A stretch of 64,000 nucleotides of DNA from Silvibacterium bohemicum (GTDB lineage Bacteria > Acidobacteriota > Terriglobia > Terriglobales > Acidobacteriaceae), in assembly GCF_001006305.1 (NCBI RefSeq), contig NZ_LBHJ01000012.1:346231-410230 (forward strand). Reading direction: 5' to 3'. Below the pieces are notes generated by a model, which did no database searches, had not been told where the DNA came from, and worked only from the letters and a program-made list of their open reading frames with translations. Of the stretch, positions 1 through 64,000 are shown in pieces. How positions within the stretch are numbered: position 1 is the stretch's first letter; each line of letters begins with the position of its first letter. The translations under genes and the position numbers were made by a program.

Positions 1-2
1 TT

Positions 3-272
3 GCTCCTCCGCCTCCGGGGTCGCTCACCGCCGGAACCGGCACCCAGTTGCGCGCGGTGTTGAACAATGACCCGGCCAACGCAGGGGTGAAGTGGACGGT
101 GATCTGCGGATCGACCGATTGTGGCTCGTTTGCGCCTGCGCAGACCGGCAGCGGCATTGCGACGACTTATACCGCTCCTGCAGTTGCGCCCGTGAATGGC
201 GTCGTGCAGGTGACGGCGACTTCGGTTACAGACCCGACCAAGGCTGCCAGCGCAACGATTTCGATCATGTAG
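3..272 (+). CDS. C-terminal end of an Ig-like repeat surface protein (5' end outside window)
   Basis: The reading frame is open from the left edge and ends at TAG 270-272, so only about 89 C-terminal residues are visible. They show the pattern of a bacterial Ig-like (BIG-type) module: a proline-rich linker, then WTVICGSTDCGSFAP, then TTYTAPAV, ending in VQVTATSVTDPTKAASATIS. Alternating Val/Thr strands and a TxTYTAP turn are typical of such beta-sandwich repeats in long secreted acidobacterial proteins. It is followed 60 bases later by a porin gene in the same direction. The function of the whole protein cannot be judged from this end. Confidence 0.6.
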   Translation, partial: APPPPGSLTAGTGTQLRAVLNNDPANAGVKWTVICGSTDCGSFAPAQTGSGIATTYTAPAVAPVNGVVQVTATSVTDPTKAASATISIM

Positions 273-331
273 CGAGCGACATTCCCCGCAACGATCCGAT
301 TGCATTACCCGCATTCACCGAAGGAGATTCG

Positions 332-2206
332 ATGCACACTCTTCTGAAAACGAGCTTGGCCGGCACGCTTCTGGCTATTTGCTTTTGTGCCCCGGCCCAA
401 ACCGTTTCCACCGCAACTACGACCAAGCATGTCCGGGCGAAAGCGAAGACCCAGGAAGAGATGCTGCTGGAGCAACTGAACGACAAGTTCCACAAGCTTG
501 ACGAGCTGAACCAGAAGTACGACGAGCTGCAGCAGAGGTTCGATGCTCTGGAGAAGCGGTCTTCGGCCCGCGATGCGGAGCTCGAACAGGCGCGCAAGGA
601 TGCGGAGGATGCGAAGCAAAAGCAGGAGGCGACGCAGCAGGCGTCCGGTCCGGAGAATGCAGCCGTTACGGAATTGCAGACGCAGGTTGCGAACCTGAAG
701 TCTTCTTCCGATGCCCTCGCTACGCGCGTGGATACGACGCAGCAGGCGACGAAGAGACTCGAGAACGGGGATACCATCCACTTCAAAGGTGTCGATCTCA
801 AGCCGGGCGGCTTTCTGGCTGCAGAAACGGTCGATCGCCAGCGCGCAGTCGGTGGAGATGTGAATACTCCCTTCAACTCGATTCCGTTTGGCGGGCAATC
901 GGCTGGGGTGTTGTCGGAATTCAATGCCAGCGGCCGCCAGTCGCGCATCTCGTTGCAGGCGGATGGCAAACTCCCTTCGGCTACGCTGCGCGGATATTAC
1001 GAGGCAGACTTCCTTTCGGCAGGAACCACTTCGAACAACAATCAGAGCAACAGCTACACGCTGCGTCTGCGCCAGGCATGGGCTCAGGCGCAATTGCAGA
1101 GCGGATGGACACTGACCGGCGGGCAGATGTGGTCGCTGGTCACCGAGTACCGGCACGGCCTGGACAACAACTCCGAAGCGATTCCGTTGACCATCGACGC
1201 GCAGTACAACGTCGGCTTCAGCTGGGAGCGGCAGTACGGCTTCCGCGTCGTCAAGCACATCACCCCGAAGTTCTGGATCGGCGGCTCGGTTGAAGAAGCG
1301 CAGACGCTGAACATCGGTGGCCACAATCTGCCGACAATCCTGTATCAGCAGGCCGGCAATGCCGGCGGACTGTATAACCCCACAGCAAACTACAGCTTCA
1401 ACTACGCGCCTGATCTTATCGCCAAGGCCGCTTACGAAACCAACTTCGGACACTTCGAAGTATTCGGCGTTGGCCGGTTCTTCCGCGACCGCGTGTTCCC
1501 CAATGGCCCCGTGCCGCCGGGAGCAACGCAGCCTGCCACGGTCTCGGCGCTCGGAGCCTTTACCAATAAGACGCAAGGCGGGGGCATTGGCGCCAATGCG
1601 CGGGTTTCGCTGTTTGCAAAGAAGCTCGATATCGGAGCGCATGCGCTGATCGGCGATGGAATCGGCCGTTACAGCAGCGCCACGCTGCCTGACGCTACCG
1701 CTCATCCCGACGGATCGCTCGAGTTGCTGGCGGGCGGCTCGGGCCTGGCCTCGATGGAGTGGCACAGCACGCCGCGACTCGATGTGTATGCCTACTATGG
1801 CGGCGAGTACGACAAGCGCGCCTGGTATGCGACGCCGTTCACCAACACCACGGCCGGGCCGACACTGGGCCAGCCGATTTTGGGCGGCTACGGCGCTCCT
1901 ACCAATATCGTTTCCGGCTGCTATGTCGAAGTGCTTCCGGTCGCGTCGCCCAATGGCGGCGGCAACGTACCCGGAGCGGCGGCGAACTGCAACTCCGATA
2001 CGCGCAATGTGCAGGAAGGGACCTTCGGCTACTGGTTTCGCTTCTATCGCGGCACGCACGGAACTTTGCAGCAGGGCATTCAATACTCCTACGCCGAACG
2101 CCGCAGCTGGCAGGGAATCGGCAACCCCGCGGCTGGCCTGACCAACTCGCCCAAGGCGATCGACAACATGTGGTTTACCTCCTTTCGCTACTACCTCCCG
2201 CAGTAG
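332..2206 (+). CDS. Outer-membrane porin-like protein with N-terminal coiled coil (DcaP-like)
   Basis: The ATG at 332 was chosen because AAGGAG lies at 321-326 and a signal peptide follows directly (cleavage near CAPAQT); the frame stays open upstream but without signal features. The protein has 624 residues. Roughly residues 35-125 are a charged heptad-type coiled coil. The rest is rich in Tyr, Trp, Gly and alternating hydrophobic residues (for example LRLRQAWAQAQL and WTLTGGQMWSLVTE), as in a beta-barrel. A coiled coil followed by a barrel is the architecture of DcaP-like trimeric porins, so it probably forms a diffusion channel in the outer membrane. The substrate is unknown. It precedes a TonB-type receptor by 51 bases, suggesting joint expression. 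Confidence 0.6.
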   Translation: MHTLLKTSLAGTLLAICFCAPAQTVSTATTTKHVRAKAKTQEEMLLEQLNDKFHKLDELNQKYDELQQRFDALEKRSSARDAELEQARKDAEDAKQKQEATQQASGPENAAVTELQTQVANLKSSSDALATRVDTTQQATKRLENGDTIHFKGVDLKPGGFLAAETVDRQRAVGGDVNTPFNSIPFGGQSAGVLSEFNASGRQSRISLQADGKLPSATLRGYYEADFLSAGTTSNNNQSNSYTLRLRQAWAQAQLQSGWTLTGGQMWSLVTEYRHGLDNNSEAIPLTIDAQYNVGFSWERQYGFRVVKHITPKFWIGGSVEEAQTLNIGGHNLPTILYQQAGNAGGLYNPTANYSFNYAPDLIAKAAYETNFGHFEVFGVGRFFRDRVFPNGPVPPGATQPATVSALGAFTNKTQGGGIGANARVSLFAKKLDIGAHALIGDGIGRYSSATLPDATAHPDGSLELLAGGSGLASMEWHSTPRLDVYAYYGGEYDKRAWYATPFTNTTAGPTLGQPILGGYGAPTNIVSGCYVEVLPVASPNGGGNVPGAAANCNSDTRNVQEGTFGYWFRFYRGTHGTLQQGIQYSYAERRSWQGIGNPAAGLTNSPKAIDNMWFTSFRYYLPQ

Positions 2207-2257
2207 TGGGCAACGTTCGCCGATGAGCGGTCAGGAAACCGAACCGAGGAGTAATTA

Positions 2258-5200
2258 GTGAAGCTGATTCGAGTTCTCTCAAGATTGATGCTGGTGCTGC
2301 CGTTGATCACGCTGCTGGGTCTCCCGGCAGCGTTCGGTCAAGCCGGCCAAGGGCGCATTTCCGGTGAGGTTACCGATCCGGATGGCGGCGTCATTCCTGG
2401 CGCTGCAGTTCAAGTCATCAATCAAGACACGCTCGTCAAGCGGTCGGTGCAGTCCGATAGCCAGGGCTCCTACAACGTTCCCGGTCTGCCTGCCGGACGC
2501 TACCAGGTAATCGTGGAAGCTCCGGGGTTCACCCGCCGGTCAAGCGAAATTCTGACGCTTACCGCGGAACACACCATCGTGTTCAATGCGCAGATCCAAG
2601 TCTCCAAGGTCACCGAGGAGGTTCAGGTCAATGCCGGCGTGCCGTCTACCGTGGACACAGGCAGCGCGTCGCTTTCCACTTCTCTCGGCAGCAAGGAAAT
2701 TGCCGGCTACCAGCTCAACGGCAGGAACTTCTCGCAACTCATCACTCTCTCTCCCGGTGTAAGCAACCAGACCGGCCAGGATGAGGCCAAGGTAGGCGTC
2801 GCCGGAAGCGCGAAGTTCAGCGTCAATGGCGGACGCGTGGAGTACAACACCTTCGAGGTGGACGGCAGCGACGTGCTGAACACCAGCATCAACGCCAGCC
2901 GCGGGCAGGGCGAGCCGCTGATGGTGTATCCCAGCATCGATGCCATCCAGGACATGAAGGTGCTTACGGCCGACTACAGTGCCCTGTACGGAAAGAGCGC
3001 TTCGGGAAGCGTGCTGATCACTACCAAGTCGGGCACGGAAAACTTCCACGGCGATGTTTATGGGTTTCTGCGCAACGAGATGTTCAATGCCAGGAACTTC
3101 TTCGACCAACCCAATCCTGAGCCTCCAGGATTCCAGGGAAAGCCGAAGTACCAGACCCCGCTGTATCGGCGACTTGATTTTGGCGGCACCATCGGCGGCC
3201 CGCTCTACATTCCACACGTGTACAACACGACGAAGACGAAAACCTTCTTCTTCTTTTCAGAAGAGGTGCGCCGCGAGAAGACGCCGGTGGACTACAACCA
3301 GGCGGTGCCCACCATGGCAGAGAGATCGGGAGATTTCTCCGACGTGTGCCCGACGCTGCTGCCCAACAGCTCCGCCACCTTTAATCCTTCTCAGGGATTT
3401 TCGGACTGTCCGCAGGGCACGCCCGCCGGCTCCGGTGCTTTCAACATTGGCCGCAGAGTGCCTGTGGACTACACCAGCGCCGCAATTCTTAACTCGGGAC
3501 TGATTCCGGAGCCGAACGCAAGCAGCGGATGCAACTCCACCAATCCGTCGCCTTTGCCGCACTGCTTCGTCGGTTCGGTCTCTCCGGCCACGCACTGGCG
3601 TGAAGAGTTGTTTCGCATCGACCACAACCTCAACGATCACGAACGTCTGTCGTTTCGCTATGTGCACGACGCTTGGGACACGGTGACGCTGGTTCCGCAG
3701 TGGGGAGTCGTTCACAACAGCTTTCCCACGGTAGAGAATCAGCTCACCGGCCCCGGCCTCGACATGGCTGTGATCCTGTCGCAGACGCTGCCGCACAACT
3801 TCATCAACCTGATCTCGGCCGGCTATGTTGTCCAGCACATCACGCTGACGCCGCAGGCGGGGCCGGGTGTTACCTCGCTGGGGCGGCCGACCGTGCTCGA
3901 CGATCCCGCGGCGACCGGTGGGACGGCTATGGGGGGAGCAGGCTGCTCGTTGTTCACGCCTCCCGCGAATTCCTATCCCCCAAGCATCACCGAGTGTCCC
4001 ATGGGGTTCATCTTCAACAACGGCTACGGCGGCAGCAAGATTCCGGGAACTCCCCAGGGTCTTCTTCCCGGGCTTGTCTTCCAGGGGAACAACGGCGCCT
4101 ATGGCGGACACGGCTTTGCGGCCGATACCGGCTATGCGCCCTGGAACCAAGCCAACCCGACGTTCACACTGAGGGATGACGCCAGCAAGACCATCGGAAG
4201 GCACACTTTGCAATGGGGCTTCTGGGGAGCTTATACCCAGCAGAACGCCTTGAGCGGCGTGACCGGAGCCAACTCCGGCGACCAGCAGGGCCTGCTGACC
4301 TTCAGCAACCAGCAGTCCACGTTTACATCTGGAAACGCATTTGCCGATTTTCTTGGCGGCTCTGGTTTTGTGCCCAGCATTTTCAGTGCCGAGACCGCTA
4401 CGGGCGGGATCAAGAGCTATACCCAGGACAGCGGGCAGGCCAAGTACTACAACCGCAACAAGGTGGCGGATCTCTACATGCAGGACGACTTTCGTGCGAC
4501 ATCCCGTCTCACCATCAACGCGGGACTTCGCGCGAACCTGTTCGGAGCGTGGTACAACCCGAATGGCACGGCTTACAATTGGCGCCCCGAGGAATTCAAT
4601 CAATCTCTCGGCGCTTCGATTTTTATCGATCCGAACAACGGCGAGCTGGTGAACAAAATCGGCGGCCTGCCGGTTCCACTGAAGAATACCGGACCCTATA
4701 GTCTGACTGGGGCCAATGCGCTCGATCCCGCTATCACAAACGGACTGGTGCAGTGCGGCGGAGCCAATAGTGCGGTGGTCTCCGACTCCTGCATGTCGAA
4801 CAAGCTGTTTCATCCGTCGCCTCGGGTCGGACTTTCCTGGGACCCGTGGGGTGACGGCAAGACCGCTCTCCGCGCCGGATACGGTCTTTTCTGGGAGCAT
4901 GGCACCAGCTACGAAGCGAACGTGGCTTCTCTCACCGGGAGCGCCCCGCTCGTCCTCAGCGAAACGCAATCGAATATTAAAGGAATCGCCGGCACCCCGA
5001 CCGCGCCACCCGCCTACAACTCGTATGGACTGATCGGCCTCTCCTGCCAGGGGGGAACGGCGCAGTGCGGCAGTTTCACTCCGCCACCCGGCAGTGGTGG
5101 GTCCACATTTCCGCTGAACGTGACCTCCATCCCGACGAAGGCAACCTATTCCTACGTGCAGCAGTGGAGCCTGGGTCTCCAGCGCGAGTTGCACAAGGGC

Positions 5201-6496
5201 CTGGTGGGACAGCTTGCCTACGTGGGCACCAAGGGCACGCATCTGACCGCGGTGCGCGACCTGAACCAGCTCAAGCCTCTCAGCAACGCTCTCAACCCAT
5301 TTGCTCCGGGACAGCCGATCACCGCAAGCGTGTGCTCCAGCGGGGCCAATGGAGGTGTTTTCTCGACGCAGGGACTCAACAATTCCAATCCCGGAGCGCC
5401 GGTGACCATCCCCAGCTCTTCTGCGATTGCGTCCAACGATCCGGGTTACATCAATATCTTTGTTGCCTGCACCGGCAATCCGGGATTCGCCAACGGGGGT
5501 GGGAAACTCGGGGTGAGCGCCGATACCCAGCGGCCCTATCTTGGCTTCAGCAACATTATCTCGGTAGAGAACACCGCCGATTCCGAGTACAACGCTCTGC
5601 AGGCCTCGTTGCGCGAGACTACGGGGCCGCTCACTATCGCTGTGGCTTACACCTACAGCCATTCTCTGGACGACGCCTCCGACCGCGCCAGCGCGAACTT
5701 CGCGGACTCTCTCAATATCCATTCCAGCCATGCCAGCTCGGACTTCGACCAGAAACACATCTTCAATCTCAGCTACATCTACGACCTGCCGATTTTGCGG
5801 CTGCTGGGCGGCTTTACGCACCTGGTGGGCAGCGGCAGCGACGCGGATGAGCAGGCGGGGACCACTCCCGCGGCCGCGGCGCCGGCGGCGGAATTCGCGC
5901 CTATCGTAAAGACGGTGTTAGGCGGCTGGCAGTGGAGCGGCCTCACCACGGTTGACACCGGCACGCCGTTCAGCGTCATCAACGCAGGCGGCGCTAACGG
6001 CACCGGGGCGGCCGACAACGCCGGAGTGGGAGACGGGCTGGGTGTGGGCTCCTATGCCGACATCATAGGTTCGGCACATACCGGCAAGCCCTTCGTTGCG
6101 CAGGGCAAAAACAATGTCGGCCCGCTGCTGCTCAATCCCGGCGCCTTTGCCGCGCCCCGCGGCCTGACCTTCGGCGACTCCGGCCGCAACTATCTTCGCA
6201 ATCCCGGCCGGGTCAACTTCAACATGTCGCTCTTCAAGCATTTCAAGCCGTTTGCCGAGCACCTCGACATCGAGTTTCGCGCCGAGGCCTTCAACGTCTT
6301 CAATCACACGCAGTTCCGTATTACCGATCCGGCCAACCCCGGCAATGTTGGCAACAATGTCATCAACTGCTACGGCGACCAGACGGAGCTTTACTCTGCC
6401 GGAGCCTCGGGATGCCTGCAGGGAAATTCGTTTCTGCATCCGGTGGATGCGCACGATCCACGCATCCTGCAATTCGCTCTCAAGGGCACGTTTTAG
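2258..6496 (+). CDS. TonB-dependent receptor-like outer-membrane protein with carboxypeptidase-regulatory domain (Oar-like)
   Basis: GTG start at 2258, with GAGGAG at 2246-2251. The protein has 1412 residues. A signal peptide (residues 1 to about 27, ending AAFGQA) is followed by a CarboxypepD_reg/CnaB-like domain (about 30-110; ISGEVTDPDGGVIPGA, PGLPAGRYQVIVEAPGF), a plug domain (about 120-260; LNGRNFSQLITLSPGV, SGSVLITTKSGT) and a long beta-barrel ending in phenylalanine (LQFALKGTF), the usual outer-membrane C-terminal signal. This is the Oar-like receptor type expanded in Acidobacteria and Bacteroidetes. No separate TonB box is obvious. The ligand is unknown; carbohydrate or protein uptake, or surface assembly, are the usual proposals. 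Confidence 0.85.
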   Translation: MKLIRVLSRLMLVLPLITLLGLPAAFGQAGQGRISGEVTDPDGGVIPGAAVQVINQDTLVKRSVQSDSQGSYNVPGLPAGRYQVIVEAPGFTRRSSEILTLTAEHTIVFNAQIQVSKVTEEVQVNAGVPSTVDTGSASLSTSLGSKEIAGYQLNGRNFSQLITLSPGVSNQTGQDEAKVGVAGSAKFSVNGGRVEYNTFEVDGSDVLNTSINASRGQGEPLMVYPSIDAIQDMKVLTADYSALYGKSASGSVLITTKSGTENFHGDVYGFLRNEMFNARNFFDQPNPEPPGFQGKPKYQTPLYRRLDFGGTIGGPLYIPHVYNTTKTKTFFFFSEEVRREKTPVDYNQAVPTMAERSGDFSDVCPTLLPNSSATFNPSQGFSDCPQGTPAGSGAFNIGRRVPVDYTSAAILNSGLIPEPNASSGCNSTNPSPLPHCFVGSVSPATHWREELFRIDHNLNDHERLSFRYVHDAWDTVTLVPQWGVVHNSFPTVENQLTGPGLDMAVILSQTLPHNFINLISAGYVVQHITLTPQAGPGVTSLGRPTVLDDPAATGGTAMGGAGCSLFTPPANSYPPSITECPMGFIFNNGYGGSKIPGTPQGLLPGLVFQGNNGAYGGHGFAADTGYAPWNQANPTFTLRDDASKTIGRHTLQWGFWGAYTQQNALSGVTGANSGDQQGLLTFSNQQSTFTSGNAFADFLGGSGFVPSIFSAETATGGIKSYTQDSGQAKYYNRNKVADLYMQDDFRATSRLTINAGLRANLFGAWYNPNGTAYNWRPEEFNQSLGASIFIDPNNGELVNKIGGLPVPLKNTGPYSLTGANALDPAITNGLVQCGGANSAVVSDSCMSNKLFHPSPRVGLSWDPWGDGKTALRAGYGLFWEHGTSYEANVASLTGSAPLVLSETQSNIKGIAGTPTAPPAYNSYGLIGLSCQGGTAQCGSFTPPPGSGGSTFPLNVTSIPTKATYSYVQQWSLGLQRELHKGLVGQLAYVGTKGTHLTAVRDLNQLKPLSNALNPFAPGQPITASVCSSGANGGVFSTQGLNNSNPGAPVTIPSSSAIASNDPGYINIFVACTGNPGFANGGGKLGVSADTQRPYLGFSNIISVENTADSEYNALQASLRETTGPLTIAVAYTYSHSLDDASDRASANFADSLNIHSSHASSDFDQKHIFNLSYIYDLPILRLLGGFTHLVGSGSDADEQAGTTPAAAAPAAEFAPIVKTVLGGWQWSGLTTVDTGTPFSVINAGGANGTGAADNAGVGDGLGVGSYADIIGSAHTGKPFVAQGKNNVGPLLLNPGAFAAPRGLTFGDSGRNYLRNPGRVNFNMSLFKHFKPFAEHLDIEFRAEAFNVFNHTQFRITDPANPGNVGNNVINCYGDQTELYSAGASGCLQGNSFLHPVDAHDPRILQFALKGTF

Positions 6497-6568
6497 GGGC
6501 GGATGGGGGTGCGCCCCTTCGTTTCCCGGTTGTTTTTCGAACCCATTCACTTTCCTGGAGGATGCTTG

Positions 6569-8071
6569 ATGCAGAACTCGAAACCACTGAAGCGTCCGTT
6601 TCGCGATCATGCCCGATCGTCCGCCGCTGTGAACGCTATCCTTCTCCTGCTCTGCCTCGCTGGCTGCGGGACAACGACCTCTCCGTCGACTGCAACTGCG
6701 CCTGCTTCGGCGGCGCAGCCGACGGGTCCGCAGAACTACTTCGCCGGCTCTGTAGCCGGAAACACAGGCTTGAGTATTTACACCTTTGACGACGCGCCGC
6801 AGTCTCCCGTGAAAATGCCGAGCTTCTCGCAAACCATCGGTGGCGTGCCGCCGCAGATCCTCAGCGCCGGTACGTTCAGCGTGTCGCAGCGGGGCCTGCG
6901 CAGCCTGAGCATCTCCACGCTTTACGTTGAGAATTCCAGCGGTAATTCGCTCGGGCTTGTTCCCACCAGCCCGACACCGGGAACCGGCGGTTTTGCGCTG
7001 GAACTTGCGGGGCAGGCCGGCGGCTTCGTGCAAGTCCCTGTCGTGCTGCAGAACCAAACGCAATTGGTTCAACAGCCGGTCACGCCTCTGGTGGCAGCGA
7101 ACGCATGCCCGAATTTCTCCACAGCGCAAACCTACCAGTTCCTTACCATCCCCGCAGGGGTACTGCCTGCCGGCGCGATGCCGGCAACCCTCGGCTGGGA
7201 TCCGACCAGCGAAACCGCGTTCGGAAGCGTCGACATCAGCACCAGCGGCAGCACCGTCAATTTCAAGAACATCCAGCAGTTCCTTTTGCCCTCTGCCTCA
7301 GTCAATGGAAGCGGACCGGGTGGAAGCGCAGCGCCCCTCCAGCCGCCGCCATCTTCGCTTACGGGCGTCTGCGGTCCTTCCGCCTACGGCTCGACCATCG
7401 AGGTTCCAGGAACGGAAGTTGTTACCACTCCTGGTGTAGGAGGTAGCGGCAACAACGTTGACTCCCCCCAGGCCACCATCGGGATCGGTCCCTCCGGCCT
7501 GTTGGTGGAAGGCAATGGATCCAACCCGCAGGATATTCTTGCCAACTCATCCCCTCCGCTGCCCTATGAGAATGCCCTGGGAGCGGGAACCGGTGCGGTG
7601 GGGCTTCCCAAGCCCTCCGCCGCGTTGGACACCGGCACCGTGGTCGGCGCGCAGTATCTCGGCTTCATCTATGGCGCGGGTCAGTACACCGTCCCTACTC
7701 CGATCGTGTCTTCGCACCTGGCGTCGTTTGGTTTTCCTCCCACTCAGATCGGCTGCACCTCGGTTGCCCCGAGCACCAGCACCGTGATCTATGGCGGCGA
7801 CTTCCCGCAGCTCAACGGACAGGACAATCCCTCGGCTCCGCCGAATTGCGATTTCGCCATCGATCTCGGCAGCCAGGATTCCAGCAACGCTGGTCTGTAT
7901 CCCAATGCCAAGGTCACAGTTGAAGGCGGGTACGCGGCTAACGCCACCGGCGCAACCGATTCTTTCCCGGCAGTCGCGATCGCCGGACAGCTCAATGGCA
8001 AGTACGCGATCTTCGTGATTGGAGAAGACTCGACGCAGCCATGGGCGATCTATCTGCTGCAGTCGAACTAA
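6569..8071 (+). CDS. Secreted lipoprotein of unknown function
   Basis: The ATG at 6569 is preceded by TGGAGGA (6556-6562). It gives a lipoprotein signal peptide, with a hydrophobic core AILLLLCLAGC in which LAGC is the lipobox; an upstream ATG at 6503 would bury this signal. About 500 residues. The mature part is rich in Ser, Thr, Gly, Pro and Ala, and contains several TP/GPGG-type linkers and beta-strand-like stretches, but no catalytic motif I recognise. It lies 72 bases behind the TonB-type receptor and is probably co-expressed, so a surface-exposed accessory role is a reasonable guess, but no function is assigned. Confidence 0.7.
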   Translation: MQNSKPLKRPFRDHARSSAAVNAILLLLCLAGCGTTTSPSTATAPASAAQPTGPQNYFAGSVAGNTGLSIYTFDDAPQSPVKMPSFSQTIGGVPPQILSAGTFSVSQRGLRSLSISTLYVENSSGNSLGLVPTSPTPGTGGFALELAGQAGGFVQVPVVLQNQTQLVQQPVTPLVAANACPNFSTAQTYQFLTIPAGVLPAGAMPATLGWDPTSETAFGSVDISTSGSTVNFKNIQQFLLPSASVNGSGPGGSAAPLQPPPSSLTGVCGPSAYGSTIEVPGTEVVTTPGVGGSGNNVDSPQATIGIGPSGLLVEGNGSNPQDILANSSPPLPYENALGAGTGAVGLPKPSAALDTGTVVGAQYLGFIYGAGQYTVPTPIVSSHLASFGFPPTQIGCTSVAPSTSTVIYGGDFPQLNGQDNPSAPPNCDFAIDLGSQDSSNAGLYPNAKVTVEGGYAANATGATDSFPAVAIAGQLNGKYAIFVIGEDSTQPWAIYLLQSN

Positions 8072-8334
8072 GGCCGGCTCCGGGAACCGAGTGTTGCAAT
8101 CCGGGAAATTTCAGTTCGCGGTGATGAGATCGAGCTGATGTTCCTGTCTACGAGATTGGCTACCCCGCAGCTCTCCGCGCGTTTCATCGAATATTGACCG
8201 CGGCGCGTTGAAGAGAGGTGGCCCCGGCAGTCAACAGTACAGATAAGAGCCGCTACCCCGAAGGCTCTTCGCAAACATTACTTCGCATGATCCAGCTTCT
8301 TCATCTTTTGTGCAGCGCCGCCAAGGAGCACCGA

Positions 8335-8363
8335 ACAACCACCGGGCCCGGTTGTCTTTTTTA
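8335..8363 (+). terminator. Likely intrinsic terminator in the 8072-8446 intergenic stretch
   Basis: ACAACC (8335-8340) pairs with GGTTGT (8350-8355) across ACCGGGCCC, which can also fold on itself, and is followed by C and six T. It lies 264 bases beyond the lipoprotein stop and 84 bases before the next start, inside a 375-base gap holding no convincing gene. A sequence identical to the DnaA-box consensus TTATCCACA overlaps the T-run (8361-8369). One such 9-mer in a window this size is expected by chance. Confidence 0.5.
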
Positions 8364-8446
8364 TCCACACTCCTACCCGCTTGCATGCGCTCGCAGCCGA
8401 TTCGCATAGAGATATGCGTGCCCTCAACCCCGATAAGGAGATTTCG

Positions 8447-9439
8447 ATGCAGAACCAACTGTGCAAACTTCTGGCCATGGCCGCACTGTCTACCAGCCTC
8501 TCTGCGATGGCAGGTGCGCAGACCATCAAGACTTCCATCGCATTTCCCTCTGGCGCTCAGGGTGTAGCGGTGAACCCGATCACGAACACCGTGTACGCTG
8601 TCGCTCCCAACAACGGTGCAGCCACCGACAACCTCGGGGTGATTAACGGAAGCACCGATACGCTGGCCCAAACCGTTTCTGTTCCCTCGGGCTCGCTGTT
8701 TGTTGCGGTCGACTATCTTGCCAATCGCGTTTACGTAGCCGGCTGCAACACCAACCTGAACCCCTCGCCCTGCACCGTAACCGTGATCGACGGCAAGAGC
8801 AATAAGACGCTGAGCACGATTCCGGTTACGACCACCCCCGGCTTCGGACTCACCGGAATCGTGGCCAACCCGCTGGACGGCAAGGTCTATGTAGCCAACG
8901 GCAGCGACAACGTCATCAACATCATTAACGGTTCTACGGCGAAGCTTCGCGACTCCATCGATCTGCATGGCAACCAGCCGGTCGCGATCGCCATTAATCC
9001 AATCCTCAACCGTCTCTATGTTCCTTTTGGCTCTGACCTGACCGCTGTTATCGAAGCCGGAGCGAAAAAGATCATCGCTAACACCGTTTTTGGATCCTCG
9101 ACTATGGGCGCAGCGGCGAACTTCGTCACCGGCAACGTGTTCGTAACGGATCAGGAGCCCTCCGGCCTGTCGATGACCGGAGTGCTCAGCCACAAAGGTG
9201 CCCTGCTTGCCAGCCCCACCGTGGGTGACGCTCCGTTGGGCGTCGATGTGGATCCGGTCACGAACCTTGCCTTTGTGGCCGCCACGGCGCAGGATGCCGT
9301 TGACGTGATCAGCGGTGCTAACAACACTGTCACGGCGACCATCCAGGGTGTTCCGGCAAACTATGTAGCGTTGAACTTCGCTACCGCGAAGGTCTACGTG
9401 ACGGGAAGAACCGGTGTGACGGTTTTGACCGAGAAATAG
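8447..9439 (+). CDS. Secreted YncE-like beta-propeller repeat protein
   Basis: ATG at 8447 with AAGGAG at 8435-8440. The protein has 330 residues, with a signal peptide ending near MAGAQT. The mature chain is a series of repeats of the type GVAVNPITNTVYAV, FVAVDYLANRVYVAG, GIVANPLDGKVYVAN and AIAINPILNRLYVPF, each about 40-45 residues. This is the YVTN/YncE beta-propeller pattern. Such proteins are periplasmic or surface scaffolds for binding; no enzyme residues are evident. The repeats make the fold call fairly safe, but the partner is unknown. It is the last gene of the surface-protein run and is followed by a terminator. Confidence 0.75.
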   Translation: MQNQLCKLLAMAALSTSLSAMAGAQTIKTSIAFPSGAQGVAVNPITNTVYAVAPNNGAATDNLGVINGSTDTLAQTVSVPSGSLFVAVDYLANRVYVAGCNTNLNPSPCTVTVIDGKSNKTLSTIPVTTTPGFGLTGIVANPLDGKVYVANGSDNVINIINGSTAKLRDSIDLHGNQPVAIAINPILNRLYVPFGSDLTAVIEAGAKKIIANTVFGSSTMGAAANFVTGNVFVTDQEPSGLSMTGVLSHKGALLASPTVGDAPLGVDVDPVTNLAFVAATAQDAVDVISGANNTVTATIQGVPANYVALNFATAKVYVTGRTGVTVLTEK

Positions 9440-9542
9440 CTTTGCTTTTGCAGGCTAGTTCACGATGAGCCGACACTGTTGAGCATGAGCTAGTCCTGCA
9501 AAGAAAGAGCCAAGGCGACAACCATCGTCTTGGAACGCGAAG

Positions 9543-9572
9543 GGCCAGAGTGGTTATCCGCTCTGGCCTTTT
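9543..9572 (+). terminator. Intrinsic terminator after the YncE-like gene
   Basis: GGCCAGAG (9543-9550) pairs with CTCTGGCC (9561-9568) and is followed by four T. It closes the rightward surface-protein genes before the convergent mnmE. A second, imperfect palindrome lies just upstream (about 9449-9498), pairing TGCAGGCTAG with CTAGTCCTGCA. Confidence 0.7.
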
Positions 9573-9625
9573 CCGTTTTCCTGCTGGGCTGATTAGTCGT
9601 GCAGGTTGGGTGCGGCCACGCGATA

Positions 9626-11014
9626 TTACTTGCCGATGCAGAAGGTGGAGAAGATGCGGTTGAGGATGTCGTCGGCTGTGGTTTCTCCTGTCAGGCTGTC
9701 GAGCTGGCGGAGCGTGCTGTAGAGGTCAAGGAGCAGCATCTCGTGCGGCGTCTTCCTGGCGACGGCTTCTTCCGCGGCTACCAGTCCGCTCAATGCCTCG
9801 GTCACTGCCTGGTGCTGGCGGAGGTTAGTGAGGATTCCGCTTTCACTTTCTCCGGTTGGTGCGCGCACCATGCTCAGCAGCGCGGCGCGGAGATCGTCGA
9901 TGCCCTGGCCGGTTCTTGCGGATGTGCCGACTACGGCCATTGTTGATTCGCCTACCGCATTGTCTTCCAGATCCAGATCGATCTTGTTGCGAACGATCAG
10001 AGCCTTGCGTCCGGCGAGCGATTGGATGATCTGCGCTTCATCTTCGCGCAGCGGTACTCCGGCTTCGATCACGACCAGGACCAGATCCGCATCGGCCAAT
10101 GCCTCGCGCGATTTCTGGATGCCGATCGATTCTGCTTCGTCGGTCGATTCGCGCAGTCCCGCGGTGTCCACGAGCTCAAGCGGAATGCCGCCCAGAGAGA
10201 CTCGCTCGGTCACCAGGTCGCGTGTGGTGCCGGGCGTTGCGGTGACGATCGCTCGCTCGCGCTCGACGAGGCGATTGAAGAGCGACGACTTGCCGACATT
10301 CGGGCGGCCTACGATGGCCATGGTCAATCCTGAGTGGACGATGCGGCCGTGCTCGAAGGAGCGGGCGAGTTTTTCGAGGTCCACCGAAATTGTATCGATG
10401 CGAGTTACGATTTCCGCATCCGGCATCAGATCGACATCGTCCTCGGCGAAGTCGATGCCGGCTTCGAGCACTGCGATCAGCTCTACAAGAGTCTGTTTCA
10501 CCGGCCGGATGCGGCGGGAGAGTGCGCCATCCATTTGCTCGGCCGCGGTGCGCGCCTGGTAGAGGGTCTGCGATTCGATGAGATCGCGCACCGCTTCGGC
10601 CTGCGTGAGGTCGATGCGTCCGGAGAGGAAGGCTCGTTCGGTGAACTCGCCGGGCCGCGCCAGGCGGGCGCCATGCTGCAATGCCAGGCGCACCAGCAAT
10701 TCGAGGATGACGGGAGAGCCGTGGGCCGCGATCTCGATCAGGTCTTCGCCGGTGTACGATTTCGGCTTCGCGAACCAGGTTGCGATGGCTTCGTCGAGTT
10801 TGCTGTTGGATTCGGGGTCGTGAATCTCGGCGAAGCGAGCGAGTGCGTGCGCGAGTGGACTGCGCAGGGTCAGCAGCGCGTTGGCGATCTCCAGCGCGTG
10901 GGGGCCGGAGAGGCGCACGATGCCGATGCCGCCTCGTCCCGGCGGGGTTGAGATAGCCACGATAGTTTCGTGGGCAATCGATTCCTGTTCGGCGACTTGG
11001 GGATGAGGCTGCAT
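9626..11014 (-). CDS. mnmE: tRNA uridine-5-carboxymethylaminomethyl(34) modification GTPase MnmE
   Basis: 462 residues, the usual MnmE length. MnmE works with MnmG to install the cmnm5 group on uridine 34 of certain tRNAs. The N-terminal tetrahydrofolate-binding domain starts with IVAISTPPGRGGIGIVRLSG. The inserted G domain carries GRPNVGKSSL (G1), DTAG (G3) and NKID (G4). The protein ends with the essential C-terminal FCIGK. The gene is the last of the leftward rpmH-rnpA-yidD-yidC-jag-mnmE group, separated from jag by 132 bases that hold a palindromic repeat. Confidence 0.96.
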   Translation of the reverse strand: MQPHPQVAEQESIAHETIVAISTPPGRGGIGIVRLSGPHALEIANALLTLRSPLAHALARFAEIHDPESNSKLDEAIATWFAKPKSYTGEDLIEIAAHGSPVILELLVRLALQHGARLARPGEFTERAFLSGRIDLTQAEAVRDLIESQTLYQARTAAEQMDGALSRRIRPVKQTLVELIAVLEAGIDFAEDDVDLMPDAEIVTRIDTISVDLEKLARSFEHGRIVHSGLTMAIVGRPNVGKSSLFNRLVERERAIVTATPGTTRDLVTERVSLGGIPLELVDTAGLRESTDEAESIGIQKSREALADADLVLVVIEAGVPLREDEAQIIQSLAGRKALIVRNKIDLDLEDNAVGESTMAVVGTSARTGQGIDDLRAALLSMVRAPTGESESGILTNLRQHQAVTEALSGLVAAEEAVARKTPHEMLLLDLYSTLRQLDSLTGETTADDILNRIFSTFCIGK

Positions 11015-11083
11015 TGAGATGTTCGAGGTTAGAGGGCGGATGCAAAGGGCCGAGGACTAAAGCCCCGTGAACTTTGCGACTTA

Positions 11084-11111
11084 TTCGTGAGGCTGAAGCC
11101 TCACGCTCCCT
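11084..11111. repeat. Short dispersed palindromic repeat, copy 1 (CTGAAGCC family)
   Basis: A 28-base block centred on the perfect palindrome GTGAGGCTGAAGCCTCAC (11087-11104) and followed by GCTCCCT. An identical 28-base block occurs at 54064-54091, and a related block at about 19009-19078. All sit between genes. A weaker half-copy, GGACTAAAGCCCC, lies just before it (11054-11066). Confidence 0.7.
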
Positions 11112-11146
11112 GCGGAAACCGGCTTCTTCATGAGCAAGGCGCGAGG

Positions 11147-11713
11147 CTAGCGGCGGCCGCGGCCGCTGGTTAACGGGGCGGGTGGCCCGGCTAGCGCGGC
11201 TAGTTTGCTGGTGTCGTACCCTTTGGGATGGGCGACTACGAAGCGGCGCAGGCCTTCGCCGGTCGACGATGTCGCGAGATCGTCATAGTCGCGGAAGGCG
11301 AGGTGCAGCATACGGCGCTCGCGCGAACTCATCGGAGCGAAGCTATAAGGCTGTCCGGTGTGGCGCACTCTTTCGGCAGCAGTCTCGGCGGCCAGTCTCA
11401 ATTCACGCGCCCGGATGGCCTTGAAGTGGTTGGCGTCGAACGATACCTTGTCGTGCTCTTCGTTTTCGAGGCGGATGATCTTCGCGGCTACATGCTCGAG
11501 GGAGCGAAGCAACTCGCCGCCGCGCTGGGTCAGCAATCCTGCATCGGGACCCACGAGCTCAACGTAGATCTCGCGCGCTTCCAGCTGATCGGGATCGGCC
11601 GCGCCAGCTCCGGCGGTGATCCTGTATTTCAGTCTGAGACCGCCTGTGGTGGTAAGGGTCTTGAGAAAGGCGGCTATCTTCTGTGCCGCAGCAGAATAGT
11701 CCTCGATGGGCAT
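11147..11713 (-). CDS. jag: R3H-domain RNA-binding protein Jag/KhpB
   Basis: 188 residues. The C-terminal part has the R3H signature RERRMLHLAFRDY, followed by GEGLRRFVVAHP (about residues 128-160). The N-terminal half (about 40-110) fits a KH domain (YVELVGPDAGLLTQRGGELL). Jag/KhpB proteins bind RNA and are linked to cell-envelope biogenesis, with the gene regularly sitting next to yidC as here. An intrinsic terminator lies between yidC and this gene, so it may be only partly co-transcribed. The protein lacks the N-terminal Jag-N domain found in longer Firmicutes versions. Confidence 0.85.
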   Translation of the reverse strand: MPIEDYSAAAQKIAAFLKTLTTTGGLRLKYRITAGAGAADPDQLEAREIYVELVGPDAGLLTQRGGELLRSLEHVAAKIIRLENEEHDKVSFDANHFKAIRARELRLAAETAAERVRHTGQPYSFAPMSSRERRMLHLAFRDYDDLATSSTGEGLRRFVVAHPKGYDTSKLAALAGPPAPLTSGRGRR

Positions 11714-11765
11714 CGACTTAGTATCTCACTCCGTCCGGATTTCGTCAGGTCGCTTCTGAAAAGCA

Positions 11766-11793
11766 AAAGCGCCCGGACGAATCCGGGCGCTTT
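11766..11793 (-). terminator. Intrinsic terminator downstream of yidC
   Basis: A perfect 12-bp stem, TCCGGGCGCTTT (11782-11793) with AAAGCGCCCGGA (11766-11777), and a 4-base loop. On the minus strand the stem runs into TTTTGCTT. It lies 20 bases past the yidC stop and 52 bases before the jag start, so it should separate or attenuate jag-mnmE transcription. Confidence 0.8.
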
Positions 11794-11813
11794 GGGGTGG
11801 ACTTTCTTTGCGT

Positions 11814-13586
11814 TTATCTTCGAGCGTTGATGATCTTGCCGTTCTTTTTAGCCGCTCTTCGAATGGCGATCTCGCGGATTTCGCGGCCGAGGCTGGTGCG
11901 GTTCATCACCATCTGCTGGGCTACTCCGATGAAGTTACTGCATGCCCAGTAGAGCGACAGGCCGGAGCCGAAGTTCCACATCATGAATCCGAAGACGGCG
12001 GGCATGGTGAAGGCCATCATCTTCTGCTGCGCCGGGTCCATGCCGGGTGAGGGCGTGAGGAACTGCGTCAGGAACATGGAGACGATCACGAAGATAGGCA
12101 GGATGTGCCAGGGATCGGGCGAGGCCAGATCGGGCAGCCAGAGCCAGTGCGCGTGGCGCAGCTCGATCACGTTGCTCAGCATGCGGTAGAAGCCGAAGAG
12201 CAGCGGCCACTGGATGAGCATGGGCAGGCAGCCGCCGAACATGTTCACGCCCTCGCGCTTCTGCAGATCGAAGATCTCCTTCTGCATATCCTGTTTGCGC
12301 GGGTCGGTGGTTTTGTACTTGGCGTACTTGGCCTTGATGTCGTCCATCTGCGGCTGGATACGCTGCATCTTCAGCGACGACTTCATCATCTGCAGGCGGG
12401 TGGGCAGCATGGCCAGGTTGAGGATGATGGTGAGCAGCAGGATGGCCCATCCCCAGTTCGGCACTACGTGCTCGTGAAGGAAGCGCAGGAAGAGGAAGAG
12501 CGGCTTGGCGATGATTCCCCACCAGCCGAAGTTCACAACCTTTTCGAGGTTCAGGCCGCTGGTGGTGTGGATCGAGCCTAAGACGTCGAGAGACTTGGGT
12601 CCGGCGAAGATGCGGGTATTGATCTGACCCGAGTTATCGCCGATCGCCGCGCCCAGCACCGAGGCGGAGTCGGTCACGTTGGGATCCGGCTTCTTGCGGT
12701 TGCGTGGAATGGCCAGTGAATTATGCAGGCTGACCACTGTCGCATCGGACGGGGTGTCGGGAAGAAAGACGGTCGCAAAGTAGAGATCGCTGATGCCCGC
12801 ATAGTCGAACGGTCCGTGCAGCGTGTCGTTGCCGACGACTTTCTTGGCGGGCAGCTGGTCGTCCTTGCCGCTCTGCGAGAGATCGAGCATGCCGCTGGCG
12901 TACTGCGGCAGCGTGCTCTGGTCGCCGAAGCCGGAGGGCCACGAGAGAAGCGTAGTGACCGGTGCGCCGTTCTGAGTCACGGTCACGGTGGCGTGGATCA
13001 CGTAGGTGGAATCGAAGCTGAAAGTCTTGTGAACAGTCAGTCCGCCGGCGGAGTAGTCGAAGCTCAATGATCCGGGCTCGGCGATGGAGCCGGTTGCCGA
13101 GGGAACATACAGTCCGCTGGCCAGCTTGCCGCGCAGGTTCGCGTCGTAGGCGTAGAGAGAGAGCGGATAGCCGAACTTGGCCGCGGCCTCATGATTCACA
13201 AGGTCGAGAGGTCTTCCCTCGTCGTCTGTGTATTTCTTGAGAACCCACGACTTCACCTGGGCGCCGCGATTGGTGAAGGTGATGCGATAGAGCTCGTTCT
13301 CGATGACGCTCTGGCTTTCAGAGGCTGCGGAGACGGTTCCGGCGGACGGAGCGGCGGTCATCATCATCATCGCGGCACCCTCGGCTGGGGCCGAGGAAGC
13401 TGGCGACGTGGAGCTCGACGATTGCGCCTGCTGCTGCGTGGTCGTCGGCTGCTCCGGCGCTTTCTTGCCCTTGTAATACTGAAGGCCAAAGAAAATCAGG
13501 ATGAAGAGGCCGGCGAAAACGAGGATGGTGCGCGAGTCCTGACCGCCGCCGGCACCTTGTTGATTCGGGTTTTTTATCTCTGCCAA
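11814..13586 (-). CDS. yidC: Membrane protein insertase YidC
   Basis: 590 residues, the long Gram-negative form. Residues about 20-40 form the first membrane segment. A low-complexity Ser/Thr/Gln/Ala linker leads into the large periplasmic beta domain (about 85-370). The C-terminal insertase core, with the remaining membrane segments, begins near WWGIIAKPLFLFLRF and includes NMFGGCLPMLIQWPLLFGFYR and the 60KD-IMP-type core. YidC inserts proteins into the inner membrane alone or with SecYEG. It sits downstream of rpmH, rnpA and yidD in the conserved order. Confidence 0.96.
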   Translation of the reverse strand: MAEIKNPNQQGAGGGQDSRTILVFAGLFILIFFGLQYYKGKKAPEQPTTTQQQAQSSSSTSPASSAPAEGAAMMMMTAAPSAGTVSAASESQSVIENELYRITFTNRGAQVKSWVLKKYTDDEGRPLDLVNHEAAAKFGYPLSLYAYDANLRGKLASGLYVPSATGSIAEPGSLSFDYSAGGLTVHKTFSFDSTYVIHATVTVTQNGAPVTTLLSWPSGFGDQSTLPQYASGMLDLSQSGKDDQLPAKKVVGNDTLHGPFDYAGISDLYFATVFLPDTPSDATVVSLHNSLAIPRNRKKPDPNVTDSASVLGAAIGDNSGQINTRIFAGPKSLDVLGSIHTTSGLNLEKVVNFGWWGIIAKPLFLFLRFLHEHVVPNWGWAILLLTIILNLAMLPTRLQMMKSSLKMQRIQPQMDDIKAKYAKYKTTDPRKQDMQKEIFDLQKREGVNMFGGCLPMLIQWPLLFGFYRMLSNVIELRHAHWLWLPDLASPDPWHILPIFVIVSMFLTQFLTPSPGMDPAQQKMMAFTMPAVFGFMMWNFGSGLSLYWACSNFIGVAQQMVMNRTSLGREIREIAIRRAAKKNGKIINARR

Positions 13587-13648
13587 ACTACTGTCCTATC
13601 CGATCGGTAAATATCGAAACGACCGCACTCCAATGGTAATTGGCGCGA

Positions 13649-13969
13649 TCAATGCGCGGGTCTGGGTGTGGATGTTGGTGCGCCGGCGTGGGAGAGCGAG
13701 TCATCGCTTTCTTCCCGATGCCGGCAAAGGGTGTTGGGAACGGGATCGAAGCCGCCTTGGCCGAAGGGGTGGCAGCGTGCGAGGCGGCGCAGGGCCAGCC
13801 ATCCGCCGCGGAGAAAGCCGTGCTGGCTGACGGCCGTGGCTGCGTACTCCGAACAGGTGGGCCGGAAGCGGCATGCGCCCGACTGTCCGCTCAGGGCGTG
13901 CAGCAGGGGCGAAACCACCAGCTTGTAGGCGCCGAAGACGAATGAGATGGAGCGGTCGCGCAGGCTCAT
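13649..13969 (-). CDS. yidD: Membrane protein insertion efficiency factor YidD
   Basis: 106 residues. The family core is clear: [15 protein letters not shown], then [19 protein letters not shown] with the conserved cysteines, then [13 protein letters not shown]. YidD is a small membrane-associated protein thought to help YidC-dependent insertion. Its ATG overlaps the rnpA stop (ATGA at 13966-13969), indicating translational coupling. A Ser/Thr/Pro-rich tail follows the conserved core, as is common in this family. Confidence 0.93.
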
Positions 13970-14439
13970 CGCTGGGCCCCATGTTTCCGGGCTGGGCTGT
14001 TTCCTGAAGAACGTTTGTCGGCCGCCGCTGAAGACCGCTTGCCGGCCCCTGCAGGCGGCTTCTCGATATGCGAGGAGACGGTCGAGAAGACGCGGGCGAC
14101 CTCGTCGGAGAGCTTGCCGAATTCCATGTCGATGACGGACTTGCGCGGATGGAGGACGACGTCGACGGACTGCGGCAGGCGTGCCAGGTTCATCCGCACC
14201 GCTTCGCGCATGCGCCGCTTGATGCGATTGCGATCAACGGCCTTGCCCAGCACCTTGCCTGCGGTGAGGCCCACACGCGGAGCTGAAATCGCACTGTTCC
14301 CGGCCAGGTCCACTCCGCGCTTGCGGAAGAAGAAGCTCATGGAGGGGGAAAAGTGCTTGCGGCTCTCCTTGTAGACACACTGGTAGTCAGCATGCTTTCG
14401 CAGGCGGCTGCCGCGCTGATCGGGAGAGTCGTCCGGCAT
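13966..14439 (-). CDS. rnpA: Ribonuclease P protein component
   Basis: The protein subunit that binds the RNase P RNA (encoded here at 57598-58042) for 5' maturation of tRNAs. The family motif [13 protein letters not shown] is present, preceded by [15 protein letters not shown]. The ATG at 14439 gives 157 residues, with the conserved [16 protein letters not shown] near the N-terminus; an in-frame ATG at 14523 would add 28 unconserved residues. Neither start has a strong ribosome-binding site. The C-terminal 40 residues, rich in Lys, Ser and Ala, extend past the normal end of the family. Confidence 0.92.
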
Positions 14440-14567
14440 AGGACTATTGTCGCGCAAGTCGGGAGGCGCACTCCAGACAGGAATGACCGCGGCAGTCCAG
14501 ATTGCCTGACTGCCGTTGTTCATAGAACGCAGACTCTTTCAGGGTGGGAAGAAACGAAAGTGAGGGG

Positions 14568-14723
14568 CTAGTCGCGGTAGCTAGGGCTGACAGAGACGCG
14601 CTTGCGGCCCTTGGCGCGACGGCGTGAAAGGACGGCTGCTCCGCTCTTGGTCTTCATGCGGGTGCGGAAGCCGTGAACCTTCGAACGACGGCGGCGATTG
14701 GGTTGAAATGTGCGCTTCGGCAT
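14568..14723 (-). CDS. rpmH: 50S ribosomal protein L34
   Basis: Translated by hand from the minus strand: 51 residues starting [20 protein letters not shown], with the conserved core [20 protein letters not shown] and ending SPSYRD. L34 is a small basic protein of the large ribosomal subunit. AGGAG lies a few bases before the ATG. It leads the rpmH-rnpA-yidD-yidC-jag-mnmE group. The 294-base gap to the right, shared with the divergent TPR/OGT gene, is AT-richer near rpmH and should hold its promoter. dnaA, often its neighbour, is about 34 kb away. Confidence 0.97.
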
Positions 14724-15017
14724 GGAACTGCGCTCCTATAGCTTTTAAGAAGTAATAAGCCGGCAGGCACAGGACAAAATGCCACTTCCGGACAAAGATT
14801 GAGTATATCTTATCGGGCTGGGCGGGGCAACGAAGCCAGTCCGGGGCCGGCTGTGCCTGTTGGCAGAAAATCTTTTCCCACAGTTGAGAATCAGCTGTCG
14901 GACATGTTTTTGGTGGTTTTTTGATGATCCTTTGCGCTCTGTAGAGTGCATCCTCCGAGTGATGTAGTTCATGCCGCGCAAGACGTAAACTGACATGCCA
15001 CTGCGCTTTGGAGGCTA

Positions 15018-17165
15018 TTGAAACTGTCGGCACAAAATGAGCTCCTGGCGCAAGCCTTCGCAAAACACCAAGCGGGTCAGGTTCGTGAGGCACAGGCAAT
15101 ATATGCGGAGATATTAAGGAACGACTCCGCTCATTCCGAGGCCCTGCATTTCGCAGGACTGGCGGCTCACCAGACAGGGAATAATGAGGAAGCCATCACG
15201 CTGATGGGGCGCGCCCGGGAGATGGGAGCTACCAGCGTTCATCATTATGAAAATTTCGGCCAGGTTCTGGCCGCGAGCGGATTGCACGACCAGGCGGCGA
15301 TGATCTACACGGCCGCCTTAAAGCTCCAGCCAAGGTCGTATGACGCCGCCAATGGCCTGGGCAGGGCGCTCGAACAATTAGGCAGGTTCGAGCAGGCTCT
15401 TGTTTGCTTTCAACTAGCCACCGCGATCAGGCCTGCCAGCGCCTCCTCGCTCAACAACTGCGGAGTTGTACTTTCCCGGCTTGGTCGGATTGACGAGGCA
15501 ATTGACTGCTACCGGCAGGCCCTGGTACATAATCCCAGCTCCGCCGAAGTTACCAACAATCTTGGGGAGGTTTTGCGGAAAAAGGGTGAGTTGAGAGAGG
15601 CGATCCTTCGCTGTAAGGAGGCAATCGCCCTAAGACCCGACTTCCCTTCCGCCCATATCAACCTCGCGAACGTTTACCAGGATCAGGGGTTGTTGCAGCA
15701 AGCCGTCGACGCTTACCGGAACGCCCTGGAGCTGAATCCGCAAAGCACACTCGCCCACACCAATCTTGCGGGAACGTTGGCCGAGCAGGATAAGCCGGAA
15801 GAAGCGAATGAAAATTATCTGAAGGCGATCGCGCTTCGGACCGGTAGAAACGATGCGTATAGCAACATGCTATACATGTACTCCACATTTCACTTCCTTT
15901 CCCCTCAGGAAGAAATCGAGGCCGCGAGAGGTTGGGAAAGAGCGCTGCTCAGCGACGGGGAACGCGCGTTGGCCCGCTCCCGCGCTTCGGTGAGGGGTGG
16001 GGTATTCTCCACCGATCCGCGTCAGGGCCGCTCCTTACGCGTGGGAATCGTATCGGCTGAGTTAGGACGACATGCGGTAGCGGTGTTTCTCCAGTCCTTT
16101 CTCGACCATCTGAATCACCGTCGCATACACCTCACACTCTTTCCTACGGTGATGAGGAATGACGTCCTGGCCGAGCACTTTCGCTCCCAAGCAGACGCCT
16201 ATGTTCCCTTGATCGAAGTCCCAGATAGCCTGGCGGCGGATCGCATACGGCAGGAAGGGATCGATGTGCTAATCGACACCACGGGCCACACCTCGCATTG
16301 CCACCTAGGCATCTTCGCGCACCGTGCGGCTCCGGTGCAGTGCTCCTACATCGGGTATTGGAGCACAACCGGCCTGACTGAAATGGATTGGTATATCACC
16401 GACGAGAATTATGCTGACGAATGCGACGGTCATTTCACGGAGGGGCTATGGAAGCTGCCCCACGTCGCTCATTGCTATAAGGGGGATGAGTCTCTGCCTG
16501 AGAGCGCATGGGCTCCTGACCCGGACGGAACTATCTGGCTGGGGTCGTTCAATCGTTACAACAAAATCCGGAACGAGACTTTATCTCTGTGGGCCAAAGT
16601 TCTGCGAGCGATTCCCAAGGTGAAATTACTGCTTGAGGATCGAGCGGAGTTTCAGGAAGAAACCCACGAGCGTATTCGGAAGGCTTTCCAGGAGATGGGG
16701 ATCGCCTCGGATCGCATCGCCTTTTTACCTTGTGTCTTGAACACCGATTTTCCCACCCACATGCGCCTTTACGACCGCCTCGACATCGCACTCGACACCC
16801 TACCCACGAATAGCGGCACAACGGCATTTGACGCCTTGTGGATGGGAGTCCCGCTGGTGGCCTTAGAGGGGAGTCGGGTCAGTGGCAGGATGGCGGCTTC
16901 GATCTTGAAAGCCCTGGGGAAGCCTGAGTGGGTTGCTCAAACAGAGGAAGAGTACGTGGCCATCGTAAGCGAGCTGGTGAATGATACCGAAGGTCGCGCG
17001 AAGCTCCGAAAGAGCCTTCGCGCCTCGATGCTGGCTAGTGAATTATGCGACGGAGAGGGATTGGCGCGAGCCCTGGAGGAGGCGTTTGAGGCTATGCACG
17101 ACCGTTGGCTGGCCTCCGCCCAGAACCCAATCTTGCCGTTCTCTTTAACCTCGCCAGGTTCATAG
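15018..17165 (+). CDS. TPR-repeat protein with SPINDLY/OGT-type glycosyltransferase domain
   Basis: A TTG start at 15018 is supported by GGAGG just upstream and by the lack of an in-frame ATG or GTG before the repeats begin. The protein has 715 residues. Residues about 5-280 hold seven or more TPR units (such as AEVTNNLGEVLRKKGELREA and SAHINLANVYQDQGLLQQA). Residues about 330-700 match the GT41 O-GlcNAc-transferase family: DTTGHTSHCHLGIFAHRAAPVQ, NRYNKIRNETLSLWAKVL, and DTLPTNSGTTAFDALWMGVP. GT41 enzymes transfer a sugar from a UDP or GDP donor to Ser/Thr or Asn of proteins. In bacteria, targets include surface proteins. No target gene is adjacent. Confidence 0.85.
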   Translation: MKLSAQNELLAQAFAKHQAGQVREAQAIYAEILRNDSAHSEALHFAGLAAHQTGNNEEAITLMGRAREMGATSVHHYENFGQVLAASGLHDQAAMIYTAALKLQPRSYDAANGLGRALEQLGRFEQALVCFQLATAIRPASASSLNNCGVVLSRLGRIDEAIDCYRQALVHNPSSAEVTNNLGEVLRKKGELREAILRCKEAIALRPDFPSAHINLANVYQDQGLLQQAVDAYRNALELNPQSTLAHTNLAGTLAEQDKPEEANENYLKAIALRTGRNDAYSNMLYMYSTFHFLSPQEEIEAARGWERALLSDGERALARSRASVRGGVFSTDPRQGRSLRVGIVSAELGRHAVAVFLQSFLDHLNHRRIHLTLFPTVMRNDVLAEHFRSQADAYVPLIEVPDSLAADRIRQEGIDVLIDTTGHTSHCHLGIFAHRAAPVQCSYIGYWSTTGLTEMDWYITDENYADECDGHFTEGLWKLPHVAHCYKGDESLPESAWAPDPDGTIWLGSFNRYNKIRNETLSLWAKVLRAIPKVKLLLEDRAEFQEETHERIRKAFQEMGIASDRIAFLPCVLNTDFPTHMRLYDRLDIALDTLPTNSGTTAFDALWMGVPLVALEGSRVSGRMAASILKALGKPEWVAQTEEEYVAIVSELVNDTEGRAKLRKSLRASMLASELCDGEGLARALEEAFEAMHDRWLASAQNPILPFSLTSPGS

Positions 17166-17188
17166 ACGATTCCATCGCAGTGGTGAAA

Positions 17189-17518
17189 TCAGCGGTTAGA
17201 CAGTTGGATGGGGTTGCCGTCGGGATCTTTTCCGTCGCACAGGCAGAAGACCTCACCCTGCCGGACCTTCCCGAAGCGTGCGCCTCGTGCGCCCAGGATT
17301 TCACGGGTCGCTGCGACATCCTGGGCGTGAAAGACGATTTTAGGTCCCTTGCTGCCGGGTGAGGCGGGGCCGGAGTGCAGCGCAATCCGCGCACCGCCGG
17401 CGGCGAAGTCACGCCAGCCTTTCTCGCTTGTAACTTGTTGAAGGCCGAGCACTTCTCCATAGAATCGGGTCATCTCGTCCATCTGCCCGGTGAACAGGAT
17501 CACCCGCGCCATCTCCAT
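17189..17518 (-). CDS. VOC (glyoxalase/bleomycin-resistance-like) family protein
   Basis: ATG at 17518 with AAGGGG upstream; 109 residues. The sequence has the VOC-fold outline: RVILFTGQMDEMTRFYGEVLGL at the first beta-alpha unit, FAAGGARIALHSG, then KIVFHAQDVAATREIL, and the C-terminal DPDGNPIQLSN signature. One VOC module of this size usually dimerises to build the metal site. The substrate cannot be told. The gene converges with the TPR/OGT gene, with 23 bases between their stops. Confidence 0.8.
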   Translation of the reverse strand: MEMARVILFTGQMDEMTRFYGEVLGLQQVTSEKGWRDFAAGGARIALHSGPASPGSKGPKIVFHAQDVAATREILGARGARFGKVRQGEVFCLCDGKDPDGNPIQLSNR

Positions 17519-17691
17519 CCGTCGAACCCCTTTTCGTGAGTTTGATTCGGCCAATTGTACCGAGCCGGGATGAAGAACTTTTGCAGTTCTGCCGCAGAAA
17601 AGAGACTTGATTCGGGCATTGACGTGGTTTCCAATGACGACAAGAGCGGGCCAGATAAAACCTAGACCAGGCAATACTCGGGAGGATCCCG

Positions 17692-17892
17692 GTGCTCGAT
17701 ACCATTTCTCATCTGTGGAAGAAGATTCAACGCCTGTGGCGGCGCAATGCCGAACCGCAGGATCCTTATGCTGGTGTTCGAGTTCCCTTGAGGCGAGGTC
17801 CACACGGCCGCAGCTCGGCGGTAGCGCTGGCTGAGCCCGAAGAAGACAATTTCCTGGGGATTGCAGCGCGTATCGGCTCTCGGCGCAGATAG
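17692..17892 (+). CDS. Small conserved-looking protein of unknown function
   Basis: 66 residues from a GTG start at 17692, with a strong GGAGG at 17681-17685. The chain is basic at both ends (HLWKKIQRLWRRNAEPQDPYAG; C-terminal IGSRRR), with a Pro/Arg/Gly-rich middle (VRVPLRRGPHGRSSAVALAEPEEDN). It has no membrane segment or signal peptide. The good ribosome-binding site and its isolated position in a non-coding region argue that it is real. I recognise no family; nucleic-acid or ribosome contact would fit the charge, but this is a guess. Confidence 0.5.
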   Translation: MLDTISHLWKKIQRLWRRNAEPQDPYAGVRVPLRRGPHGRSSAVALAEPEEDNFLGIAARIGSRRR

Positions 17893-18098
17893 TCCATCGG
17901 GCCAGTTTCATCCGACATTTTTAAAAAAGACATGCCTGCCTTCCGGTTTTCGCTTGGGAAGCGGTTCGCCTCGGCATGTCTCAATTTCATGCAGTAACAC
18001 TAAAGTTTCATGCGGTCGCAAATGGGGACTTGGCAGTTCTAGGCGAAAAGAGGGAGAATACGGCCACAAAAGTTGCTCGATGCTCGAAGGAGGTGAGT

Positions 18099-18974
18099 AT
18101 GCTCACCAGGCATCCAGTTTCACCGATCACACCACGCGTGTTGGTTGTCCTTCTCGTTACCGCGTGCAGTCCTATCCCCAGCATTTCCGCCCAGGGCTCC
18201 GGCCCTTATCTTGATCGAGTCTCCGAATCGACTTATGTTTCGGCGGATGTCGCGCAGGATTTTCCCACGCATATTGCGGCTCAGCCGCAATTCCAGACTG
18301 TCTCCACTGTGAGCTACGGTCTTTCCTCGTTGAGCCCGGAGACGCAGGGCGACCTGCTGATGGTTCGCGAGCGATATCTAGCCGCGATCGACGCCTACAA
18401 GCATGCTCCGCAGGACTCGCCAGTGGTGTGGAACAAGCTGGGCATCGCTTACCAGCACATGTACGCGCTGGACTTCGCGAAGCTGCAGTATGAGAAAGCG
18501 GTGTCTCTCGATCCGAAGTATGCCGAGGCCATCAACAATCTCGGCACGATTTACTACGGAGAGAAGAACTATCACAAGGCGGAAAGCTGCTATCGCAAGG
18601 CGCTTCGCTACAAGCCGCAGACGGCGTCGTTCTACAGCAATCTCGGCACCGCCTACTTCGCCGACCGCAAGTACAAGCAGGGCGTGGAAGCCTACCAGCA
18701 CGCCTTCTCAATCGACCCGGAGGTATTTATCCGCGAGTCGCTGGAGAGGATCGCGGAATTAGGTCCGGTCGAGGAGCAGGCGAAGCTGAACTATGCCCTG
18801 GCCAAGATCTATGCCCAGGCGGGGAATATGAAGGCTGCGCTGCTCTATCTGCGCACGGCTCTCAGCGAGGGCTTCGATGACCGCAAGAAGCTGATGGCGG
18901 ATAAGGAGCTCGCCAGCCTGCGAGAGACGCAGGAGTTTCACCTGCTGATGGCTGAGGAGCATTTTAATAATTAA
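18099..18974 (+). CDS. TPR-repeat protein, probable lipoprotein
   Basis: The ATG at 18099 follows a near-perfect GAAGGAGGTGA (18086-18096); the longer in-frame start at 17976 would place a signal peptide internally. 291 residues. The N-terminus has a hydrophobic run LVVLLVTAC that could be a lipobox (VTAC), or a signal peptide cut after SISAQ. Three to four TPR units follow (VVWNKLGIAYQHMYALDFA, AEAINNLGTIYYGEKNYHKA, ASFYSNLGTAYFADRKYKQG), plus a C-terminal helical part. TPR domains bind other proteins; the protein is probably periplasmic, or anchored to a membrane. Confidence 0.75.
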   Translation: MLTRHPVSPITPRVLVVLLVTACSPIPSISAQGSGPYLDRVSESTYVSADVAQDFPTHIAAQPQFQTVSTVSYGLSSLSPETQGDLLMVRERYLAAIDAYKHAPQDSPVVWNKLGIAYQHMYALDFAKLQYEKAVSLDPKYAEAINNLGTIYYGEKNYHKAESCYRKALRYKPQTASFYSNLGTAYFADRKYKQGVEAYQHAFSIDPEVFIRESLERIAELGPVEEQAKLNYALAKIYAQAGNMKAALLYLRTALSEGFDDRKKLMADKELASLRETQEFHLLMAEEHFNN

Positions 18975-19008
18975 AGCCTGTTGCGGTGATGCTGCTGGCG
19001 GGGGAGAG

Positions 19009-19078
19009 CCCGAGGCTGAAGCCCCTTCTTTGCAGGGCAGGATTCAGGGGCCTGAAGGCCCCTGCTCCCTCCCGGAAG
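19009..19078. repeat. Palindromic intergenic repeat, CTGAAGCC family (diverged copy)
   Basis: Contains GAGGCTGAAGCCCC and the palindrome GGGGCCTGAAGGCCCC followed by TGCTCCCTCCC. It shares the CTGAAG centre and CTCCCT tail with the blocks at 11084 and 54064. It lies between the TPR gene and the LLM oxidoreductase gene. Confidence 0.55.
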
Positions 19079-19081
19079 TGG

Positions 19082-19116
19082 AATCCCACATCTCAACATC
19101 GAGATATGGGGCACCC
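19082..19116. repeat. Palindromic intergenic repeat, CCCACATCTC family, copy 1
   Basis: AATCCCACATCTC, a short spacer, then GAGATATGGGGCACC form an imperfect hairpin. A similar unit is at 50225-50259. It sits 15 bases beyond the stop of the leftward LLM gene. Confidence 0.5.
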
Positions 19117-19130
19117 GGGTTGGTGGATTC

Positions 19131-20156
19131 TCAAATGCCTGGGCGCATGACCTGTGCGGAGAATCTTTCCATCTCTTCCAGTTGCGGGCTGGATTGGAGC
19201 AGGACGAGATCGACGCCTACGTCGGCGAATTCCTGGAGGCGCTCGTCGATCTTCTCTGGCGTGCCTACCAGACCGCTGCGCAGGCCGCGATTCGAAACGG
19301 AGTAATCCTCGAGCGAGATCTTCTGCTCCAGATTGGAGCCGGTGATCCACTGCTGATAGTTCGCGTACCCGCGCGCGGATTGCTGCACGTTGGTAATGCG
19401 CTCGACTTCCTTCTTCGCCTCCGCCTCCGAATCGCGGACGATGGCGTATGCGGCGATGCCGTACACCAAGGGCGGCAGTCCAAGCTCTTCGCGCCGGATG
19501 CGCATGTCGGCGATCTTTTTGCCCACGGTTGCAGGATCGTCGCCGTGCATCAGGTAGGCGTCGCATTTTTGCGCGATGAGGTTCTTTGCCGTCTCCGATT
19601 CGCCGCCGGCGTAGAGCCGCGGCCTTGGCTGCGATACCGGCTTGGGCGACAGAACGTTGTCGGCGATCTTGTAGTAGCCGCCTGAATAGCTGAAGTTCTG
19701 GCGCGACCAGCAGCCGTCGATCACGTCGAGCCACTCAGAGGTGCGCGCGTAGCGGTCGTCGTGCTGATCGAAGGCGATGCCGTACTTAGTAGCCTCATCC
19801 GCCCACCAGCTGGAGACGACATTCAGCGTGAGTCGTCCATTCGAGATGTGGTCGATGTTCGCCGCCTGCTTGGCCAGCAGTGCGGGATTGTGGAAGGTGG
19901 GACGCACGGCGACCATCAGCTCAAGCTTTTTGGTTACGGCGGCGAGCGCTGCGGCAGTCGACCACGCATCGAGCGATGGAGCTTCGACACCCTTGATGTC
20001 GTTGAGGTTCAGCTCGGCGATCAAGGAGAGCGAGTAGCCCAGATCTTCGGCGCGCAGGGCGAGGCGACGCGCGTAGTCCCAGGTCGCCTCCATCTGCTCG
20101 TTCTCTACGTTGCGAAGCCAACCGCCAAAGACCGGAAGCCAGAAACCGAAGCGCAT
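19131..20156 (-). CDS. LLM-class flavin-dependent oxidoreductase
   Basis: 341 residues from the ATG at 20156; longer upstream frames only shadow the next gene. The TIM-barrel luciferase-like family is recognised by FWLPVFGGWL, LMVAVRPTFHNPALLAKQAANIDHIS, LNVVSSWWADEA, PRLYAGGESETAKN and the C-terminal LVGTPEKIDERLQEFADVGVD. This is closest to the alkanesulfonate/dimethylsulfone monooxygenase branch. Such enzymes use FMNH2 from a separate reductase and O2. The start overlaps the stop of the ATP-grasp gene (TGATG), so the two are translationally coupled and probably act in one pathway. The substrate is unknown. Confidence 0.85.
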   Translation of the reverse strand: MRFGFWLPVFGGWLRNVENEQMEATWDYARRLALRAEDLGYSLSLIAELNLNDIKGVEAPSLDAWSTAAALAAVTKKLELMVAVRPTFHNPALLAKQAANIDHISNGRLTLNVVSSWWADEATKYGIAFDQHDDRYARTSEWLDVIDGCWSRQNFSYSGGYYKIADNVLSPKPVSQPRPRLYAGGESETAKNLIAQKCDAYLMHGDDPATVGKKIADMRIRREELGLPPLVYGIAAYAIVRDSEAEAKKEVERITNVQQSARGYANYQQWITGSNLEQKISLEDYSVSNRGLRSGLVGTPEKIDERLQEFADVGVDLVLLQSSPQLEEMERFSAQVMRPGI

Positions 20157-21154
20157 CAGCGGGCCCCTGCCAGAGCCGGCTCCGCGGGCTGAGCTGCGGC
20201 GGCCTCGGCTTCGAGCCAATCCACCAGCTTCACGAAGGGATCGAAACCGATCACACGGGGACCATCGGCAACGAAGTTCGACAGCGCGTTGATGTCGTAA
20301 TAGAGGCGCTGACCGTCGCGGTCGTCGACGATGTACTCGATGCCGCCGAGCTCGATGCCGCAATGGCTCATGATGCGTTCGACATCGGCAATTACCTCGG
20401 GAGGAGCGTCGTATCCTTCGACGCTGATGCCGCTCTTCGGCGCATCGACCGGGCAGGCCGCGCGATTCAGGTCGACGCCATCGGTGGTGCGGCAGATATC
20501 GGCGGGGCAGAGGTCGAAGGTCTCGCCGGTGATGTGCACCTTGATCGCGTAGAGATATTTGCCGCTGACGACTTCGACGCGAACGATGTGCGAGTCGCGC
20601 GCGGGGATGAACTCCTGCACGAGCGCGGTGGAGTCGAGGCCGAAGGAGAGCTCGCCGGCTTGGGCCGCGCGGTCAAGCGATTCGGCATTATCGAAGCGCT
20701 TCACACCTGCTCCGGAGCCGCCGATATTCGGCTTGACCACGATGGGCCAGCGAAGACCTTCCGTCGCGGCGACAGCCTGCTCGGGGCGGTGAATGACGCG
20801 CGCCTTGGGATAGGCCAACCCGAGAGAATCGAGCAGAGAAAGCTGTGCTGCCTTGGACAGCTCCGTGCGAAATGCCTTCTGGCCGTTGATGACGCGCACC
20901 CGGCGCCGTTCGAGATGATCGAGGAAGCCGAGCGTGTAGAAGATGCAATCTCCATGCTCGCGGTTCCACGCCGAAGGACTCATGCGATTGACAACCAGGG
21001 AGAAGCTTTTTTCCGGGTGCTCCTCGATGGCGTAGGCGTGCGCAGTGGCGTCGATCTTTACGTAGGACGTTCCGCGACGGTCGAGCTCGGCGAAAAGCGG
21101 CTTGAACCAGTTCTGCTGCTCGTAATAAATGGCGATGGGCTTGGTAGCGGCCAT
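20156..21154 (-). CDS. ATP-grasp ligase of unknown substrate
   Basis: 332 residues. The ATP-grasp fold is indicated by the glycine-rich phosphate-binding segment VVKPNIGGSGAG (about 140-151), the acidic adenine/substrate loop, and the metal site near the C-terminus (IEYIVDD...YYDINALSNF). ATP-grasp enzymes activate a carboxylate as acyl-phosphate and join it to an amine or thiol. The pairing with an LLM monooxygenase through a TGATG overlap suggests a small biosynthetic or modification unit. No known two-gene pathway matches with certainty, so no product is named. Confidence 0.75.
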   Translation of the reverse strand: MAATKPIAIYYEQQNWFKPLFAELDRRGTSYVKIDATAHAYAIEEHPEKSFSLVVNRMSPSAWNREHGDCIFYTLGFLDHLERRRVRVINGQKAFRTELSKAAQLSLLDSLGLAYPKARVIHRPEQAVAATEGLRWPIVVKPNIGGSGAGVKRFDNAESLDRAAQAGELSFGLDSTALVQEFIPARDSHIVRVEVVSGKYLYAIKVHITGETFDLCPADICRTTDGVDLNRAACPVDAPKSGISVEGYDAPPEVIADVERIMSHCGIELGGIEYIVDDRDGQRLYYDINALSNFVADGPRVIGFDPFVKLVDWLEAEAAAAQPAEPALAGAR

Positions 21155-21270
21155 GGATTTCCTCTCACACTTGCTCCTTCATTTTTACAAGATTATGAAG
21201 AATCTGTGCGTGAAGCGGGTGCGGAAGCCGTTGATGGGGCAAATCAACAGGCCGATCCGCGGCCTTGGAG

Positions 21271-23589
21271 CTACAGCGGCATGTTCACAAAGACGGCGCT
21301 CGAAAAGCGGGAGTAGTTCGGCGGGGTCGAGGCGTCGTACGTGCGGATGTAGTACTGCTCGGTGACGGCTTCGCGGGGAATGCTGAAATTTGCCACGGGG
21401 CTGCGCAGGACGAGATCGGAGTTGGTGCCGGGGCCGAAGGCCCAGTCCCTGCGCCGGACTTCAAAGCCGCCGCCTGTGGGTGGGGTGGCGTTCGCGCTAA
21501 CCGCAATCGCGCTGGTGCTGACTCCAGTGATGGCGAGGCTGGATAGATTGGCGAGTGGGAGCGTGGTCTCCGCCTGCTGCGGCAGCCAGACGTCGGCTGG
21601 AATCGCGCTCGATGTTTTGATGGCGAGGGCATCGGCCCAATCATTGGCGAAGGCGATGACGTACTTGACCACTCCCGGCGCGGTGCAGAGGAGCTCGATG
21701 GCGACCGAGCGCACTACGAGGACGGCATTCAGATTGGCCGAGGCGGAATCGATGGCCAGCACATCGCCGGGCCAGACGTCGCTCTGCGTCTCGAGGTTCC
21801 ATCCGGTGTATGTGCCCTTCCATGCGGCGGCGCGATTGGTGGCGAGATCGAGAATCGCAGTCGCGGCGTTCTCGCAATCGACGGAGCTGCGCGCGGCGGG
21901 GCTGGTGACGGCGCCGATCCATGCCGCGGTGCCGGGGATGGCGCCGCTCACGCTCTCCTGCGCGATGCTGGCTGCGTTGGCGAGACGAGCCACGGCGCGA
22001 TGCGTGGTGCGATAGGAGACGGCGATGACCTCGCCTATCTGCGGGATGCTGGTGGTGTAGAAGTGAACGCGGCCGGTGCGCTCGATCCTGCAGTCCGCGC
22101 CCTGGGCGGTGGTTCCCATGCGGTGCACGATGGTGGTCGCGCCGGGCGGCGTGCTCTCCACCCACACCGGGCCTTGTTGCGAGACTTCGATGCTGGCGAT
22201 GCTGCACTGCAGGCTGCTGCTGTTCAAGACGGCGAGCGTGCATACTCCGGGCGTAGCGGCGATCGAGCCGGAGTAGAGAATTACCGGCGCGGCGGCCACT
22301 CCGCCGGTGGTGTCCTGGACCTCGAATAGCAGGTTCATCGCTAACTGCAGATAGGTTCCGCCGTAGGTATGCGCGCCCGTGTTATCGACCGAGTTGTAGG
22401 TCTGCAGGACGCGCTGTATCTCGTTCGCCGCAATACGTAACCGTAGCGTGTACATATGTCCGGCGGTCGGAGTGAACGAGCTTCCCGCGATTACTCCGTT
22501 GACCAGAGGTGCGATGGATGCCACTCCGCTTGCAGTGGTGATCTCGAAGCCGGCCAGGCAATCGGCGGCGATGAATGCGCCGCTGTAAAGGCCATTCAGT
22601 ATTCCCGACGTGATCGATCCGAACTGGACGCCGCCGGCTTCGAGCACCAGCGAGCCTCCCAGCTCGAGCTGGTTCACCGTCGACACCAGCGTATCGCCCA
22701 TGATGCCGTCGCCGCCGGTGCAGGTGAGGCCCGCAGCGGTGATCGATAGATGCGAGCCGGGATCGCTGACCTGCCAGAGCTGTGGATTGATCGTGGGTTC
22801 CTGGAAGAGATCGATGAGCGGCTTGCTCTTGGATGCGGGAGGGAAGTAGGGCTGCTGGGTGAAGTTGAAGAGGACCGTGATGCCGTCGCCCTCGAAGAAT
22901 TCGGTGACGTAGGCTGCGGGCTCGCTGGGGCCGCAAACGGTGACGTCGTTGGCCAATGCCTTCACCTGTGATGCTTCGAGCTGCGCGAGGCTCAGCGTGC
23001 CGGTGGCTTCGCTGAGCGTGTGAACCACGCTGCCGACGGGCGTTATCGTCACCTGGTTATTCAACGCGCGATAAGCACTTCGAGCTATGGATGCCAGCGC
23101 GCCTGCGTTTTCCGACCAGGTCTGCGCAGGATCGGGCTGGAATTCGCCGATGGTGCCGCTGGATGCCGAGGTAGCAAACGAGATCGCGGTCGATGTCACG
23201 CCCGCATTAAGCGTCTGCAGCAGCTGGCTGGCCGGCTGGGAGTATGCGGCCTGCGACTGTGGAGTCGGCAATCGGCTCAGCAGTACTTCGTCGCTAACCG
23301 CTGCGACGTAGGCCTGGTAGGCTGCTCCCTGGCTATTCTGGCCTAACAGCTGGAGCGCGGGCTCGGTGGGAATATAGCCGGTGAACAGAACGATGCCGCT
23401 GTCGTCGCTCACGATGACGCGGCCATTGCGGGCGGGTGTGGGCAGGACGGATGTGGCCGGCGCAACGGTGAAGCTGCAGAGAGACGGCTCGTTGAGCTTG
23501 CGCGCGATGCTGAATTTTGCATTTGTAACAACGACGGAGGAATAATCGACCGCCCCATGGCCGTCCAGATTGTCAATGGTCAGCTTCAC
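21271..23589 (-). CDS. Phage tail hub/tip-like structural protein
   Basis: GTG start at 23589, with AGGAAGGA upstream; 772 residues. The frame is open further upstream, but there it only shadows the tail-tube gene. The N-terminus (VKLTIDNLDGHGAVDYSS, then FTGYIPTEP) resembles the opening of phage baseplate-hub/tail-tip proteins. The middle part is beta-rich, with a lectin-like stretch (GGSLVLEAGGVQFGSI, YTLRLRIAAN). The C-terminal 100 residues look like a fibronectin-type module. No enzyme motif is visible. It is the last gene of the leftward tail module, 11 bases behind the tube-like gene. Confidence 0.55.
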   Translation of the reverse strand: MKLTIDNLDGHGAVDYSSVVVTNAKFSIARKLNEPSLCSFTVAPATSVLPTPARNGRVIVSDDSGIVLFTGYIPTEPALQLLGQNSQGAAYQAYVAAVSDEVLLSRLPTPQSQAAYSQPASQLLQTLNAGVTSTAISFATSASSGTIGEFQPDPAQTWSENAGALASIARSAYRALNNQVTITPVGSVVHTLSEATGTLSLAQLEASQVKALANDVTVCGPSEPAAYVTEFFEGDGITVLFNFTQQPYFPPASKSKPLIDLFQEPTINPQLWQVSDPGSHLSITAAGLTCTGGDGIMGDTLVSTVNQLELGGSLVLEAGGVQFGSITSGILNGLYSGAFIAADCLAGFEITTASGVASIAPLVNGVIAGSSFTPTAGHMYTLRLRIAANEIQRVLQTYNSVDNTGAHTYGGTYLQLAMNLLFEVQDTTGGVAAAPVILYSGSIAATPGVCTLAVLNSSSLQCSIASIEVSQQGPVWVESTPPGATTIVHRMGTTAQGADCRIERTGRVHFYTTSIPQIGEVIAVSYRTTHRAVARLANAASIAQESVSGAIPGTAAWIGAVTSPAARSSVDCENAATAILDLATNRAAAWKGTYTGWNLETQSDVWPGDVLAIDSASANLNAVLVVRSVAIELLCTAPGVVKYVIAFANDWADALAIKTSSAIPADVWLPQQAETTLPLANLSSLAITGVSTSAIAVSANATPPTGGGFEVRRRDWAFGPGTNSDLVLRSPVANFSIPREAVTEQYYIRTYDASTPPNYSRFSSAVFVNMPL

Positions 23590-23600
23590 TCGATTCCTTC

Positions 23601-24536
23601 CTAAGCCAGCGTCATGGCGCTGGGAAAAAAGCTGCGGAAGCAGACGGCCTGCTGGCCATCGTTCGCGTCGACGACGGGCAGCGCACGGAAAGACGCGCTC
23701 AATGCAACGCGCTCCAGCGGCGCGACCAGCGAAGTGGTTGCCTCCGCTGCGCCGCCGGTTGCCTGCAGACGCGGATAGTAGAAGAGAATGCGCTCGCCCT
23801 GTTCCCCGGGCATCACGAAGAGTCCGGACCACTCCTGGAAGAAGGTTCCACCTTCGCGGTCGACGAATCCCAACACCTGCTGCACGCGCATGGTGCCGGC
23901 CGGCACGCCTGCGATGAGCGGCTCCGCTAATTGCAGCCCACTCGATGTGGCCTGCGAGACGCGAGCCACGTTGAAGGTGACCCGGCGAATGTAATCGGGA
24001 TCGCTGTTCACCGCCGTGGCGCTTTGCACATAGGCTGCGGAGACGCCGCTTCCGACGAAGCCAGTTTGTCCCGCGTAATCGGCATCTACGGCGACGATCA
24101 TGCCCGCGGAAAATCCGGTGGTGCTGCTCATGTAGAGGAAATTGGCCGTAGATCCTGAAGCGGCGAGGTTGACCGCGGTTGCGGCCTTCGAGCCTGATCC
24201 ATTGGGAGCCACGCCAGTTGCGGGCGCCAGCAGGTTCATGTGCTGCGAGCCTGCGGAGAGCGCCATGGTGAGCTTGCTCCAGGTCTTGAAGCGCAGAGAG
24301 ACGGTCGCATCGAGCGTTTCTTTCACCTGGAACTGCGTGACGCCGGGCGAGCCGGTGACGAGTCCCGATGTTTTGCTCAGCGATTTCCGGCTGAAATCTT
24401 CGATCCAGCCGAGATCGATCCACGGCGCAGGTGGTGAGTCGAGTGGGAATTGTCCGTTCACAGAAGGATCGAAGACGGTTGGTGTCTCACCCGCGCGATT
24501 CACGGGAGCGAAGTAGGCACGGACCCGCTGCGTCAC
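23601..24536 (-). CDS. Phage tail-tube-like protein
   Basis: 311 residues from a GTG at 24536 (VTQRVRAYFAPVNRAGETPT). The region about 50-110 (FQVKETLDATVSLRFKTWSKLTMALSAGSQHMNLLAP) has the pattern of tail-tube proteins, and the chain is beta-rich, with a C-terminal VALSASFRALP repeat-like end. The start region has no ribosome-binding site, and its first 50 bases overlap the end of the terminase ORF in another frame. This suggests that a deletion removed the original upstream region, leaving this GTG as start. Identification as tail tube rests on neighbours and overall pattern, so it is moderate. Confidence 0.5.
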   Translation of the reverse strand: MTQRVRAYFAPVNRAGETPTVFDPSVNGQFPLDSPPAPWIDLGWIEDFSRKSLSKTSGLVTGSPGVTQFQVKETLDATVSLRFKTWSKLTMALSAGSQHMNLLAPATGVAPNGSGSKAATAVNLAASGSTANFLYMSSTTGFSAGMIVAVDADYAGQTGFVGSGVSAAYVQSATAVNSDPDYIRRVTFNVARVSQATSSGLQLAEPLIAGVPAGTMRVQQVLGFVDREGGTFFQEWSGLFVMPGEQGERILFYYPRLQATGGAAEATTSLVAPLERVALSASFRALPVVDANDGQQAVCFRSFFPSAMTLA

Positions 24537-25131
24537 CGGTGGGAGGCATGGCCGCGCGCAGTCCCTGCAGCGTCTCGGTGGCGTCGCCCTTCCAGCGCGC
24601 TACCTCCGAACAGTGCAGATTCGTAATCGTCAATCCGCGCCCCGCGTTGGAGTCGGCGGCGCTCTCGACGCGGTACTCGCTATCCAGGGCGGGGAAGGTG
24701 ATCTGCCGCACATTCGAGCGGGCGGTGCGCAGCGCCGCTCCCCATTTTCGATTGGGCAGATGTTCCACAAAACGATGCACGATGCGAAAGATCGACTCCG
24801 CCGCCTCCTGCGTGTGCGCCACCTGCACGGTTAACGTACCCGGCTGAGTGATGGTCTTCAAAAACATGCGCCCCGTAACCCAGGTGCTGATCCCCATCTG
24901 CCTCGCCTTCAGCACGATGTTGCGCGTTCCCCGCCGCTGCTCGTATTCGCGCTGAACGCGGTTGGGGAGCAGCGGGACGTCTCTGCCCGAGCGGTCTCTT
25001 ATCCTCAGCAGAGCTTCGGCGAGGATGATTCCCGCGGTCGTGGCTTCCGTCCGGTAATCCAGTAGCTTTCCCAGCTTCAAAAGCTGGTCGAGTTCATCGT
25101 TCGGCGGGTTGTGTCTCGCATTAGAAGGCAT
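24487..25131 (-). CDS. Terminase large subunit, truncated after the ATPase domain
   Basis: 214 residues, against roughly 450-600 for a complete large terminase. The N-terminal DNA-packaging ATPase part is clear: NIVLKARQMGIST (Walker-A-like, about residues 70-82), VQVAHTQEAAESIFRIVHRF, and NLHCSEVARWKGDATETLQGL, whose SE matches the Walker-B-type Ser-Glu seen in several terminases. After AAMPPTGD the frame loses family similarity, ends in an Arg/Ser-rich tail and stops inside the tail-tube gene. The whole nuclease domain is missing, so packaging activity is not expected. Its start overlaps the stop of the tail-spike gene by 11 bases. Confidence 0.7.
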   Translation of the reverse strand: MPSNARHNPPNDELDQLLKLGKLLDYRTEATTAGIILAEALLRIRDRSGRDVPLLPNRVQREYEQRRGTRNIVLKARQMGISTWVTGRMFLKTITQPGTLTVQVAHTQEAAESIFRIVHRFVEHLPNRKWGAALRTARSNVRQITFPALDSEYRVESAADSNAGRGLTITNLHCSEVARWKGDATETLQGLRAAMPPTGDAAGPCLLRSRESRG

Positions 25132-27418
25132 ACCAGTTGTAGTCCGTGCCGCAGACCAGGGTCCGCTTACCGGCGGCGGAAATCGTCAACGTAGTCGCGG
25201 TCGCTCCCGCATAGTTGATGGCCTGCGAGCTGACCGTCTGCAGCGTTACCGCGTTCGCCGAGGTGTCGGACTTGATGATGGTGAATTCGAGTCCCGCCGG
25301 TGAAGCCTTGTCCGGCCACGCTGTGAAGCAACTCGGCAGGGTCAGCGTCTGCGCTCCGCTCGCTGCGTTGGCGATTACATTCTTATTGGCGCTGGTGAGT
25401 GTGAGAGTGGAGGCCGTGTTCAAGATCGTGCTCAAGGCAATGCCGCCGTTGCTCTTGATCGTCCCCTGGTACGTCACGTTGAAGAAGGGGTTGAGTCCGG
25501 AAAAGTGCCCTTGAAAGATGTCGCCCTGATAGCCCGTGTACATCTGCGCGGCGAAGGCTGGATAAGAAGAAGCGGAGGCGATGGGTGTCGACCACACCCG
25601 CGGCACCGCGCTCGAAGTGTCGTTGATGTTCGCGCCTCCGCTTGAAAAACCCGTAACCTCGGCCGGCTCCAGCGCCTGGAAGTAATTGCCACAGCCGGTC
25701 AGGTGATGAACGCTGGTGAAGGTGGGGGGATTGCCGGAAGCGCCGCCGTAGGTGATCCAATTGACTGCGGAATTCATGCCCAGACAGTCGACATCGGCGA
25801 TGAGCATGTTATTCGTAACCGTGGATGCTACATAAGCCAGGTTCGCGCCGGGAAAGCTGGTCAACTCCGGCCACTGGATATGCCCGCCGTGAATCGCAAT
25901 GCCATTCGCGCCGATGTAGAAGCCGGCTATCGCGGGGCTGTCGGCGTAGGTGTCGGTCCAGACGCTGCCCGATCCGCCTACGTCGTCGATCACGTAATTC
26001 GTAGCGTAGGAAGCATTCGCAGCGGAGCCTGAAGACGCGTTGTTGACGCAGGGGCCCGTCGTGCAGGTATAGGGATATCCGAACCCGTGAATGAGGTAGC
26101 CGGTGATTCCCGTTCCCTCGTTGTAGACCGCAGCGGTCAGCGCATTGCGGACGACGATATCGTCGAGATGACTGTCAATCGCAGTCTTCTGCATGTGGAT
26201 GCCGTAGGCCGGGCGGCTGGATGGTGTGAAGAGGGAGGCGTTATAGCTGACGGTTACATTTCTCAGCAGGAAGTTCGACTGATGCCCGCTGCTTGTCGTC
26301 TCCTCGCCGAGCAGAATGCCTTCGGCTGTCGTATCGTTCACCGTCACATTGTCGATGAGCAAGCCGCGGAACCACTGCATCTCGAATCCGTGCGTGGCAT
26401 TGGTGGCGGCCAGGACGACGAAATCTTTGAAGGTGCAACTTTGGGCCTGCGCGGCATTTCCGAGGTAGAACAGATCGCCGCTGAGATTGGTGGTGATACT
26501 CAATGTTGTGGCTGCGGCACTTCCGGCATTCACCGTTGCGCCGCCGGAGCCAATTAGATTGACGCAGGCTCCGTTGGTCGGCTCCGTCAATGTCGAGGTG
26601 ACCGCGAACGTACCCGGCCCGAGACGCACCGTCGAATTCTTCCCCGATGAGGTCGCAGCACCAAGTGCCGCGCTCCATGCGGAGTTCAATGTCGAATAAG
26701 TCGCGCCGTCTACCGTGATCTCGCCGTTGAGGGTTGCGGCATTCAGTTGACCGCGTATCTCCGCGCTGCTGGTGACGGACAGGCTGGGCGCATTCAACGC
26801 CCCAGTGAGTGCGCCTCCCGTGAGCGGAAGTTGCGCGGCCGCCAGCGTGTCAGCGTAATGCTTGGTGGCGGCCTGGCTGCCGCTTGTTGGATCGCCGTTC
26901 AGTAACAGCGATCCGCTCATCGTGCCGCCGCCAAGCGAGAGATAGCTGCCTGTGATACCGCTGATCGAGTTGTCGACGTAGGACTTCGACACCGCCTGCA
27001 CGGCAACGGTGGCCGGAGCAAGTTGTGCGCGAATCGAAGAGATTGAGGCGGCGGTTGCTGCTGGTACGACCCAATATTCCTTGGTCACTGTCCCGTCGTT
27101 CAGGTGATAGACCGCGGTGTAGTAGGTGCCATCGGGATACGCTCCCTGATTCGGCGCAAGATTGAGCGTTACGGATCCATTCGTGCCGATGGTCGACGCT
27201 ACGCTGCCCGCTGCCACGGCCTGGTTGGTGGCTGTCGAGAAGGCCGGCCAACTCACGACTAAGGTGCCTTGTGCCAAAGATCCGTCGGCGCGATAGATGA
27301 TCCCCTGTACCGACGTGGTCATAACTTGTGCGCTGAGCCTTTCGGGCAACATCGACATCACTAACGCTAGCCCCAGGCTCATTGTTGTCCATGCGCGTCG
27401 TTGCGATCTTGTGGTCAA
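25121..27418 (-). CDS. Secreted beta-helix protein with phage tail-fibre repeats
   Basis: The TTG start at 27418 is chosen because AAGGAG lies 5 bases upstream (27424-27429) and a short basic start leads into a signal peptide (MSLGLALVMSMLPERLSAQ); the ATG at 27493 has no such support. 765 residues. Residues about 30-130 form a carboxypeptidase-regulatory-like opening (GIIYRADGSLAQGTLVVSW). Residues about 135-220 carry tail-fibre repeats (YLSLGGGTMSGSL, LPLTGGALTGAL). Residues about 225-600 form a right-handed beta-helix of pectate-lyase type. A short C-terminal domain follows. Phage fibres normally lack signal peptides, so export through Sec is the odd feature. No polysaccharide-lyase active site could be assigned. 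Confidence 0.7.
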   Translation of the reverse strand: MTTRSQRRAWTTMSLGLALVMSMLPERLSAQVMTTSVQGIIYRADGSLAQGTLVVSWPAFSTATNQAVAAGSVASTIGTNGSVTLNLAPNQGAYPDGTYYTAVYHLNDGTVTKEYWVVPAATAASISSIRAQLAPATVAVQAVSKSYVDNSISGITGSYLSLGGGTMSGSLLLNGDPTSGSQAATKHYADTLAAAQLPLTGGALTGALNAPSLSVTSSAEIRGQLNAATLNGEITVDGATYSTLNSAWSAALGAATSSGKNSTVRLGPGTFAVTSTLTEPTNGACVNLIGSGGATVNAGSAAATTLSITTNLSGDLFYLGNAAQAQSCTFKDFVVLAATNATHGFEMQWFRGLLIDNVTVNDTTAEGILLGEETTSSGHQSNFLLRNVTVSYNASLFTPSSRPAYGIHMQKTAIDSHLDDIVVRNALTAAVYNEGTGITGYLIHGFGYPYTCTTGPCVNNASSGSAANASYATNYVIDDVGGSGSVWTDTYADSPAIAGFYIGANGIAIHGGHIQWPELTSFPGANLAYVASTVTNNMLIADVDCLGMNSAVNWITYGGASGNPPTFTSVHHLTGCGNYFQALEPAEVTGFSSGGANINDTSSAVPRVWSTPIASASSYPAFAAQMYTGYQGDIFQGHFSGLNPFFNVTYQGTIKSNGGIALSTILNTASTLTLTSANKNVIANAASGAQTLTLPSCFTAWPDKASPAGLEFTIIKSDTSANAVTLQTVSSQAINYAGATATTLTISAAGKRTLVCGTDYNWYAF

Positions 27419-27443
27419 GGTGGCTCCTTCGTTCGTTACACGA

Positions 27444-27476
27444 CAAAAGAAAAGGAGACGCCTGCTCTGCGTCTCC
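27444..27476 (-). terminator. Terminator-like hairpin in the leader of the tail-spike gene (possible attenuator)
   Basis: On the minus strand GGAGACGC (27476-27469) pairs with GCGTCTCC (27461-27454) across a 7-base loop and is followed by TTTTCTTTT. The spike gene's ribosome-binding site lies only about 20 bases further on, leaving little room for another promoter. Transcription of the spike gene therefore probably has to pass this site. It could equally be the plain end of the sigma-like operon, if a promoter overlaps it. Confidence 0.6.
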
Positions 27477-27501
27477 CTTAGTTTGTTTCTCACTCTTAAA
27501 T

Positions 27502-27540
27502 TTAGAATATCAAGTTATTACCTAATTCTAGGCCAATCAT
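27502..27540 (-). other. Possible 12-codon leader ORF ahead of the hairpin
   Basis: On the minus strand an ATG at 27540, with AGGA 6 bases upstream (27547-27550), opens the mini-ORF MIGLELGNNLIF and stops at TAA 27504-27502, 26 bases before the hairpin. The surrounding 27477-27593 is clearly AT-richer than the neighbours and should contain a promoter. A leader peptide is only a hypothesis; short ORFs are frequent in AT-rich DNA. Confidence 0.2.
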
Positions 27541-27593
27541 TTTTATTCCTATAAGTTGCTAACTATCCGCTACTTGCGGTGGTAGTTCGGTGG

Positions 27594-28067
27594 TCAACTA
27601 TCTTGACAGCTTTGTCCATAAGCCGGGTCCAGCAATTCTGCTTCAATGAAAATCGCGGTGAGGCGGTCCAGGACATCGGCGTACTTGCGAGTTACCGAGC
27701 GCAAACTTTGGCCTGTTAGTTCTGCGGTCTCGGCCTGCGTGTACTCCTGAAGAGTGATCCGCGCCACCAATTCTTGCGATGGTGCATCCAAGCGCATCAG
27801 GCATCTCTCCACGTCGATCACAAAGACAACCGCGTCTTCGAAGTTTCTAACCCGGCTGCACGATGCCCTGCCTCGAAAGACGCCTCGACTCAGCAGGGAA
27901 GGAACTCTTCCCATGTCCATGGATATACGCAGATACCGTCGCAGCAGCGCTTCGGTATGCTTGCGATAAAAGGCCGCGCCGCTGAGCGGAGCTGGCCGTA
28001 GACATGTCGGCCGGACGCATGAATTTGTGCTGGCCCACACGTGGGGGAGCGTCAGCGCCGTGCTCAT
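27594..28067 (-). CDS. Sigma-70-region-4-like regulator
   Basis: 157 residues from the ATG at 28067, chosen because GGAGGTG lies 4 bases upstream (28072-28078). Residues about 76-140 resemble the end of sigma-70 proteins: FEDAVVFVIDVERCLMRL, then QELVARITLQEYTQAETAELTGQSL with the region-4 helix-turn-helix, then SVTRKYADVLDRL. There is no clear region 2, so it may act as a transcription activator rather than a true sigma factor. The start overlaps the stop of the zinc-ribbon gene (ATGA, 28064-28067). Downstream, after a terminator-like hairpin, lie the tail genes, which it may control. Confidence 0.65.
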   Translation of the reverse strand: MSTALTLPHVWASTNSCVRPTCLRPAPLSGAAFYRKHTEALLRRYLRISMDMGRVPSLLSRGVFRGRASCSRVRNFEDAVVFVIDVERCLMRLDAPSQELVARITLQEYTQAETAELTGQSLRSVTRKYADVLDRLTAIFIEAELLDPAYGQSCQDS

Positions 28068-28261
28068 TGCACACCTCCCCGTGCGGGAGTAGCTTGCATT
28101 GTGTGCTTGCACGGCCTGCCGCGTCTTCGCTTTATCATGCGGGGAAAGCTACTCAACTTACCGGCGCAGGCGGCGCAGTAGATGTCCATCCTGTCTTGTC
28201 TACGAAACCATAGGCAGCCGCATGCTTCGCAGACTTTTAAGTACACTCTTAGATAAGTCAT
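28064..28261 (-). CDS. Small zinc-ribbon protein with AT-hook-like tail
   Basis: 65 residues, with a strong GGGAGGTAAG before the ATG at 28261. Cys11/Cys14 (CEAC) and Cys29/Cys32 (CAAC) form a CxxC...CxxC zinc-ribbon pattern. Residues 45-52 (RRRGRPCK) contain the GRP core of an AT-hook, flanked by basic residues. Together this suggests DNA or RNA polymerase contact. Translation is coupled to the sigma-like protein downstream, so the two probably work together as regulator and partner. Confidence 0.65.
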   Translation of the reverse strand: MTYLRVYLKVCEACGCLWFRRQDRMDIYCAACAGKLSSFPRMIKRRRGRPCKHTMQATPARGGVQ

Positions 28262-28710
28262 TCTTACCTCCCAACGAATACGGTGCCGCGAAGCTTCGAT
28301 CGATGATTTCTATTCGCGGGAAATGGATGTCCCACCGACACGACTTTGATTGCGTTGTCTATGTGGCGGGTAGTTTCCGGGTTGATGGGTTATCGATGAA
28401 CGCATAGCTTGCGTGATGTCCTGTCCTCGCCCGCCTCTTTTTTTTACAAGCTGTTCGCCGATGCTCGATCTCTTCGCCTTAGAAGAGAAGCAGGGGATTC
28501 CAGCGAGGAGCATTTCCGGGCTATTGAAAAGAACGGAAGCGCCTCTCTCGGCATGCATGAGGAAAGCGACGGAGTTTGTTGGCAAAGTTGTCCGACTCTA
28601 TAGAGAGAGGATTTTCGAAGTCAATAAGGGAAGTGGCAGCAGGGCGGCTAAAGAGGGAAAAATCTTTGGTTACTCCTCAAATTCTGAGGCTTTGCGCCGG
28701 CTGCTTTTCT
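28262..28710. other. Divergent control region between the zinc-ribbon and repressor genes
   Basis: No convincing gene. A rightward frame (28413-28763, 116 codons) ends in an ATGA overlap with the repressor start, but it lacks a ribosome-binding site and recognisable features. An eight-T run occurs at about 28439-28446. The region should contain the promoter of the leftward zinc-ribbon/sigma-like pair. Confidence 0.4.
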
Positions 28711-28741
28711 TTGAGCAAACCCGCAGACTGCGGTGTATAGC
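28711..28741 (+). promoter_or_regulatory. Candidate repressor promoter with operator palindrome in the spacer
   Basis: TTGAGC (28711-28716) and TGTATA (28734-28739) are 17 bases apart. The spacer contains the perfect palindrome CCGCAGACTGCGG (28721-28733). Transcription would start about 14 bases before the repressor ATG. The position suits autorepression by the XRE/S24-like protein. Both hexamers deviate from consensus. Confidence 0.35.
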
Positions 28742-28759
28742 TCAAAGAAAACTCCCTCC

Positions 28760-29476
28760 ATGAATTTCACACAACTCCATGAGCGTCTTCGTTCTGAAAT
28801 CAAACGTTCCATCGATCGCGGAGACCTTACCGGCACTTCGCTTGCTGCTCGAACAGGTTTGCAACCATCCCACATATCCAACTTTCTTCATAAGAAGCGC
28901 AACCTGAGTTCATCCGCGCTCGATCGGGTTTTGGAGGCGCTGTCGATGGACGTCGATCACCTTATTCCGTCTCGCGAGCCGAGCCACTCGCGGGGAGCTC
29001 CGGGTTTTTCCGATGGTCCCGTCAATCATGTTCCTCTGGTCTCGCCTACAGTCGCAGCAAACTCCCCGCTTATTACTCCTTCGCTCACGCTTGAGAGCAT
29101 CGAAATTACCGGCATGAGGCTCGAAGATCTCCGGCCTGGCCTAAGCCACGTTCGCCGGAATTGGCAGCGCTTCGTGGCTCTTCGCCTCAGTGCCGATCAA
29201 GCGCTTCCCATGTCTCCGATCCTTCGGCCGCAGTCCATCGTGATTGTCGACCGGCACTACATCTCGCTTACGCCACACGATCCGCACCAGCCAACCATCT
29301 ATGGAGTAACTCTGAATGGCTCCGTTGTTTTTCGCTATTTGACGCTCGATCCGCGGTGTCTCATCCTGCGTCCTCACGTGCTGAAATATCCGGTAGAACT
29401 GCTTGAGATCGGTGACGGCAGATCTCCGTATCAGTTCATCGTCGGGCGCGTGGCGATTTGCATCTCGCAGCTGTAG
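28760..29476 (+). CDS. XRE-family repressor with degenerate S24-like domain
   Basis: 238 residues from the ATG at 28760. Residues about 5-65 are a Cro/CI-type helix-turn-helix (GTSLAARTGLQPSHISNFLHKKRNLSSSALDRVLEAL). Residues about 130-238 follow the LexA/CI C-terminal (S24) fold: FVALRLSADQALPMSPILRPQSIVIVDRHY, then a strand region ending FIVGRVAI. The catalytic Ser and Lys of self-cleaving S24 proteins are not evident: the usual GDSM is replaced by ADQALPM, and the later Lys by Phe-Arg. It may therefore act as a non-cleavable repressor or ligand sensor. It is divergent from the tail module's regulators. Confidence 0.7.
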   Translation: MNFTQLHERLRSEIKRSIDRGDLTGTSLAARTGLQPSHISNFLHKKRNLSSSALDRVLEALSMDVDHLIPSREPSHSRGAPGFSDGPVNHVPLVSPTVAANSPLITPSLTLESIEITGMRLEDLRPGLSHVRRNWQRFVALRLSADQALPMSPILRPQSIVIVDRHYISLTPHDPHQPTIYGVTLNGSVVFRYLTLDPRCLILRPHVLKYPVELLEIGDGRSPYQFIVGRVAICISQL

Positions 29477-29608
29477 GCGGGAACTGGCGCAATTGCTTTG
29501 CGCTTCCGGGTGGTATTGCGAAGAGATGCTATGGAGACGGAAAGAGTGCTTCCGGCTCTTGCCACGCCGCTGCTCGAATTTTGATAGCATCGCCTTCGGA
29601 GGATCTTC

Positions 29609-29833
29609 ATGGAACAGGCAGCAAATTCCCCTAGTGGAGCGCGTCGCAACGAGGACATCGCTCTCGATCTCCTCAAGTTTGTGGCGTCCACGGCAGGTGT
29701 CGGTCGCGCGGCCGCTCCGTCCACTGGCTTCGCCGTGCCTAGCGCCGCCAAGGCCGAGGATCACGTCAATCATCTGCTCGAGCTTTACACCAAGTGCCTG
29801 AAGGTCGTAGAGGGCGAGGAGCCGGCGCTTTAG
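29609..29833 (+). CDS. Small protein of unknown function
   Basis: 74 residues, with GGAGGA upstream of the ATG at 29609. No signal peptide. The middle is Ala/Ser-rich, and the C-terminal helix is amphipathic (EDHVNHLLELYTKCLKVVEGEE). It lies 13 bases before the Gfo/Idh-type dehydrogenase in the same direction, so it is probably co-transcribed. I know no family; a helical adaptor or regulator is possible. Confidence 0.5.
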   Translation: MEQAANSPSGARRNEDIALDLLKFVASTAGVGRAAAPSTGFAVPSAAKAEDHVNHLLELYTKCLKVVEGEEPAL

Positions 29834-29845
29834 CGCGAGCGATCA

Positions 29846-30859
29846 GTGAGCTCTCCGACCGTAAATGTCGTTGTCTGCGGCGCCGGCGCTTTCGGCCGCA
29901 ACCATCTCCGCATCTATCGCGAACTCCAGCAGGGCGGGCAGCCTGTCCGCCTCTCGGCCATCGTCGACTCCGATGCCTCGCGTCTTGCTGCGCTCAAAGA
30001 GGAATTTTCCGTTCCGGCCTTCGCAACCCTGGCAGGCTGTTTGGAGGCGCGCGGCAACGGGGAGATCAAAATCGATGCCGCGTCGGTCTGCGTTCCGACC
30101 TCGGAGCACGAAGCGGTGGCTGCTCCGCTGCTGGAAGCGGGCATCGACCTGCTCGTTGAAAAGCCCATTGCCGCCACCAAGGAGCAAGCCGCGAAACTCA
30201 CAGCCCTCGCCCAACAGCACGGGCGGATATTGCAAGTGGGGCATCTTGAGCGATTCAACCCAGCGGTGGTTGCTATCCGGCCGTGGCTGAATCGGCCGAT
30301 GTTCTTCGAGGCTCATCGCCTCAGCATCTTCACGCCCCGCGCTCTAGATGTCGATGTGGTCCTCGATCTGATGATCCACGACCTCGACATCGTGCTCAGC
30401 ATTACGCAGTCGCCGGTGCGCGATCTGCATGCTGTGGGTCTGCCCATCCTCTCCGGGAAGGTGGACATCGCGAACGTACGCATTGAGTTCGAGTCCGGAT
30501 GTGTCGCGAATTTCACGGCCAGCCGGGTCAGCACGGAGAAGGTTCGCAAGCTGCGCTTCTTTCAGCCGCACCAGTACATCTCGATCGATTACGCCCGCCG
30601 GGACCTGCTGGTGATCGATGTCGATCCCAAAGCCGCGCCCAATCCCAGCGGACTGCCCGCAGGCCTGGCCTTCCACAAGCCGGTGGTTCAACCGGGCGAG
30701 CCGCTGCTGCTGGAGATCGAGTCTTTTCTGGAGTCGGTGCGAACACGAGAGACGCCGCGAGTCTCGGCTCAGGATGGGCAGGCTGCGCTGGCTCTGGCCC
30801 TCGACATTAACGCCGCCATCGCGGAGCACGCACAGCGCGCCGGTCTCGACCGCTTCTGA
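29846..30859 (+). CDS. Gfo/Idh/MocA-family oxidoreductase, GnnA-like (UDP-GlcNAc 3-dehydrogenase)
   Basis: GTG start at 29846; 337 residues. The Rossmann fold opens with VNVVVCGAGAFGRNHLRIY, followed by EKPIAATKEQA, the family's EKP motif. Segments LQVGHLERFNPAV, FEAHRLSIFTPRALDVDVVLDLMIHDLDIVLS and GCVANFTASRVS are those I associate with the GnnA branch. This branch oxidises the 3-hydroxyl of UDP-GlcNAc on the way to 2,3-diamino-lipid A. No gnnB aminotransferase or lpx gene is in the window, so the assignment rests on sequence pattern alone. The family is certain; the substrate is moderately likely. Confidence 0.75.
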   Translation: MSSPTVNVVVCGAGAFGRNHLRIYRELQQGGQPVRLSAIVDSDASRLAALKEEFSVPAFATLAGCLEARGNGEIKIDAASVCVPTSEHEAVAAPLLEAGIDLLVEKPIAATKEQAAKLTALAQQHGRILQVGHLERFNPAVVAIRPWLNRPMFFEAHRLSIFTPRALDVDVVLDLMIHDLDIVLSITQSPVRDLHAVGLPILSGKVDIANVRIEFESGCVANFTASRVSTEKVRKLRFFQPHQYISIDYARRDLLVIDVDPKAAPNPSGLPAGLAFHKPVVQPGEPLLLEIESFLESVRTRETPRVSAQDGQAALALALDINAAIAEHAQRAGLDRF

Positions 30860-30928
30860 TTCTGGAAATTTTCCGATCGAAGCACGGGAATCCTTGCAAG
30901 TGTCTTGATATTCCCGGCTCTCTCCGGC

Positions 30929-31858
30929 CTATTCCAGTTTCTGGACCGTTACTCCCTTGGGAATATCCAGATCGAACTGGTTGTCCTGCAGGGGTAGATT
31001 CACCGTTAGCTTTGAAAATGTGATTCCGATCTGGAGCTCTTCCAGCGGGCGTTTGATGGTGATTGTTCCGGGGAATTTCGTCGCTCCAAAGGTTTGCAGA
31101 GGGCCGTAGGTCGCAATGGTCTGGATCGCGCCCTTGGGATCATAGATGTCGACCTGAAATGGCTGGAGATCGATCCGGCTGAAATGGATCACCCGCTCCG
31201 GTGTCAGCTCCTGGCTATTTTCCTTCCGCCGTACCACGGTCAGGTCATATTCAGGCTTTTCGACCATCTGTTTCGACTTGATATCGAGCTGCGTCTTGGT
31301 CTCGGAGGTCAGTGTAACGAGATCGTCCGGGCTGATGCATTTGATCAGCAGCGAATCCGAGAAAACGTTCGGCCTGAAATTCTCCAACGTATTAGAGGAT
31401 TCCTTGGTTACCGTGTTGGGACCTTCGATCGCCTTGTTGTAATGCGGAATGAGCAGTTTGAAGGTGGTTCCATCGGTCGCCATGTCGAAGGCCTTTGTGC
31501 GTAGGACCGGCACCAGGCCGATGACCCGCAGCGACTCGGGCTTCCGCAGCACGATATAGCCGCTGAAGGAGGTGAAAGTCCGCTCCTTCCCTTTGCGGGG
31601 TCCACCCTCGGTTGCGAGAAAATCCACTGTTGCGGTGAGCGAGTGAATATCGTCGCAGCCATCGTTGATGGTTTTGACCAGCTGATCTGCTGTCGCGGTC
31701 ATCACCACGCTGGGGATAATCGGTTGCTTCAGAGTACGGGTATGGACCAGGCAGCCATTCAGCATAGGCAGCAATAGCAGCATCGCCGGCATCTTCAGCC
31801 AGTCGTACCGCTGCAGCCCACTCTGAATGACCCGTTTCTGCATCTGCCTAATCAACAC
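30929..31858 (-). CDS. LolB/DUF4292-like outer-membrane lipoprotein
   Basis: 309 residues. A lipoprotein signal is visible in MPAMLLLLPMLNGC (lipobox LNGC), reachable from either of two upstream ATGs; the longest is given. After it come the beta-rich stretches of the LolA/LolB-like sandwich fold: LTATVDFLAT, FSGYIVLRKPESLRVIGLVPVLRTKAFDMATDGTTFKLLIP. Proteins of this fold shield lipid chains and carry lipoproteins or glycolipids to the outer membrane. It lies 66 bases downstream of mltG on the same strand and may be co-expressed. The exact cargo is unknown. Confidence 0.65.
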   Translation of the reverse strand: MLIRQMQKRVIQSGLQRYDWLKMPAMLLLLPMLNGCLVHTRTLKQPIIPSVVMTATADQLVKTINDGCDDIHSLTATVDFLATEGGPRKGKERTFTSFSGYIVLRKPESLRVIGLVPVLRTKAFDMATDGTTFKLLIPHYNKAIEGPNTVTKESSNTLENFRPNVFSDSLLIKCISPDDLVTLTSETKTQLDIKSKQMVEKPEYDLTVVRRKENSQELTPERVIHFSRIDLQPFQVDIYDPKGAIQTIATYGPLQTFGATKFPGTITIKRPLEELQIGITFSKLTVNLPLQDNQFDLDIPKGVTVQKLE

Positions 31859-31924
31859 ACCTACATACGAAATTGCGAGTATATCGTTCCTCGTTCTTCA
31901 CCGCGTCCCGCACTTCGCGTCTCT

Positions 31925-32911
31925 TCAACGCGTTCCGGCTTCGCGCTGTGCCTTCCTGTAGTCCTGCACGTTGCGATCATGCTCCGCCAGGGTCGCCGAA
32001 AACTTGGAGACTCCCGAGGGGTTTGCGCTGGCCGCTACAAAATAGAAATAACCCGTCTGCGCGGGATTCATTGCAGCCTGGAGCGAAGCTTTGCCTGGAT
32101 TGCAGATGGGACCGGGCGGCAGGCCGGCGTGCCGGTAGGTGTTGTAGGGCGAAGAAGCTTCCAGGTCGGAAGCGTAGATTGTACCCCGGTATCGCCCGTC
32201 CAGGAGCGCCGCGTAAATCACCGACGGATCGGTCATCAGCGGCATATCCTTGGCCAGCCTGTTTTCGAAAACGCTGGCCACCAGCGGCCGCTCGGCATCG
32301 ATAGGGGTTTCCCGCTCGATCAGCGACGCCATCGTCACCACCCGACGGTAGTTGGCGTGCAATCCCAGTCCGGCGGCCGACTGGCGGAACTGCTTCACCA
32401 TGGCGGTCAGAATCTGCTCGGCTGTCGTTTTGCGCCCGAAGCGATAGGTATTGGGGAAGAGATAGCCTTCCAGGCTGGTTGCTGCCGGGTCCAGGTCGGC
32501 GATGAGTTTTACGTCTGCACGCGCGGTGGCAAGAAATTGTTCCTTGCTCGTAAAGTGCGCTGCAGCCACCCGTTCCGAGATGTCGAACAAGTTCGAGCCC
32601 TCCGGGATGGTGAGGCTGATCGTATAGACGTCGCCCCGCCGCAGACGGTCATAGACCTCCGCTATCTTTGCCGGGTGGTCGAAGCGATATTCCCCTGCTT
32701 TCAGCGTTCCACCCTTGACCAGATGCGTTACCTCGAAAAGATACTGGCTCCGAATCAGCCCCTGCTGTTTCAAGAGGGCGGCAATCTTCATCGAGGGCGT
32801 TCCAGGCGCGATCTCCAGAAAGCTCTCGCTTTCCGGGCCGGTGGGAACTTGGATGGAGAAGACAGCCCATGCGGCTGCGGCTAAAACCAGCAGAAAGAAA
32901 AGACGTTTCAC
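31925..32911 (-). CDS. mltG: Endolytic peptidoglycan transglycosylase MltG
   Basis: 328 residues, normal for the family. A single N-terminal membrane anchor (LFFLLVLAAAAWAVF) is followed by a LysM-like region (TISLTIPEGSNLFDISERVA) and the YceG catalytic domain. The active-site glutamate lies in ASLIERET, with the conserved end SSPYNTYRHAGLPPGPICNPG. MltG cuts nascent glycan strands in the periplasm and sets their length. mltG is often next to ruvX; here a ruvX fragment lies divergently 178 bases away. Confidence 0.95.
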   Translation of the reverse strand: MKRLFFLLVLAAAAWAVFSIQVPTGPESESFLEIAPGTPSMKIAALLKQQGLIRSQYLFEVTHLVKGGTLKAGEYRFDHPAKIAEVYDRLRRGDVYTISLTIPEGSNLFDISERVAAAHFTSKEQFLATARADVKLIADLDPAATSLEGYLFPNTYRFGRKTTAEQILTAMVKQFRQSAAGLGLHANYRRVVTMASLIERETPIDAERPLVASVFENRLAKDMPLMTDPSVIYAALLDGRYRGTIYASDLEASSPYNTYRHAGLPPGPICNPGKASLQAAMNPAQTGYFYFVAASANPSGVSKFSATLAEHDRNVQDYRKAQREAGTR

Positions 32912-33089
32912 TCACTCGAACCTTGAGGTTAGATTCCAACCCTCAATTTTATGATGCTGTCTTTTTTTGCGCCTGCCGTCGTTGCCAGCCGACGGAATTT
33001 CTTCGCAATGCCGGTTCCAGCAGGCGATTCCCGGAATGCGGGTTCGGGGTTGCAACATCCTCTTTGTGGATCAGCTTGCCCCGCGACTT

Positions 33090-33215
33090 ATGGGGCTCGA
33101 CGTTGGCGATTACCGTGTTGGAGTCGCCGTCTCCGACCCTCTGGGCTTCACCGTCCAGCCTGTATTGACCCTGGAAAGTTTTCTTGAGGCGCGAAGAGGC
33201 GGGGTCGCTGAGTAG
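33090..33215 (+). pseudogene. ruvX: Truncated Holliday-junction resolvase RuvX/YqgF (first 41 codons only)
   Basis: From ATG 33090 the reading is MGLDVGDYRVGVAVSDPLGF followed by TVQPVLTLESF. This matches the start of YqgF/RuvX proteins (LGLDVG, then RIGVAVSDPLG), including the first catalytic aspartate. The frame ends at TAG 33213-33215 after 41 residues, against about 140 normally. No continuation with the later motifs (VVGLP, DERLTT) is visible in any frame up to greA. The usual KR of the first motif is YR here. It appears to be a remnant. Confidence 0.55.
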
Positions 33216-33413
33216 CGGGCCGCTTTGGCCCGGGGGGGCTAAAAAGCGGTCAGCTAAACTCCGGCCGGCCGGGGCACTTTGCAGGTTGACAGTGAAGCTG
33301 ACTACCGGGCGTCAAGAAGTTGCCACCCGCACTTTAGCTGTCCGGCCTTGAGCGACCCGCTTCTCAGCGATCCGCTTTTTAGCCGCCCGGGCCATGGCGG
33401 CCTGCCACTTAGC

Positions 33414-33419
33414 TATAAT
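33414..33419 (+). promoter_or_regulatory. Candidate -10 element for greA
   Basis: A perfect TATAAT stands 78 bases before the greA ATG. No good -35 hexamer is found 17 bases upstream (GCCATG). The 282-base gap between the ruvX fragment and greA contains GC-rich short repeats but no gene. Confidence 0.4.
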
Positions 33420-33497
33420 GATTCTTTGCGGTCTCCATGGTCTTAGCCGATGGTTGCAACGGCTCACACCCACTGAGCCGCGTAACGGATTTGTCGA

Positions 33498-33974
33498 ATG
33501 CCTGAACACATTAAGAAGAAGCTCCAGGAAGAAATTCGTAAGCTCGAGCACGAACTCGCCCATGAACTTCCCGCCGAGATCAAAAAGGCTGCGGCCCTCG
33601 GTGATTTGAGCGAAAACGCCGAGTATCACATGGCAAAACAGCGCCAGGAGTTTGTCAACGCGCGTCTCGGCCAGTTCAAGAAGCGCATGGCCGAGCTCTC
33701 CCTCGTCAACCTCGCCAACATTCCTCACGACCGCGCAGCCTTTGGTTCCACGGTTCTGGTCTACGACTCGTCGAAGGACGAGAAGATCGAGTACAAGCTG
33801 GTGACCAGCGAAGAGTCCGATGTGAACAAGGGGCTGATTTCTACAACCTCGCCTATTGGGCGGAGTCTAATAGGCAAGCAGGTTGGGGATATGGCCGTGG
33901 TGGTTACGCCGAGCGGGAAGCGGGACCTCGAAATTCTCAAGTTAACGACAATTCACGACGCTCCTGAAGAATAG
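33498..33974 (+). CDS. greA: Transcription elongation factor GreA
   Basis: 158 residues, the standard length. The N-terminal coiled coil (KKLQEEIRKLEHELAHELPAEI) carries the acidic tip GDLSENAEYHMAK, whose Asp/Glu residues induce RNA cleavage in backtracked RNA polymerase. The C-terminal FKBP-like domain is complete (FGSTVLVYDSS, ISTTSPIGRSLIGKQVGD). It is followed after 4 bases by the phosphatidyltransferase gene, indicating an operon. Confidence 0.96.
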   Translation: MPEHIKKKLQEEIRKLEHELAHELPAEIKKAAALGDLSENAEYHMAKQRQEFVNARLGQFKKRMAELSLVNLANIPHDRAAFGSTVLVYDSSKDEKIEYKLVTSEESDVNKGLISTTSPIGRSLIGKQVGDMAVVVTPSGKRDLEILKLTTIHDAPEE

Positions 33975-33978
33975 CTGC

Positions 33979-34746
33979 ATGTCGACGCCGGCCAACACAC
34001 ATCCCGAAACCCACTCCCATACGTGGACCAGCGCCTTTGGCCGCGCCTGCGGTGTGCTGCTGCAGGCCATCGTCAATGGTCTGGCGCTCACCCGGATCTC
34101 GCCGAATGTTCTTACCTTCGTTGGGCTCATCATCAATACCGGCGCGGCGGTGCTCTTCGGCTTTGCCAACGAAAATAACTACGTCCGCATGTTTCTCTAC
34201 GCGGGCCTGGTGATTATCGGCGCGGGAATCTTCGACATGGTCGACGGCCGCGTCGCACGGCAGACCGACCAGGTAACGATCTTCGGGGCGTTCTTCGATT
34301 CGGTCATCGACCGCTACTCCGATGTGGTGCTGTTCTTCGGACTGCTGGTCTTCTACGCGCGCGGCAACCGGCTTTTCTATGTATTCCTCGCCGCGTTTGT
34401 CATGATCACCTCGCTCATGGTGAGCTACACGCGCGCCCGCGCCGAAGCGCTTATCGGCAAGTGCAAGGTGGGCTTCATGGAGCGTCCGGAGCGTATCGTT
34501 CTGATCATCCTGGGAGCGCTCTGCAATCGCTGGGGCGTGATGGCTCCGGTGCTCTGGGTGCTGGCCATACTTTCGACGATTACCGTCATCCATCGCATCC
34601 GCTATACCTACCAGCAGACTCGCGGTCTGGCTCCGGTCCGCAATACCGAGCCGATCGTGATGGCGAATGCCGCGCGTGAGGCCAGCTCTAATTTCCCTAC
34701 AGCGGTGAATGCCGCTCAGGCCCAGACCGGCACCCGGCCTGTCTGA
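33979..34746 (+). CDS. CDP-alcohol phosphatidyltransferase family membrane protein
   Basis: 255 residues with about five to six membrane segments. The family signature DGxxAR(x8)GxxxDxxxD is present as DMVDGRVARQTDQVTIFGAF plus FDSVIDR, providing the metal-binding aspartates. Enzymes of this family move a phosphatidyl group from CDP-diacylglycerol to an alcohol such as glycerol-3-phosphate or inositol phosphate in the inner membrane. The acceptor cannot be told from the sequence. It starts 4 bases after greA. A hydrophilic Ala/Thr-rich tail of about 35 residues follows the core. Confidence 0.88.
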   Translation: MSTPANTHPETHSHTWTSAFGRACGVLLQAIVNGLALTRISPNVLTFVGLIINTGAAVLFGFANENNYVRMFLYAGLVIIGAGIFDMVDGRVARQTDQVTIFGAFFDSVIDRYSDVVLFFGLLVFYARGNRLFYVFLAAFVMITSLMVSYTRARAEALIGKCKVGFMERPERIVLIILGALCNRWGVMAPVLWVLAILSTITVIHRIRYTYQQTRGLAPVRNTEPIVMANAAREASSNFPTAVNAAQAQTGTRPV

Positions 34747-34795
34747 CCGGAGCGTACGCTCATTCCGAATTACAATAAGAAGCGAGAGAAAACGA

Positions 34796-35068
34796 ATGGC
34801 CCACACCGTATTTTGCGCGCGTTATAAACAGGAGCTGGAGGGTCTCGAAGAGCCGCCCTTCGACAGCGACTTTGGCCAGAAGATCTACAAAAGCGTCTCC
34901 AAGAAAGCATGGGGAGAGTGGGTCGAGCACCAGAAGATGCTGCTGAACGAATACCGCCTCCAGCCGTGGACTCCTCAGGCGCAGGAGTTTCTGGTCGAGC
35001 AGATGACTCAATACTTCTTCGGCGAGGGTGCGACGCTGCCCAAGGAATACGTTCCGCCCAGCCACTGA
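34796..35068 (+). CDS. yggX: Probable Fe(II)-trafficking protein YggX
   Basis: 90 residues from the ATG at 34796, the family size; an upstream in-frame ATG adds an unrelated stretch. Family motifs are VFCARYKQELEGLEEPPF at the start, with the conserved cysteine, then WGEWVEHQKMLLNEYRL and a C-terminal helix ending in a conserved acidic/aromatic region. YggX proteins are linked to protection of iron-sulfur clusters against oxidative damage. It follows the phosphatidyltransferase by 49 bases on the same strand. Confidence 0.93.
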   Translation: MAHTVFCARYKQELEGLEEPPFDSDFGQKIYKSVSKKAWGEWVEHQKMLLNEYRLQPWTPQAQEFLVEQMTQYFFGEGATLPKEYVPPSH

Positions 35069-35158
35069 TGCGCCGATGATCCGGCCGCATCAGGTATGCG
35101 CAGCTTCGGTTCGGTAACCGGCGTCATGATGTAAACTAAACCAGTAATTTCCTACCGT

Positions 35159-35235
35159 CGGGACGTGGCTCAGCCTGGTAGAGCACTCGCTTGGGGTGCG
35201 AGGGGTCGGCAGTTCGAATCTGCCCGTCCCGACCA
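35159..35235 (+). tRNA. tRNA-Pro (anticodon GGG)
   Basis: A 77-base cloverleaf. The acceptor CGGGACG pairs with CGTCCCG. The D arm is GCTCAGCCTGGTAGAGC, and the anticodon stem CTCGC/GCGAG encloses loop TTGGGGT with anticodon GGG. The variable loop is followed by the T arm GGCAG-TTCGAAT-CTGCC, discriminator A and an encoded CCA. A plausible -10 (TAAACT, 35131-35136) lies upstream. Confidence 0.97.
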
Positions 35236-35280
35236 TTTGACCGGATTTCCAATCCATACCCCAGATTTCTTCTTCAAATA

Positions 35281-35315
35281 AAAGGCGGAGTGCGCTGTGA
35301 GCGCACTCCGCCTTT
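35281..35315. terminator. Strong bidirectional terminator between tRNA-Pro and the YXWGXW gene
   Basis: A perfect 16-bp stem, AAAGGCGGAGTGCGCT with AGCGCACTCCGCCTTT, around a 3-base loop. T-rich ends on both strands serve the rightward tRNA and the leftward lipoprotein gene (stop 29 bases away). Confidence 0.9.
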
Positions 35316-35343
35316 GTGTTTTGCCCGCCTTCGTAGCGCTGCG

Positions 35344-36936
35344 CTAGCTGGGCCGGTGCTCTTGCGGAGCGGGATGCTCCGCAGGGTGCTGCTGTTGGGG
35401 CTTCTGCTGCTGAGGAGCAGGCCGAGCCTCAGGCCGCTGTTGCGGGGCTGGCCGTTGTTCGGGGGCGGGTCTTGCCGCCGGGCGTTGCTCGGGAGCAGGC
35501 CGGGCTTCCGGACGCGCCTGCTGTGGAGCTGGTCTCGCTTCCGGCCGGGCTGGCTGATATGCGGGACGAGCCGGCTGAGGAGCCGGCCGCGCTTCGGGAG
35601 CTGGCCTTGCTTCGGGCTTTTGCTGCGGAGCCGGCCTGGCCTCAGGCCGCTGCTGAGCTTGAGGAGTGGGCCTGGTCTGGGGCCGTGGCTGTTGAGCAGC
35701 CGGCCGATTCGGCTCGGCGGCAGGGCGATTGGGTTGGACGGCCGGTCGTGCCTCGAGGCGGCCAGGTTGATTGGCCGGTGCATTCGGACGGGCCACATTC
35801 GGACGCGCTTCGTTGGGACGTGCTTCATTTCCAGGCCGGTTCACGAGCGCCGGGCTGGCCGGGTGATTTGCCATTTCCTGCCGCCGCTGCGCTTCCACGC
35901 TGACCTGGCGCTGCACCGCTGCCGGCATCGGAGCAGGAGCCCTGCGGGCCGACTGCAGAGGCTGTGCCACTACCGCGAGCGCCGGGCGGCCATGATTCAC
36001 CGATGCCCACTGCTGACGATTGGCTGCCATCGAACGCGCGTGCTGCACCTGCTCCGGGAGCGGTCCCAGATGCTGCTCGCGGTACGCCATGTTCTCCGAC
36101 GGAAGCGGACGCGACCGCAACCCGCCGTTGCCGCCGTTGTAGCTCACCCGCGTGTTGTTGATGATGGTGACGTTGTGCACGTAGACGTTTTTGACCACGG
36201 TCACGTTCACGCGAGTGACGGAGCGGTTATACATGAACGAATTGTCGTGCCAATACCCGCCGACGTATCCGACGCCGACATAACCGTACCCATAGTTCAC
36301 TCCGCCGTAGAAGCCAATGTGCGGGCCCCAGTAGCCGTGATGCCAGCCGTATCGATTGCCGTAGAAGCCCCAATATCCCGGAGTCCAGAGCGAGCCGACA
36401 TAAGGAGCGACAACCCACACGCCAGGCACCCAGTAATAGCCGGTATTCGCGTATCCCCAATAGCCGGGGTTCCAGATGTAGTTGTCGCCAGGGCACTCCG
36501 GCTGCTGGTATTCGGGTAGCGCGGGAGGCGGCTCGGGAGCATATTCCACGGGCTGCGCCTGATCCTGGTAGCTGGAGTCCGGAGCGTTGTAGTCGTAATC
36601 CGACCCGCTGGGCGCTGCGGACGAAGTGGCTTGCTCCTGGTCTGGCGGCGGAGGCGGCGCGGTTTCCTGGGATGAGCTGCTGGACGACCGCACGGGAGCC
36701 GCTTGTTGCACCGGTGCGCCCTGTGTCGTGTTCACAGCCGGCGCCAGATTTGCCTGCAATGCGGGATCCTGGTTGTCGTCGGCTACCTGGGTGGCATCCG
36801 GGGTGGCTGCAGAATTTGTCGATTGATCTGGAGTGGCATTTTTATTGCAACCGGCTATCCCGATTGCAAGCGCGAATCCCAGCGCCGATGCCGCCTGGAT
36901 CGCTTTGAGGGTGGTTTTTTTGTCTGTCGTGCTCAT
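35344..36936 (-). CDS. YXWGXW-repeat lipoprotein with Pro/Ala/Arg-rich tail
   Basis: The ATG at 36936 opens a lipoprotein signal (ALGFALAIGIAGC); the frame is open upstream without such features. 530 residues. After a Gln/Ser/Asp-rich linker comes a Trp/Tyr/Gly-rich block (about 145-240: NPGYWGYANTGYYWVPGVW, TPGYWGFYGNRYGWHHGYWG), the YXWGXW repeat. The last 200 residues are a low-complexity run of RPAPQ, EARPN and QARPE units. Such proteins are outer-membrane or periplasmic and of unknown role; the basic proline-rich tail could reach through or bind peptidoglycan. The repeat tail may vary in length between strains. Confidence 0.75.
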   Translation of the reverse strand: MSTTDKKTTLKAIQAASALGFALAIGIAGCNKNATPDQSTNSAATPDATQVADDNQDPALQANLAPAVNTTQGAPVQQAAPVRSSSSSSQETAPPPPPDQEQATSSAAPSGSDYDYNAPDSSYQDQAQPVEYAPEPPPALPEYQQPECPGDNYIWNPGYWGYANTGYYWVPGVWVVAPYVGSLWTPGYWGFYGNRYGWHHGYWGPHIGFYGGVNYGYGYVGVGYVGGYWHDNSFMYNRSVTRVNVTVVKNVYVHNVTIINNTRVSYNGGNGGLRSRPLPSENMAYREQHLGPLPEQVQHARSMAANRQQWASVNHGRPALAVVAQPLQSARRAPAPMPAAVQRQVSVEAQRRQEMANHPASPALVNRPGNEARPNEARPNVARPNAPANQPGRLEARPAVQPNRPAAEPNRPAAQQPRPQTRPTPQAQQRPEARPAPQQKPEARPAPEARPAPQPARPAYQPARPEARPAPQQARPEARPAPEQRPAARPAPEQRPAPQQRPEARPAPQQQKPQQQHPAEHPAPQEHRPS

Positions 36937-37085
36937 GTGGGTTTTCTCCGATATTCCTGACGCGCAAATCATTCTATCTACGGAAGCTTTTGATGCAATT
37001 CGTAGCGTGCCTGCAAAAGCGCAAATTGAAGCACGAGATGAATGGATGAGAAGCTCGTGCAGCAGTATCAACACGCAAACGTCAA

Positions 37086-37113
37086 AAAGGCTGCGGTCAA
37101 CTCCGCAGCCTTT
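37086..37113 (-). terminator. Intrinsic terminator after the small leftward gene
   Basis: AAAGGCTGCGG and CCGCAGCCTTT form a perfect 11-bp stem around 6 bases. On the minus strand it runs into five T. It lies 27 bases past the stop of the 67-residue gene at 37141-37344 and supports that gene being real. Confidence 0.75.
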
Positions 37114-37140
37114 CCGTGGACTTTCTCGTTCCGGACGGCA

Positions 37141-37344
37141 TTATGCCGTCTTTTTCACACCCTCACGCACCCTCTTGAGTTCGCTTTCCCGCCCAGCTGC
37201 ACCGTCGGCCAATCCCCGGTTTTTGCTGGCCTGCTGCGCTTGAGTTGGTTGATGAACGTGGCCGAACTCGCCTCCGCCCTCGTTGCGGCGCTCATGTTCG
37301 CTCGTAGTGCTGGCGTTCTCAGGTGATTTCGATTTGTCCATCAT
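37141..37344 (-). CDS. Small hydrophilic protein of unknown function
   Basis: 67 residues from the ATG at 37344 (AGAAGG about 8 bases upstream). The chain is highly polar and rich in Glu, Lys, Ser, Gly and Ala (MMDKSKSPENAS, EHERRNEGGGEFGHVHQPTQ, SELKRVREGVKKTA), probably disordered. It has no signal peptide or membrane segment. A terminator follows directly. It resembles small stress-associated hydrophilic proteins in composition only; no family is recognised. Confidence 0.5.
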   Translation of the reverse strand: MMDKSKSPENASTTSEHERRNEGGGEFGHVHQPTQAQQASKNRGLADGAAGRESELKRVREGVKKTA

Positions 37345-37528
37345 TGGCAATTACCTTCTGCCATTCAGTGAGATGGATAGCCGGTGCCTGGAGTTGGCCC
37401 GAAGGAGAATCTATGGCGCAATCGCGCTCGAGCAAACTTGAAGATGTATCGAACTTCCACGGCAAGAAACGGATAGCGGCAAGAATCCGCAGGCGGGAGA
37501 ATCGAAGCTGTATTCGGAGGTGAGTACC

Positions 37529-38632
37529 ATGGCTGCAGCAACAATTTTCTCGAGTGATTCCATGCCCAAGCAGTTTGCAATCCCGTCTCTGAACTCCGAC
37601 GTGGCAACCGACGCCGAGGTGGCGTGGAGGATCGTCTCTTCGCGCGATTCAAGCGCCGATGGGCAGCTCTATTACGGAGTTCGCACCACGCTGGTTTTCT
37701 GCCGTCCGTCGTGCCCGAGCCGCCGGCCTTCCCGCCAGAATGTGGAGTTCTTTTCCGATCTGATCTCCGCCTTTGGTGCTGGATACCGTCCGTGCAAACG
37801 CTGCAATCCGGCTGGCCTCCATGCCGAAGCACAGTTGATGGAAACGCTCACCAACCATCTCAACCGCAATCTTGATCGTCCGGTGCCGCTGGCCGAGCTG
37901 GCGCGGATCGCTGGCCTCTCGACCTTCGCCCTGCAACGCGCCTTCAGCCGCGTCCTGGGCATCAGTCCCAGCCAATACCAGGCCCAGAAGCGCGCGGCTG
38001 CATTTCGCGCTCGCCTGACCGATCCCTCGACCCGCATCACCGACGCCATCTACGACGCGGGGTACTCAGGTCCAGCGCGGGCCTATGCCAAAGCGCAGCT
38101 CGGGATGCGCCCGCAGGAGTACCGCAGCCGCGGCCGCGACCTTATCCTTGGCTTCACCACCGGTTCATCGATCCTGGGCCGCATCCTCATCGCTGCCACC
38201 GACCGCGGACTTTGCGCCGTGATCCTCGGCAGGAGCGATGCCGAGATCACAGAGCAGTTGAAGGCGCAGTTTCCCGCAGCCAAAATCGAGGAGCAGCCGG
38301 CGCTCGCATCAGTTCTTGCGCAGGTGCTCTCGCAGCTCACCGAGCACCCCGCAGCTCTGGACCTGCCACTGGATCTCCGCGCTACCGCCTTCCAGATGCG
38401 TGTGTGGCAGGCGCTGCAAAGCATTCCACGCGGCGAGACTCGGACCTATGCTCAACTGGCACGCGAAATTGGGCAGCCCTCCGCGGTTCGTGCAGTAGCA
38501 CGGGCCTGTGCCACGAATCCGGTCGCCGTCGTTATTCCTTGCCACCGAGTCATCGGCTCAGACGGCAAGCTGACCGGTTACCGCTGGGGAGTGGAGCGGA
38601 AAGAGAAATTGCTGGAGATGGAAAAGCAGTAG
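37529..38632 (+). CDS. ada: Ada-type bifunctional regulator/O6-methylguanine-DNA methyltransferase
   Basis: The ATG at 37529 follows GGAGGTG (37517-37523); a GTG at 37520 would overlap that site. 367 residues. Domain order is complete. The N-terminal Ada zinc domain carries its four cysteines (FCRPSCPSRRP, RPCKRCNP) and accepts methyl groups from phosphotriesters. Next is the AraC-type helix-turn-helix (LAELARIAGLSTFALQRAFSRVLGISPSQY). The C-terminal methyltransferase has active-site PCHRV and GYRWGVERKEKLL. It repairs alkylated DNA and, once methylated, should activate alkylation-response genes. Its stop abuts that of the convergent hydrolase without any gap (TAGCTA). Confidence 0.94.
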   Translation: MAAATIFSSDSMPKQFAIPSLNSDVATDAEVAWRIVSSRDSSADGQLYYGVRTTLVFCRPSCPSRRPSRQNVEFFSDLISAFGAGYRPCKRCNPAGLHAEAQLMETLTNHLNRNLDRPVPLAELARIAGLSTFALQRAFSRVLGISPSQYQAQKRAAAFRARLTDPSTRITDAIYDAGYSGPARAYAKAQLGMRPQEYRSRGRDLILGFTTGSSILGRILIAATDRGLCAVILGRSDAEITEQLKAQFPAAKIEEQPALASVLAQVLSQLTEHPAALDLPLDLRATAFQMRVWQALQSIPRGETRTYAQLAREIGQPSAVRAVARACATNPVAVVIPCHRVIGSDGKLTGYRWGVERKEKLLEMEKQ

Positions 38633-39538
38633 CTATTGCAGCGTCGCCAGCCAGTTGAGAACGACGGTGGTGAGCGCCAGGCGGTGATCGGAGTAAGCAT
38701 GATCGGTGGGGAAATGCGCTTCGGTAACTCTCGCATTTCCCGCCTTCTTCAATGCCGTGGCAAAGGTCTGGTCGGCAGGCCCCAGACCATCATCCGAGGT
38801 GATGACCAGCACCGGCCTCGAACTGAGATCGGATGCGAAATCGTTGAAGTTCAGGGACGCGCGGTGCTCGTACATCTCGTTGACCAGCGACTCCACGGTG
38901 CAGCCGGCGAGCGGAACGCCGTTGTTCTCCTCGGTGAACCTCTCGATGAGGGTTTTCTTTACGCCTTCGTCCGCGTCGTGTTGACTTCCCCCGATGCTTG
39001 CGGGCGGGAAGCTGGCTCCGATATTCCAGGCAGAGATCATCGCCACACCGGCCAGCTTGTGATCATGCGCGGCGGCTGAGGCGACCAGATACCCGCCCAT
39101 GCTGTGTCCGAGCACCACGATCTTGCTGGTGTCAATGCGATATTTTTTGGCGTTTGCCGGGCTGCTCACGAAAGCCACTTCGGAGTCGGCGTCTTCGATC
39201 GCATGCTGAAACGAGAAGTCGCCTTTGACTCCCCACGAGCCGCGATAGTGGACGGCCAGTACGTTCCATCCTGCTCGCCGGATGGCCTGTGCCAGATCCA
39301 GATTCTGTTCGTAGCCGGGGAATCCGTGCATCAGCACGAGCGTCGGATGAGGACCTGCGCCAGATGCCAGATAGAAGACGCCCAACAGGTTCTCGCCATG
39401 GCTGGGCAGATCGGCAAGCGAGACCATCGAGGCGGGATATTTCGTATCCTGCGCGGGGTCGGCGGTCAGCGCGGAGGGAACCTGCTGCGCGAAGGAAAGG
39501 CTGCAGAGGGTCAGGGCAAGAGGCAGAGCTGAACGCAT
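38633..39538 (-). CDS. Secreted alpha/beta hydrolase
   Basis: The ATG at 39538 gives 301 residues with a clean signal peptide (LPLALTLCSLSFAQQ); an ATG 48 bases upstream is also possible. The alpha/beta hydrolase fold is shown by LVLMHGFPGYEQN (oxyanion loop), the nucleophile elbow VLGHSMGGYL, a late aspartate (ITSDDGLG) and the histidine in TDHAYSDHR. It is probably a periplasmic esterase or peptidase-like lipase; the substrate is unknown. It ends head-on against ada with no spacer. Confidence 0.8.
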   Translation of the reverse strand: MRSALPLALTLCSLSFAQQVPSALTADPAQDTKYPASMVSLADLPSHGENLLGVFYLASGAGPHPTLVLMHGFPGYEQNLDLAQAIRRAGWNVLAVHYRGSWGVKGDFSFQHAIEDADSEVAFVSSPANAKKYRIDTSKIVVLGHSMGGYLVASAAAHDHKLAGVAMISAWNIGASFPPASIGGSQHDADEGVKKTLIERFTEENNGVPLAGCTVESLVNEMYEHRASLNFNDFASDLSSRPVLVITSDDGLGPADQTFATALKKAGNARVTEAHFPTDHAYSDHRLALTTVVLNWLATLQ

Positions 39539-39673
39539 CAAAAAGCGATCTGGAAGACAAACCAGGAGACGAGCCAGGCGAACCATGTACAGATTGTGAG
39601 CGCCCGCAACCGTTTGCGCAAATGATTTGCGGCGATCTACGCGGGCGCGATGCTACTCCTGAACTCGCTGCGC

Positions 39674-40957
39674 CTATTTCGCGGCAACGGCAGCCGGCTC
39701 ACGCAGCCAGCCGTAAAGCGGAAACCGCTCCGCCAGCTCCAGCACCTGTCCCTGAATTCGCTTCAGAGCCTGCGGATTGCTGCGCTCGTTGAGCGCTTCC
39801 ACGATCCACTTGCCGATGATGCGCATCTCCGCTTCCTTCATGCCGCGAGTGGTAAGCGCTGGCGTTCCGATGCGAATGCCGCTCGGCTTCAGCGGAGGAT
39901 TCACATCATACGGAATCGCATTCTTGTTTACGGTGATGCCGGCTGCGCCGAGCGCCGCCTCGGCTTCGCTGCCCAAAATGCCCTTCTCAAAGACATCGAC
40001 CAGCATCAGATGCGTGTCCGTTCCGCCGGAGATGATGCGCAGACCCTCGGCCTGCAGCGTCTCGGCGAGCGCCTTGGCGTTGGCGACGATCTGCTTCGCG
40101 TAAATCTTGAAGTCGGGTTGCAGCGCTTCACGAAAGGCGGCGGCCTTGGCGGCAATGATATGCACCAGTGGACCACCCTGCTGGCCGGGGAAGACACTCT
40201 TGTCAATCGCTGCCGCGAAAGACTGGCCCGACAAAATCAAGCCCGCGCGAGGTCCGCGCAGAGTCTTGTGAGTGGTCGTGGTGGTGATGTGCGCATGCGG
40301 CACCGGCGAAGGATGCGCGCCGCCTGCGACTAGCCCGGCAAAGTGCGCCATGTCCACGATCAGCAATGCTCCCACTTTGTCGGCAATCTCACGCATGCGC
40401 GCGAAGTCGAAGATGCGGGGATAGGCGCTGCCGCCGCCGACAATGACCTTTGGATTTTCCCGCTGCGCAATCGACTCCAGCTCGTCATAGTCGATCTGCT
40501 CGGTGTCCTTGCGGACCGTGTAGGAAGCAACCTTGTAGAGCTTTCCTGAAAAATTCAGCTTGTGCCCGTGAGTGAGGTGTCCGCCATGCGCGAGATCCAG
40601 GCCGAGAATGGTGTCGCCGGGCTGCAGCACTGCCATGTAGGCAGCGGCGTTGGCCTGTGAGCCCGAATGCGGCTGCACATTCGCATGCTCCGCGCCGAAG
40701 AGCTGCTTGGCGCGGTCGCGTGCCAGGTTCTCCACTACATCCGCGAATTCGCAGCCGCCATAGTAGCGGCGGCCCGGATAGCCCTCGGCATACTTATTGG
40801 TAAATACCGAACCTGCCGCCTCGAGCACGGCCTCGCTCACGAAGTTCTCTGAAGCGATCATCTCCAGCCCTTCGTGCTGGCGGCGAACTTCGTGGTCAAT
40901 AGCGGCGGCGATCTCGGGATCGGCCTGGGCAAGCGGCAAAGACATACGGTCGGACAT
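39674..40957 (-). CDS. glyA: Serine hydroxymethyltransferase
   Basis: 427 residues from the ATG at 40957; the open frame further upstream shadows the preceding gene. Makes glycine and 5,10-methylene-tetrahydrofolate from serine, using PLP. Visible are [56 protein letters not shown], and the PLP lysine in [15 protein letters not shown]. It lies 2 bases downstream of a 204-residue unknown gene, itself overlapping a hydrolase gene: one leftward operon. Confidence 0.97.
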
Positions 40958-40959
40958 GC

Positions 40960-41574
40960 CTAAATTGTAGCGCCTGACTGTGAGAAATATGCCGGAAGGA
41001 TTGCTGCTTCGCGAAGCTCTTGAATCAGAAGCGAAAGTGCGGCGATATAGCGGGGATGATTGCCCATACTCGGAAACGGAATCGCAGGCCTGAGCAGATC
41101 GAGCCGGCCTGCTTTCAGAGCAGCCTCTTTGACGAAAAGCTCGCTGCCTTTGTGAATGGGAAGGATCGCGAGCGGAGAGGCTTTCGCGATCCGCTGCGAA
41201 AGATAATCTATGGATCTCTTCCATTCCGCGCGGCGCAGGGCATGTTTCTCGATGTGGTTGACGGGCTCGGCGCAGAGGTCTTCGAGATAACAACCTGACG
41301 CTCGAAAACCCTCTAGAAATGCGGGCATGGTCATCGCGTCAACGCCATAAGCCATGCGAAAAGCCTGCTCGGTGTATCGAACCAGGTTCGAATTCCCCGC
41401 GTAGAAAAAAGTGCCGCCCGCCGGCCGGGACTCGGCGACGAGCAGCACTCCAACTTTCTTGGGGCGATAGCGGAGCCGAAGCTCTTCGAAAAATTCGGTC
41501 GAGCACGGGGCCGGATCTTCCGAAGGATGCTCAGCTTTGCGAGGGCGGGATTTGGCTTCCCGCCCCGTGCTCAC
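40960..41574 (-). CDS. Conserved-looking protein of unknown function in the glyA operon
   Basis: 204 residues. A beta-alpha opening, [34 protein letters not shown], resembles the first strand and active-site loop of the uracil-DNA-glycosylase-like fold, but the family's later motifs are not clear. Further on are [19 protein letters not shown] and a C-terminal [22 protein letters not shown], whose Asn-His could sit in an active site. There is no signal peptide. Its start overlaps the preceding hydrolase stop (ATGA), and its stop is 2 bases from glyA, so it is firmly embedded in an operon. No function is assigned. Confidence 0.6.
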
Positions 41575-43544
41575 TTCGCCTCCACCAGCGGCAGCTCCAC
41601 GAAGCTCTCATGCCCGGGAGCATGCCATATCCGCTGCTCTGCCTTTTTGTAATCCTCCGGCTTCGCCCAGAAGATATTCGGCACGAACGTCTGCGGATTG
41701 CGGTCATACAGCGGGAACCAGCTCGACTGCACCTGCACCATGATGCGATGCCCGGGCAGAAAGACGTGATTGGCCGTAGGCAGCGCGAATTGGTAGAGCA
41801 GAGGCTCACTGGGTTGAATCGCTTTGGGTGATGCGAAGCTCTCGCGATAGCGTCCGCGGAAGATATCTGCCGAGATCATCAGCTGATAGCCGCCCAGCAT
41901 CTTCTCTCCGGCAACTTCATCCGGGTAGACATCGATCAGCTTCACCACCCAGTCCGAATCCGTTCCGCTGGTTGATGCGACGAGATGGGCCAGCGGCTGC
42001 CCGCTGATCTTCACCGGCTTGGTGAGCACATCGGTTTCGAAGGCCAGCACGTCGGTTCGTCCCGATGCTTCCCGCTGATCGTCCACCAGCCACTCCGGCC
42101 AGGTGAGGCCGTTGTCGTAGCCGACAGGTTGAATCGGCCGCTTGCGAAAGGGCACCGGCTTCGCTGGATCGGAAACGTAGGCGTCGAAGGCCGCGTCGCC
42201 GCCGGCCGGAGCGCCGAAGCCCAGCTTCAATCCCGGCTCCAGATACAACGGGGTAGCTTTCACCGCGCATCCATCCGCGCATCCTGCAGGCCACGAGGGC
42301 AGCTTCTCCCACTCGTTCTCTCCGGTCGCGAAGGCCCACACGGGAGGAATCTCCGTCTTCGGCGTCTCATCCTTCAGGTACTTCGCGAGAAACGGCCGCA
42401 GGATATGCTGCCGGAAATAAAGCCCGGTATCGCTGTCGAACTTGATCGGTCCAAGGTTGCTGGCCTCCTCTATCTCCTGTCCGTGATGCCAGGGACCGAG
42501 CGCCAAGTAGACCATATCGTTACTCGTGTCCTTCGGCTTGATGGCCTTGTAGACAGCGATTGCGCCGTAGATATCTTCCTGGTCCCAGAGGCTGGCCACC
42601 AGCAAGGTCGGCACCTTCAGCGGTTCGTCGGCCAATATCTTGTCGACTGCCTGGTCGCTCCAGAATGCGTCATAGCTGGGATGAGCGAGAACCTTCTGCC
42701 AGAAGCCTATCTGCTCGAGCCCTCGCTCTTTGCCGAGCTCGCCGGCCGACACGGCATTCATGTACATGTCGTAGTCGTCGAAGTTGCTGGTCCACCACTT
42801 GATGGTGTTGGAGCGCGTTCCCGCCTGCTCAAAGATGTAGGGCATGTTCTGTTCGCGGAAGGCGCCGTTGTGAAACCAGTCGTCGCCCATCCAGCCATCG
42901 ACCATGGGATTCATCGGCACCGCTACCTTCAATGCGGGGTGCGGATGCACAAGCGGCGTCAGGGAGAGATAGCCGTCGTAGGAGATGCCCAGGATGCCGA
43001 CCTTGCCGTTGCTCTCGGGAAGATGCTTCACCAGCCAGTCGATGGTGTCGTAGGTGTCGGTCGATTCATCCACCGGAGTTGGATTCTGCGGGCCGTGCAG
43101 TGGGCGGTTCATCACGTAGTCGCCTTCCGAGCCATATTTCCCGCGAATGTCCTGCACCACGCGGATGTATCCGTCTTCGACAACTACCTCCACCGCGTTG
43201 TCATAGCCATCCAGGCTTGGCCCAAGATGCGAGCTCGGCCCGTAGCCGGTAAGCGCATTCGCATCGTAGGGAGTGCGCGTCATCAGCATCGCCGCATGAT
43301 TCGCTCCCTTCGGCACCAGGATCACGGTATGCAGCTTGACTCCATCGCGCATGGGGATCATTACCTCGCGGCGTTCGTAGTCGAAGCCGCTGGCTGGCAA
43401 ATGCAGCTCCGCCGGAGTTTCACTCGGATAGTTCGGATATTTCGCGTTCTGAGCTAAGGAGGGATACGTCGCGGCAAAAGGAAGAATCAGGCTGCTCAGC
43501 AAAAGAGAAGACGAAAGCGTGCGAAGACGTTCAAGCCGAAACAT
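41571..43544 (-). CDS. Secreted CocE/NonD-family hydrolase, alpha-amino-acid ester hydrolase-like
   Basis: 657 residues with a signal peptide (LLLSSLILPFAATYPSLAQ). The X-Pro dipeptidyl-peptidase S15-like fold is shown by MIPMRDGVKLHTVILVPKG, the nucleophile motif GISYDGYLSL, and a C-terminal jelly-roll domain (from about 440). This arrangement is that of glutaryl-7-ACA acylases and alpha-amino-acid ester hydrolases, which act on esters or beta-lactam side chains. The natural substrate is probably a peptide or amino-acid ester in the periplasm. First gene of the operon with the 204-residue protein and glyA. Confidence 0.85.
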   Translation of the reverse strand: MFRLERLRTLSSSLLLSSLILPFAATYPSLAQNAKYPNYPSETPAELHLPASGFDYERREVMIPMRDGVKLHTVILVPKGANHAAMLMTRTPYDANALTGYGPSSHLGPSLDGYDNAVEVVVEDGYIRVVQDIRGKYGSEGDYVMNRPLHGPQNPTPVDESTDTYDTIDWLVKHLPESNGKVGILGISYDGYLSLTPLVHPHPALKVAVPMNPMVDGWMGDDWFHNGAFREQNMPYIFEQAGTRSNTIKWWTSNFDDYDMYMNAVSAGELGKERGLEQIGFWQKVLAHPSYDAFWSDQAVDKILADEPLKVPTLLVASLWDQEDIYGAIAVYKAIKPKDTSNDMVYLALGPWHHGQEIEEASNLGPIKFDSDTGLYFRQHILRPFLAKYLKDETPKTEIPPVWAFATGENEWEKLPSWPAGCADGCAVKATPLYLEPGLKLGFGAPAGGDAAFDAYVSDPAKPVPFRKRPIQPVGYDNGLTWPEWLVDDQREASGRTDVLAFETDVLTKPVKISGQPLAHLVASTSGTDSDWVVKLIDVYPDEVAGEKMLGGYQLMISADIFRGRYRESFASPKAIQPSEPLLYQFALPTANHVFLPGHRIMVQVQSSWFPLYDRNPQTFVPNIFWAKPEDYKKAEQRIWHAPGHESFVELPLVEAK

Positions 43545-43632
43545 GTGGTTTTCTCCGGAGGTGTCGAGAAGCGCTCTAGCGTTGGCCGAAGCGCTTCTGT
43601 TCTTTACCGGATACTACACGCAGCGGAAACCG

Positions 43633-44895
43633 CTAATCAGCAGAAGAAGCGGCGAGGCGGGGATCATCTTGTGGGCTGGTGAAAACACGACCCTGCGCGA
43701 GTGCCTTGAAGGCCGAATACACAAACGAACCCAGATACCATCCGTCGATGAACTTGTATGGCGTTTCGCCGGTGGTGTAGTGGCCGCAGGGCAGGACTTT
43801 CGATACGTAATCGATGCCAAGCTTCGCAAAACTGCGCAGCACTTCGAGCGAATACTCTTCCAGAAACGTGAGATCGTACCTGGCATGAACCACCAGCACC
43901 TTTTTAGGCTGGGCGGCGAAGCGCCGCATGTAGTTCACCGGGCTGGTCGCGCCAAAGAGCTGCCGCAGCCGTTCCTGCGTCAGGCCCGCATCCTCGAAGG
44001 CCTTGCGGATATGCCGCGTGCTCTGGCCGGTCCACACCACATCGCCGAAGGAGGTCGATGCGTGATTGAAGGCATTCACGCGAAGCCGCGCGTCGTGAGC
44101 AGATGCGATAAATGCATAGCAGGAGCCCAGGCTGGTGCCAAGCACGCCGAACTGCTCGTAGCCTTGCTCCTCCAGCCAATCCATGCAGCAGCGGATATCG
44201 ACGACGGCCTGCCGGCAGGCGGCGATATTGCGTCCGATATTGGAGCTCACGGCGTAGTCGGATCTCTCCAGCTCGGCCGGCCGCCGAATGTCGTGGTAAG
44301 GCTTGCTCAGCCGCAGCGCCGAAACTCCAAAACGATTGAAGAGCGAGCACAGCGCATTGTGGCTGAAGGCATCCGCATTCCACTGCGGCATCACGATCAT
44401 GGCCTGCTTCGGCTTGCCCTGCATTTTTTCAGCAGGCGCCGGATACCAGCGGGCATTGACGAAATCATTCTCGGGATAAGGCGTGCGGATGGGCGAGGTA
44501 AAGCGCAGGAACTGTGCGGCCTCCAATTTCCCATCGATGGCCATCTGCTTCAGCTCGGCATCCCGCTTTAGCGTTTCAGGACGAACATTGGTCGGGAAGA
44601 GCTCGGGATGGCGCGTCTCGAGTTGAAAATCATTCGGGCGCTGGTAGTCGTAAAAGGCTTCGCTGCGCTGCACGATGGCATCGTTCAGAGCGGCCAGCGC
44701 ATCTTCGGCTTCGTGCGGGTTCAGATCCGCCGGATTCCTCGATCCAAAAATCTTCTCGTGCAGTCCTGCAGATTCGACAAAGTCTTGCAGCCACTCGAAT
44801 CCCCACTCCACCGGACGCACGATGCGATTTTCATCGCGCGTGGTGAGCTCGGTCTCCCACGCGTACATTCGGCGTGCATACCAGTTCTTAAACAT
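43633..44895 (-). CDS. Alpha/beta hydrolase, ABHD18-like
   Basis: 420 residues from the ATG at 44895, or 425 from 44910; both overlap the end of alr. The nucleophile elbow is GVLGTSLGSCYAFIAS, the aspartate probably lies in VVHARYDLTFLEEYS, and the histidine in LPCGHYTTGETPYKF. The pattern matches the Abhydrolase_18 type. There is no signal peptide, so it is likely cytoplasmic. Overlap with the end of alr suggests translational coupling, but a functional link to D-alanine is not evident. Confidence 0.7.
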   Translation of the reverse strand: MFKNWYARRMYAWETELTTRDENRIVRPVEWGFEWLQDFVESAGLHEKIFGSRNPADLNPHEAEDALAALNDAIVQRSEAFYDYQRPNDFQLETRHPELFPTNVRPETLKRDAELKQMAIDGKLEAAQFLRFTSPIRTPYPENDFVNARWYPAPAEKMQGKPKQAMIVMPQWNADAFSHNALCSLFNRFGVSALRLSKPYHDIRRPAELERSDYAVSSNIGRNIAACRQAVVDIRCCMDWLEEQGYEQFGVLGTSLGSCYAFIASAHDARLRVNAFNHASTSFGDVVWTGQSTRHIRKAFEDAGLTQERLRQLFGATSPVNYMRRFAAQPKKVLVVHARYDLTFLEEYSLEVLRSFAKLGIDYVSKVLPCGHYTTGETPYKFIDGWYLGSFVYSAFKALAQGRVFTSPQDDPRLAASSAD

Positions 44896-46069
44896 CGTCT
44901 TCGCTCGCATTCAAAGTCACCCGGCGCACCCGGGCGCTGATATTGCACAGAACCTCATAAGGAATGGTACCCGCCAGGTCGGCGAAATCGTATGCGGAGA
45001 TCTGCTCCGTTCCTTGTTTCCCAATCAGAACTACTTCATCGCCCATCTCGACGGCGGGGATGTCCGTTACATCGACGATGGTCAGGTCCATCGAGATGCG
45101 GCCTACGATCGGCGCGCGCTGACCGCGCACCAGCACTTCTCCCCGGTTCGACAACAGGCGGTTCATGCCGTCGGCGTAGCCCACCGGCAGCAGAGCCAGG
45201 CGGCTGGGCCGCCCGGCGCGAAAGGTCGCGTTGTAGCCCGCGCTCTCACCCGCTTCAATCGTGCGCAGGGATACCACGCGGGTCTTCCATGCCAGCACCG
45301 GCTGCAGCTCATTCGCCTCTGTACTCGCGCCTTCGCCGCTGACGCGAGGTGGATAGCCATAGAGTGATAGCCCGGGTCGGAGCATCGCCGAAGCGCCGTA
45401 TTTCGCAGCAAGCTCGCCAATGCTGCGAGCGCCATCATTGGCGAGTACCGTTGCCGAATTGCCCGCGTGAATCACGGTGGGGCGAAACCCGCGAGCCGAG
45501 ATGATTTCCATTGCCGCATCGAGGCGCGCCATCTGCGCCGCTGTCGCTTCTCCGTCCAGAAGCTCCGGCGAGTGGAAGTGGGTCATCACGCCTTCGAGGG
45601 AGAGAGCCTTCGCCGCTTGCATGCGTTCAAGGAATGAAGGCAGATCGGCGAGCCGAACACCCTGCCGCGCCATTCCTGTGTCGATCTCGAGATGCACTGC
45701 GACTGACTGGGTGGCGCACTGCTTCTCGCGCGTGGCCGCATCCAGCCATTCAAGATGAGCCGGCTCCCAGACCACCGGCGTCAGCCGATGCTCGATTGCA
45801 CCTTCGGCCTCATGCTCCCACAGGCCGCTCATCACCAGAATGCGCGCGCCGGGGCATGTTGCCCGCACTGCGATTGCTTCTTCGGCGTTGGTCACGCCGA
45901 GCCACGCTGCTCCGGCATTTGCGAGAGCGTGCGCACATGCCAACGTGCCATGTCCGTAGGCGTTGGCCTTCACTACCGCGATCAATCCGGATTCGCCGGC
46001 AGCGGCGCTCAGCAGTCGATAATTTTGGATCAGCCGATCAAGCGAGATCTCTGCCCAGGCAGGACGCAT
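44888..46069 (-). CDS. alr: Alanine racemase
   Basis: 393 residues from the ATG at 46069; upstream frame is non-coding. Interconverts L- and D-alanine for peptidoglycan, with PLP. The PLP lysine lies in IAVVKANAYGHG near residue 35. The second catalytic tyrosine is in AGYNATFRAG, followed by LALLPVGYADGMNR and VGRISMDLTIVDVT. The end overlaps the ABHD18-like gene. Upstream (minus), the NTF2-like gene stops 10 bases before the alr start, so the three form one leftward transcription unit. Confidence 0.95.
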   Translation of the reverse strand: MRPAWAEISLDRLIQNYRLLSAAAGESGLIAVVKANAYGHGTLACAHALANAGAAWLGVTNAEEAIAVRATCPGARILVMSGLWEHEAEGAIEHRLTPVVWEPAHLEWLDAATREKQCATQSVAVHLEIDTGMARQGVRLADLPSFLERMQAAKALSLEGVMTHFHSPELLDGEATAAQMARLDAAMEIISARGFRPTVIHAGNSATVLANDGARSIGELAAKYGASAMLRPGLSLYGYPPRVSGEGASTEANELQPVLAWKTRVVSLRTIEAGESAGYNATFRAGRPSRLALLPVGYADGMNRLLSNRGEVLVRGQRAPIVGRISMDLTIVDVTDIPAVEMGDEVVLIGKQGTEQISAYDFADLAGTIPYEVLCNISARVRRVTLNASEDDV

Positions 46070-46079
46070 CGAACAGTGC

Positions 46080-46697
46080 CTACTGCTGCGGAGCAGGATT
46101 GCTGCCTGCAGCCGGAGGAGTTTGGGGCGCATCCTGGCCCTTGAACAAAAGCGGGATGTGGAAGGGCAAATCGGCTGTGCTCTTCTTGGCCGGCTTCGCC
46201 GCTTTTTGCCCTGCCTGCTGTTCGACCACTGCTGTGCGCTGGGAGTTGATGCAGATCCAGTTGCCGCGCGCGTGCTGATAAACATGCGTGAAGATGCCGC
46301 GTTCTTCGTGCGTTGTGCCGTTGACCTTCCATTTCTGGATGTAGGTTCCATCGACCACGGCAACATCTTCAATGGTGCGAACGTTGACCACACGCTGCTC
46401 CATGCTCACCGGCTGCGGCCCCGACTTCTCGTAAAGCAAAGCGATCTGCTGGTTGCGCGTTGTGATGTCTCCGCCCGAGGAGATGTCGACATACAGCGGC
46501 GACATCAGATTCTCCAGCCCGTACTGATCGCGTTTCACCAGCGCGTTGCTCCACTGGTCCTCAAACTTCTGGAACTGCGCAATCTCAGGAGATTGCGGGG
46601 ACGCGGGGGGAGCGGTGGCTTGTTGCTGAGCGAAGGCCGTTCCGGCAAGGAGCACCGTGCAGGCTGTCAGCGATATCAAAGTTTGTTTCATAGTCAC
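46080..46697 (-). CDS. Secreted NTF2-like (SnoaL/DUF4440-type) protein
   Basis: 205 residues with a signal peptide (LISLTACTVLLAGTAFAQQ). Residues about 38-150 have the cone-shaped NTF2-like pattern: FQKFEDQWSNALVKRDQYGLENLMSPLYVDIS, VRTIEDVAVVDGTYIQKW and GIFTHVYQHARGNWICINSQRT. The tail is Lys/Ala/Pro-rich. Such domains bind small molecules or act as simple enzymes; no active site is assignable. First gene of the alr unit, divergent from dnaB. Confidence 0.75.
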   Translation of the reverse strand: MTMKQTLISLTACTVLLAGTAFAQQQATAPPASPQSPEIAQFQKFEDQWSNALVKRDQYGLENLMSPLYVDISSGGDITTRNQQIALLYEKSGPQPVSMEQRVVNVRTIEDVAVVDGTYIQKWKVNGTTHEERGIFTHVYQHARGNWICINSQRTAVVEQQAGQKAAKPAKKSTADLPFHIPLLFKGQDAPQTPPAAGSNPAPQQ

Positions 46698-46851
46698 AAC
46701 GAAATCTCTTTCTTTCTCATGATAAAGGCTGAGGTTCGATTTGGCATTGCGGACGCGTTATCCAGAGCTTCCACAGGCCGTCCACACCTTAATTTGACGA
46801 TCTTGAGCCCTTTGCGTTGTTTTCTTTTGTCTGCGGGCCTAGCCTCTATGA

Positions 46852-48249
46852 ATGGCCGCCACTGCTGACATCTCTTTCGAACGCGGGCTGCCCGCCTCTG
46901 TTGACGCCGAACGTTCGATTCTTGGCGCTATCCTTCTCGATAATCACGCGTACAACGAGGCCGCGGAGAAGCTGCGCGCCGATGACTTCGCCCTCGACTC
47001 GCACCAGCGCATCTTCGCGCGCATGGCCGAGCTTATCGATGCTGGCCGCGCGGTCGACATCGTTACTCTTGCCGAGGAGCTGGCCAAGCGAAAAGAAGTC
47101 GAATCGATTGGCGGAGTTGCGTATCTTGCCTCGCTGACCGAAGGCCTGCCGCGCCGCCTTTCCATTGAAGAGTACGTCCGCATCGTCAAGGACAAGTCGC
47201 TGCTGCGTCAGCTCATCAACATCTGCTCGACGGCTATCACGCGCGCCGCAGATCAGAGCGAAGAGGCGCTCGAGGTCATCAACGCAGCGGAAACGTTGAT
47301 GCTCGAGGTCACGGAGAAGGGCATCACCCGCGGCTTCGCCGGTATTCCGGAGATCGTTCGCGACTCCTTCGGCACCATCGACAACTTGTACAAAGAAGGC
47401 CGCGAAGTCACTGGTCTGGCCACGCACTTTGACGAGTTCGATCGCATGACCAGCGGCCTGCAGAAGTCAGAGCTCATCATCATCGCGGCTCGCCCTTCGA
47501 TGGGTAAAACCGCGTGGGCCATCAACATCGCACAGAATGCCGCGGTTCGCAGCGCGCATACGGTTGCCGTCTTCTCACTCGAAATGAGCAAGGAGTCGCT
47601 GCTGCGAAGAATGCTGGCCTCTGAAGCTCTGGTCGATTCGCAGAAGATCCAGAAGGGTTTTCTCGGCCGCGAAGATCAGGAGAAGCTGAACAGCGCGCTC
47701 GAGCGTCTGGTGGAGGCGCCCATCTTCATCGATGACACGCCGGGCATCTCGCTGACCGAGATGCGCGCCAAGGCGCGGCGACTGCGCCAGTCGCGCGGCG
47801 GTCTCGACCTCATCGTGATCGATTACCTCCAGCTCATGACCGCCAGCTCCGGCCTGCCAGGCCAGAAGCGCTATGAGAACCGCACGCAGGAGGTCTCTGC
47901 AGTCTCGCGCGGTCTAAAGGCTTTGGCGAAGGAGCTTGAAGTGCCGGTGATCGCGCTCTCACAGCTCTCGCGTTCTTCGGAGCAGCGCGGCGGCGACAAG
48001 AAGCCGATGCTCTCCGACTTGCGCGAGTCAGGCTCGATCGAGCAGGACGCCGACGTGGTGGCCTTCATTCACCGCGACAGTTACTACAATCGCGACGAAA
48101 ACGGACAGCCCGATCCCGATACCGAAGGCAAGGCCGAGATCATCATTGCCAAGCAGCGAAACGGTCCGACCGGCTCTGTGCACTTGGCCTATCTCTCCAA
48201 ATGCACCAGATTTGAGAACCTTGCCCATGGCGGTGGTGGCGACTATTGA
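46852..48249 (+). CDS. dnaB: Replicative DNA helicase DnaB
   Basis: 465 residues, normal for DnaB. The N-terminal primase-binding domain begins LPASVDAERSILGAILLDNHAYN. The RecA-like helicase core has the Walker A ARPSMGKTAWAINIAQNAA, a Walker B region LIVIDYLQLM, and the C-terminal SRSSEQRGGDKKPMLSDLRESGSIEQDADVV region. DnaB hexamers unwind DNA at the fork. It is followed 465 bases later by dnaA on the same strand. Confidence 0.97.
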   Translation: MAATADISFERGLPASVDAERSILGAILLDNHAYNEAAEKLRADDFALDSHQRIFARMAELIDAGRAVDIVTLAEELAKRKEVESIGGVAYLASLTEGLPRRLSIEEYVRIVKDKSLLRQLINICSTAITRAADQSEEALEVINAAETLMLEVTEKGITRGFAGIPEIVRDSFGTIDNLYKEGREVTGLATHFDEFDRMTSGLQKSELIIIAARPSMGKTAWAINIAQNAAVRSAHTVAVFSLEMSKESLLRRMLASEALVDSQKIQKGFLGREDQEKLNSALERLVEAPIFIDDTPGISLTEMRAKARRLRQSRGGLDLIVIDYLQLMTASSGLPGQKRYENRTQEVSAVSRGLKALAKELEVPVIALSQLSRSSEQRGGDKKPMLSDLRESGSIEQDADVVAFIHRDSYYNRDENGQPDPDTEGKAEIIIAKQRNGPTGSVHLAYLSKCTRFENLAHGGGGDY

Positions 48250-48714
48250 GGCCGGTAAGGATTACATATGCCGAGTCGTAATTGCCAAGTTCGCGGCTTC
48301 ATGCCACGATCAAAGAGACAGTGAGAGAAGCGACGAAGATCGCAAATGTATCGATTGGAATTCCAAATTTTCTCCAAGGTTTTTTCAAAGATTACCTTCT
48401 GCGGCGCCGATTTTTCAGACCATTTCACACTCCGTGGTGCAACCCTGCGAGAGGAAAAAAAATGCGGCAGAAAGGTCGTACTTTCGGGCTTCGAACTGTG
48501 CTAGTATCGGCAACGTTCATAAGAGATTTTCCTGACGCCTCGCGGCCGTCAGACCAATCGACCGAAGCATCGGAAAGCAAGGCGCATCCGATGCGCTTCC
48601 CGGCCAATGCAAATGCTCCGGCAATACCCACTTAGGATGGGACCGAGTGCATTTGGTCATGCGTTTGCATCCGGCATCGAATAGTCTCCGCGAGCGTTCA
48701 AGCAAGGAATAAGA
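48250..48714. other. dnaB-dnaA intergenic region
   Basis: No gene is supported here; several short frames lack ribosome-binding sites. AT-richer stretches lie at about 48340-48420 and 48450-48470. A possible -10 (TAGTAT, 48502-48507, preceded by TGTGC) could serve dnaA with a long leader. No cluster of consensus DnaA boxes is visible, so an origin is not claimed. Confidence 0.5.
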
Positions 48715-50145
48715 ATGTCATTTGTCGCTACTCCCGCCGCCGTGCTCAATCCTTGGGTGCGGATCCTCGGCGCACTTGAAAAGAAGGTCAATCGCCAGTC
48801 GTTCGATACCTGGCTCAAACCCACACGCTTCAGTTACGCCAAAGAGCGGCTGCTGTACGTGCGCATCCCCACGCCTGAGTTTCAGCATGTCGGCGAACGC
48901 TATGCCGATCTCATTCAGGAAGCCATCGATGCGCTGCAGCTCGAATTCGACGACGTAAAGTTTCTCACCCCGGAAGAAGATCCCACGCTGGCCCGGGCTC
49001 GCGAAGATGGCGGCTTTCCGCCGGTTCCGACGCATGCGCCGAATGCTCCGGCCAATGGCCGTCACGTCAACGGACGCACCGCGCCCGCAGCTCCTCCGCA
49101 GCAGGCCCGCTTCGATTGGTCGACAGCGGCGCAGCTCAATCCGCGCTACACCTTCGATGCATTCGTCATCGGCTCGGGCAATCAGTTTGCCCGCGCTGCG
49201 GCGGAGGCGGTGGCCGATCGCCCGTCGAAGGCCTACAACCCGCTCTTCCTCTACGGAGGCGTGGGCATGGGTAAGACCCATCTCATGCATGCCATCGGCC
49301 ACGAGGTGAAGTCGCGCACGCCCAGCACTTCTATCTGCTACGTCTCGGTCGAAAAGTTCACCAACGAGATGATCAACTCGCTGCGCTACGACAAGATGAC
49401 CAGCTTCCGCGACAAGTATCGCTCGGTGGATCTGCTGCTTATCGACGACATTCAGTTTCTCTCGCAGAAGGAGCGCACGCAGGAAGAGTTCTTTCACACC
49501 TTCAACGCGCTTCACGAGAACATGAAGCAGATCGTCATCGCGTCCGACCGTCCTCCCAAAGAGCTGCCCGAGATCGAAGACCGCCTGCGTTCGCGCTTCG
49601 AGTGGGGATTGATCGCCGACATTCAGCCGCCGGACCTCGAAACCAAGGTCGCCATTCTGCAGAAGAAAGCAGAGAGCGAGCAGGTTATCATCCCGACCGA
49701 CGTTGCGCTGTTCATCGCCTCCAACGTGCGCACCAACGTACGCGAGCTGGAAGGCGCGCTCACGCGGCTGTTCGCCTGGTCGCAGCTCAACGGTGTCGAG
49801 ATCACGCTGCCAACCGCGCAGCAGTGCCTCAAGCAGTTCATCGACACGCAGGTGCGGAAGATTACGATCGAGGCCATCCAGCGCGCGGTAGCCGAGCAGT
49901 TCGGCATGCGCGTCGCGGAGCTGAAGCAGAAGAATAACTCGCGCGCCGTGGTCGTTCCGCGGCAGATCGCCATGTATCTCGCCAAGCAGATGACCGAAGC
50001 ATCACTGCCCGAAATCGGACGGCAATTCGGAGGCAAGCATCACACTACAGTGATGCACTCCATTGCCAAGATCGACGAGATGCGCCGCTCCGAGAAGAGC
50101 CTCAATAGCACCGTGAACAAGCTGATGGAAACGCTCAACGGCTAG
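48715..50145 (+). CDS. dnaA: Chromosomal replication initiator protein DnaA
   Basis: 476 residues. Domain I (about 1-90; WVRILGALEKKVNRQSFDTWLKPTRF) is followed by a Pro/Ala-rich domain II linker (about 95-140). Domain III is the AAA+ module, with Walker A LYGGVGMGKTHLMHAIG and Walker B LLIDDIQFLSQKE. Domain IV binds DnaA boxes through IAMYLAKQMTEASLPEIGRQFGGKHHTTVMHS. All functional elements are present. Its position next to dnaB rather than rpmH or dnaN is unusual compared with many bacteria. Confidence 0.98.
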   Translation: MSFVATPAAVLNPWVRILGALEKKVNRQSFDTWLKPTRFSYAKERLLYVRIPTPEFQHVGERYADLIQEAIDALQLEFDDVKFLTPEEDPTLARAREDGGFPPVPTHAPNAPANGRHVNGRTAPAAPPQQARFDWSTAAQLNPRYTFDAFVIGSGNQFARAAAEAVADRPSKAYNPLFLYGGVGMGKTHLMHAIGHEVKSRTPSTSICYVSVEKFTNEMINSLRYDKMTSFRDKYRSVDLLLIDDIQFLSQKERTQEEFFHTFNALHENMKQIVIASDRPPKELPEIEDRLRSRFEWGLIADIQPPDLETKVAILQKKAESEQVIIPTDVALFIASNVRTNVRELEGALTRLFAWSQLNGVEITLPTAQQCLKQFIDTQVRKITIEAIQRAVAEQFGMRVAELKQKNNSRAVVVPRQIAMYLAKQMTEASLPEIGRQFGGKHHTTVMHSIAKIDEMRRSEKSLNSTVNKLMETLNG

Positions 50146-50224
50146 CGCTGGCCGTCTGGAATTGGCGTTCTGGGCAAACGCCTTCGGCGCTGCTTCGCGC
50201 GAGGATGAAGGAAGCTGAACCGGC

Positions 50225-50259
50225 GATCCCACATCTCGCTTCTGAGAAGTGGGGTCACC
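50225..50259. repeat. Palindromic intergenic repeat, CCCACATCTC family, copy 2
   Basis: GATCCCACATCTC, a 5-base spacer, then GAGAAGTGGGGTCACC form an imperfect hairpin similar to that at 19082-19116. It lies between the convergent dnaA and oxidoreductase genes and may help terminate both. Confidence 0.5.
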
Positions 50260-50296
50260 GATGTTAACTTCAGCATGCCGCCTTCGGGATGAAGGT

Positions 50297-51403
50297 TCAG
50301 GAAAGTGCCGGCAGACCCGCCGATTGATAAATACGCGACATCAGTTCCATGTCGCGTAGTCCCTCTTCTCCCGGAGTCTTCGGCTCTTTGTTCTGGTTGA
50401 TGCAATCGGCGAAGTGATCGGCCTGCGCCTTGAACTGCGCTGGATCGGGGGCAGTGACGAGATCAGGAATCTTTTCGCGTCCAATCTGCCCGGTCATATG
50501 AATCCCCGAGTAGCCAAATGCCGGATTTAGCTCCAGCATGCCCTTTGCTCCATGCACCCGGTAGAAGCCGTCCATACTGGCGCCGTACGTGGTGTTGCAG
50601 GCGGCTACGATGCCGGAGGGAAACTTCATCGTCCAGGAGACGTTCTCTTCCACATTTTTGAAGCGTCCATCATGATCGATGACCGAAGAGTAGGCGCTGA
50701 TCTCCTGCGGCTCTTCTCCGGTCAGATAGCGGCAGGCGTTGAGCGAGTAGATGCCCACATCCATCAGCGGACCGCCTCCCGACAGCTTGCGGTCGATGCG
50801 CCATTCGCCGGCAGGGATATTGAAGCCGAAGTCGCTCTCGATGGCCTGTATCGTGCCCAGTGCACCGCTGCGGATGATCTCCACTGCTTTGAGATTGACC
50901 GGCTCATAATGGCAGCGATAGGCGATCATCAACTTCTTCCCCGCCGACTTGCATGCCTCGATCATGGCCTTGGAATCGGCGACGCTGGTAGCCATGGGCT
51001 TCTCGCACAGTGCATGCTTCCCGGCCTTCGCTGCGCGGATGGTGTACTCGGCGTGCATGCTGTTTGGCAATGCGATATAAACCGCGTCGATCTCCTTGTT
51101 CTGCGCGATGGCATCGAAGTTGTCATAGCTGTAGATTGCATTGGAGGGCACGCCATAGATTGCCGCCTGTTTTTCCGCCTTATCGCGATGGCCGCTCACG
51201 AGCGCGGTGATGTGCCCGCTATTTCCGAGCTTCACCGCCGGCATGAAGTGGTCCATGGAGATTCGGCCCAGACCGACGATGCACCATCGGATGCCCTGGC
51301 CGCCTGTCGATTGCGCCTGAGCCGACGACCATCGGGAGGGAAGCAGGGAGGAAAGGGAAGCAACTCCGGCAAGACGGCTGAATTCGCGGCGGCTAAAGCG
51401 CAT
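50297..51403 (-). CDS. Gfo/Idh/MocA oxidoreductase with twin-arginine-type signal
   Basis: 368 residues. The N-terminus (MRFSRREFSRLAGVASLSSLLP) has the RRxF of a Tat signal, so the enzyme is probably folded with its cofactor and exported. The Rossmann domain follows (IRWCIVGLGRISMDHFMPAV), with the EKP motif (LCEKPMATSVADSKAMIEA). The C-terminal domain includes GGGPLMDVGIYSLNACRYLTG. This layout resembles periplasmic glucose-fructose oxidoreductase, which keeps NADP tightly bound. The sugar substrate is not known. Confidence 0.85.
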   Translation of the reverse strand: MRFSRREFSRLAGVASLSSLLPSRWSSAQAQSTGGQGIRWCIVGLGRISMDHFMPAVKLGNSGHITALVSGHRDKAEKQAAIYGVPSNAIYSYDNFDAIAQNKEIDAVYIALPNSMHAEYTIRAAKAGKHALCEKPMATSVADSKAMIEACKSAGKKLMIAYRCHYEPVNLKAVEIIRSGALGTIQAIESDFGFNIPAGEWRIDRKLSGGGPLMDVGIYSLNACRYLTGEEPQEISAYSSVIDHDGRFKNVEENVSWTMKFPSGIVAACNTTYGASMDGFYRVHGAKGMLELNPAFGYSGIHMTGQIGREKIPDLVTAPDPAQFKAQADHFADCINQNKEPKTPGEEGLRDMELMSRIYQSAGLPALS

Positions 51404-51532
51404 AAGATCACTCCATTCAACTAAATCGATTCAGGTATGAATTCTTACAGGAAACCCCAAGGCCGCGCCAGCTCAACACTTCATCTCGTGAAGCCCTGGT
51501 GCAGTCCGTCAAATCATTTATCCTGTCCCTCA

Positions 51533-52654
51533 ATGCGCTTGCGCCTTGCGGCAAGACCGCTCTTCGTCCTCATTCTCTCTCTCTTTGCCGGCATTGCCGC
51601 GAACGCGGCTCCGCGTCACATCGACACTGGTTTTCTGAATCGTCACGTCGTGGTGAACGGAGCGCTCTACAAGTATCAGGTTTACCTGCCTGAAGGTTGG
51701 ACCGAGCACGGAAGCTGGCCGGTCATTCTCTTTCTTCATGGCAGCGGCGAGCGCGGCTCCGAGGGCATGGATGAGACGCAGATCGGCCTGCCGCAGGCCA
51801 TCCGTCTCCACCCCGACCACTGGCCTTTCATCGTCGTGATGCCGCAGGTGCCCTTCGGTCATCACCATTGGACCGATCCCGACATGATGCAGATGGCGCT
51901 CGCTGCGCTCGACCAGGACACCAAGGAGTTCCACGGCGACCGCGATCGCACCTATCTCACCGGTCTCTCGCTGGGCGGCTATGGCGTTTACGAGCTGGCC
52001 CGCTACAACCCGCATCGTTTTGCAGCGATTGCGCCGGTCAGCGGCGGCATTTTCTGGTCCTATCGGCCGGAGCGCTGGAAGGAGTCGACGACCCTGCCGG
52101 CCGAATATGCCCGCGCCATCGGGCGGACGCCGGTCTGGATCTTTCACGGCTCCGATGACAATGTGGTGATCGTGAAGCAGTCGCAGATCATGTACGAGGC
52201 GCTCAAGGCGAGCGGCGGCAACGTCCGCTTCTGGCAGTACGCCGGCTGGAGGCACAACGCATGGGACAAGGCCTATGCGCTGCCGGATCTGGCGCACTGG
52301 TTCCTGGCGCATCGCCTCAGCTCCACGCCCAGGCTGCAGCCTGCGGCTGAAGAGATCCTGGTGCCGCTGCATCCTGTCCCCGCCAGGATCGATTACGACG
52401 TCTACGACGACTATGTCGGCGTCTACGACGACGCAGGCACCGCACAGGCCACGATCACCCGCCAGGGCGACCGGCTGTTTACGAAAAATCGCGTCGGAGA
52501 CGTCATCGAGCTGCTTCCTGAGAACTCCACCAGCTTCTTCTACCCCACCGGCAGCCCGACCCGGCTGATCTTCGAAAAGGATGGAAACGGCGAGGTCAAG
52601 GGCATCCGCTTCCGCGACGATCGCCACGAGGAGTTCTGGGAAAAGCGCCGCTGA
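51533..52654 (+). CDS. Secreted esterase/phospholipase-like alpha/beta hydrolase
   Basis: The ATG at 51533 was preferred because it opens a signal peptide (RPLFVLILSLFAGIAANAAP); an ATG at 51437 adds 32 residues before it. 373 residues. Alpha/beta hydrolase motifs: VILFLHGSGERG (oxyanion), YLTGLSLGGYGVYELA (nucleophile), IFHGSDDNVV (aspartate) and GWRHNAWDKAY (histidine), typical of the carboxylesterase/PHB-depolymerase-like group. The last 100 residues form an extra beta-rich domain (YDVYDDYVGVYDDAGTAQAT). It probably releases acyl groups from polymers outside the cytoplasm. Confidence 0.8.
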   Translation: MRLRLAARPLFVLILSLFAGIAANAAPRHIDTGFLNRHVVVNGALYKYQVYLPEGWTEHGSWPVILFLHGSGERGSEGMDETQIGLPQAIRLHPDHWPFIVVMPQVPFGHHHWTDPDMMQMALAALDQDTKEFHGDRDRTYLTGLSLGGYGVYELARYNPHRFAAIAPVSGGIFWSYRPERWKESTTLPAEYARAIGRTPVWIFHGSDDNVVIVKQSQIMYEALKASGGNVRFWQYAGWRHNAWDKAYALPDLAHWFLAHRLSSTPRLQPAAEEILVPLHPVPARIDYDVYDDYVGVYDDAGTAQATITRQGDRLFTKNRVGDVIELLPENSTSFFYPTGSPTRLIFEKDGNGEVKGIRFRDDRHEEFWEKRR

Positions 52655-52937
52655 CCGGATGCGGCGGCGCTGCCCGGATTGTGGAGAAATAAGCACACTT
52701 CTCAAGCGGGCTTCCTGACGCGGCCCTATTCCGAGCGCCGCGAAAAATCTCTGCCGGTTCCCCTAGCGTCGGGCGCATTTTCCGGGCGGATCTGTCCGTT
52801 CTCGAACAGCTTTTGCGTGAAGCGGACACTTTATTCCATAAATTTTTCATGAATCCATTGATTCTGCTGCCTTTTCCCGGCGGTCTTTTTGGGCTTCAAC
52901 GTGCCTTATCCATTGATGGAATTTCTGAGGAACTCCC

Positions 52938-53936
52938 ATGTCACAGACTTCGTATCCGCAGCCAGAGGGCCATCCTATGCGCCGCTTCGCGCTGTTCGTT
53001 GTCGTTTTAACCGCCGTTGTCGCCGTTGGCTCACAGCCCTGGAGCGGAAACAGGCGCTCGGGCCAGACCGCGTGTTCGCGCCTGCGCACCTTCATGGGCA
53101 GCTTCCGCGCGCATGCCAAGGCGGACGGTGCACCGGCCTACGGAGCGGCACTGGGCACCGCCGATGGCTGGAATGTCCACGATTGCTCCGGCGAAGACCA
53201 TAATCGGACCAACTGGGGCTGGGGGCACCAGGAGCGGGCCTGCGAGATGCGGACCATGGTCATCTCCGCTCCCGGCAAGCTGGATGTTTCGAGCATGAAC
53301 GGCGGCATTGACGTGGTGGGCGAAGATAGGAAGGATGTCCGCGTCGATGCGCGGGTCGAGGCCTGGGCCGATTCCTCCAAGGAGGCTTCCGACATCCTTC
53401 GCGAGGTGGAGATTCAAGCTTCTGGCGGAACTATCCGCGACAAGGGGCCGAACTTTCACTGGGGCAACCGCGGTTATAGCGTCTCCTACACCATCCACGC
53501 GCCTCACCAGCTCTCTGCCGAGCTGAAGACCATGAATGGCGGCATCGGACTCTCACATCTCGACGGCGATCTGAACTTCGACACAACCAACGGCGGTGTC
53601 GACCTGACCGATCTCGCCGGGAAAGTTCACGGCAGCACCGTGAATGGCGGCCTGGATATTGCACTCTCCGGAGATCGCTGGCACGGCGAGGGCCTTCACG
53701 CCGAGACCACCAACGGCGGCATCTCGCTGAATCTGCCTGAGAAGTATGCCGCCCATCTCGAGACGGGCACCGTCAACGGCGGCATCGAGCTCAACTTCCC
53801 CATTACCATCCAGGGCGAGATCAAGCATCATCTCGAGACCGATCTCGGCGGCGGTGGACCGACTATCCATGCGGAGACCACCAACGGCGGAGTCACCGTC
53901 AGCCATTCGTCGAAGAGCGATCAGGATTCCATGTAG
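52938..53936 (+). CDS. Surface or periplasmic DUF4097-like beta-repeat protein with NGG motifs
   Basis: 332 residues from the ATG at 52938 (GAGGAA upstream); an ATG at 52977 is an alternative that opens the signal-like segment RRFALFVVVLTAVVAVG. The C-terminal 230 residues contain at least seven NGG turns at regular distances (MNGGID, MNGGIG, TNGGVD, VNGGLD, TNGGIS, VNGGIE, TNGGVT), as in the beta-helix/DUF4097 family. The function of that family is unknown; some members are cell-surface or polarity-associated. A strong terminator follows 19 bases after the stop. Confidence 0.65.
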   Translation: MSQTSYPQPEGHPMRRFALFVVVLTAVVAVGSQPWSGNRRSGQTACSRLRTFMGSFRAHAKADGAPAYGAALGTADGWNVHDCSGEDHNRTNWGWGHQERACEMRTMVISAPGKLDVSSMNGGIDVVGEDRKDVRVDARVEAWADSSKEASDILREVEIQASGGTIRDKGPNFHWGNRGYSVSYTIHAPHQLSAELKTMNGGIGLSHLDGDLNFDTTNGGVDLTDLAGKVHGSTVNGGLDIALSGDRWHGEGLHAETTNGGISLNLPEKYAAHLETGTVNGGIELNFPITIQGEIKHHLETDLGGGGPTIHAETTNGGVTVSHSSKSDQDSM

Positions 53937-53955
53937 TTCTCCCTCCCTCAGACAA

Positions 53956-53989
53956 CACAAAAGGGACCGCCAACGCGGTCCCTTTTGTG
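53956..53989 (+). terminator. Strong intrinsic terminator after the NGG-repeat gene
   Basis: A perfect 15-bp stem, CACAAAAGGGACCGC with GCGGTCCCTTTTGTG, around CAAC. The T-rich arm on the plus strand makes it a rightward terminator; the A-rich arm allows leftward function too. Confidence 0.85.
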
Positions 53990-54063
53990 CTGCCTACAAA
54001 GCTGTACTGAGTTGAGGAAGTAAAAGACCCCGGGGCTGAAGCCCTCGGAATTCGATCGGCTGC

Positions 54064-54091
54064 TTCGTGAGGCTGAAGCCTCACGCTCCCT
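54064..54091. repeat. Short dispersed palindromic repeat, copy 2 (CTGAAGCC family)
   Basis: Identical over 28 bases to 11084-11111, including the palindrome GTGAGGCTGAAGCCTCAC. A half-copy, GGGGCTGAAGCCC, lies just before it (54033-54045), mirroring the arrangement at the first copy. Located between convergent genes. Confidence 0.7.
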
Positions 54092-54191
54092 CCGAAAAAC
54101 AATCGCAGGGCTTCTCCTCAACCTGAGCATATAGAGCCCGATATATATACAGCCAGATATGTAGAACGATCAGGAGAGAGGCGGTTCGGAT

Positions 54192-55775
54192 TCAAAGCTG
54201 TGGCAGATCGATGATATCCGGCGAGGAGAATTCGATGCGGTTGCGGCCGTTCTGCTTGGCGCGATAAAGAGCCTGATCGGCTGCTTCGATGAGCGACGCT
54301 ACGCTTCCAGCCCTCGAAAAGGCGTGCGTCGCAACGCCCACGCTGATGGTCATAAAACGCTGCTCTGCCGGGTCGCACTGGATATGCAGATCCTGCACCG
54401 CCTGCTTCATCTTCATGGCCACGGCCTCCGCTCCCTCGCGCGTGGTCGCGGGCAAAATCACGGCAAACTCCTCTCCGCCGTAGCGGGCCACCAGGTCGCC
54501 GCCGCGAGACAGGCAGGATTGAAGCGTGACCGCAATCTGGATCAGGCATTCGTCGCCGCGCTGATGCCCGTATCCGTCATTCAGGCGCTTGAAGTGATCC
54601 ACGTCCAGCATGAGTAGCGAGAGCGGCTCGTGAACGCGGGTTGTCCGGCTCCACTCTTCTTCAAGCGCGCGATCGAAGCGCCTGCGGTTGGCGATACCCG
54701 TCAGCGCATCCTGCAATGAGATCTGCTCCAGGCGGCTGTGCGCTAAGCGCAAAGCCTGCTGGGATTCTGCGTACCGGCTCTGCAGGAGGGTCGCACGCAA
54801 GCCATAGAGAAGCATGGCGAGAGCGATGGCGGCCAGGCCTATCCGGAAATGACTCTTCATCACCGACGCGCCAAGAGCGAAGAGCGCGAGTGAGAAGAAC
54901 ACCGCGCTGCCATTCTCGATAAAGATAGAAATCGAGCTCTTATGCACCTCGTGATCGGCGGCCGTGTTTTTCCATCTGGGCAGGATCGTGAGGCCAACTG
55001 CGAAGGCCAGAAAGGGGAGGTCGACCAGGATGTCCCGTGCGCCGAACTCTTTCAGGGCTTGAATGTCCAGGCAGTTGTAGACTCCGGCGCAGACCGCATA
55101 GAGCCATAAAAAGCCGGCAAGCAGCGAATAAAACTGCCGCTCTGCCGTCTTCCGCGCCGAAGCGAACAGACGCAGGCTTGCCGCAACCGCCAGCACCAGG
55201 TTTTCAAGGTTGTAACCGCGGAGGAGGAGAGTAGTCGATACCGGATCCGATGCGCGGCTGGTGAATGGGACGACCGAGAAAATCTGGATATACGCGAGGA
55301 CGCCGGCGATCAGTGCCTGCACACCATCGATCCATGCGAAGTACCACGAGCGCTGGTCTTCGGGAGGAAGCGAAATGGCGAACAGGATGGGTACGCCATA
55401 GAAGAAAAAGATGAAGTCGGAGAGAAACGCCACATTGCGATCGGCATGCTCAACGACATCGCCCCAGGCGGAGACGACCATGCCGGTCGACCATAGTGCC
55501 AGGCCACCGGCAACCAGCAGCCAATGGGTAAAAAGCTTCTCGGACGGGATCGCCCCGTAAAACGCGCAGGCCAGGAGCGCGCATCCCGGCGCAAGAACAA
55601 GAAAAATGTAAGAAAGGGCGTTGGCGGAGCCTGGAAACAGCAGCATTCCCGCCGCGTGCAGAGCGAGAAAGAGTAGAGCCGTGAAAACCGCTAACCGCCA
55701 TCCTGGCAAATGCCCCGACAAACAACTCTCCCCGTAGTGTCCCAATTCTGGACTCGTGAGGGGGCGAGACGCCAT
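54192..55775 (-). CDS. Membrane diguanylate cyclase (GGDEF domain)
   Basis: 527 residues. About nine membrane segments fill residues 25-350. A short coiled stretch (LRLAHSRLEQISLQDALTGIANRRRFDRA) leads to the GGDEF domain. The active site is intact as RYGGEEFAVIL, and the inhibitory I-site RxxD stands five residues before it (RGGD). The protein should make cyclic di-GMP from two GTP and be subject to product inhibition. The membrane part may sense an unknown signal. No EAL or HD-GYP domain is present. Confidence 0.93.
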   Translation of the reverse strand: MASRPLTSPELGHYGESCLSGHLPGWRLAVFTALLFLALHAAGMLLFPGSANALSYIFLVLAPGCALLACAFYGAIPSEKLFTHWLLVAGGLALWSTGMVVSAWGDVVEHADRNVAFLSDFIFFFYGVPILFAISLPPEDQRSWYFAWIDGVQALIAGVLAYIQIFSVVPFTSRASDPVSTTLLLRGYNLENLVLAVAASLRLFASARKTAERQFYSLLAGFLWLYAVCAGVYNCLDIQALKEFGARDILVDLPFLAFAVGLTILPRWKNTAADHEVHKSSISIFIENGSAVFFSLALFALGASVMKSHFRIGLAAIALAMLLYGLRATLLQSRYAESQQALRLAHSRLEQISLQDALTGIANRRRFDRALEEEWSRTTRVHEPLSLLMLDVDHFKRLNDGYGHQRGDECLIQIAVTLQSCLSRGGDLVARYGGEEFAVILPATTREGAEAVAMKMKQAVQDLHIQCDPAEQRFMTISVGVATHAFSRAGSVASLIEAADQALYRAKQNGRNRIEFSSPDIIDLPQL

Positions 55776-55822
55776 CCTGCCTTCGTTGTAGCAGGGATTT
55801 CGCGGGGAACGGAACTCCCTGA

Positions 55823-56974
55823 TTAGAAAGGCTTACCGCGGAAAAGGTAGATCAGCTCGATGACCAGAATGATGACCACCGTCAGCTCCAGGAAGAAGGC
55901 GCGGCTCTGGTTGAATTGATCGACCATGAACCGGTACAGCTCCTCGGCGGTGCGCACCTTCTGGGTCACCAGGTCCTTGTAGTCGGGCACGCCGACCTTG
56001 GAGGCAGCCAGCTTGTAGAGGCGCGCCGAAAACATGTCGCTGAGGAATTTAATGGCATTATCGGCGTGCTCGGTGAGTTCGGCGACATCGAGCAGCATGG
56101 TGTGAAGACCGGTTGCGGAGCGAGCTAGCCTCCACCGGGCAAAGATGCCGGTGCCCTCGTCGAGCAGCGTGTATACGCGCTCCAGCTCTTCGGTGAGCAG
56201 GTCGTCGTAGTGGCGAAACTCCAGGAGCTGGGAATTCGCGTACTCCAGCAGCTGAATAGCGGTCTCGGCGCCTGAGACGCTGTCGTAGACGAAGGCCGCG
56301 TTCCAGCCGATCACGGCGAGATCGTTCGCGTAATAGGAAATCCGCGACTGCAGGACCTCGTTGACTTCGCTCTCGGCGAGGTTGCCGGTGTCGCCGCGGA
56401 CGACTTGCGCAATGCGCGCGCCGTGTTGCTGGATCAGCTCTACAACGGACGGCGAGCCGGCGACGTCTCCTCGTATCTCGCGGATGTGAAAGATGAGGTA
56501 ATCTTCGCTGAGCCACTCGTCGTATGGCTTCACGATAGCCGCGGCCGCCCGCTCGATCTTGTCGCGAACGATCCGTTCGGCCTGAGCGGCAAAGTCGACA
56601 TCCCAGACCCAGCGGCTGGCCAGGCCGGCGAGCTTGCTCCACCCGCCGGTGAAGGGCAGCTCGAAGAGAATACTGAGGACCCCGTAATCGTAAAATTTCA
56701 CCTCGCCGGTGAGGCGTTCGCCGCTTTCCAGAACCAGCGGTTCCACGGCTTCCACGACAGGCGGGCGCTCATAGCGGATATATCCCGGCGTAGGGCGTGT
56801 GGGCTGAGGGAGTTCCACGGTGCGGGCGCTGAGAATCTCCCGCAGCCGGTCGACGCGGATAGCCTCGCATACATCGAACTGCAGCAGCACCAGAACCGAG
56901 CCATGCAGCGTAATCTCAGGCACAAGGGGTCCCAGGGACGGCGTCGCGGCGGGTTCTAAAGCCAGATCGGGCAT
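55823..56974 (-). CDS. Membrane-anchored protein, possibly RMD1/DUF155-like
   Basis: 383 residues. A single hydrophobic segment near the end (ELTVVIILVIELIYLF) is preceded by a long helical region (LAESEVNEVLQSRISYYANDLAVIGWNAAFVYD; SRLYK-type linker; VRTAEELYRFMVDQFNQSRAFFLEL). A C-terminal membrane anchor after long helices resembles RMD1/DUF155 proteins. The N-terminal domain (LTGEVKFYDYGVLSILFELP) is mixed alpha/beta. The family call is tentative and no function is known. It lies 47 bases upstream of the diguanylate cyclase gene on the same strand. Confidence 0.55.
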   Translation of the reverse strand: MPDLALEPAATPSLGPLVPEITLHGSVLVLLQFDVCEAIRVDRLREILSARTVELPQPTRPTPGYIRYERPPVVEAVEPLVLESGERLTGEVKFYDYGVLSILFELPFTGGWSKLAGLASRWVWDVDFAAQAERIVRDKIERAAAAIVKPYDEWLSEDYLIFHIREIRGDVAGSPSVVELIQQHGARIAQVVRGDTGNLAESEVNEVLQSRISYYANDLAVIGWNAAFVYDSVSGAETAIQLLEYANSQLLEFRHYDDLLTEELERVYTLLDEGTGIFARWRLARSATGLHTMLLDVAELTEHADNAIKFLSDMFSARLYKLAASKVGVPDYKDLVTQKVRTAEELYRFMVDQFNQSRAFFLELTVVIILVIELIYLFRGKPF

Positions 56975-57034
56975 CGTCGTACACCTCCTCGGCGGGACTT
57001 ATGGAACGATCTTACTTGGGAGCGCCAAAGAAGT

Positions 57035-57502
57035 ATGCCAAAACTGAGCGCCGGTCTATTGATGTATCGAAGATCGCATGATGGAATCGAGGTTTTTCTG
57101 GTGCATCCGGGCGGTCCTTTCTGGGCCCAAAAAGATCTCGGAGCATGGTCGATTCCCAAAGGAGAATACCTTGAAGGCGAATTGCCCCTGCAGGCCGCCA
57201 TGCGCGAGTTTCGCGAGGAAACCGGCTTCGAAGTAGACGGCGAACCCTTCGAGCTGGGCACGATCAAGCAGAACAGCGGCAAGTTGGTCTCGGTGTGGGC
57301 CATCGAAGGCGATTGTGACCCGGCATCGCTGGTCAGCAATACCTGCGAGATCGAGTGGCCGCCTCGCTCCGGCCGCAAAATGGAAATCCCCGAAGTCGAT
57401 CGTGGCGCTTGGTTCGACATCGATCAGGCGCGCCAGCACATCTTGCAAAGCCAGTCGCCGGCTCTCGATCTTCTCTTGCACCGCATTGACGCTCGCCCCT
57501 GA
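57035..57502 (+). CDS. Nudix hydrolase
   Basis: 155 residues. The Nudix box GX5EX7REUXEEXGU is complete: GEYLEGELPLQAAMREFREE followed by TGFEV. It hydrolyses a nucleoside diphosphate linked to another group, with Mg. The N-terminus SAGLLMYRRSHDGIEVFLVHPGGPFW is typical of a branch that contains many housecleaning enzymes. It ends 95 bases before the RNase P RNA. Confidence 0.92.
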   Translation: MPKLSAGLLMYRRSHDGIEVFLVHPGGPFWAQKDLGAWSIPKGEYLEGELPLQAAMREFREETGFEVDGEPFELGTIKQNSGKLVSVWAIEGDCDPASLVSNTCEIEWPPRSGRKMEIPEVDRGAWFDIDQARQHILQSQSPALDLLLHRIDARP

Positions 57503-57597
57503 AGCGGCTGGCGGCGGTACGTCCCTCGTTGAGGTCTCAAGGCACGATAATGCGTCCGAAAGTGCTGTGAAGAAACAAAAGACGTTATCATTGAGAC

Positions 57598-58042
57598 GCA
57601 GGCAGGCCGGGCGGCCGCTGCCGGTTGCGCGCAAGCGAGGCCGGGAGAGGAAAGTCCGAACTCCGCAGGGCAGTGTGCCGGATAACGTCCGGGATCGCGG
57701 CGTCAAGGCCGCGAGACGGCCAGTGCCACAGAGAAAACACCGCCCGCGTCTCGCAAGAGGCGAAGGTAAGGGTGAAAAGGTGCGGTAAGAGCGCACCGCT
57801 CCGACGGTAACGGCGGAGGCATGGTAAACCCCACACGGAGCAAGACCAAATAGGGAGGAAATTCGCGGCCCGACCCGATCGGCTGCGGATGCGTGCCGGC
57901 CCGGCGCGCCAACGCGGGTTATTTCAGTAGGCGTAAGCCCGCTGAAAGCGGAAACCTCCGGGTAGGTTGCTGGAGCCTGTCAGTAATGGCAGGCCTAGAG
58001 GAATGGCCGTCCTCGACAGAATTCGGCTTACAGGCTGCTTGC
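57598..58042 (+). ncRNA. rnpB: RNase P RNA, bacterial type A
   Basis: About 445 bases. The two ends pair as helix P1: GCAGGCAGGCC at 57598-57608 with GGCTGCTTGC at 58033-58042, one bulge. Conserved core elements are GAGAGGAAAGTCCGAACTCC with CGCAGGGCA (CR-I/P4 5' side), GGTAAGGGTGAAAAGGTGCGG with TAAGAGCGCACC, GACGGTAACG, and at the 3' side AGAGGAATGGCC and ACAGAATTCGGCTTA (CR-V). The RNA is the catalytic part of RNase P; its protein partner is at 13966-14439. A terminator follows within 6 bases. Confidence 0.95.
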
Positions 58043-58047
58043 AATGC

Positions 58048-58082
58048 GACCCCGCCTTCTTAACGGAAGGCGGGGTCTCCTT
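58048..58082 (+). terminator. Terminator of RNase P RNA
   Basis: GACCCCGCCTT (58048-58058) pairs with AAGGCGGGGTC (58067-58077) across 8 bases, followed by TCCTTCTTT. Confidence 0.85.
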
Positions 58083-58177
58083 CTTTGTCTACGCATCTTC
58101 CCGCCCGTCTTTTCGATTTGCAATACCCTCCGTCGTGGAGCTGTTGATTCCCGCAAAGCTCCGGCCAGGGCCTCTGT

Positions 58178-58708
58178 ATGATGCGGGCTATGCTCTTCCT
58201 GCACCAATTCGCCGCCGCCGTCGTCCTGGTGACTCTCACCCTTGCCGCGCAGAGCGCCGGGGTGGCTGCGCTTATCGAGTGGGCAAGAGCCCACCTGGCA
58301 AAGGGCGTGGATCGCTTCTTATGGATCGGCGCCGCGTTGCTTGTGGTCCGATTTACCACCCTGATCATCTTCCTGCATATCGCCGAGATTCTTCTCTGGG
58401 CGTGTTTCTTCCGCTGGCAATGCCTGGCAACGTGGGAGTCTGCCTTCTACTTCTCGGCAAGCAGCTATTCGACTGTCGGCTACGGAGACATCGTTCTTCC
58501 GCAGGTGTGGCGCATCCTGGGCCCCATTGAAGGCCTGACGGGTATTTTGATGTGCGGAGTTTCGGTGAGTCTTCTGTTTGCGATTGTCGCTCGCCTCGTG
58601 GCGCGGGATGAAGAACGGAAAATGACGAAGATGTTCACGCGGACGGTGTCCCGCCTGGAAGGTGTCCAGGCGGATCAAGCGGCCGCCGGTCAGGAAAAGA
58701 AGAGCTGA
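58178..58708 (+). CDS. Two-segment potassium channel-like protein
   Basis: 176 residues from ATG 58178; a second ATG 9 bases later is equally possible. Hydrophobic segments lie at about 8-34, 48-78 and 115-140. The selectivity filter is STVGYGD (residues 98-104), preceded by the pore helix WESAFYFSASSY. This is the filter of potassium-selective channels. The C-terminal 35 residues are cytoplasmic and charged. There is no voltage-sensor domain or RCK domain, so gating is unclear. Confidence 0.85.
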   Translation: MMRAMLFLHQFAAAVVLVTLTLAAQSAGVAALIEWARAHLAKGVDRFLWIGAALLVVRFTTLIIFLHIAEILLWACFFRWQCLATWESAFYFSASSYSTVGYGDIVLPQVWRILGPIEGLTGILMCGVSVSLLFAIVARLVARDEERKMTKMFTRTVSRLEGVQADQAAAGQEKKS

Positions 58709-58772
58709 GCCGCGGCTGAGAACATCGCAGCGATTCGCGCTACAGCAAACGCCAAGTCATGATGATCCAGCT

Positions 58773-59633
58773 TCAGCGATTGCGCTGTTGCTTTTGTAAT
58801 GCTTCCTCGAATGCCTGCTGAGCATCGGCGACAAAGGCCTTGTATCCGTCGGGATCGATGAACGGATTGGGCTGGCCGTTCTTCAGCCGCGCGTACTTTT
58901 CTACCAAGTTGTAATAACCGCCGTGCGCTCCCAGAAAAATGTTGCAGGGAAGGCCGCGCAAGGTCTGGAACTGCTTCGTGAAATCCTGAGCGATCTGCGG
59001 ATAGGCTTGGTTGTTCACCAATTTGTATTCGGAAAGCACGTTGGGGCTGCCCACAATCACGACGTTGTAGAGCTTGCCGTGATCCGGAACCTGCAGCGTC
59101 CAGGTGGTGCAGCCCCTGGTGTGCCCCGCGGTGAGATGAGCGGTGAGCACCACACCGCCCAGCCGAACCTGGCTGCCGTCATGAAGAACGCGGTCGACTT
59201 TGGCTCGAGGATAGAACATCTTCGGCGAGTTGCCGAAGGCGAAGTCCTTGCGGCCCCCACTTTCGACGGTGGGAACGTCCGCGTCCATCACCATGTATTG
59301 CGCATGCGTAAACTGCTTGATCAGCGCGCTGCCTGCGCAGTGGTCGAAATGCGCGTGGCTGATCAACAGGATCTTGATATCGGTGAAGCGAAAGCCGAGC
59401 TGCTCTACGCTCTTGCGAATCTGCAGCGGCGACGTCGCGAGATTGCTGTTGATGAGGATATGTCCCTGCGGCGTGGTGATGAGAAACGAAGCCAGGTCCT
59501 TGCTGCCCACGTAGTAGAGGTTCCCGGCAATCCGGTGCGGCGGAAAAGGCTCTGTCCATTCTGGATTCACGGCGTGGAGAGCATGAAAGCTTTCGGTTGA
59601 CAGCAATATAAGCAGCAGAAGGCGCTTCAACAT
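58773..59633 (-). CDS. Subclass B3 metallo-beta-lactamase
   Basis: 286 residues with a signal peptide (LLLLILLSTESFHALHA). The metal ligands are intact: His93 and His95 with Asp97-His98 in SHAHFDHCAGS, His171 in TAGHTRG and His237 in GAHGGYY. The B3-type zinc-binding pattern HxHxDH plus the two later histidines is complete. B3 enzymes hydrolyse beta-lactams, including carbapenems, in the periplasm, but many environmental members are only distant relatives with unproven activity. The expected GG-type loop after the second strand is INSNLA here. Confidence 0.85.
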   Translation of the reverse strand: MLKRLLLLILLSTESFHALHAVNPEWTEPFPPHRIAGNLYYVGSKDLASFLITTPQGHILINSNLATSPLQIRKSVEQLGFRFTDIKILLISHAHFDHCAGSALIKQFTHAQYMVMDADVPTVESGGRKDFAFGNSPKMFYPRAKVDRVLHDGSQVRLGGVVLTAHLTAGHTRGCTTWTLQVPDHGKLYNVVIVGSPNVLSEYKLVNNQAYPQIAQDFTKQFQTLRGLPCNIFLGAHGGYYNLVEKYARLKNGQPNPFIDPDGYKAFVADAQQAFEEALQKQQRNR

Positions 59634-59707
59634 GGCTTCGAGTATGGCCTTGATCGGGTCTGTGGATATCCTCGGTTTTACCGCCGCGCCGTGGTAGCGT
59701 ATCGCCT

Positions 59708-61183
59708 ATGGCAATAAGGAACTCTGTTTTGTTTTCGGCCGTGTTGTTCGCGGCATGTGGTGTGGGCCTTGCCCAAACGCCTGCTCCTGCCGGCCCGACC
59801 ATTCAGCAGCGCCTCGAGCAGATGATGTCGGTTGGGCCTGGCGCCTGGACGCCGGAGCAGCTCGCGACCATGGCCACGCTACGCGACGCGGCGGTGAGCG
59901 ATTCCTATGCTCTGACCGAGTTGCGGCACCTGACGGACAATATCGGTCCCCGGCTTGCGGGCTCTCCGCAGGCCCAGGCCGCGGTCGACTATGTGGCCGG
60001 AGAGATGAAGGCGCTGGGCGCTGATGTGACGCTGGAAAAAACAACTGTTCCCCACTGGGTGCGCGGTGAAGAAACCGGCGCCCTCGTCGCGTGGCCGGGC
60101 ATGACTCAGGGAACGACACAAAAGATCGTGCTGACTGCGCTGGGAGGCAGCGTAGCGACCGCGGCCCAGGGACTGGCTGCGGAAGTCGTCGTCGCCGACA
60201 ATTTCGATCAGCTGAAGGCGATGCCTGCCGGCGCGGTCAAGGGCAAAATCCTGCTCTTCAACGAGCACTTCGATAAGCGCCTTGCCGCGCAAGGAAATGG
60301 CCTGGATGCATACGAAGAGGCTGTTCTCTATCGCGGAGCCGGCCCCAGCGTGGCGGCGTCTCTGGGCGCGGCGGCGGTATTGGTGCGGTCTGTGGGCGGA
60401 GCGGACTTCCGCCTGCCCCACACCGGCGCAACCTTCTATAGCGACGGCATCGCCAAGATTCCCGCCGCAGCGGTTACTGCGGAAGACGCGGATCTGCTGG
60501 CGAATCTTGCCCATCAGGGACCGGTGAAGATGCGGCTCACACTCACGCCGCAAAGCCTGCCGCCGGTGACCAGCTACAACGTCATCGCCGATTGGAAGGG
60601 CAGCGAGCATCCCGAGCAGGTAGTCATCGTCTCGGGACATCTCGACTCGTGGGATCTGGGCACGGGGGCGATCGATGACGGAGCCGGCATCGTCGTCTCG
60701 ATGCAGGCGATTCATCTTCTGCAGAAGCTGGGCATTCATCCCAAGCGCACCGTGCGCTTCATTGCGTGGATGGACGAGGAGCAGGGCGGCGAGGGTGCAC
60801 AGACCTACGCGCAGGAGCACGCGTCGGAGCTGGCGAATCACATCGGCGCTCTCGAGTCGGATCTCGGAGCCGATCATCCCGACGGCATTACTTATGCCGG
60901 TAAGACGGAGCTGGCCGAGTATCTGAAGCCGGTCGCGCATGTGCTCGGGGCAATCGGCGCGTCGACGTTGACCGCCAGCGAAGATGCGGGTGAGGATGTT
61001 GCCTTCCTGAAAGGCGTGCCCGGCTTCACTCCCACGCAGGACAGCCGCTTCTACTTCAACTACCATCACACCGCCGCGGATACCTTCGACAAGATCGACC
61101 CCAAACTTCTGAATGAGAATGCGGCCGTGATGGCGGTCGTCGCATACGCGTTGGCGGATGCTGCAACTCCTGCTCCGCGATAA
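59708..61183 (+). CDS. Secreted M28-family metallopeptidase
   Basis: 491 residues with a signal peptide (LFSAVLFAACGVGLAQ). The two-zinc site is visible in order: His in VSGHLDSWD, Asp in GAIDDGAG, Glu pair in WMDEEQGG, Asp in ALESDLGAD, and His in FNYHHTAADTFD. A PA-type inserted domain lies between about 130 and 280. The overall plan matches plasma-glutamate-carboxypeptidase-like M28 enzymes, which cut dipeptides or trim peptides. It is followed after 35 bases by an M1 aminopeptidase gene, and both may serve peptide feeding. Confidence 0.92.
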   Translation: MAIRNSVLFSAVLFAACGVGLAQTPAPAGPTIQQRLEQMMSVGPGAWTPEQLATMATLRDAAVSDSYALTELRHLTDNIGPRLAGSPQAQAAVDYVAGEMKALGADVTLEKTTVPHWVRGEETGALVAWPGMTQGTTQKIVLTALGGSVATAAQGLAAEVVVADNFDQLKAMPAGAVKGKILLFNEHFDKRLAAQGNGLDAYEEAVLYRGAGPSVAASLGAAAVLVRSVGGADFRLPHTGATFYSDGIAKIPAAAVTAEDADLLANLAHQGPVKMRLTLTPQSLPPVTSYNVIADWKGSEHPEQVVIVSGHLDSWDLGTGAIDDGAGIVVSMQAIHLLQKLGIHPKRTVRFIAWMDEEQGGEGAQTYAQEHASELANHIGALESDLGADHPDGITYAGKTELAEYLKPVAHVLGAIGASTLTASEDAGEDVAFLKGVPGFTPTQDSRFYFNYHHTAADTFDKIDPKLLNENAAVMAVVAYALADAATPAPR

Positions 61184-61218
61184 ATATCTTCGTAACAAAT
61201 GATTCGTTGGGAGCGTGC

Positions 61219-63801
61219 ATGGCTCTGCGTAAGATTCTGTATTTGGTAATGGCTACTGTTACATATTCGGCCTGGGCGCAGGCGCCGGTGGGCATCCCGC
61301 GCGAACTGGCCAGGGAGCGGGCGGCCAACGTCTCGGATCTAAGCTATGCGCTGCACTACACTCTGGTGGAGCACAGCGCACAGACTGAAGCTACGGAGAC
61401 ATTGCGCTTCAAATTGAAGCGTGCGGCTAGCCCCCTGCTGCTCGACTTTCGCGATGGGCGCGTAAGCACGCTCATCATCAACGGCGCGAGCGTCGCTGCC
61501 GAGGAAAGCAATGGGCACCTGGTGTTGCCTGTGGAGCATCTTCATGCAGGGGAGAATGCGCTGGAGATACACTTTGCCGCCAACGTGGCTCCGGCAGAGA
61601 AGGCCATCACTCGCTTCGAAGATCACGACGACGGTTCGGAATACATCTACACGCTGTTCGTTCCGATGGACGCGAGCATGGCCTTCCCCTGCTTCGACCA
61701 GCCTGATCTGAAGGGGCGCTTTCAGCTGACCATGACCGCTCCGGCGGCCTGGACCGTGATCTCGAATACCGACGCGACTGAGAAGAAGCCGCTCACCGGC
61801 GGACAGGCACAGACGACATTCGGCGAAACCCATCCCATCAGCACCTATCTTTTCGCTTTTGCTGCCGGGCCATTCGTGAAGATCCATCCAGTAGCGGGAC
61901 TGCCCGGACTTTACGCGCGTAAATCTAAAGCGCAGGCCGCGGAAAGCGAAGCGCCTGCGGTGCAACAGACCGCGGCCGATGGCATCCGCTATCTCTCGAG
62001 TTATTTCGCGCAGCCGTTTCCATTTCCGAAGTACGACATGGTATTGATTCCCGGCTTCGCCTACGGCGGCATGGAGCACGCGGGCTCGACCTTTCTGCGC
62101 GAGGAGTCGGTGCTCTTCCGCACTGCGCCGACGGAGACGAATCTGATCAATCGTCAGATCCTGGTGCTGCATGAGCTCACTCATCAATGGTTCGGCGACT
62201 TCACCACCATGCGCTGGTTCGACGATCTGTGGCTGAAGGAAGGCTTCGCGCAGTACATGGCCTATCAGACGCTGTCTGTGCTGCGCCCGAAGGACGCCAT
62301 CTGGAAGCGCTTCTACGAAGCCATCAAGCCCGCGGCCTACGGCATCGACGAGACCCAGGGCACGACGCCGATTTATCAGGATATTCCCAATCTCAAGGAT
62401 GCGAAATCCGCCTACGGCGCGATTGTGTATTCGAAGGCTCCCGGCGTTCTGAAGCAATTGGCTTTTGTTCTTGGCGACGACAACTTTCGTAAAGGATTGC
62501 AGCGGTATCTCGCGGCTCATCAGTATTCGAATGCTGAGTGGAGCGACTTGATCGGTTCTTTCGAAGCCGTCTCCGGTCAATCGCTGACACCGTGGGCGGA
62601 GATGTGGATTCGCCACCGCGGCATGCCACGGGTCGATGTGGCGTGGTCCTGCAGCGATGGCAAGCTGGCCCAGCTTGCGCTCACGCAACACGATGTTCTG
62701 GGCGGCTCCGTAACCTGGCCAACCGCCTCCGAGATCCTGCTTGGATATCCAGATGGAACCTCCAAGACGGTTCGTGCGCAGCTCAATGCCTCGAGTGCTG
62801 CTGTGAACGAAGCCCTCGGCAAACCATGTCCGGCGTTTGTCTTCGCCAACGACCGCGACTATGGCTACGGACTCTTTCTGCTGGACGAGCGCAGCCGCGA
62901 TTATGTGACGCAACACATCGGCGCGATGCCTGACGTCTTCGAGCGAACGCTGCTATGGGGATCGCTGTGGGAATCGGTGCGTGCTGCTGCCTTCGCGCCC
63001 GAACAATATGTCGAGCTGGCGCTCAAGAATCTGCCGCAGGAAAAGGATGAGGCTCTGGCGGCAAGCATCGTGGCTCGCAGCGAAGTCGCGATCCATTCTT
63101 ACGTAAGCGATCGGGCACGCGAGAGATTGATGGCACAGCTGGAGCAGATGGCGATGCAGCGAATGGTCTCCGATCCCAGCAAAGACCTCCGCATCGTCTG
63201 GTTTCGCGCTCTCGCTGGTGTGAGCGAGCAGCCTGCGGGCCGCGATGCTCTGCGAGCGCTGCTCGATGGAACGCTCACCGTGCCCGGTGTGCAGTTGCGG
63301 CAGCAGGACCGCTGGGGATTGGTGGCTGCGCTGATTGCCTATAACGACCCGCATGCGGAAGAGGTGCTTCAAGCGGAAGAAAAGCGCGATCCTTCAGGGG
63401 ACGGAAAGAAATATTCTTATGCGGCGCAGGCCGCGCGACCCGATGCCGCAGTCAAGCAGCGCTACTTTGACGACTATCTGCATCACGCAGAGAGGCCTGA
63501 AGACTGGATAGAGAGCAGCCTGGGAGCATTCAACTACTGGAATCAGGCGGCGCTGACCGAGCCCTATGTGCAGCCTGCTCTCGCGGCGCTGCCGCAGATC
63601 AAGCAGCAGCGCAAAATCTTTTTCCTGGTTGGCTGGCTCGATGCCTTTATCGAAAATCAGCAATCGGAAGCTGCACAGCAGCAGGTTCATCAATATTTGA
63701 AGAGCGGCGCTTTAGATCCCGACCTGCGCTTGAAGATTCTGCAGGCCGTCGACGAGCTGGACCGCACCGTGGCCATCCGCAAGAAATTTATCTCGCAGTA
63801 A
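61219..63801 (+). CDS. M1-family aminopeptidase
   Basis: The ATG at 61219 was chosen for its GGGAG (61209-61213); it opens a signal peptide (RKILYLVMATVTYSAWAQA). 860 residues. The zinc site HExxH-x18-E is complete: His318 and Glu319 in HELTHQW and Glu341 in WLKEGFAQY. The substrate-N-terminus motif is YGGMEH (GxMEN type, with His for Asn). A C-terminal ERAP1-like helical domain follows from about 520. The enzyme removes N-terminal amino acids from peptides outside the cytoplasm. Confidence 0.93.
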   Translation: MALRKILYLVMATVTYSAWAQAPVGIPRELARERAANVSDLSYALHYTLVEHSAQTEATETLRFKLKRAASPLLLDFRDGRVSTLIINGASVAAEESNGHLVLPVEHLHAGENALEIHFAANVAPAEKAITRFEDHDDGSEYIYTLFVPMDASMAFPCFDQPDLKGRFQLTMTAPAAWTVISNTDATEKKPLTGGQAQTTFGETHPISTYLFAFAAGPFVKIHPVAGLPGLYARKSKAQAAESEAPAVQQTAADGIRYLSSYFAQPFPFPKYDMVLIPGFAYGGMEHAGSTFLREESVLFRTAPTETNLINRQILVLHELTHQWFGDFTTMRWFDDLWLKEGFAQYMAYQTLSVLRPKDAIWKRFYEAIKPAAYGIDETQGTTPIYQDIPNLKDAKSAYGAIVYSKAPGVLKQLAFVLGDDNFRKGLQRYLAAHQYSNAEWSDLIGSFEAVSGQSLTPWAEMWIRHRGMPRVDVAWSCSDGKLAQLALTQHDVLGGSVTWPTASEILLGYPDGTSKTVRAQLNASSAAVNEALGKPCPAFVFANDRDYGYGLFLLDERSRDYVTQHIGAMPDVFERTLLWGSLWESVRAAAFAPEQYVELALKNLPQEKDEALAASIVARSEVAIHSYVSDRARERLMAQLEQMAMQRMVSDPSKDLRIVWFRALAGVSEQPAGRDALRALLDGTLTVPGVQLRQQDRWGLVAALIAYNDPHAEEVLQAEEKRDPSGDGKKYSYAAQAARPDAAVKQRYFDDYLHHAERPEDWIESSLGAFNYWNQAALTEPYVQPALAALPQIKQQRKIFFLVGWLDAFIENQQSEAAQQQVHQYLKSGALDPDLRLKILQAVDELDRTVAIRKKFISQ

Positions 63802-63807
63802 GTTCGG

Positions 63808-64000
63808 CTATGTGGCTGATTGTGTCGCGGGTAGACGCAGCCTTGTGGCGATGAGCGCGGCTATCAGGAAAGCTCCCGAGGTAATGCACAGTGCGTAGCT
63901 CATGCCGGCATGCTCCGAGACTCGGCCGATGACGTAGGGAGCGGCCGCGCTGAGTATGCGGCCGATGTTGTAGACGAAGCCCATGGCCGTGCCGCGCAGC
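63808..64000 (-). CDS. C-terminal end of an MFS transporter (5' end outside window)
   Basis: Read from the right edge on the minus strand: about 63 residues, with RGTAMGFVYNIGRILSAAAP and YALCITSGAFLIAALIATRL, ending in a polar tail at TAG 63810-63808. The two hydrophobic stretches and the GFVYNIGRI loop are typical of the last helices of sugar/acid-type major facilitator transporters. Substrate unknown. It converges with the M1 gene. Confidence 0.75.
   Translation of the reverse strand, partial: LRGTAMGFVYNIGRILSAAAPYVIGRVSEHAGMSYALCITSGAFLIAALIATRLRLPATQSAT

Follow-up and report, generated by a model that had tools for sequence, protein, structure and literature searches.

Is a group of phage-like tail genes with no capsid gene beside it a device that its host has kept, or is it what remains of something larger? 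The question is raised by positions 21271 to 28261 of the window (the whole 64,000-nucleotide stretch of Silvibacterium bohemicum contig NZ_LBHJ01000012.1 that was analysed), which the original prediction described as a headless tail module, either a decaying prophage or a domesticated tail-like system. Read along the minus strand from 28261 to 21271, the genes encode in order a Cys-rich protein, a sigma-like protein, a spike-like protein, a 214-aa terminase frame, a tube protein and a protein in the hub position, and the GC content of the stretch (0.57–0.63) is similar to that of its surroundings. The HTH gene and its small neighbour on the plus strand are part of the same locus, and the expectation that the module has its own regulators is borne out, both the sigma-70 region-4-like protein and the divergent HTH regulator belonging to it. 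The features and the flanking host genes are:

29846–30859, plus strand: Gfo/Idh/MocA-type oxidoreductase, flanking host gene, the conserved left border
29609–29833, plus strand: f16, a small conserved gene that adjoins the HTH regulator in relatives
28733–29476, plus strand: divergent regulator, HTH with an S24-like C-terminal domain lacking the Ser-Lys dyad (phrog_4, 7e-7)
28064–28261, minus strand: small Cys-rich (zinc-ribbon-like) protein, 65 aa, with homologues at the same position in genomes G001 and G027
27594–28112, minus strand: sigma-70 region-4-like regulator, 172 aa (Pfam PF08281, Sigma70_r4_2, E 4e-4, below cut-off; phrog_1740, 5e-4)
25121–27493, minus strand: spike-like protein, 790-aa ORF, probable start later than 27493
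24487–25131, minus strand: truncated large terminase, 214-aa frame with the N-terminal ATPase part, about 200 codons (phrog_2, E 1.1e-5)
24528–24549, minus strand: deletion junction, with terminase (AMPPTGD) in one frame and the tube 5' end (PPVTQRV) in another
23601–24536, minus strand: predicted major tail tube protein, 5'-truncated
21271–23586, minus strand: protein in tail-hub/tip position, 771 aa
20156–21154, minus strand: ATP-grasp flanking host gene, the right border in the window's genus (Pfam RimK, 5e-7)

The terminase fragment, tube, hub and sigma-like proteins are approximately 61–82% identical to single-copy relatives in the genus with the order kept and, judged from the sequences, this identity together with the shared order is more than chance would produce. 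The sigma-like gene is kept in most copies, intact and reduced. The spike-like protein, with a signal-peptide-like N-terminus (..TMSLGLALVMSMLPERLSAQ..), has no family match among the Pfam and PHROGs profiles; in intact relatives it is usually about 800–1700 aa long, and the window copy lacks the middle part. The signal-peptide-like N-terminus also occurs in relatives and is odd for a phage structural protein. For what had been called a hub/tip-like protein, an open frame does stand in the hub position, but its 1050-aa ORF is over-extended, with alignment to relatives placing the start of the gene at 23586 and giving 771 aa. The protein belongs to no recognised family and has no match in the PDB or the PHROGs profiles, so the label “hub” rests on position. 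A terminator-like hairpin lies at 27451–27479, between the sigma-like gene and the spike, the frequency of scan matches being no higher than in shuffled sequences; a promoter scan gave nothing beyond what shuffled sequences give, and a search for direct repeats around the module gave no convincing att pair.

The origin of the arrangement becomes apparent when the window is compared with its congeners. In G001, G002 and G006, all of the same genus, the terminase is about 500 aa long and the tube lies 8–9 kb downstream; between the homologous breakpoints G001 has 8279 bp (about 8.28 kb) that are absent from the window. At the junction the terminase breaks off at LQGLRAAMPPTGD, the tube resuming at PPVTQRVRAYFAP, and about a dozen bases make sense in both frames, as might be left by a deletion between two short stretches that resembled each other. 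The tube ORF has thereby come to lack its own first ~14 codons and its native start codon, and the window copy lacks the capsid, the portal and the terminase nuclease. Since these three are gone, no particle can form in the window strain. Relatives of the terminase fragment, which sits between the spike and tube genes, are 55–73% identical to it and usually about 460–640 aa long. With the N-terminal part of a large terminase at 25131–24487, the stretch retains a trace of the packaging machinery, and its gene set goes beyond tail functions. The long reading frames are open, as had been proposed, although the tube has lost its start and the terminase is truncated.

The deletion is known from the assembly sequence, and the apparent loss may be an assembly artefact; against this, the junction lies well inside an 883-kb contig and no capsid gene occurs elsewhere in the window's nearly complete genome. 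We are close to certain that the window copy is a broken remnant, and read the module as a phage-derived head-and-tail cluster after an internal deletion of ~8 kb; the part of the original prediction that spoke of decay is confirmed by this deletion, the truncated terminase and the tube without a start. The window tube and hub are no more diverged from their congeners than the intact copies are from one another, so that the deletion is probably not old.

The tube-like protein of the original prediction can be placed more precisely at the level of predicted structure. An AlphaFold2 model built on 25 sequences reached a pLDDT of 77; Foldseek gave the tail tube of phage Mystique as its best match (E 4e-9), and VIA-align placed the tubes of Bxb1 (Z 13.7), Chi, JBD30 (12.1) and SPR on top, with Z of 11–14, well above unrelated rows. 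The model thus indicates a siphophage tail-tube fold, common to the window tube and the tubes of Bxb1, Chi, JBD30, Mystique and SPR, whereas a match to these tubes at the sequence level is absent from the PDB and PHROGs profiles. Sequence profiles of the tube and of the capsid candidate (MCP) run against the PDB returned nothing usable. The model of the capsid candidate has a pLDDT of 38, too low to establish an HK97 fold, and Foldseek ranks HK97-fold capsids first for it (best SPO1, E 0.018), a ranking that would lend it weak support; since the assignment draws on this poor model, on position and on motif-like similarity, the protein is kept as a candidate.

What the window has lost can be read from the intact copies. 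The 8.3 kb between the breakpoints in G001 hold the terminase C-terminus, a HipA-like kinase, DUF3037, a portal, a protein that only its position marks as a protease candidate, a coiled-coil protein, the capsid candidate, a head-tail adaptor and further connectors. Profile matches in the intact cluster were obtained for the kinase (PF20613, 2.5e-10), DUF3037 (1e-17), the portal (PF04860, 1e-54), the head-tail adaptor (phrog_442, 8e-15) and the terminase (7e-20). The HipA-like kinase and DUF3037 pair lies between terminase and portal in most copies (L041:10989-12732). The capsid candidate was found in 105 of 300 relatives, namely 104 of the 180 sampled Acidobacteriaceae genomes and 1 of the 120 outside the family, as a single copy in each genome (a contig-split match being the one exception) and with 61–90% identity; the loci named come from Silvibacterium, Terriglobus, Edaphobacter, Granulicella, Acidipila, Acidobacterium, Terracidiphilus and others. 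The genes vary little in length (tube about 324 aa, hub about 771, f17 about 144, f25 about 72). The left border consists of the divergent HTH regulator, the small gene and the Gfo-type oxidoreductase, and the right border in most genera of purE-purK and sucB-lipB-lpd-hemB; of the 54 loci that extend far enough to include the hub, 36 have purE no more than 4 kb beyond the hub gene. An Edaphobacter/Granulicella group (19 of 80 loci) has a rearranged interior, in which spike, terminase and kinase follow the tube.

The absence of sheath, tape-measure and baseplate-wedge genes, which had been remarked on, is upheld. In 43 of 44 loci the distance between the tube and hub genes is −4 to 175 bp, which leaves no place for a tape-measure gene there. 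In the sole copy outside the family (G285) a tape-measure-like frame of 115 aa stands between hub and tube (L194:6687-7034); the family clusters lack it. In Acidipila rosea G047 (L005, L059-L060) the terminase is apparently split by a frame change, a sequence error or a further decay step, and the cluster also occurs on MAG contigs labelled Verrucomicrobia and Rhodanobacteraceae (L141, L153), which are probably mis-binned. A capsid gene about 70% identical to that of the cluster is carried by three IMG/VR contigs of 74–214 kb with a phage-like gene set (L190:10001-10966, L192, L193), with no further cluster gene within 21 kb around it; these sequences point to gene exchange between large phages and the element.

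With the intact form at hand, we can ask whether the window copy is a domesticated tail-only device, such as a tailocin or an injection-like apparatus, kept for a function of its own. The open tube and hub frames, and their divergence at or below that among intact copies, would be expected of such a device, and in two reduced loci deletions have joined the secretory N-terminus of the spike to the hub without a break in the reading frame: G003 (L306:5553-7925) has a 790-aa fusion of the spike N-terminus with hub residues 186–772, and G089, of another genus, has a 995-aa spike-hub fusion (L314:10272-13259). The tube, however, has no native start and a dead terminase fragment stands ahead of it, sheath, wedge and tape measure are absent, relatives carry the complete head genes, and the reduced congeners differ in the pieces they keep: G008 retains sigma, f25, the N-terminus of the spike and just the last stretch of the hub, and G005 sigma and f25, so neither has a tube and there is little or no hub. 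Elsewhere, G022, G036 and G057 keep the regulators and the spike N-terminus, and transposase-like genes are inserted between the regulators in reduced loci of other genera (L308:14812-15756, L312:15038-15973). The rpoB tree makes G003 the sister of the intact G006 and places G000 at the base of the genus. Since the reduced copies differ in their deletion end points and G003 is sister to an intact genome, the losses are recurrent and unlike one another, and the comparison of sequences argues that headlessness reflects recurrent decay and not a conserved tail device. A search for the set in a form conserved without head genes found none, the set occurring sporadically or within complete elements, and we reject the tail-only device as highly improbable. 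The HTH regulator is still present in 15 of 22 searched genomes without an intact cluster (2 of the 22 from outside the family).

It remains to consider what kind of element the deletion struck. Among the 180 sampled family genomes, 76, some of them incomplete, have either a reduced element or none. Across 38 genomes, distances correlate with those of rpoB with a Mantel r of 0.75 for the MCP, 0.72 for the connector and 0.62 for the tube (permutation p 1e-4), and the element and rpoB trees share the main deep bipartition; yet of the 21 element splits with good support, 9 disagree with rpoB splits that are themselves well supported, which means that inheritance departs from strict verticality or that rpoB is too weak a marker by itself. 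Nonsynonymous divergence is far below synonymous divergence throughout (MCP dN of about 0.09–0.11 against dS of about 1; tube 0.13–0.31), the ratios being rough as dS is near saturation. The complete cluster, head genes included, is apparently a single-copy, vertically inherited family element under purifying selection, unlike an ordinary prophage, and the hunch of domestication, which fails for the tail module, fits the complete cluster. That the parent element is both phage-derived and vertically inherited seems to us likely.

Most of these data also bear on a rival account, in which a family-specific temperate phage has repeatedly integrated at one attachment site and the window holds a decayed lysogen. 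The element has indeed been published as Acidobacteria proviruses. Eichorst et al. 2018 (PMC5900883) drew it as provirus cluster 153 and called it likely active; the identity follows from T. roseus NC_018014 at 150–180 kb (L139 at 154–175 kb), KBS 89 at 60–90 kb (L145) and Ellin345 at 5.15–5.19 Mb (G040). A Terriglobales provirus group (ii)/VC_349_0 is said to resemble the Ellin345 provirus (PMC11924767). The related contigs in IMG/VR and the partial conflict with the rpoB tree would also suit a phage. Against it stand the single copy per genome, the broad correlation with rpoB distances over 38 genomes, flanks that are constant across genera, and a comparison with 50,697 isolate-phage records, none of which matched the capsid or the tube. 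In addition, the intact loci that were read contained nothing recognisable as an integrase or replication gene from HTH to purE, where some cluster families have no profile match, nor was a recognisable lysis gene found in those loci. We consider recurrent lysogeny unlikely. Relative to the published proviruses, our reading is of one copy at a fixed locus, mostly vertical, with no integrase found and with the window copy deleted; the provirus itself was already known, and the vertical, GTA-like reading appears to be new, a search of the literature outside subscription titles having found no paper that treats the element as either.

The gene transfer agent of Rhodobacter capsulatus (RcGTA) includes a tape measure, and additional loci of it are scattered. 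By description and not by sequence, the element is set apart from RcGTA by the pairing of a HipA-like kinase with DUF3037, by regulators of its own (S24-like and sigma-like) and by the lack of a tape measure. It resembles RcGTA and the other alphaproteobacterial type I GTAs (Rhodogtaviriformidae) in being a compact chromosomal head-and-tail cluster that co-diversifies with its host and frequently decays (PMC9662315, in part). When the criteria for GTAs (viriforms) from PMC9662315 are applied to the intact clusters, we find caudoviricete-derived proteins (terminase, portal and head-tail adaptor by profile, tube by fold), a genome fully endogenised at a fixed chromosomal locus in one copy, and mostly vertical inheritance with co-diversification, for which the Mantel correlations, with their conflicting splits, are not a strict congruence test. 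The integrase and own replication genes that would accompany the structural module of a temperate prophage were not recognised in the intact loci read, and the conserved tail-only locus of a tailocin or contractile injection system is not seen, relatives having terminase, portal and capsid candidate and reduced copies differing. The genomic profile of the intact copies is thus suggestive of a gene transfer agent rather than an ordinary prophage.

The explanation that we favor, and regard as probable, is that the module is a deletion remnant of a head-and-tail cluster that occupies one Acidobacteriaceae locus and is mostly vertically inherited. Intact copies would make a virus-like particle with an HK97-type head and a tail without a recognisable tape-measure gene, the particle would package host DNA and so work as a gene transfer agent, and the divergent HTH regulator and sigma-like protein would control transcription. 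Whether the intact clusters are working gene transfer agents is a more tentative matter, and we hold it as plausible, somewhat short of probable. The intact cluster might instead be a domesticated capsid structure that serves something other than DNA transfer, for instance as a nanocompartment or a stress device with the HipA-like kinase. The presence of the kinase and DUF3037 inside the head operon in most copies, as well as the tube-hub gap without a tape-measure gene, would be in keeping with such a role, but the conserved terminase and portal imply DNA packaging, and we find this account rather improbable.

The regulator offers a further view of how the element may be controlled. Among the HTH homologues compared (window 28733–29476, L305-L317, L322-L347), the C-terminal domain is S24-like (Pfam PF00717, E 0.003 in the outgroup G285 and 0.011 in G040, both below cut-off). 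Many members of one clade keep a Ser (..GMSMYP..) and a Lys (..TVKYV..) where the self-cleavage dyad would sit, and both are lost in every member of the window's clade with letters at those columns. Since the dyad is lost, homology to LexA and CI predicts a regulator that stays uncleaved on DNA damage; cleavage of the window protein is accordingly unlikely on this analysis and SOS induction improbable. The occurrence of cleavable-looking and dyad-less S24-like forms in sister clades makes host takeover of a prophage regulator testable.

We found no report of a GTA in the phylum of the Acidobacteriaceae. It is plausible, and we put it forward tentatively, that the family has a functional GTA of independent origin from known GTAs, without a canonical tape measure, tied to the HipA-like kinase/DUF3037 pair and, in one clade, to an S24-like regulator without the dyad, by which control would have moved away from DNA damage and come under host signals. 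How elements of this kind die can be seen in the reduced copies. Should the intact clusters be GTAs, abundant soil bacteria own a built-in route of gene exchange that has hitherto been filed as prophage, and peat and soil virome DNA may hold such particles.
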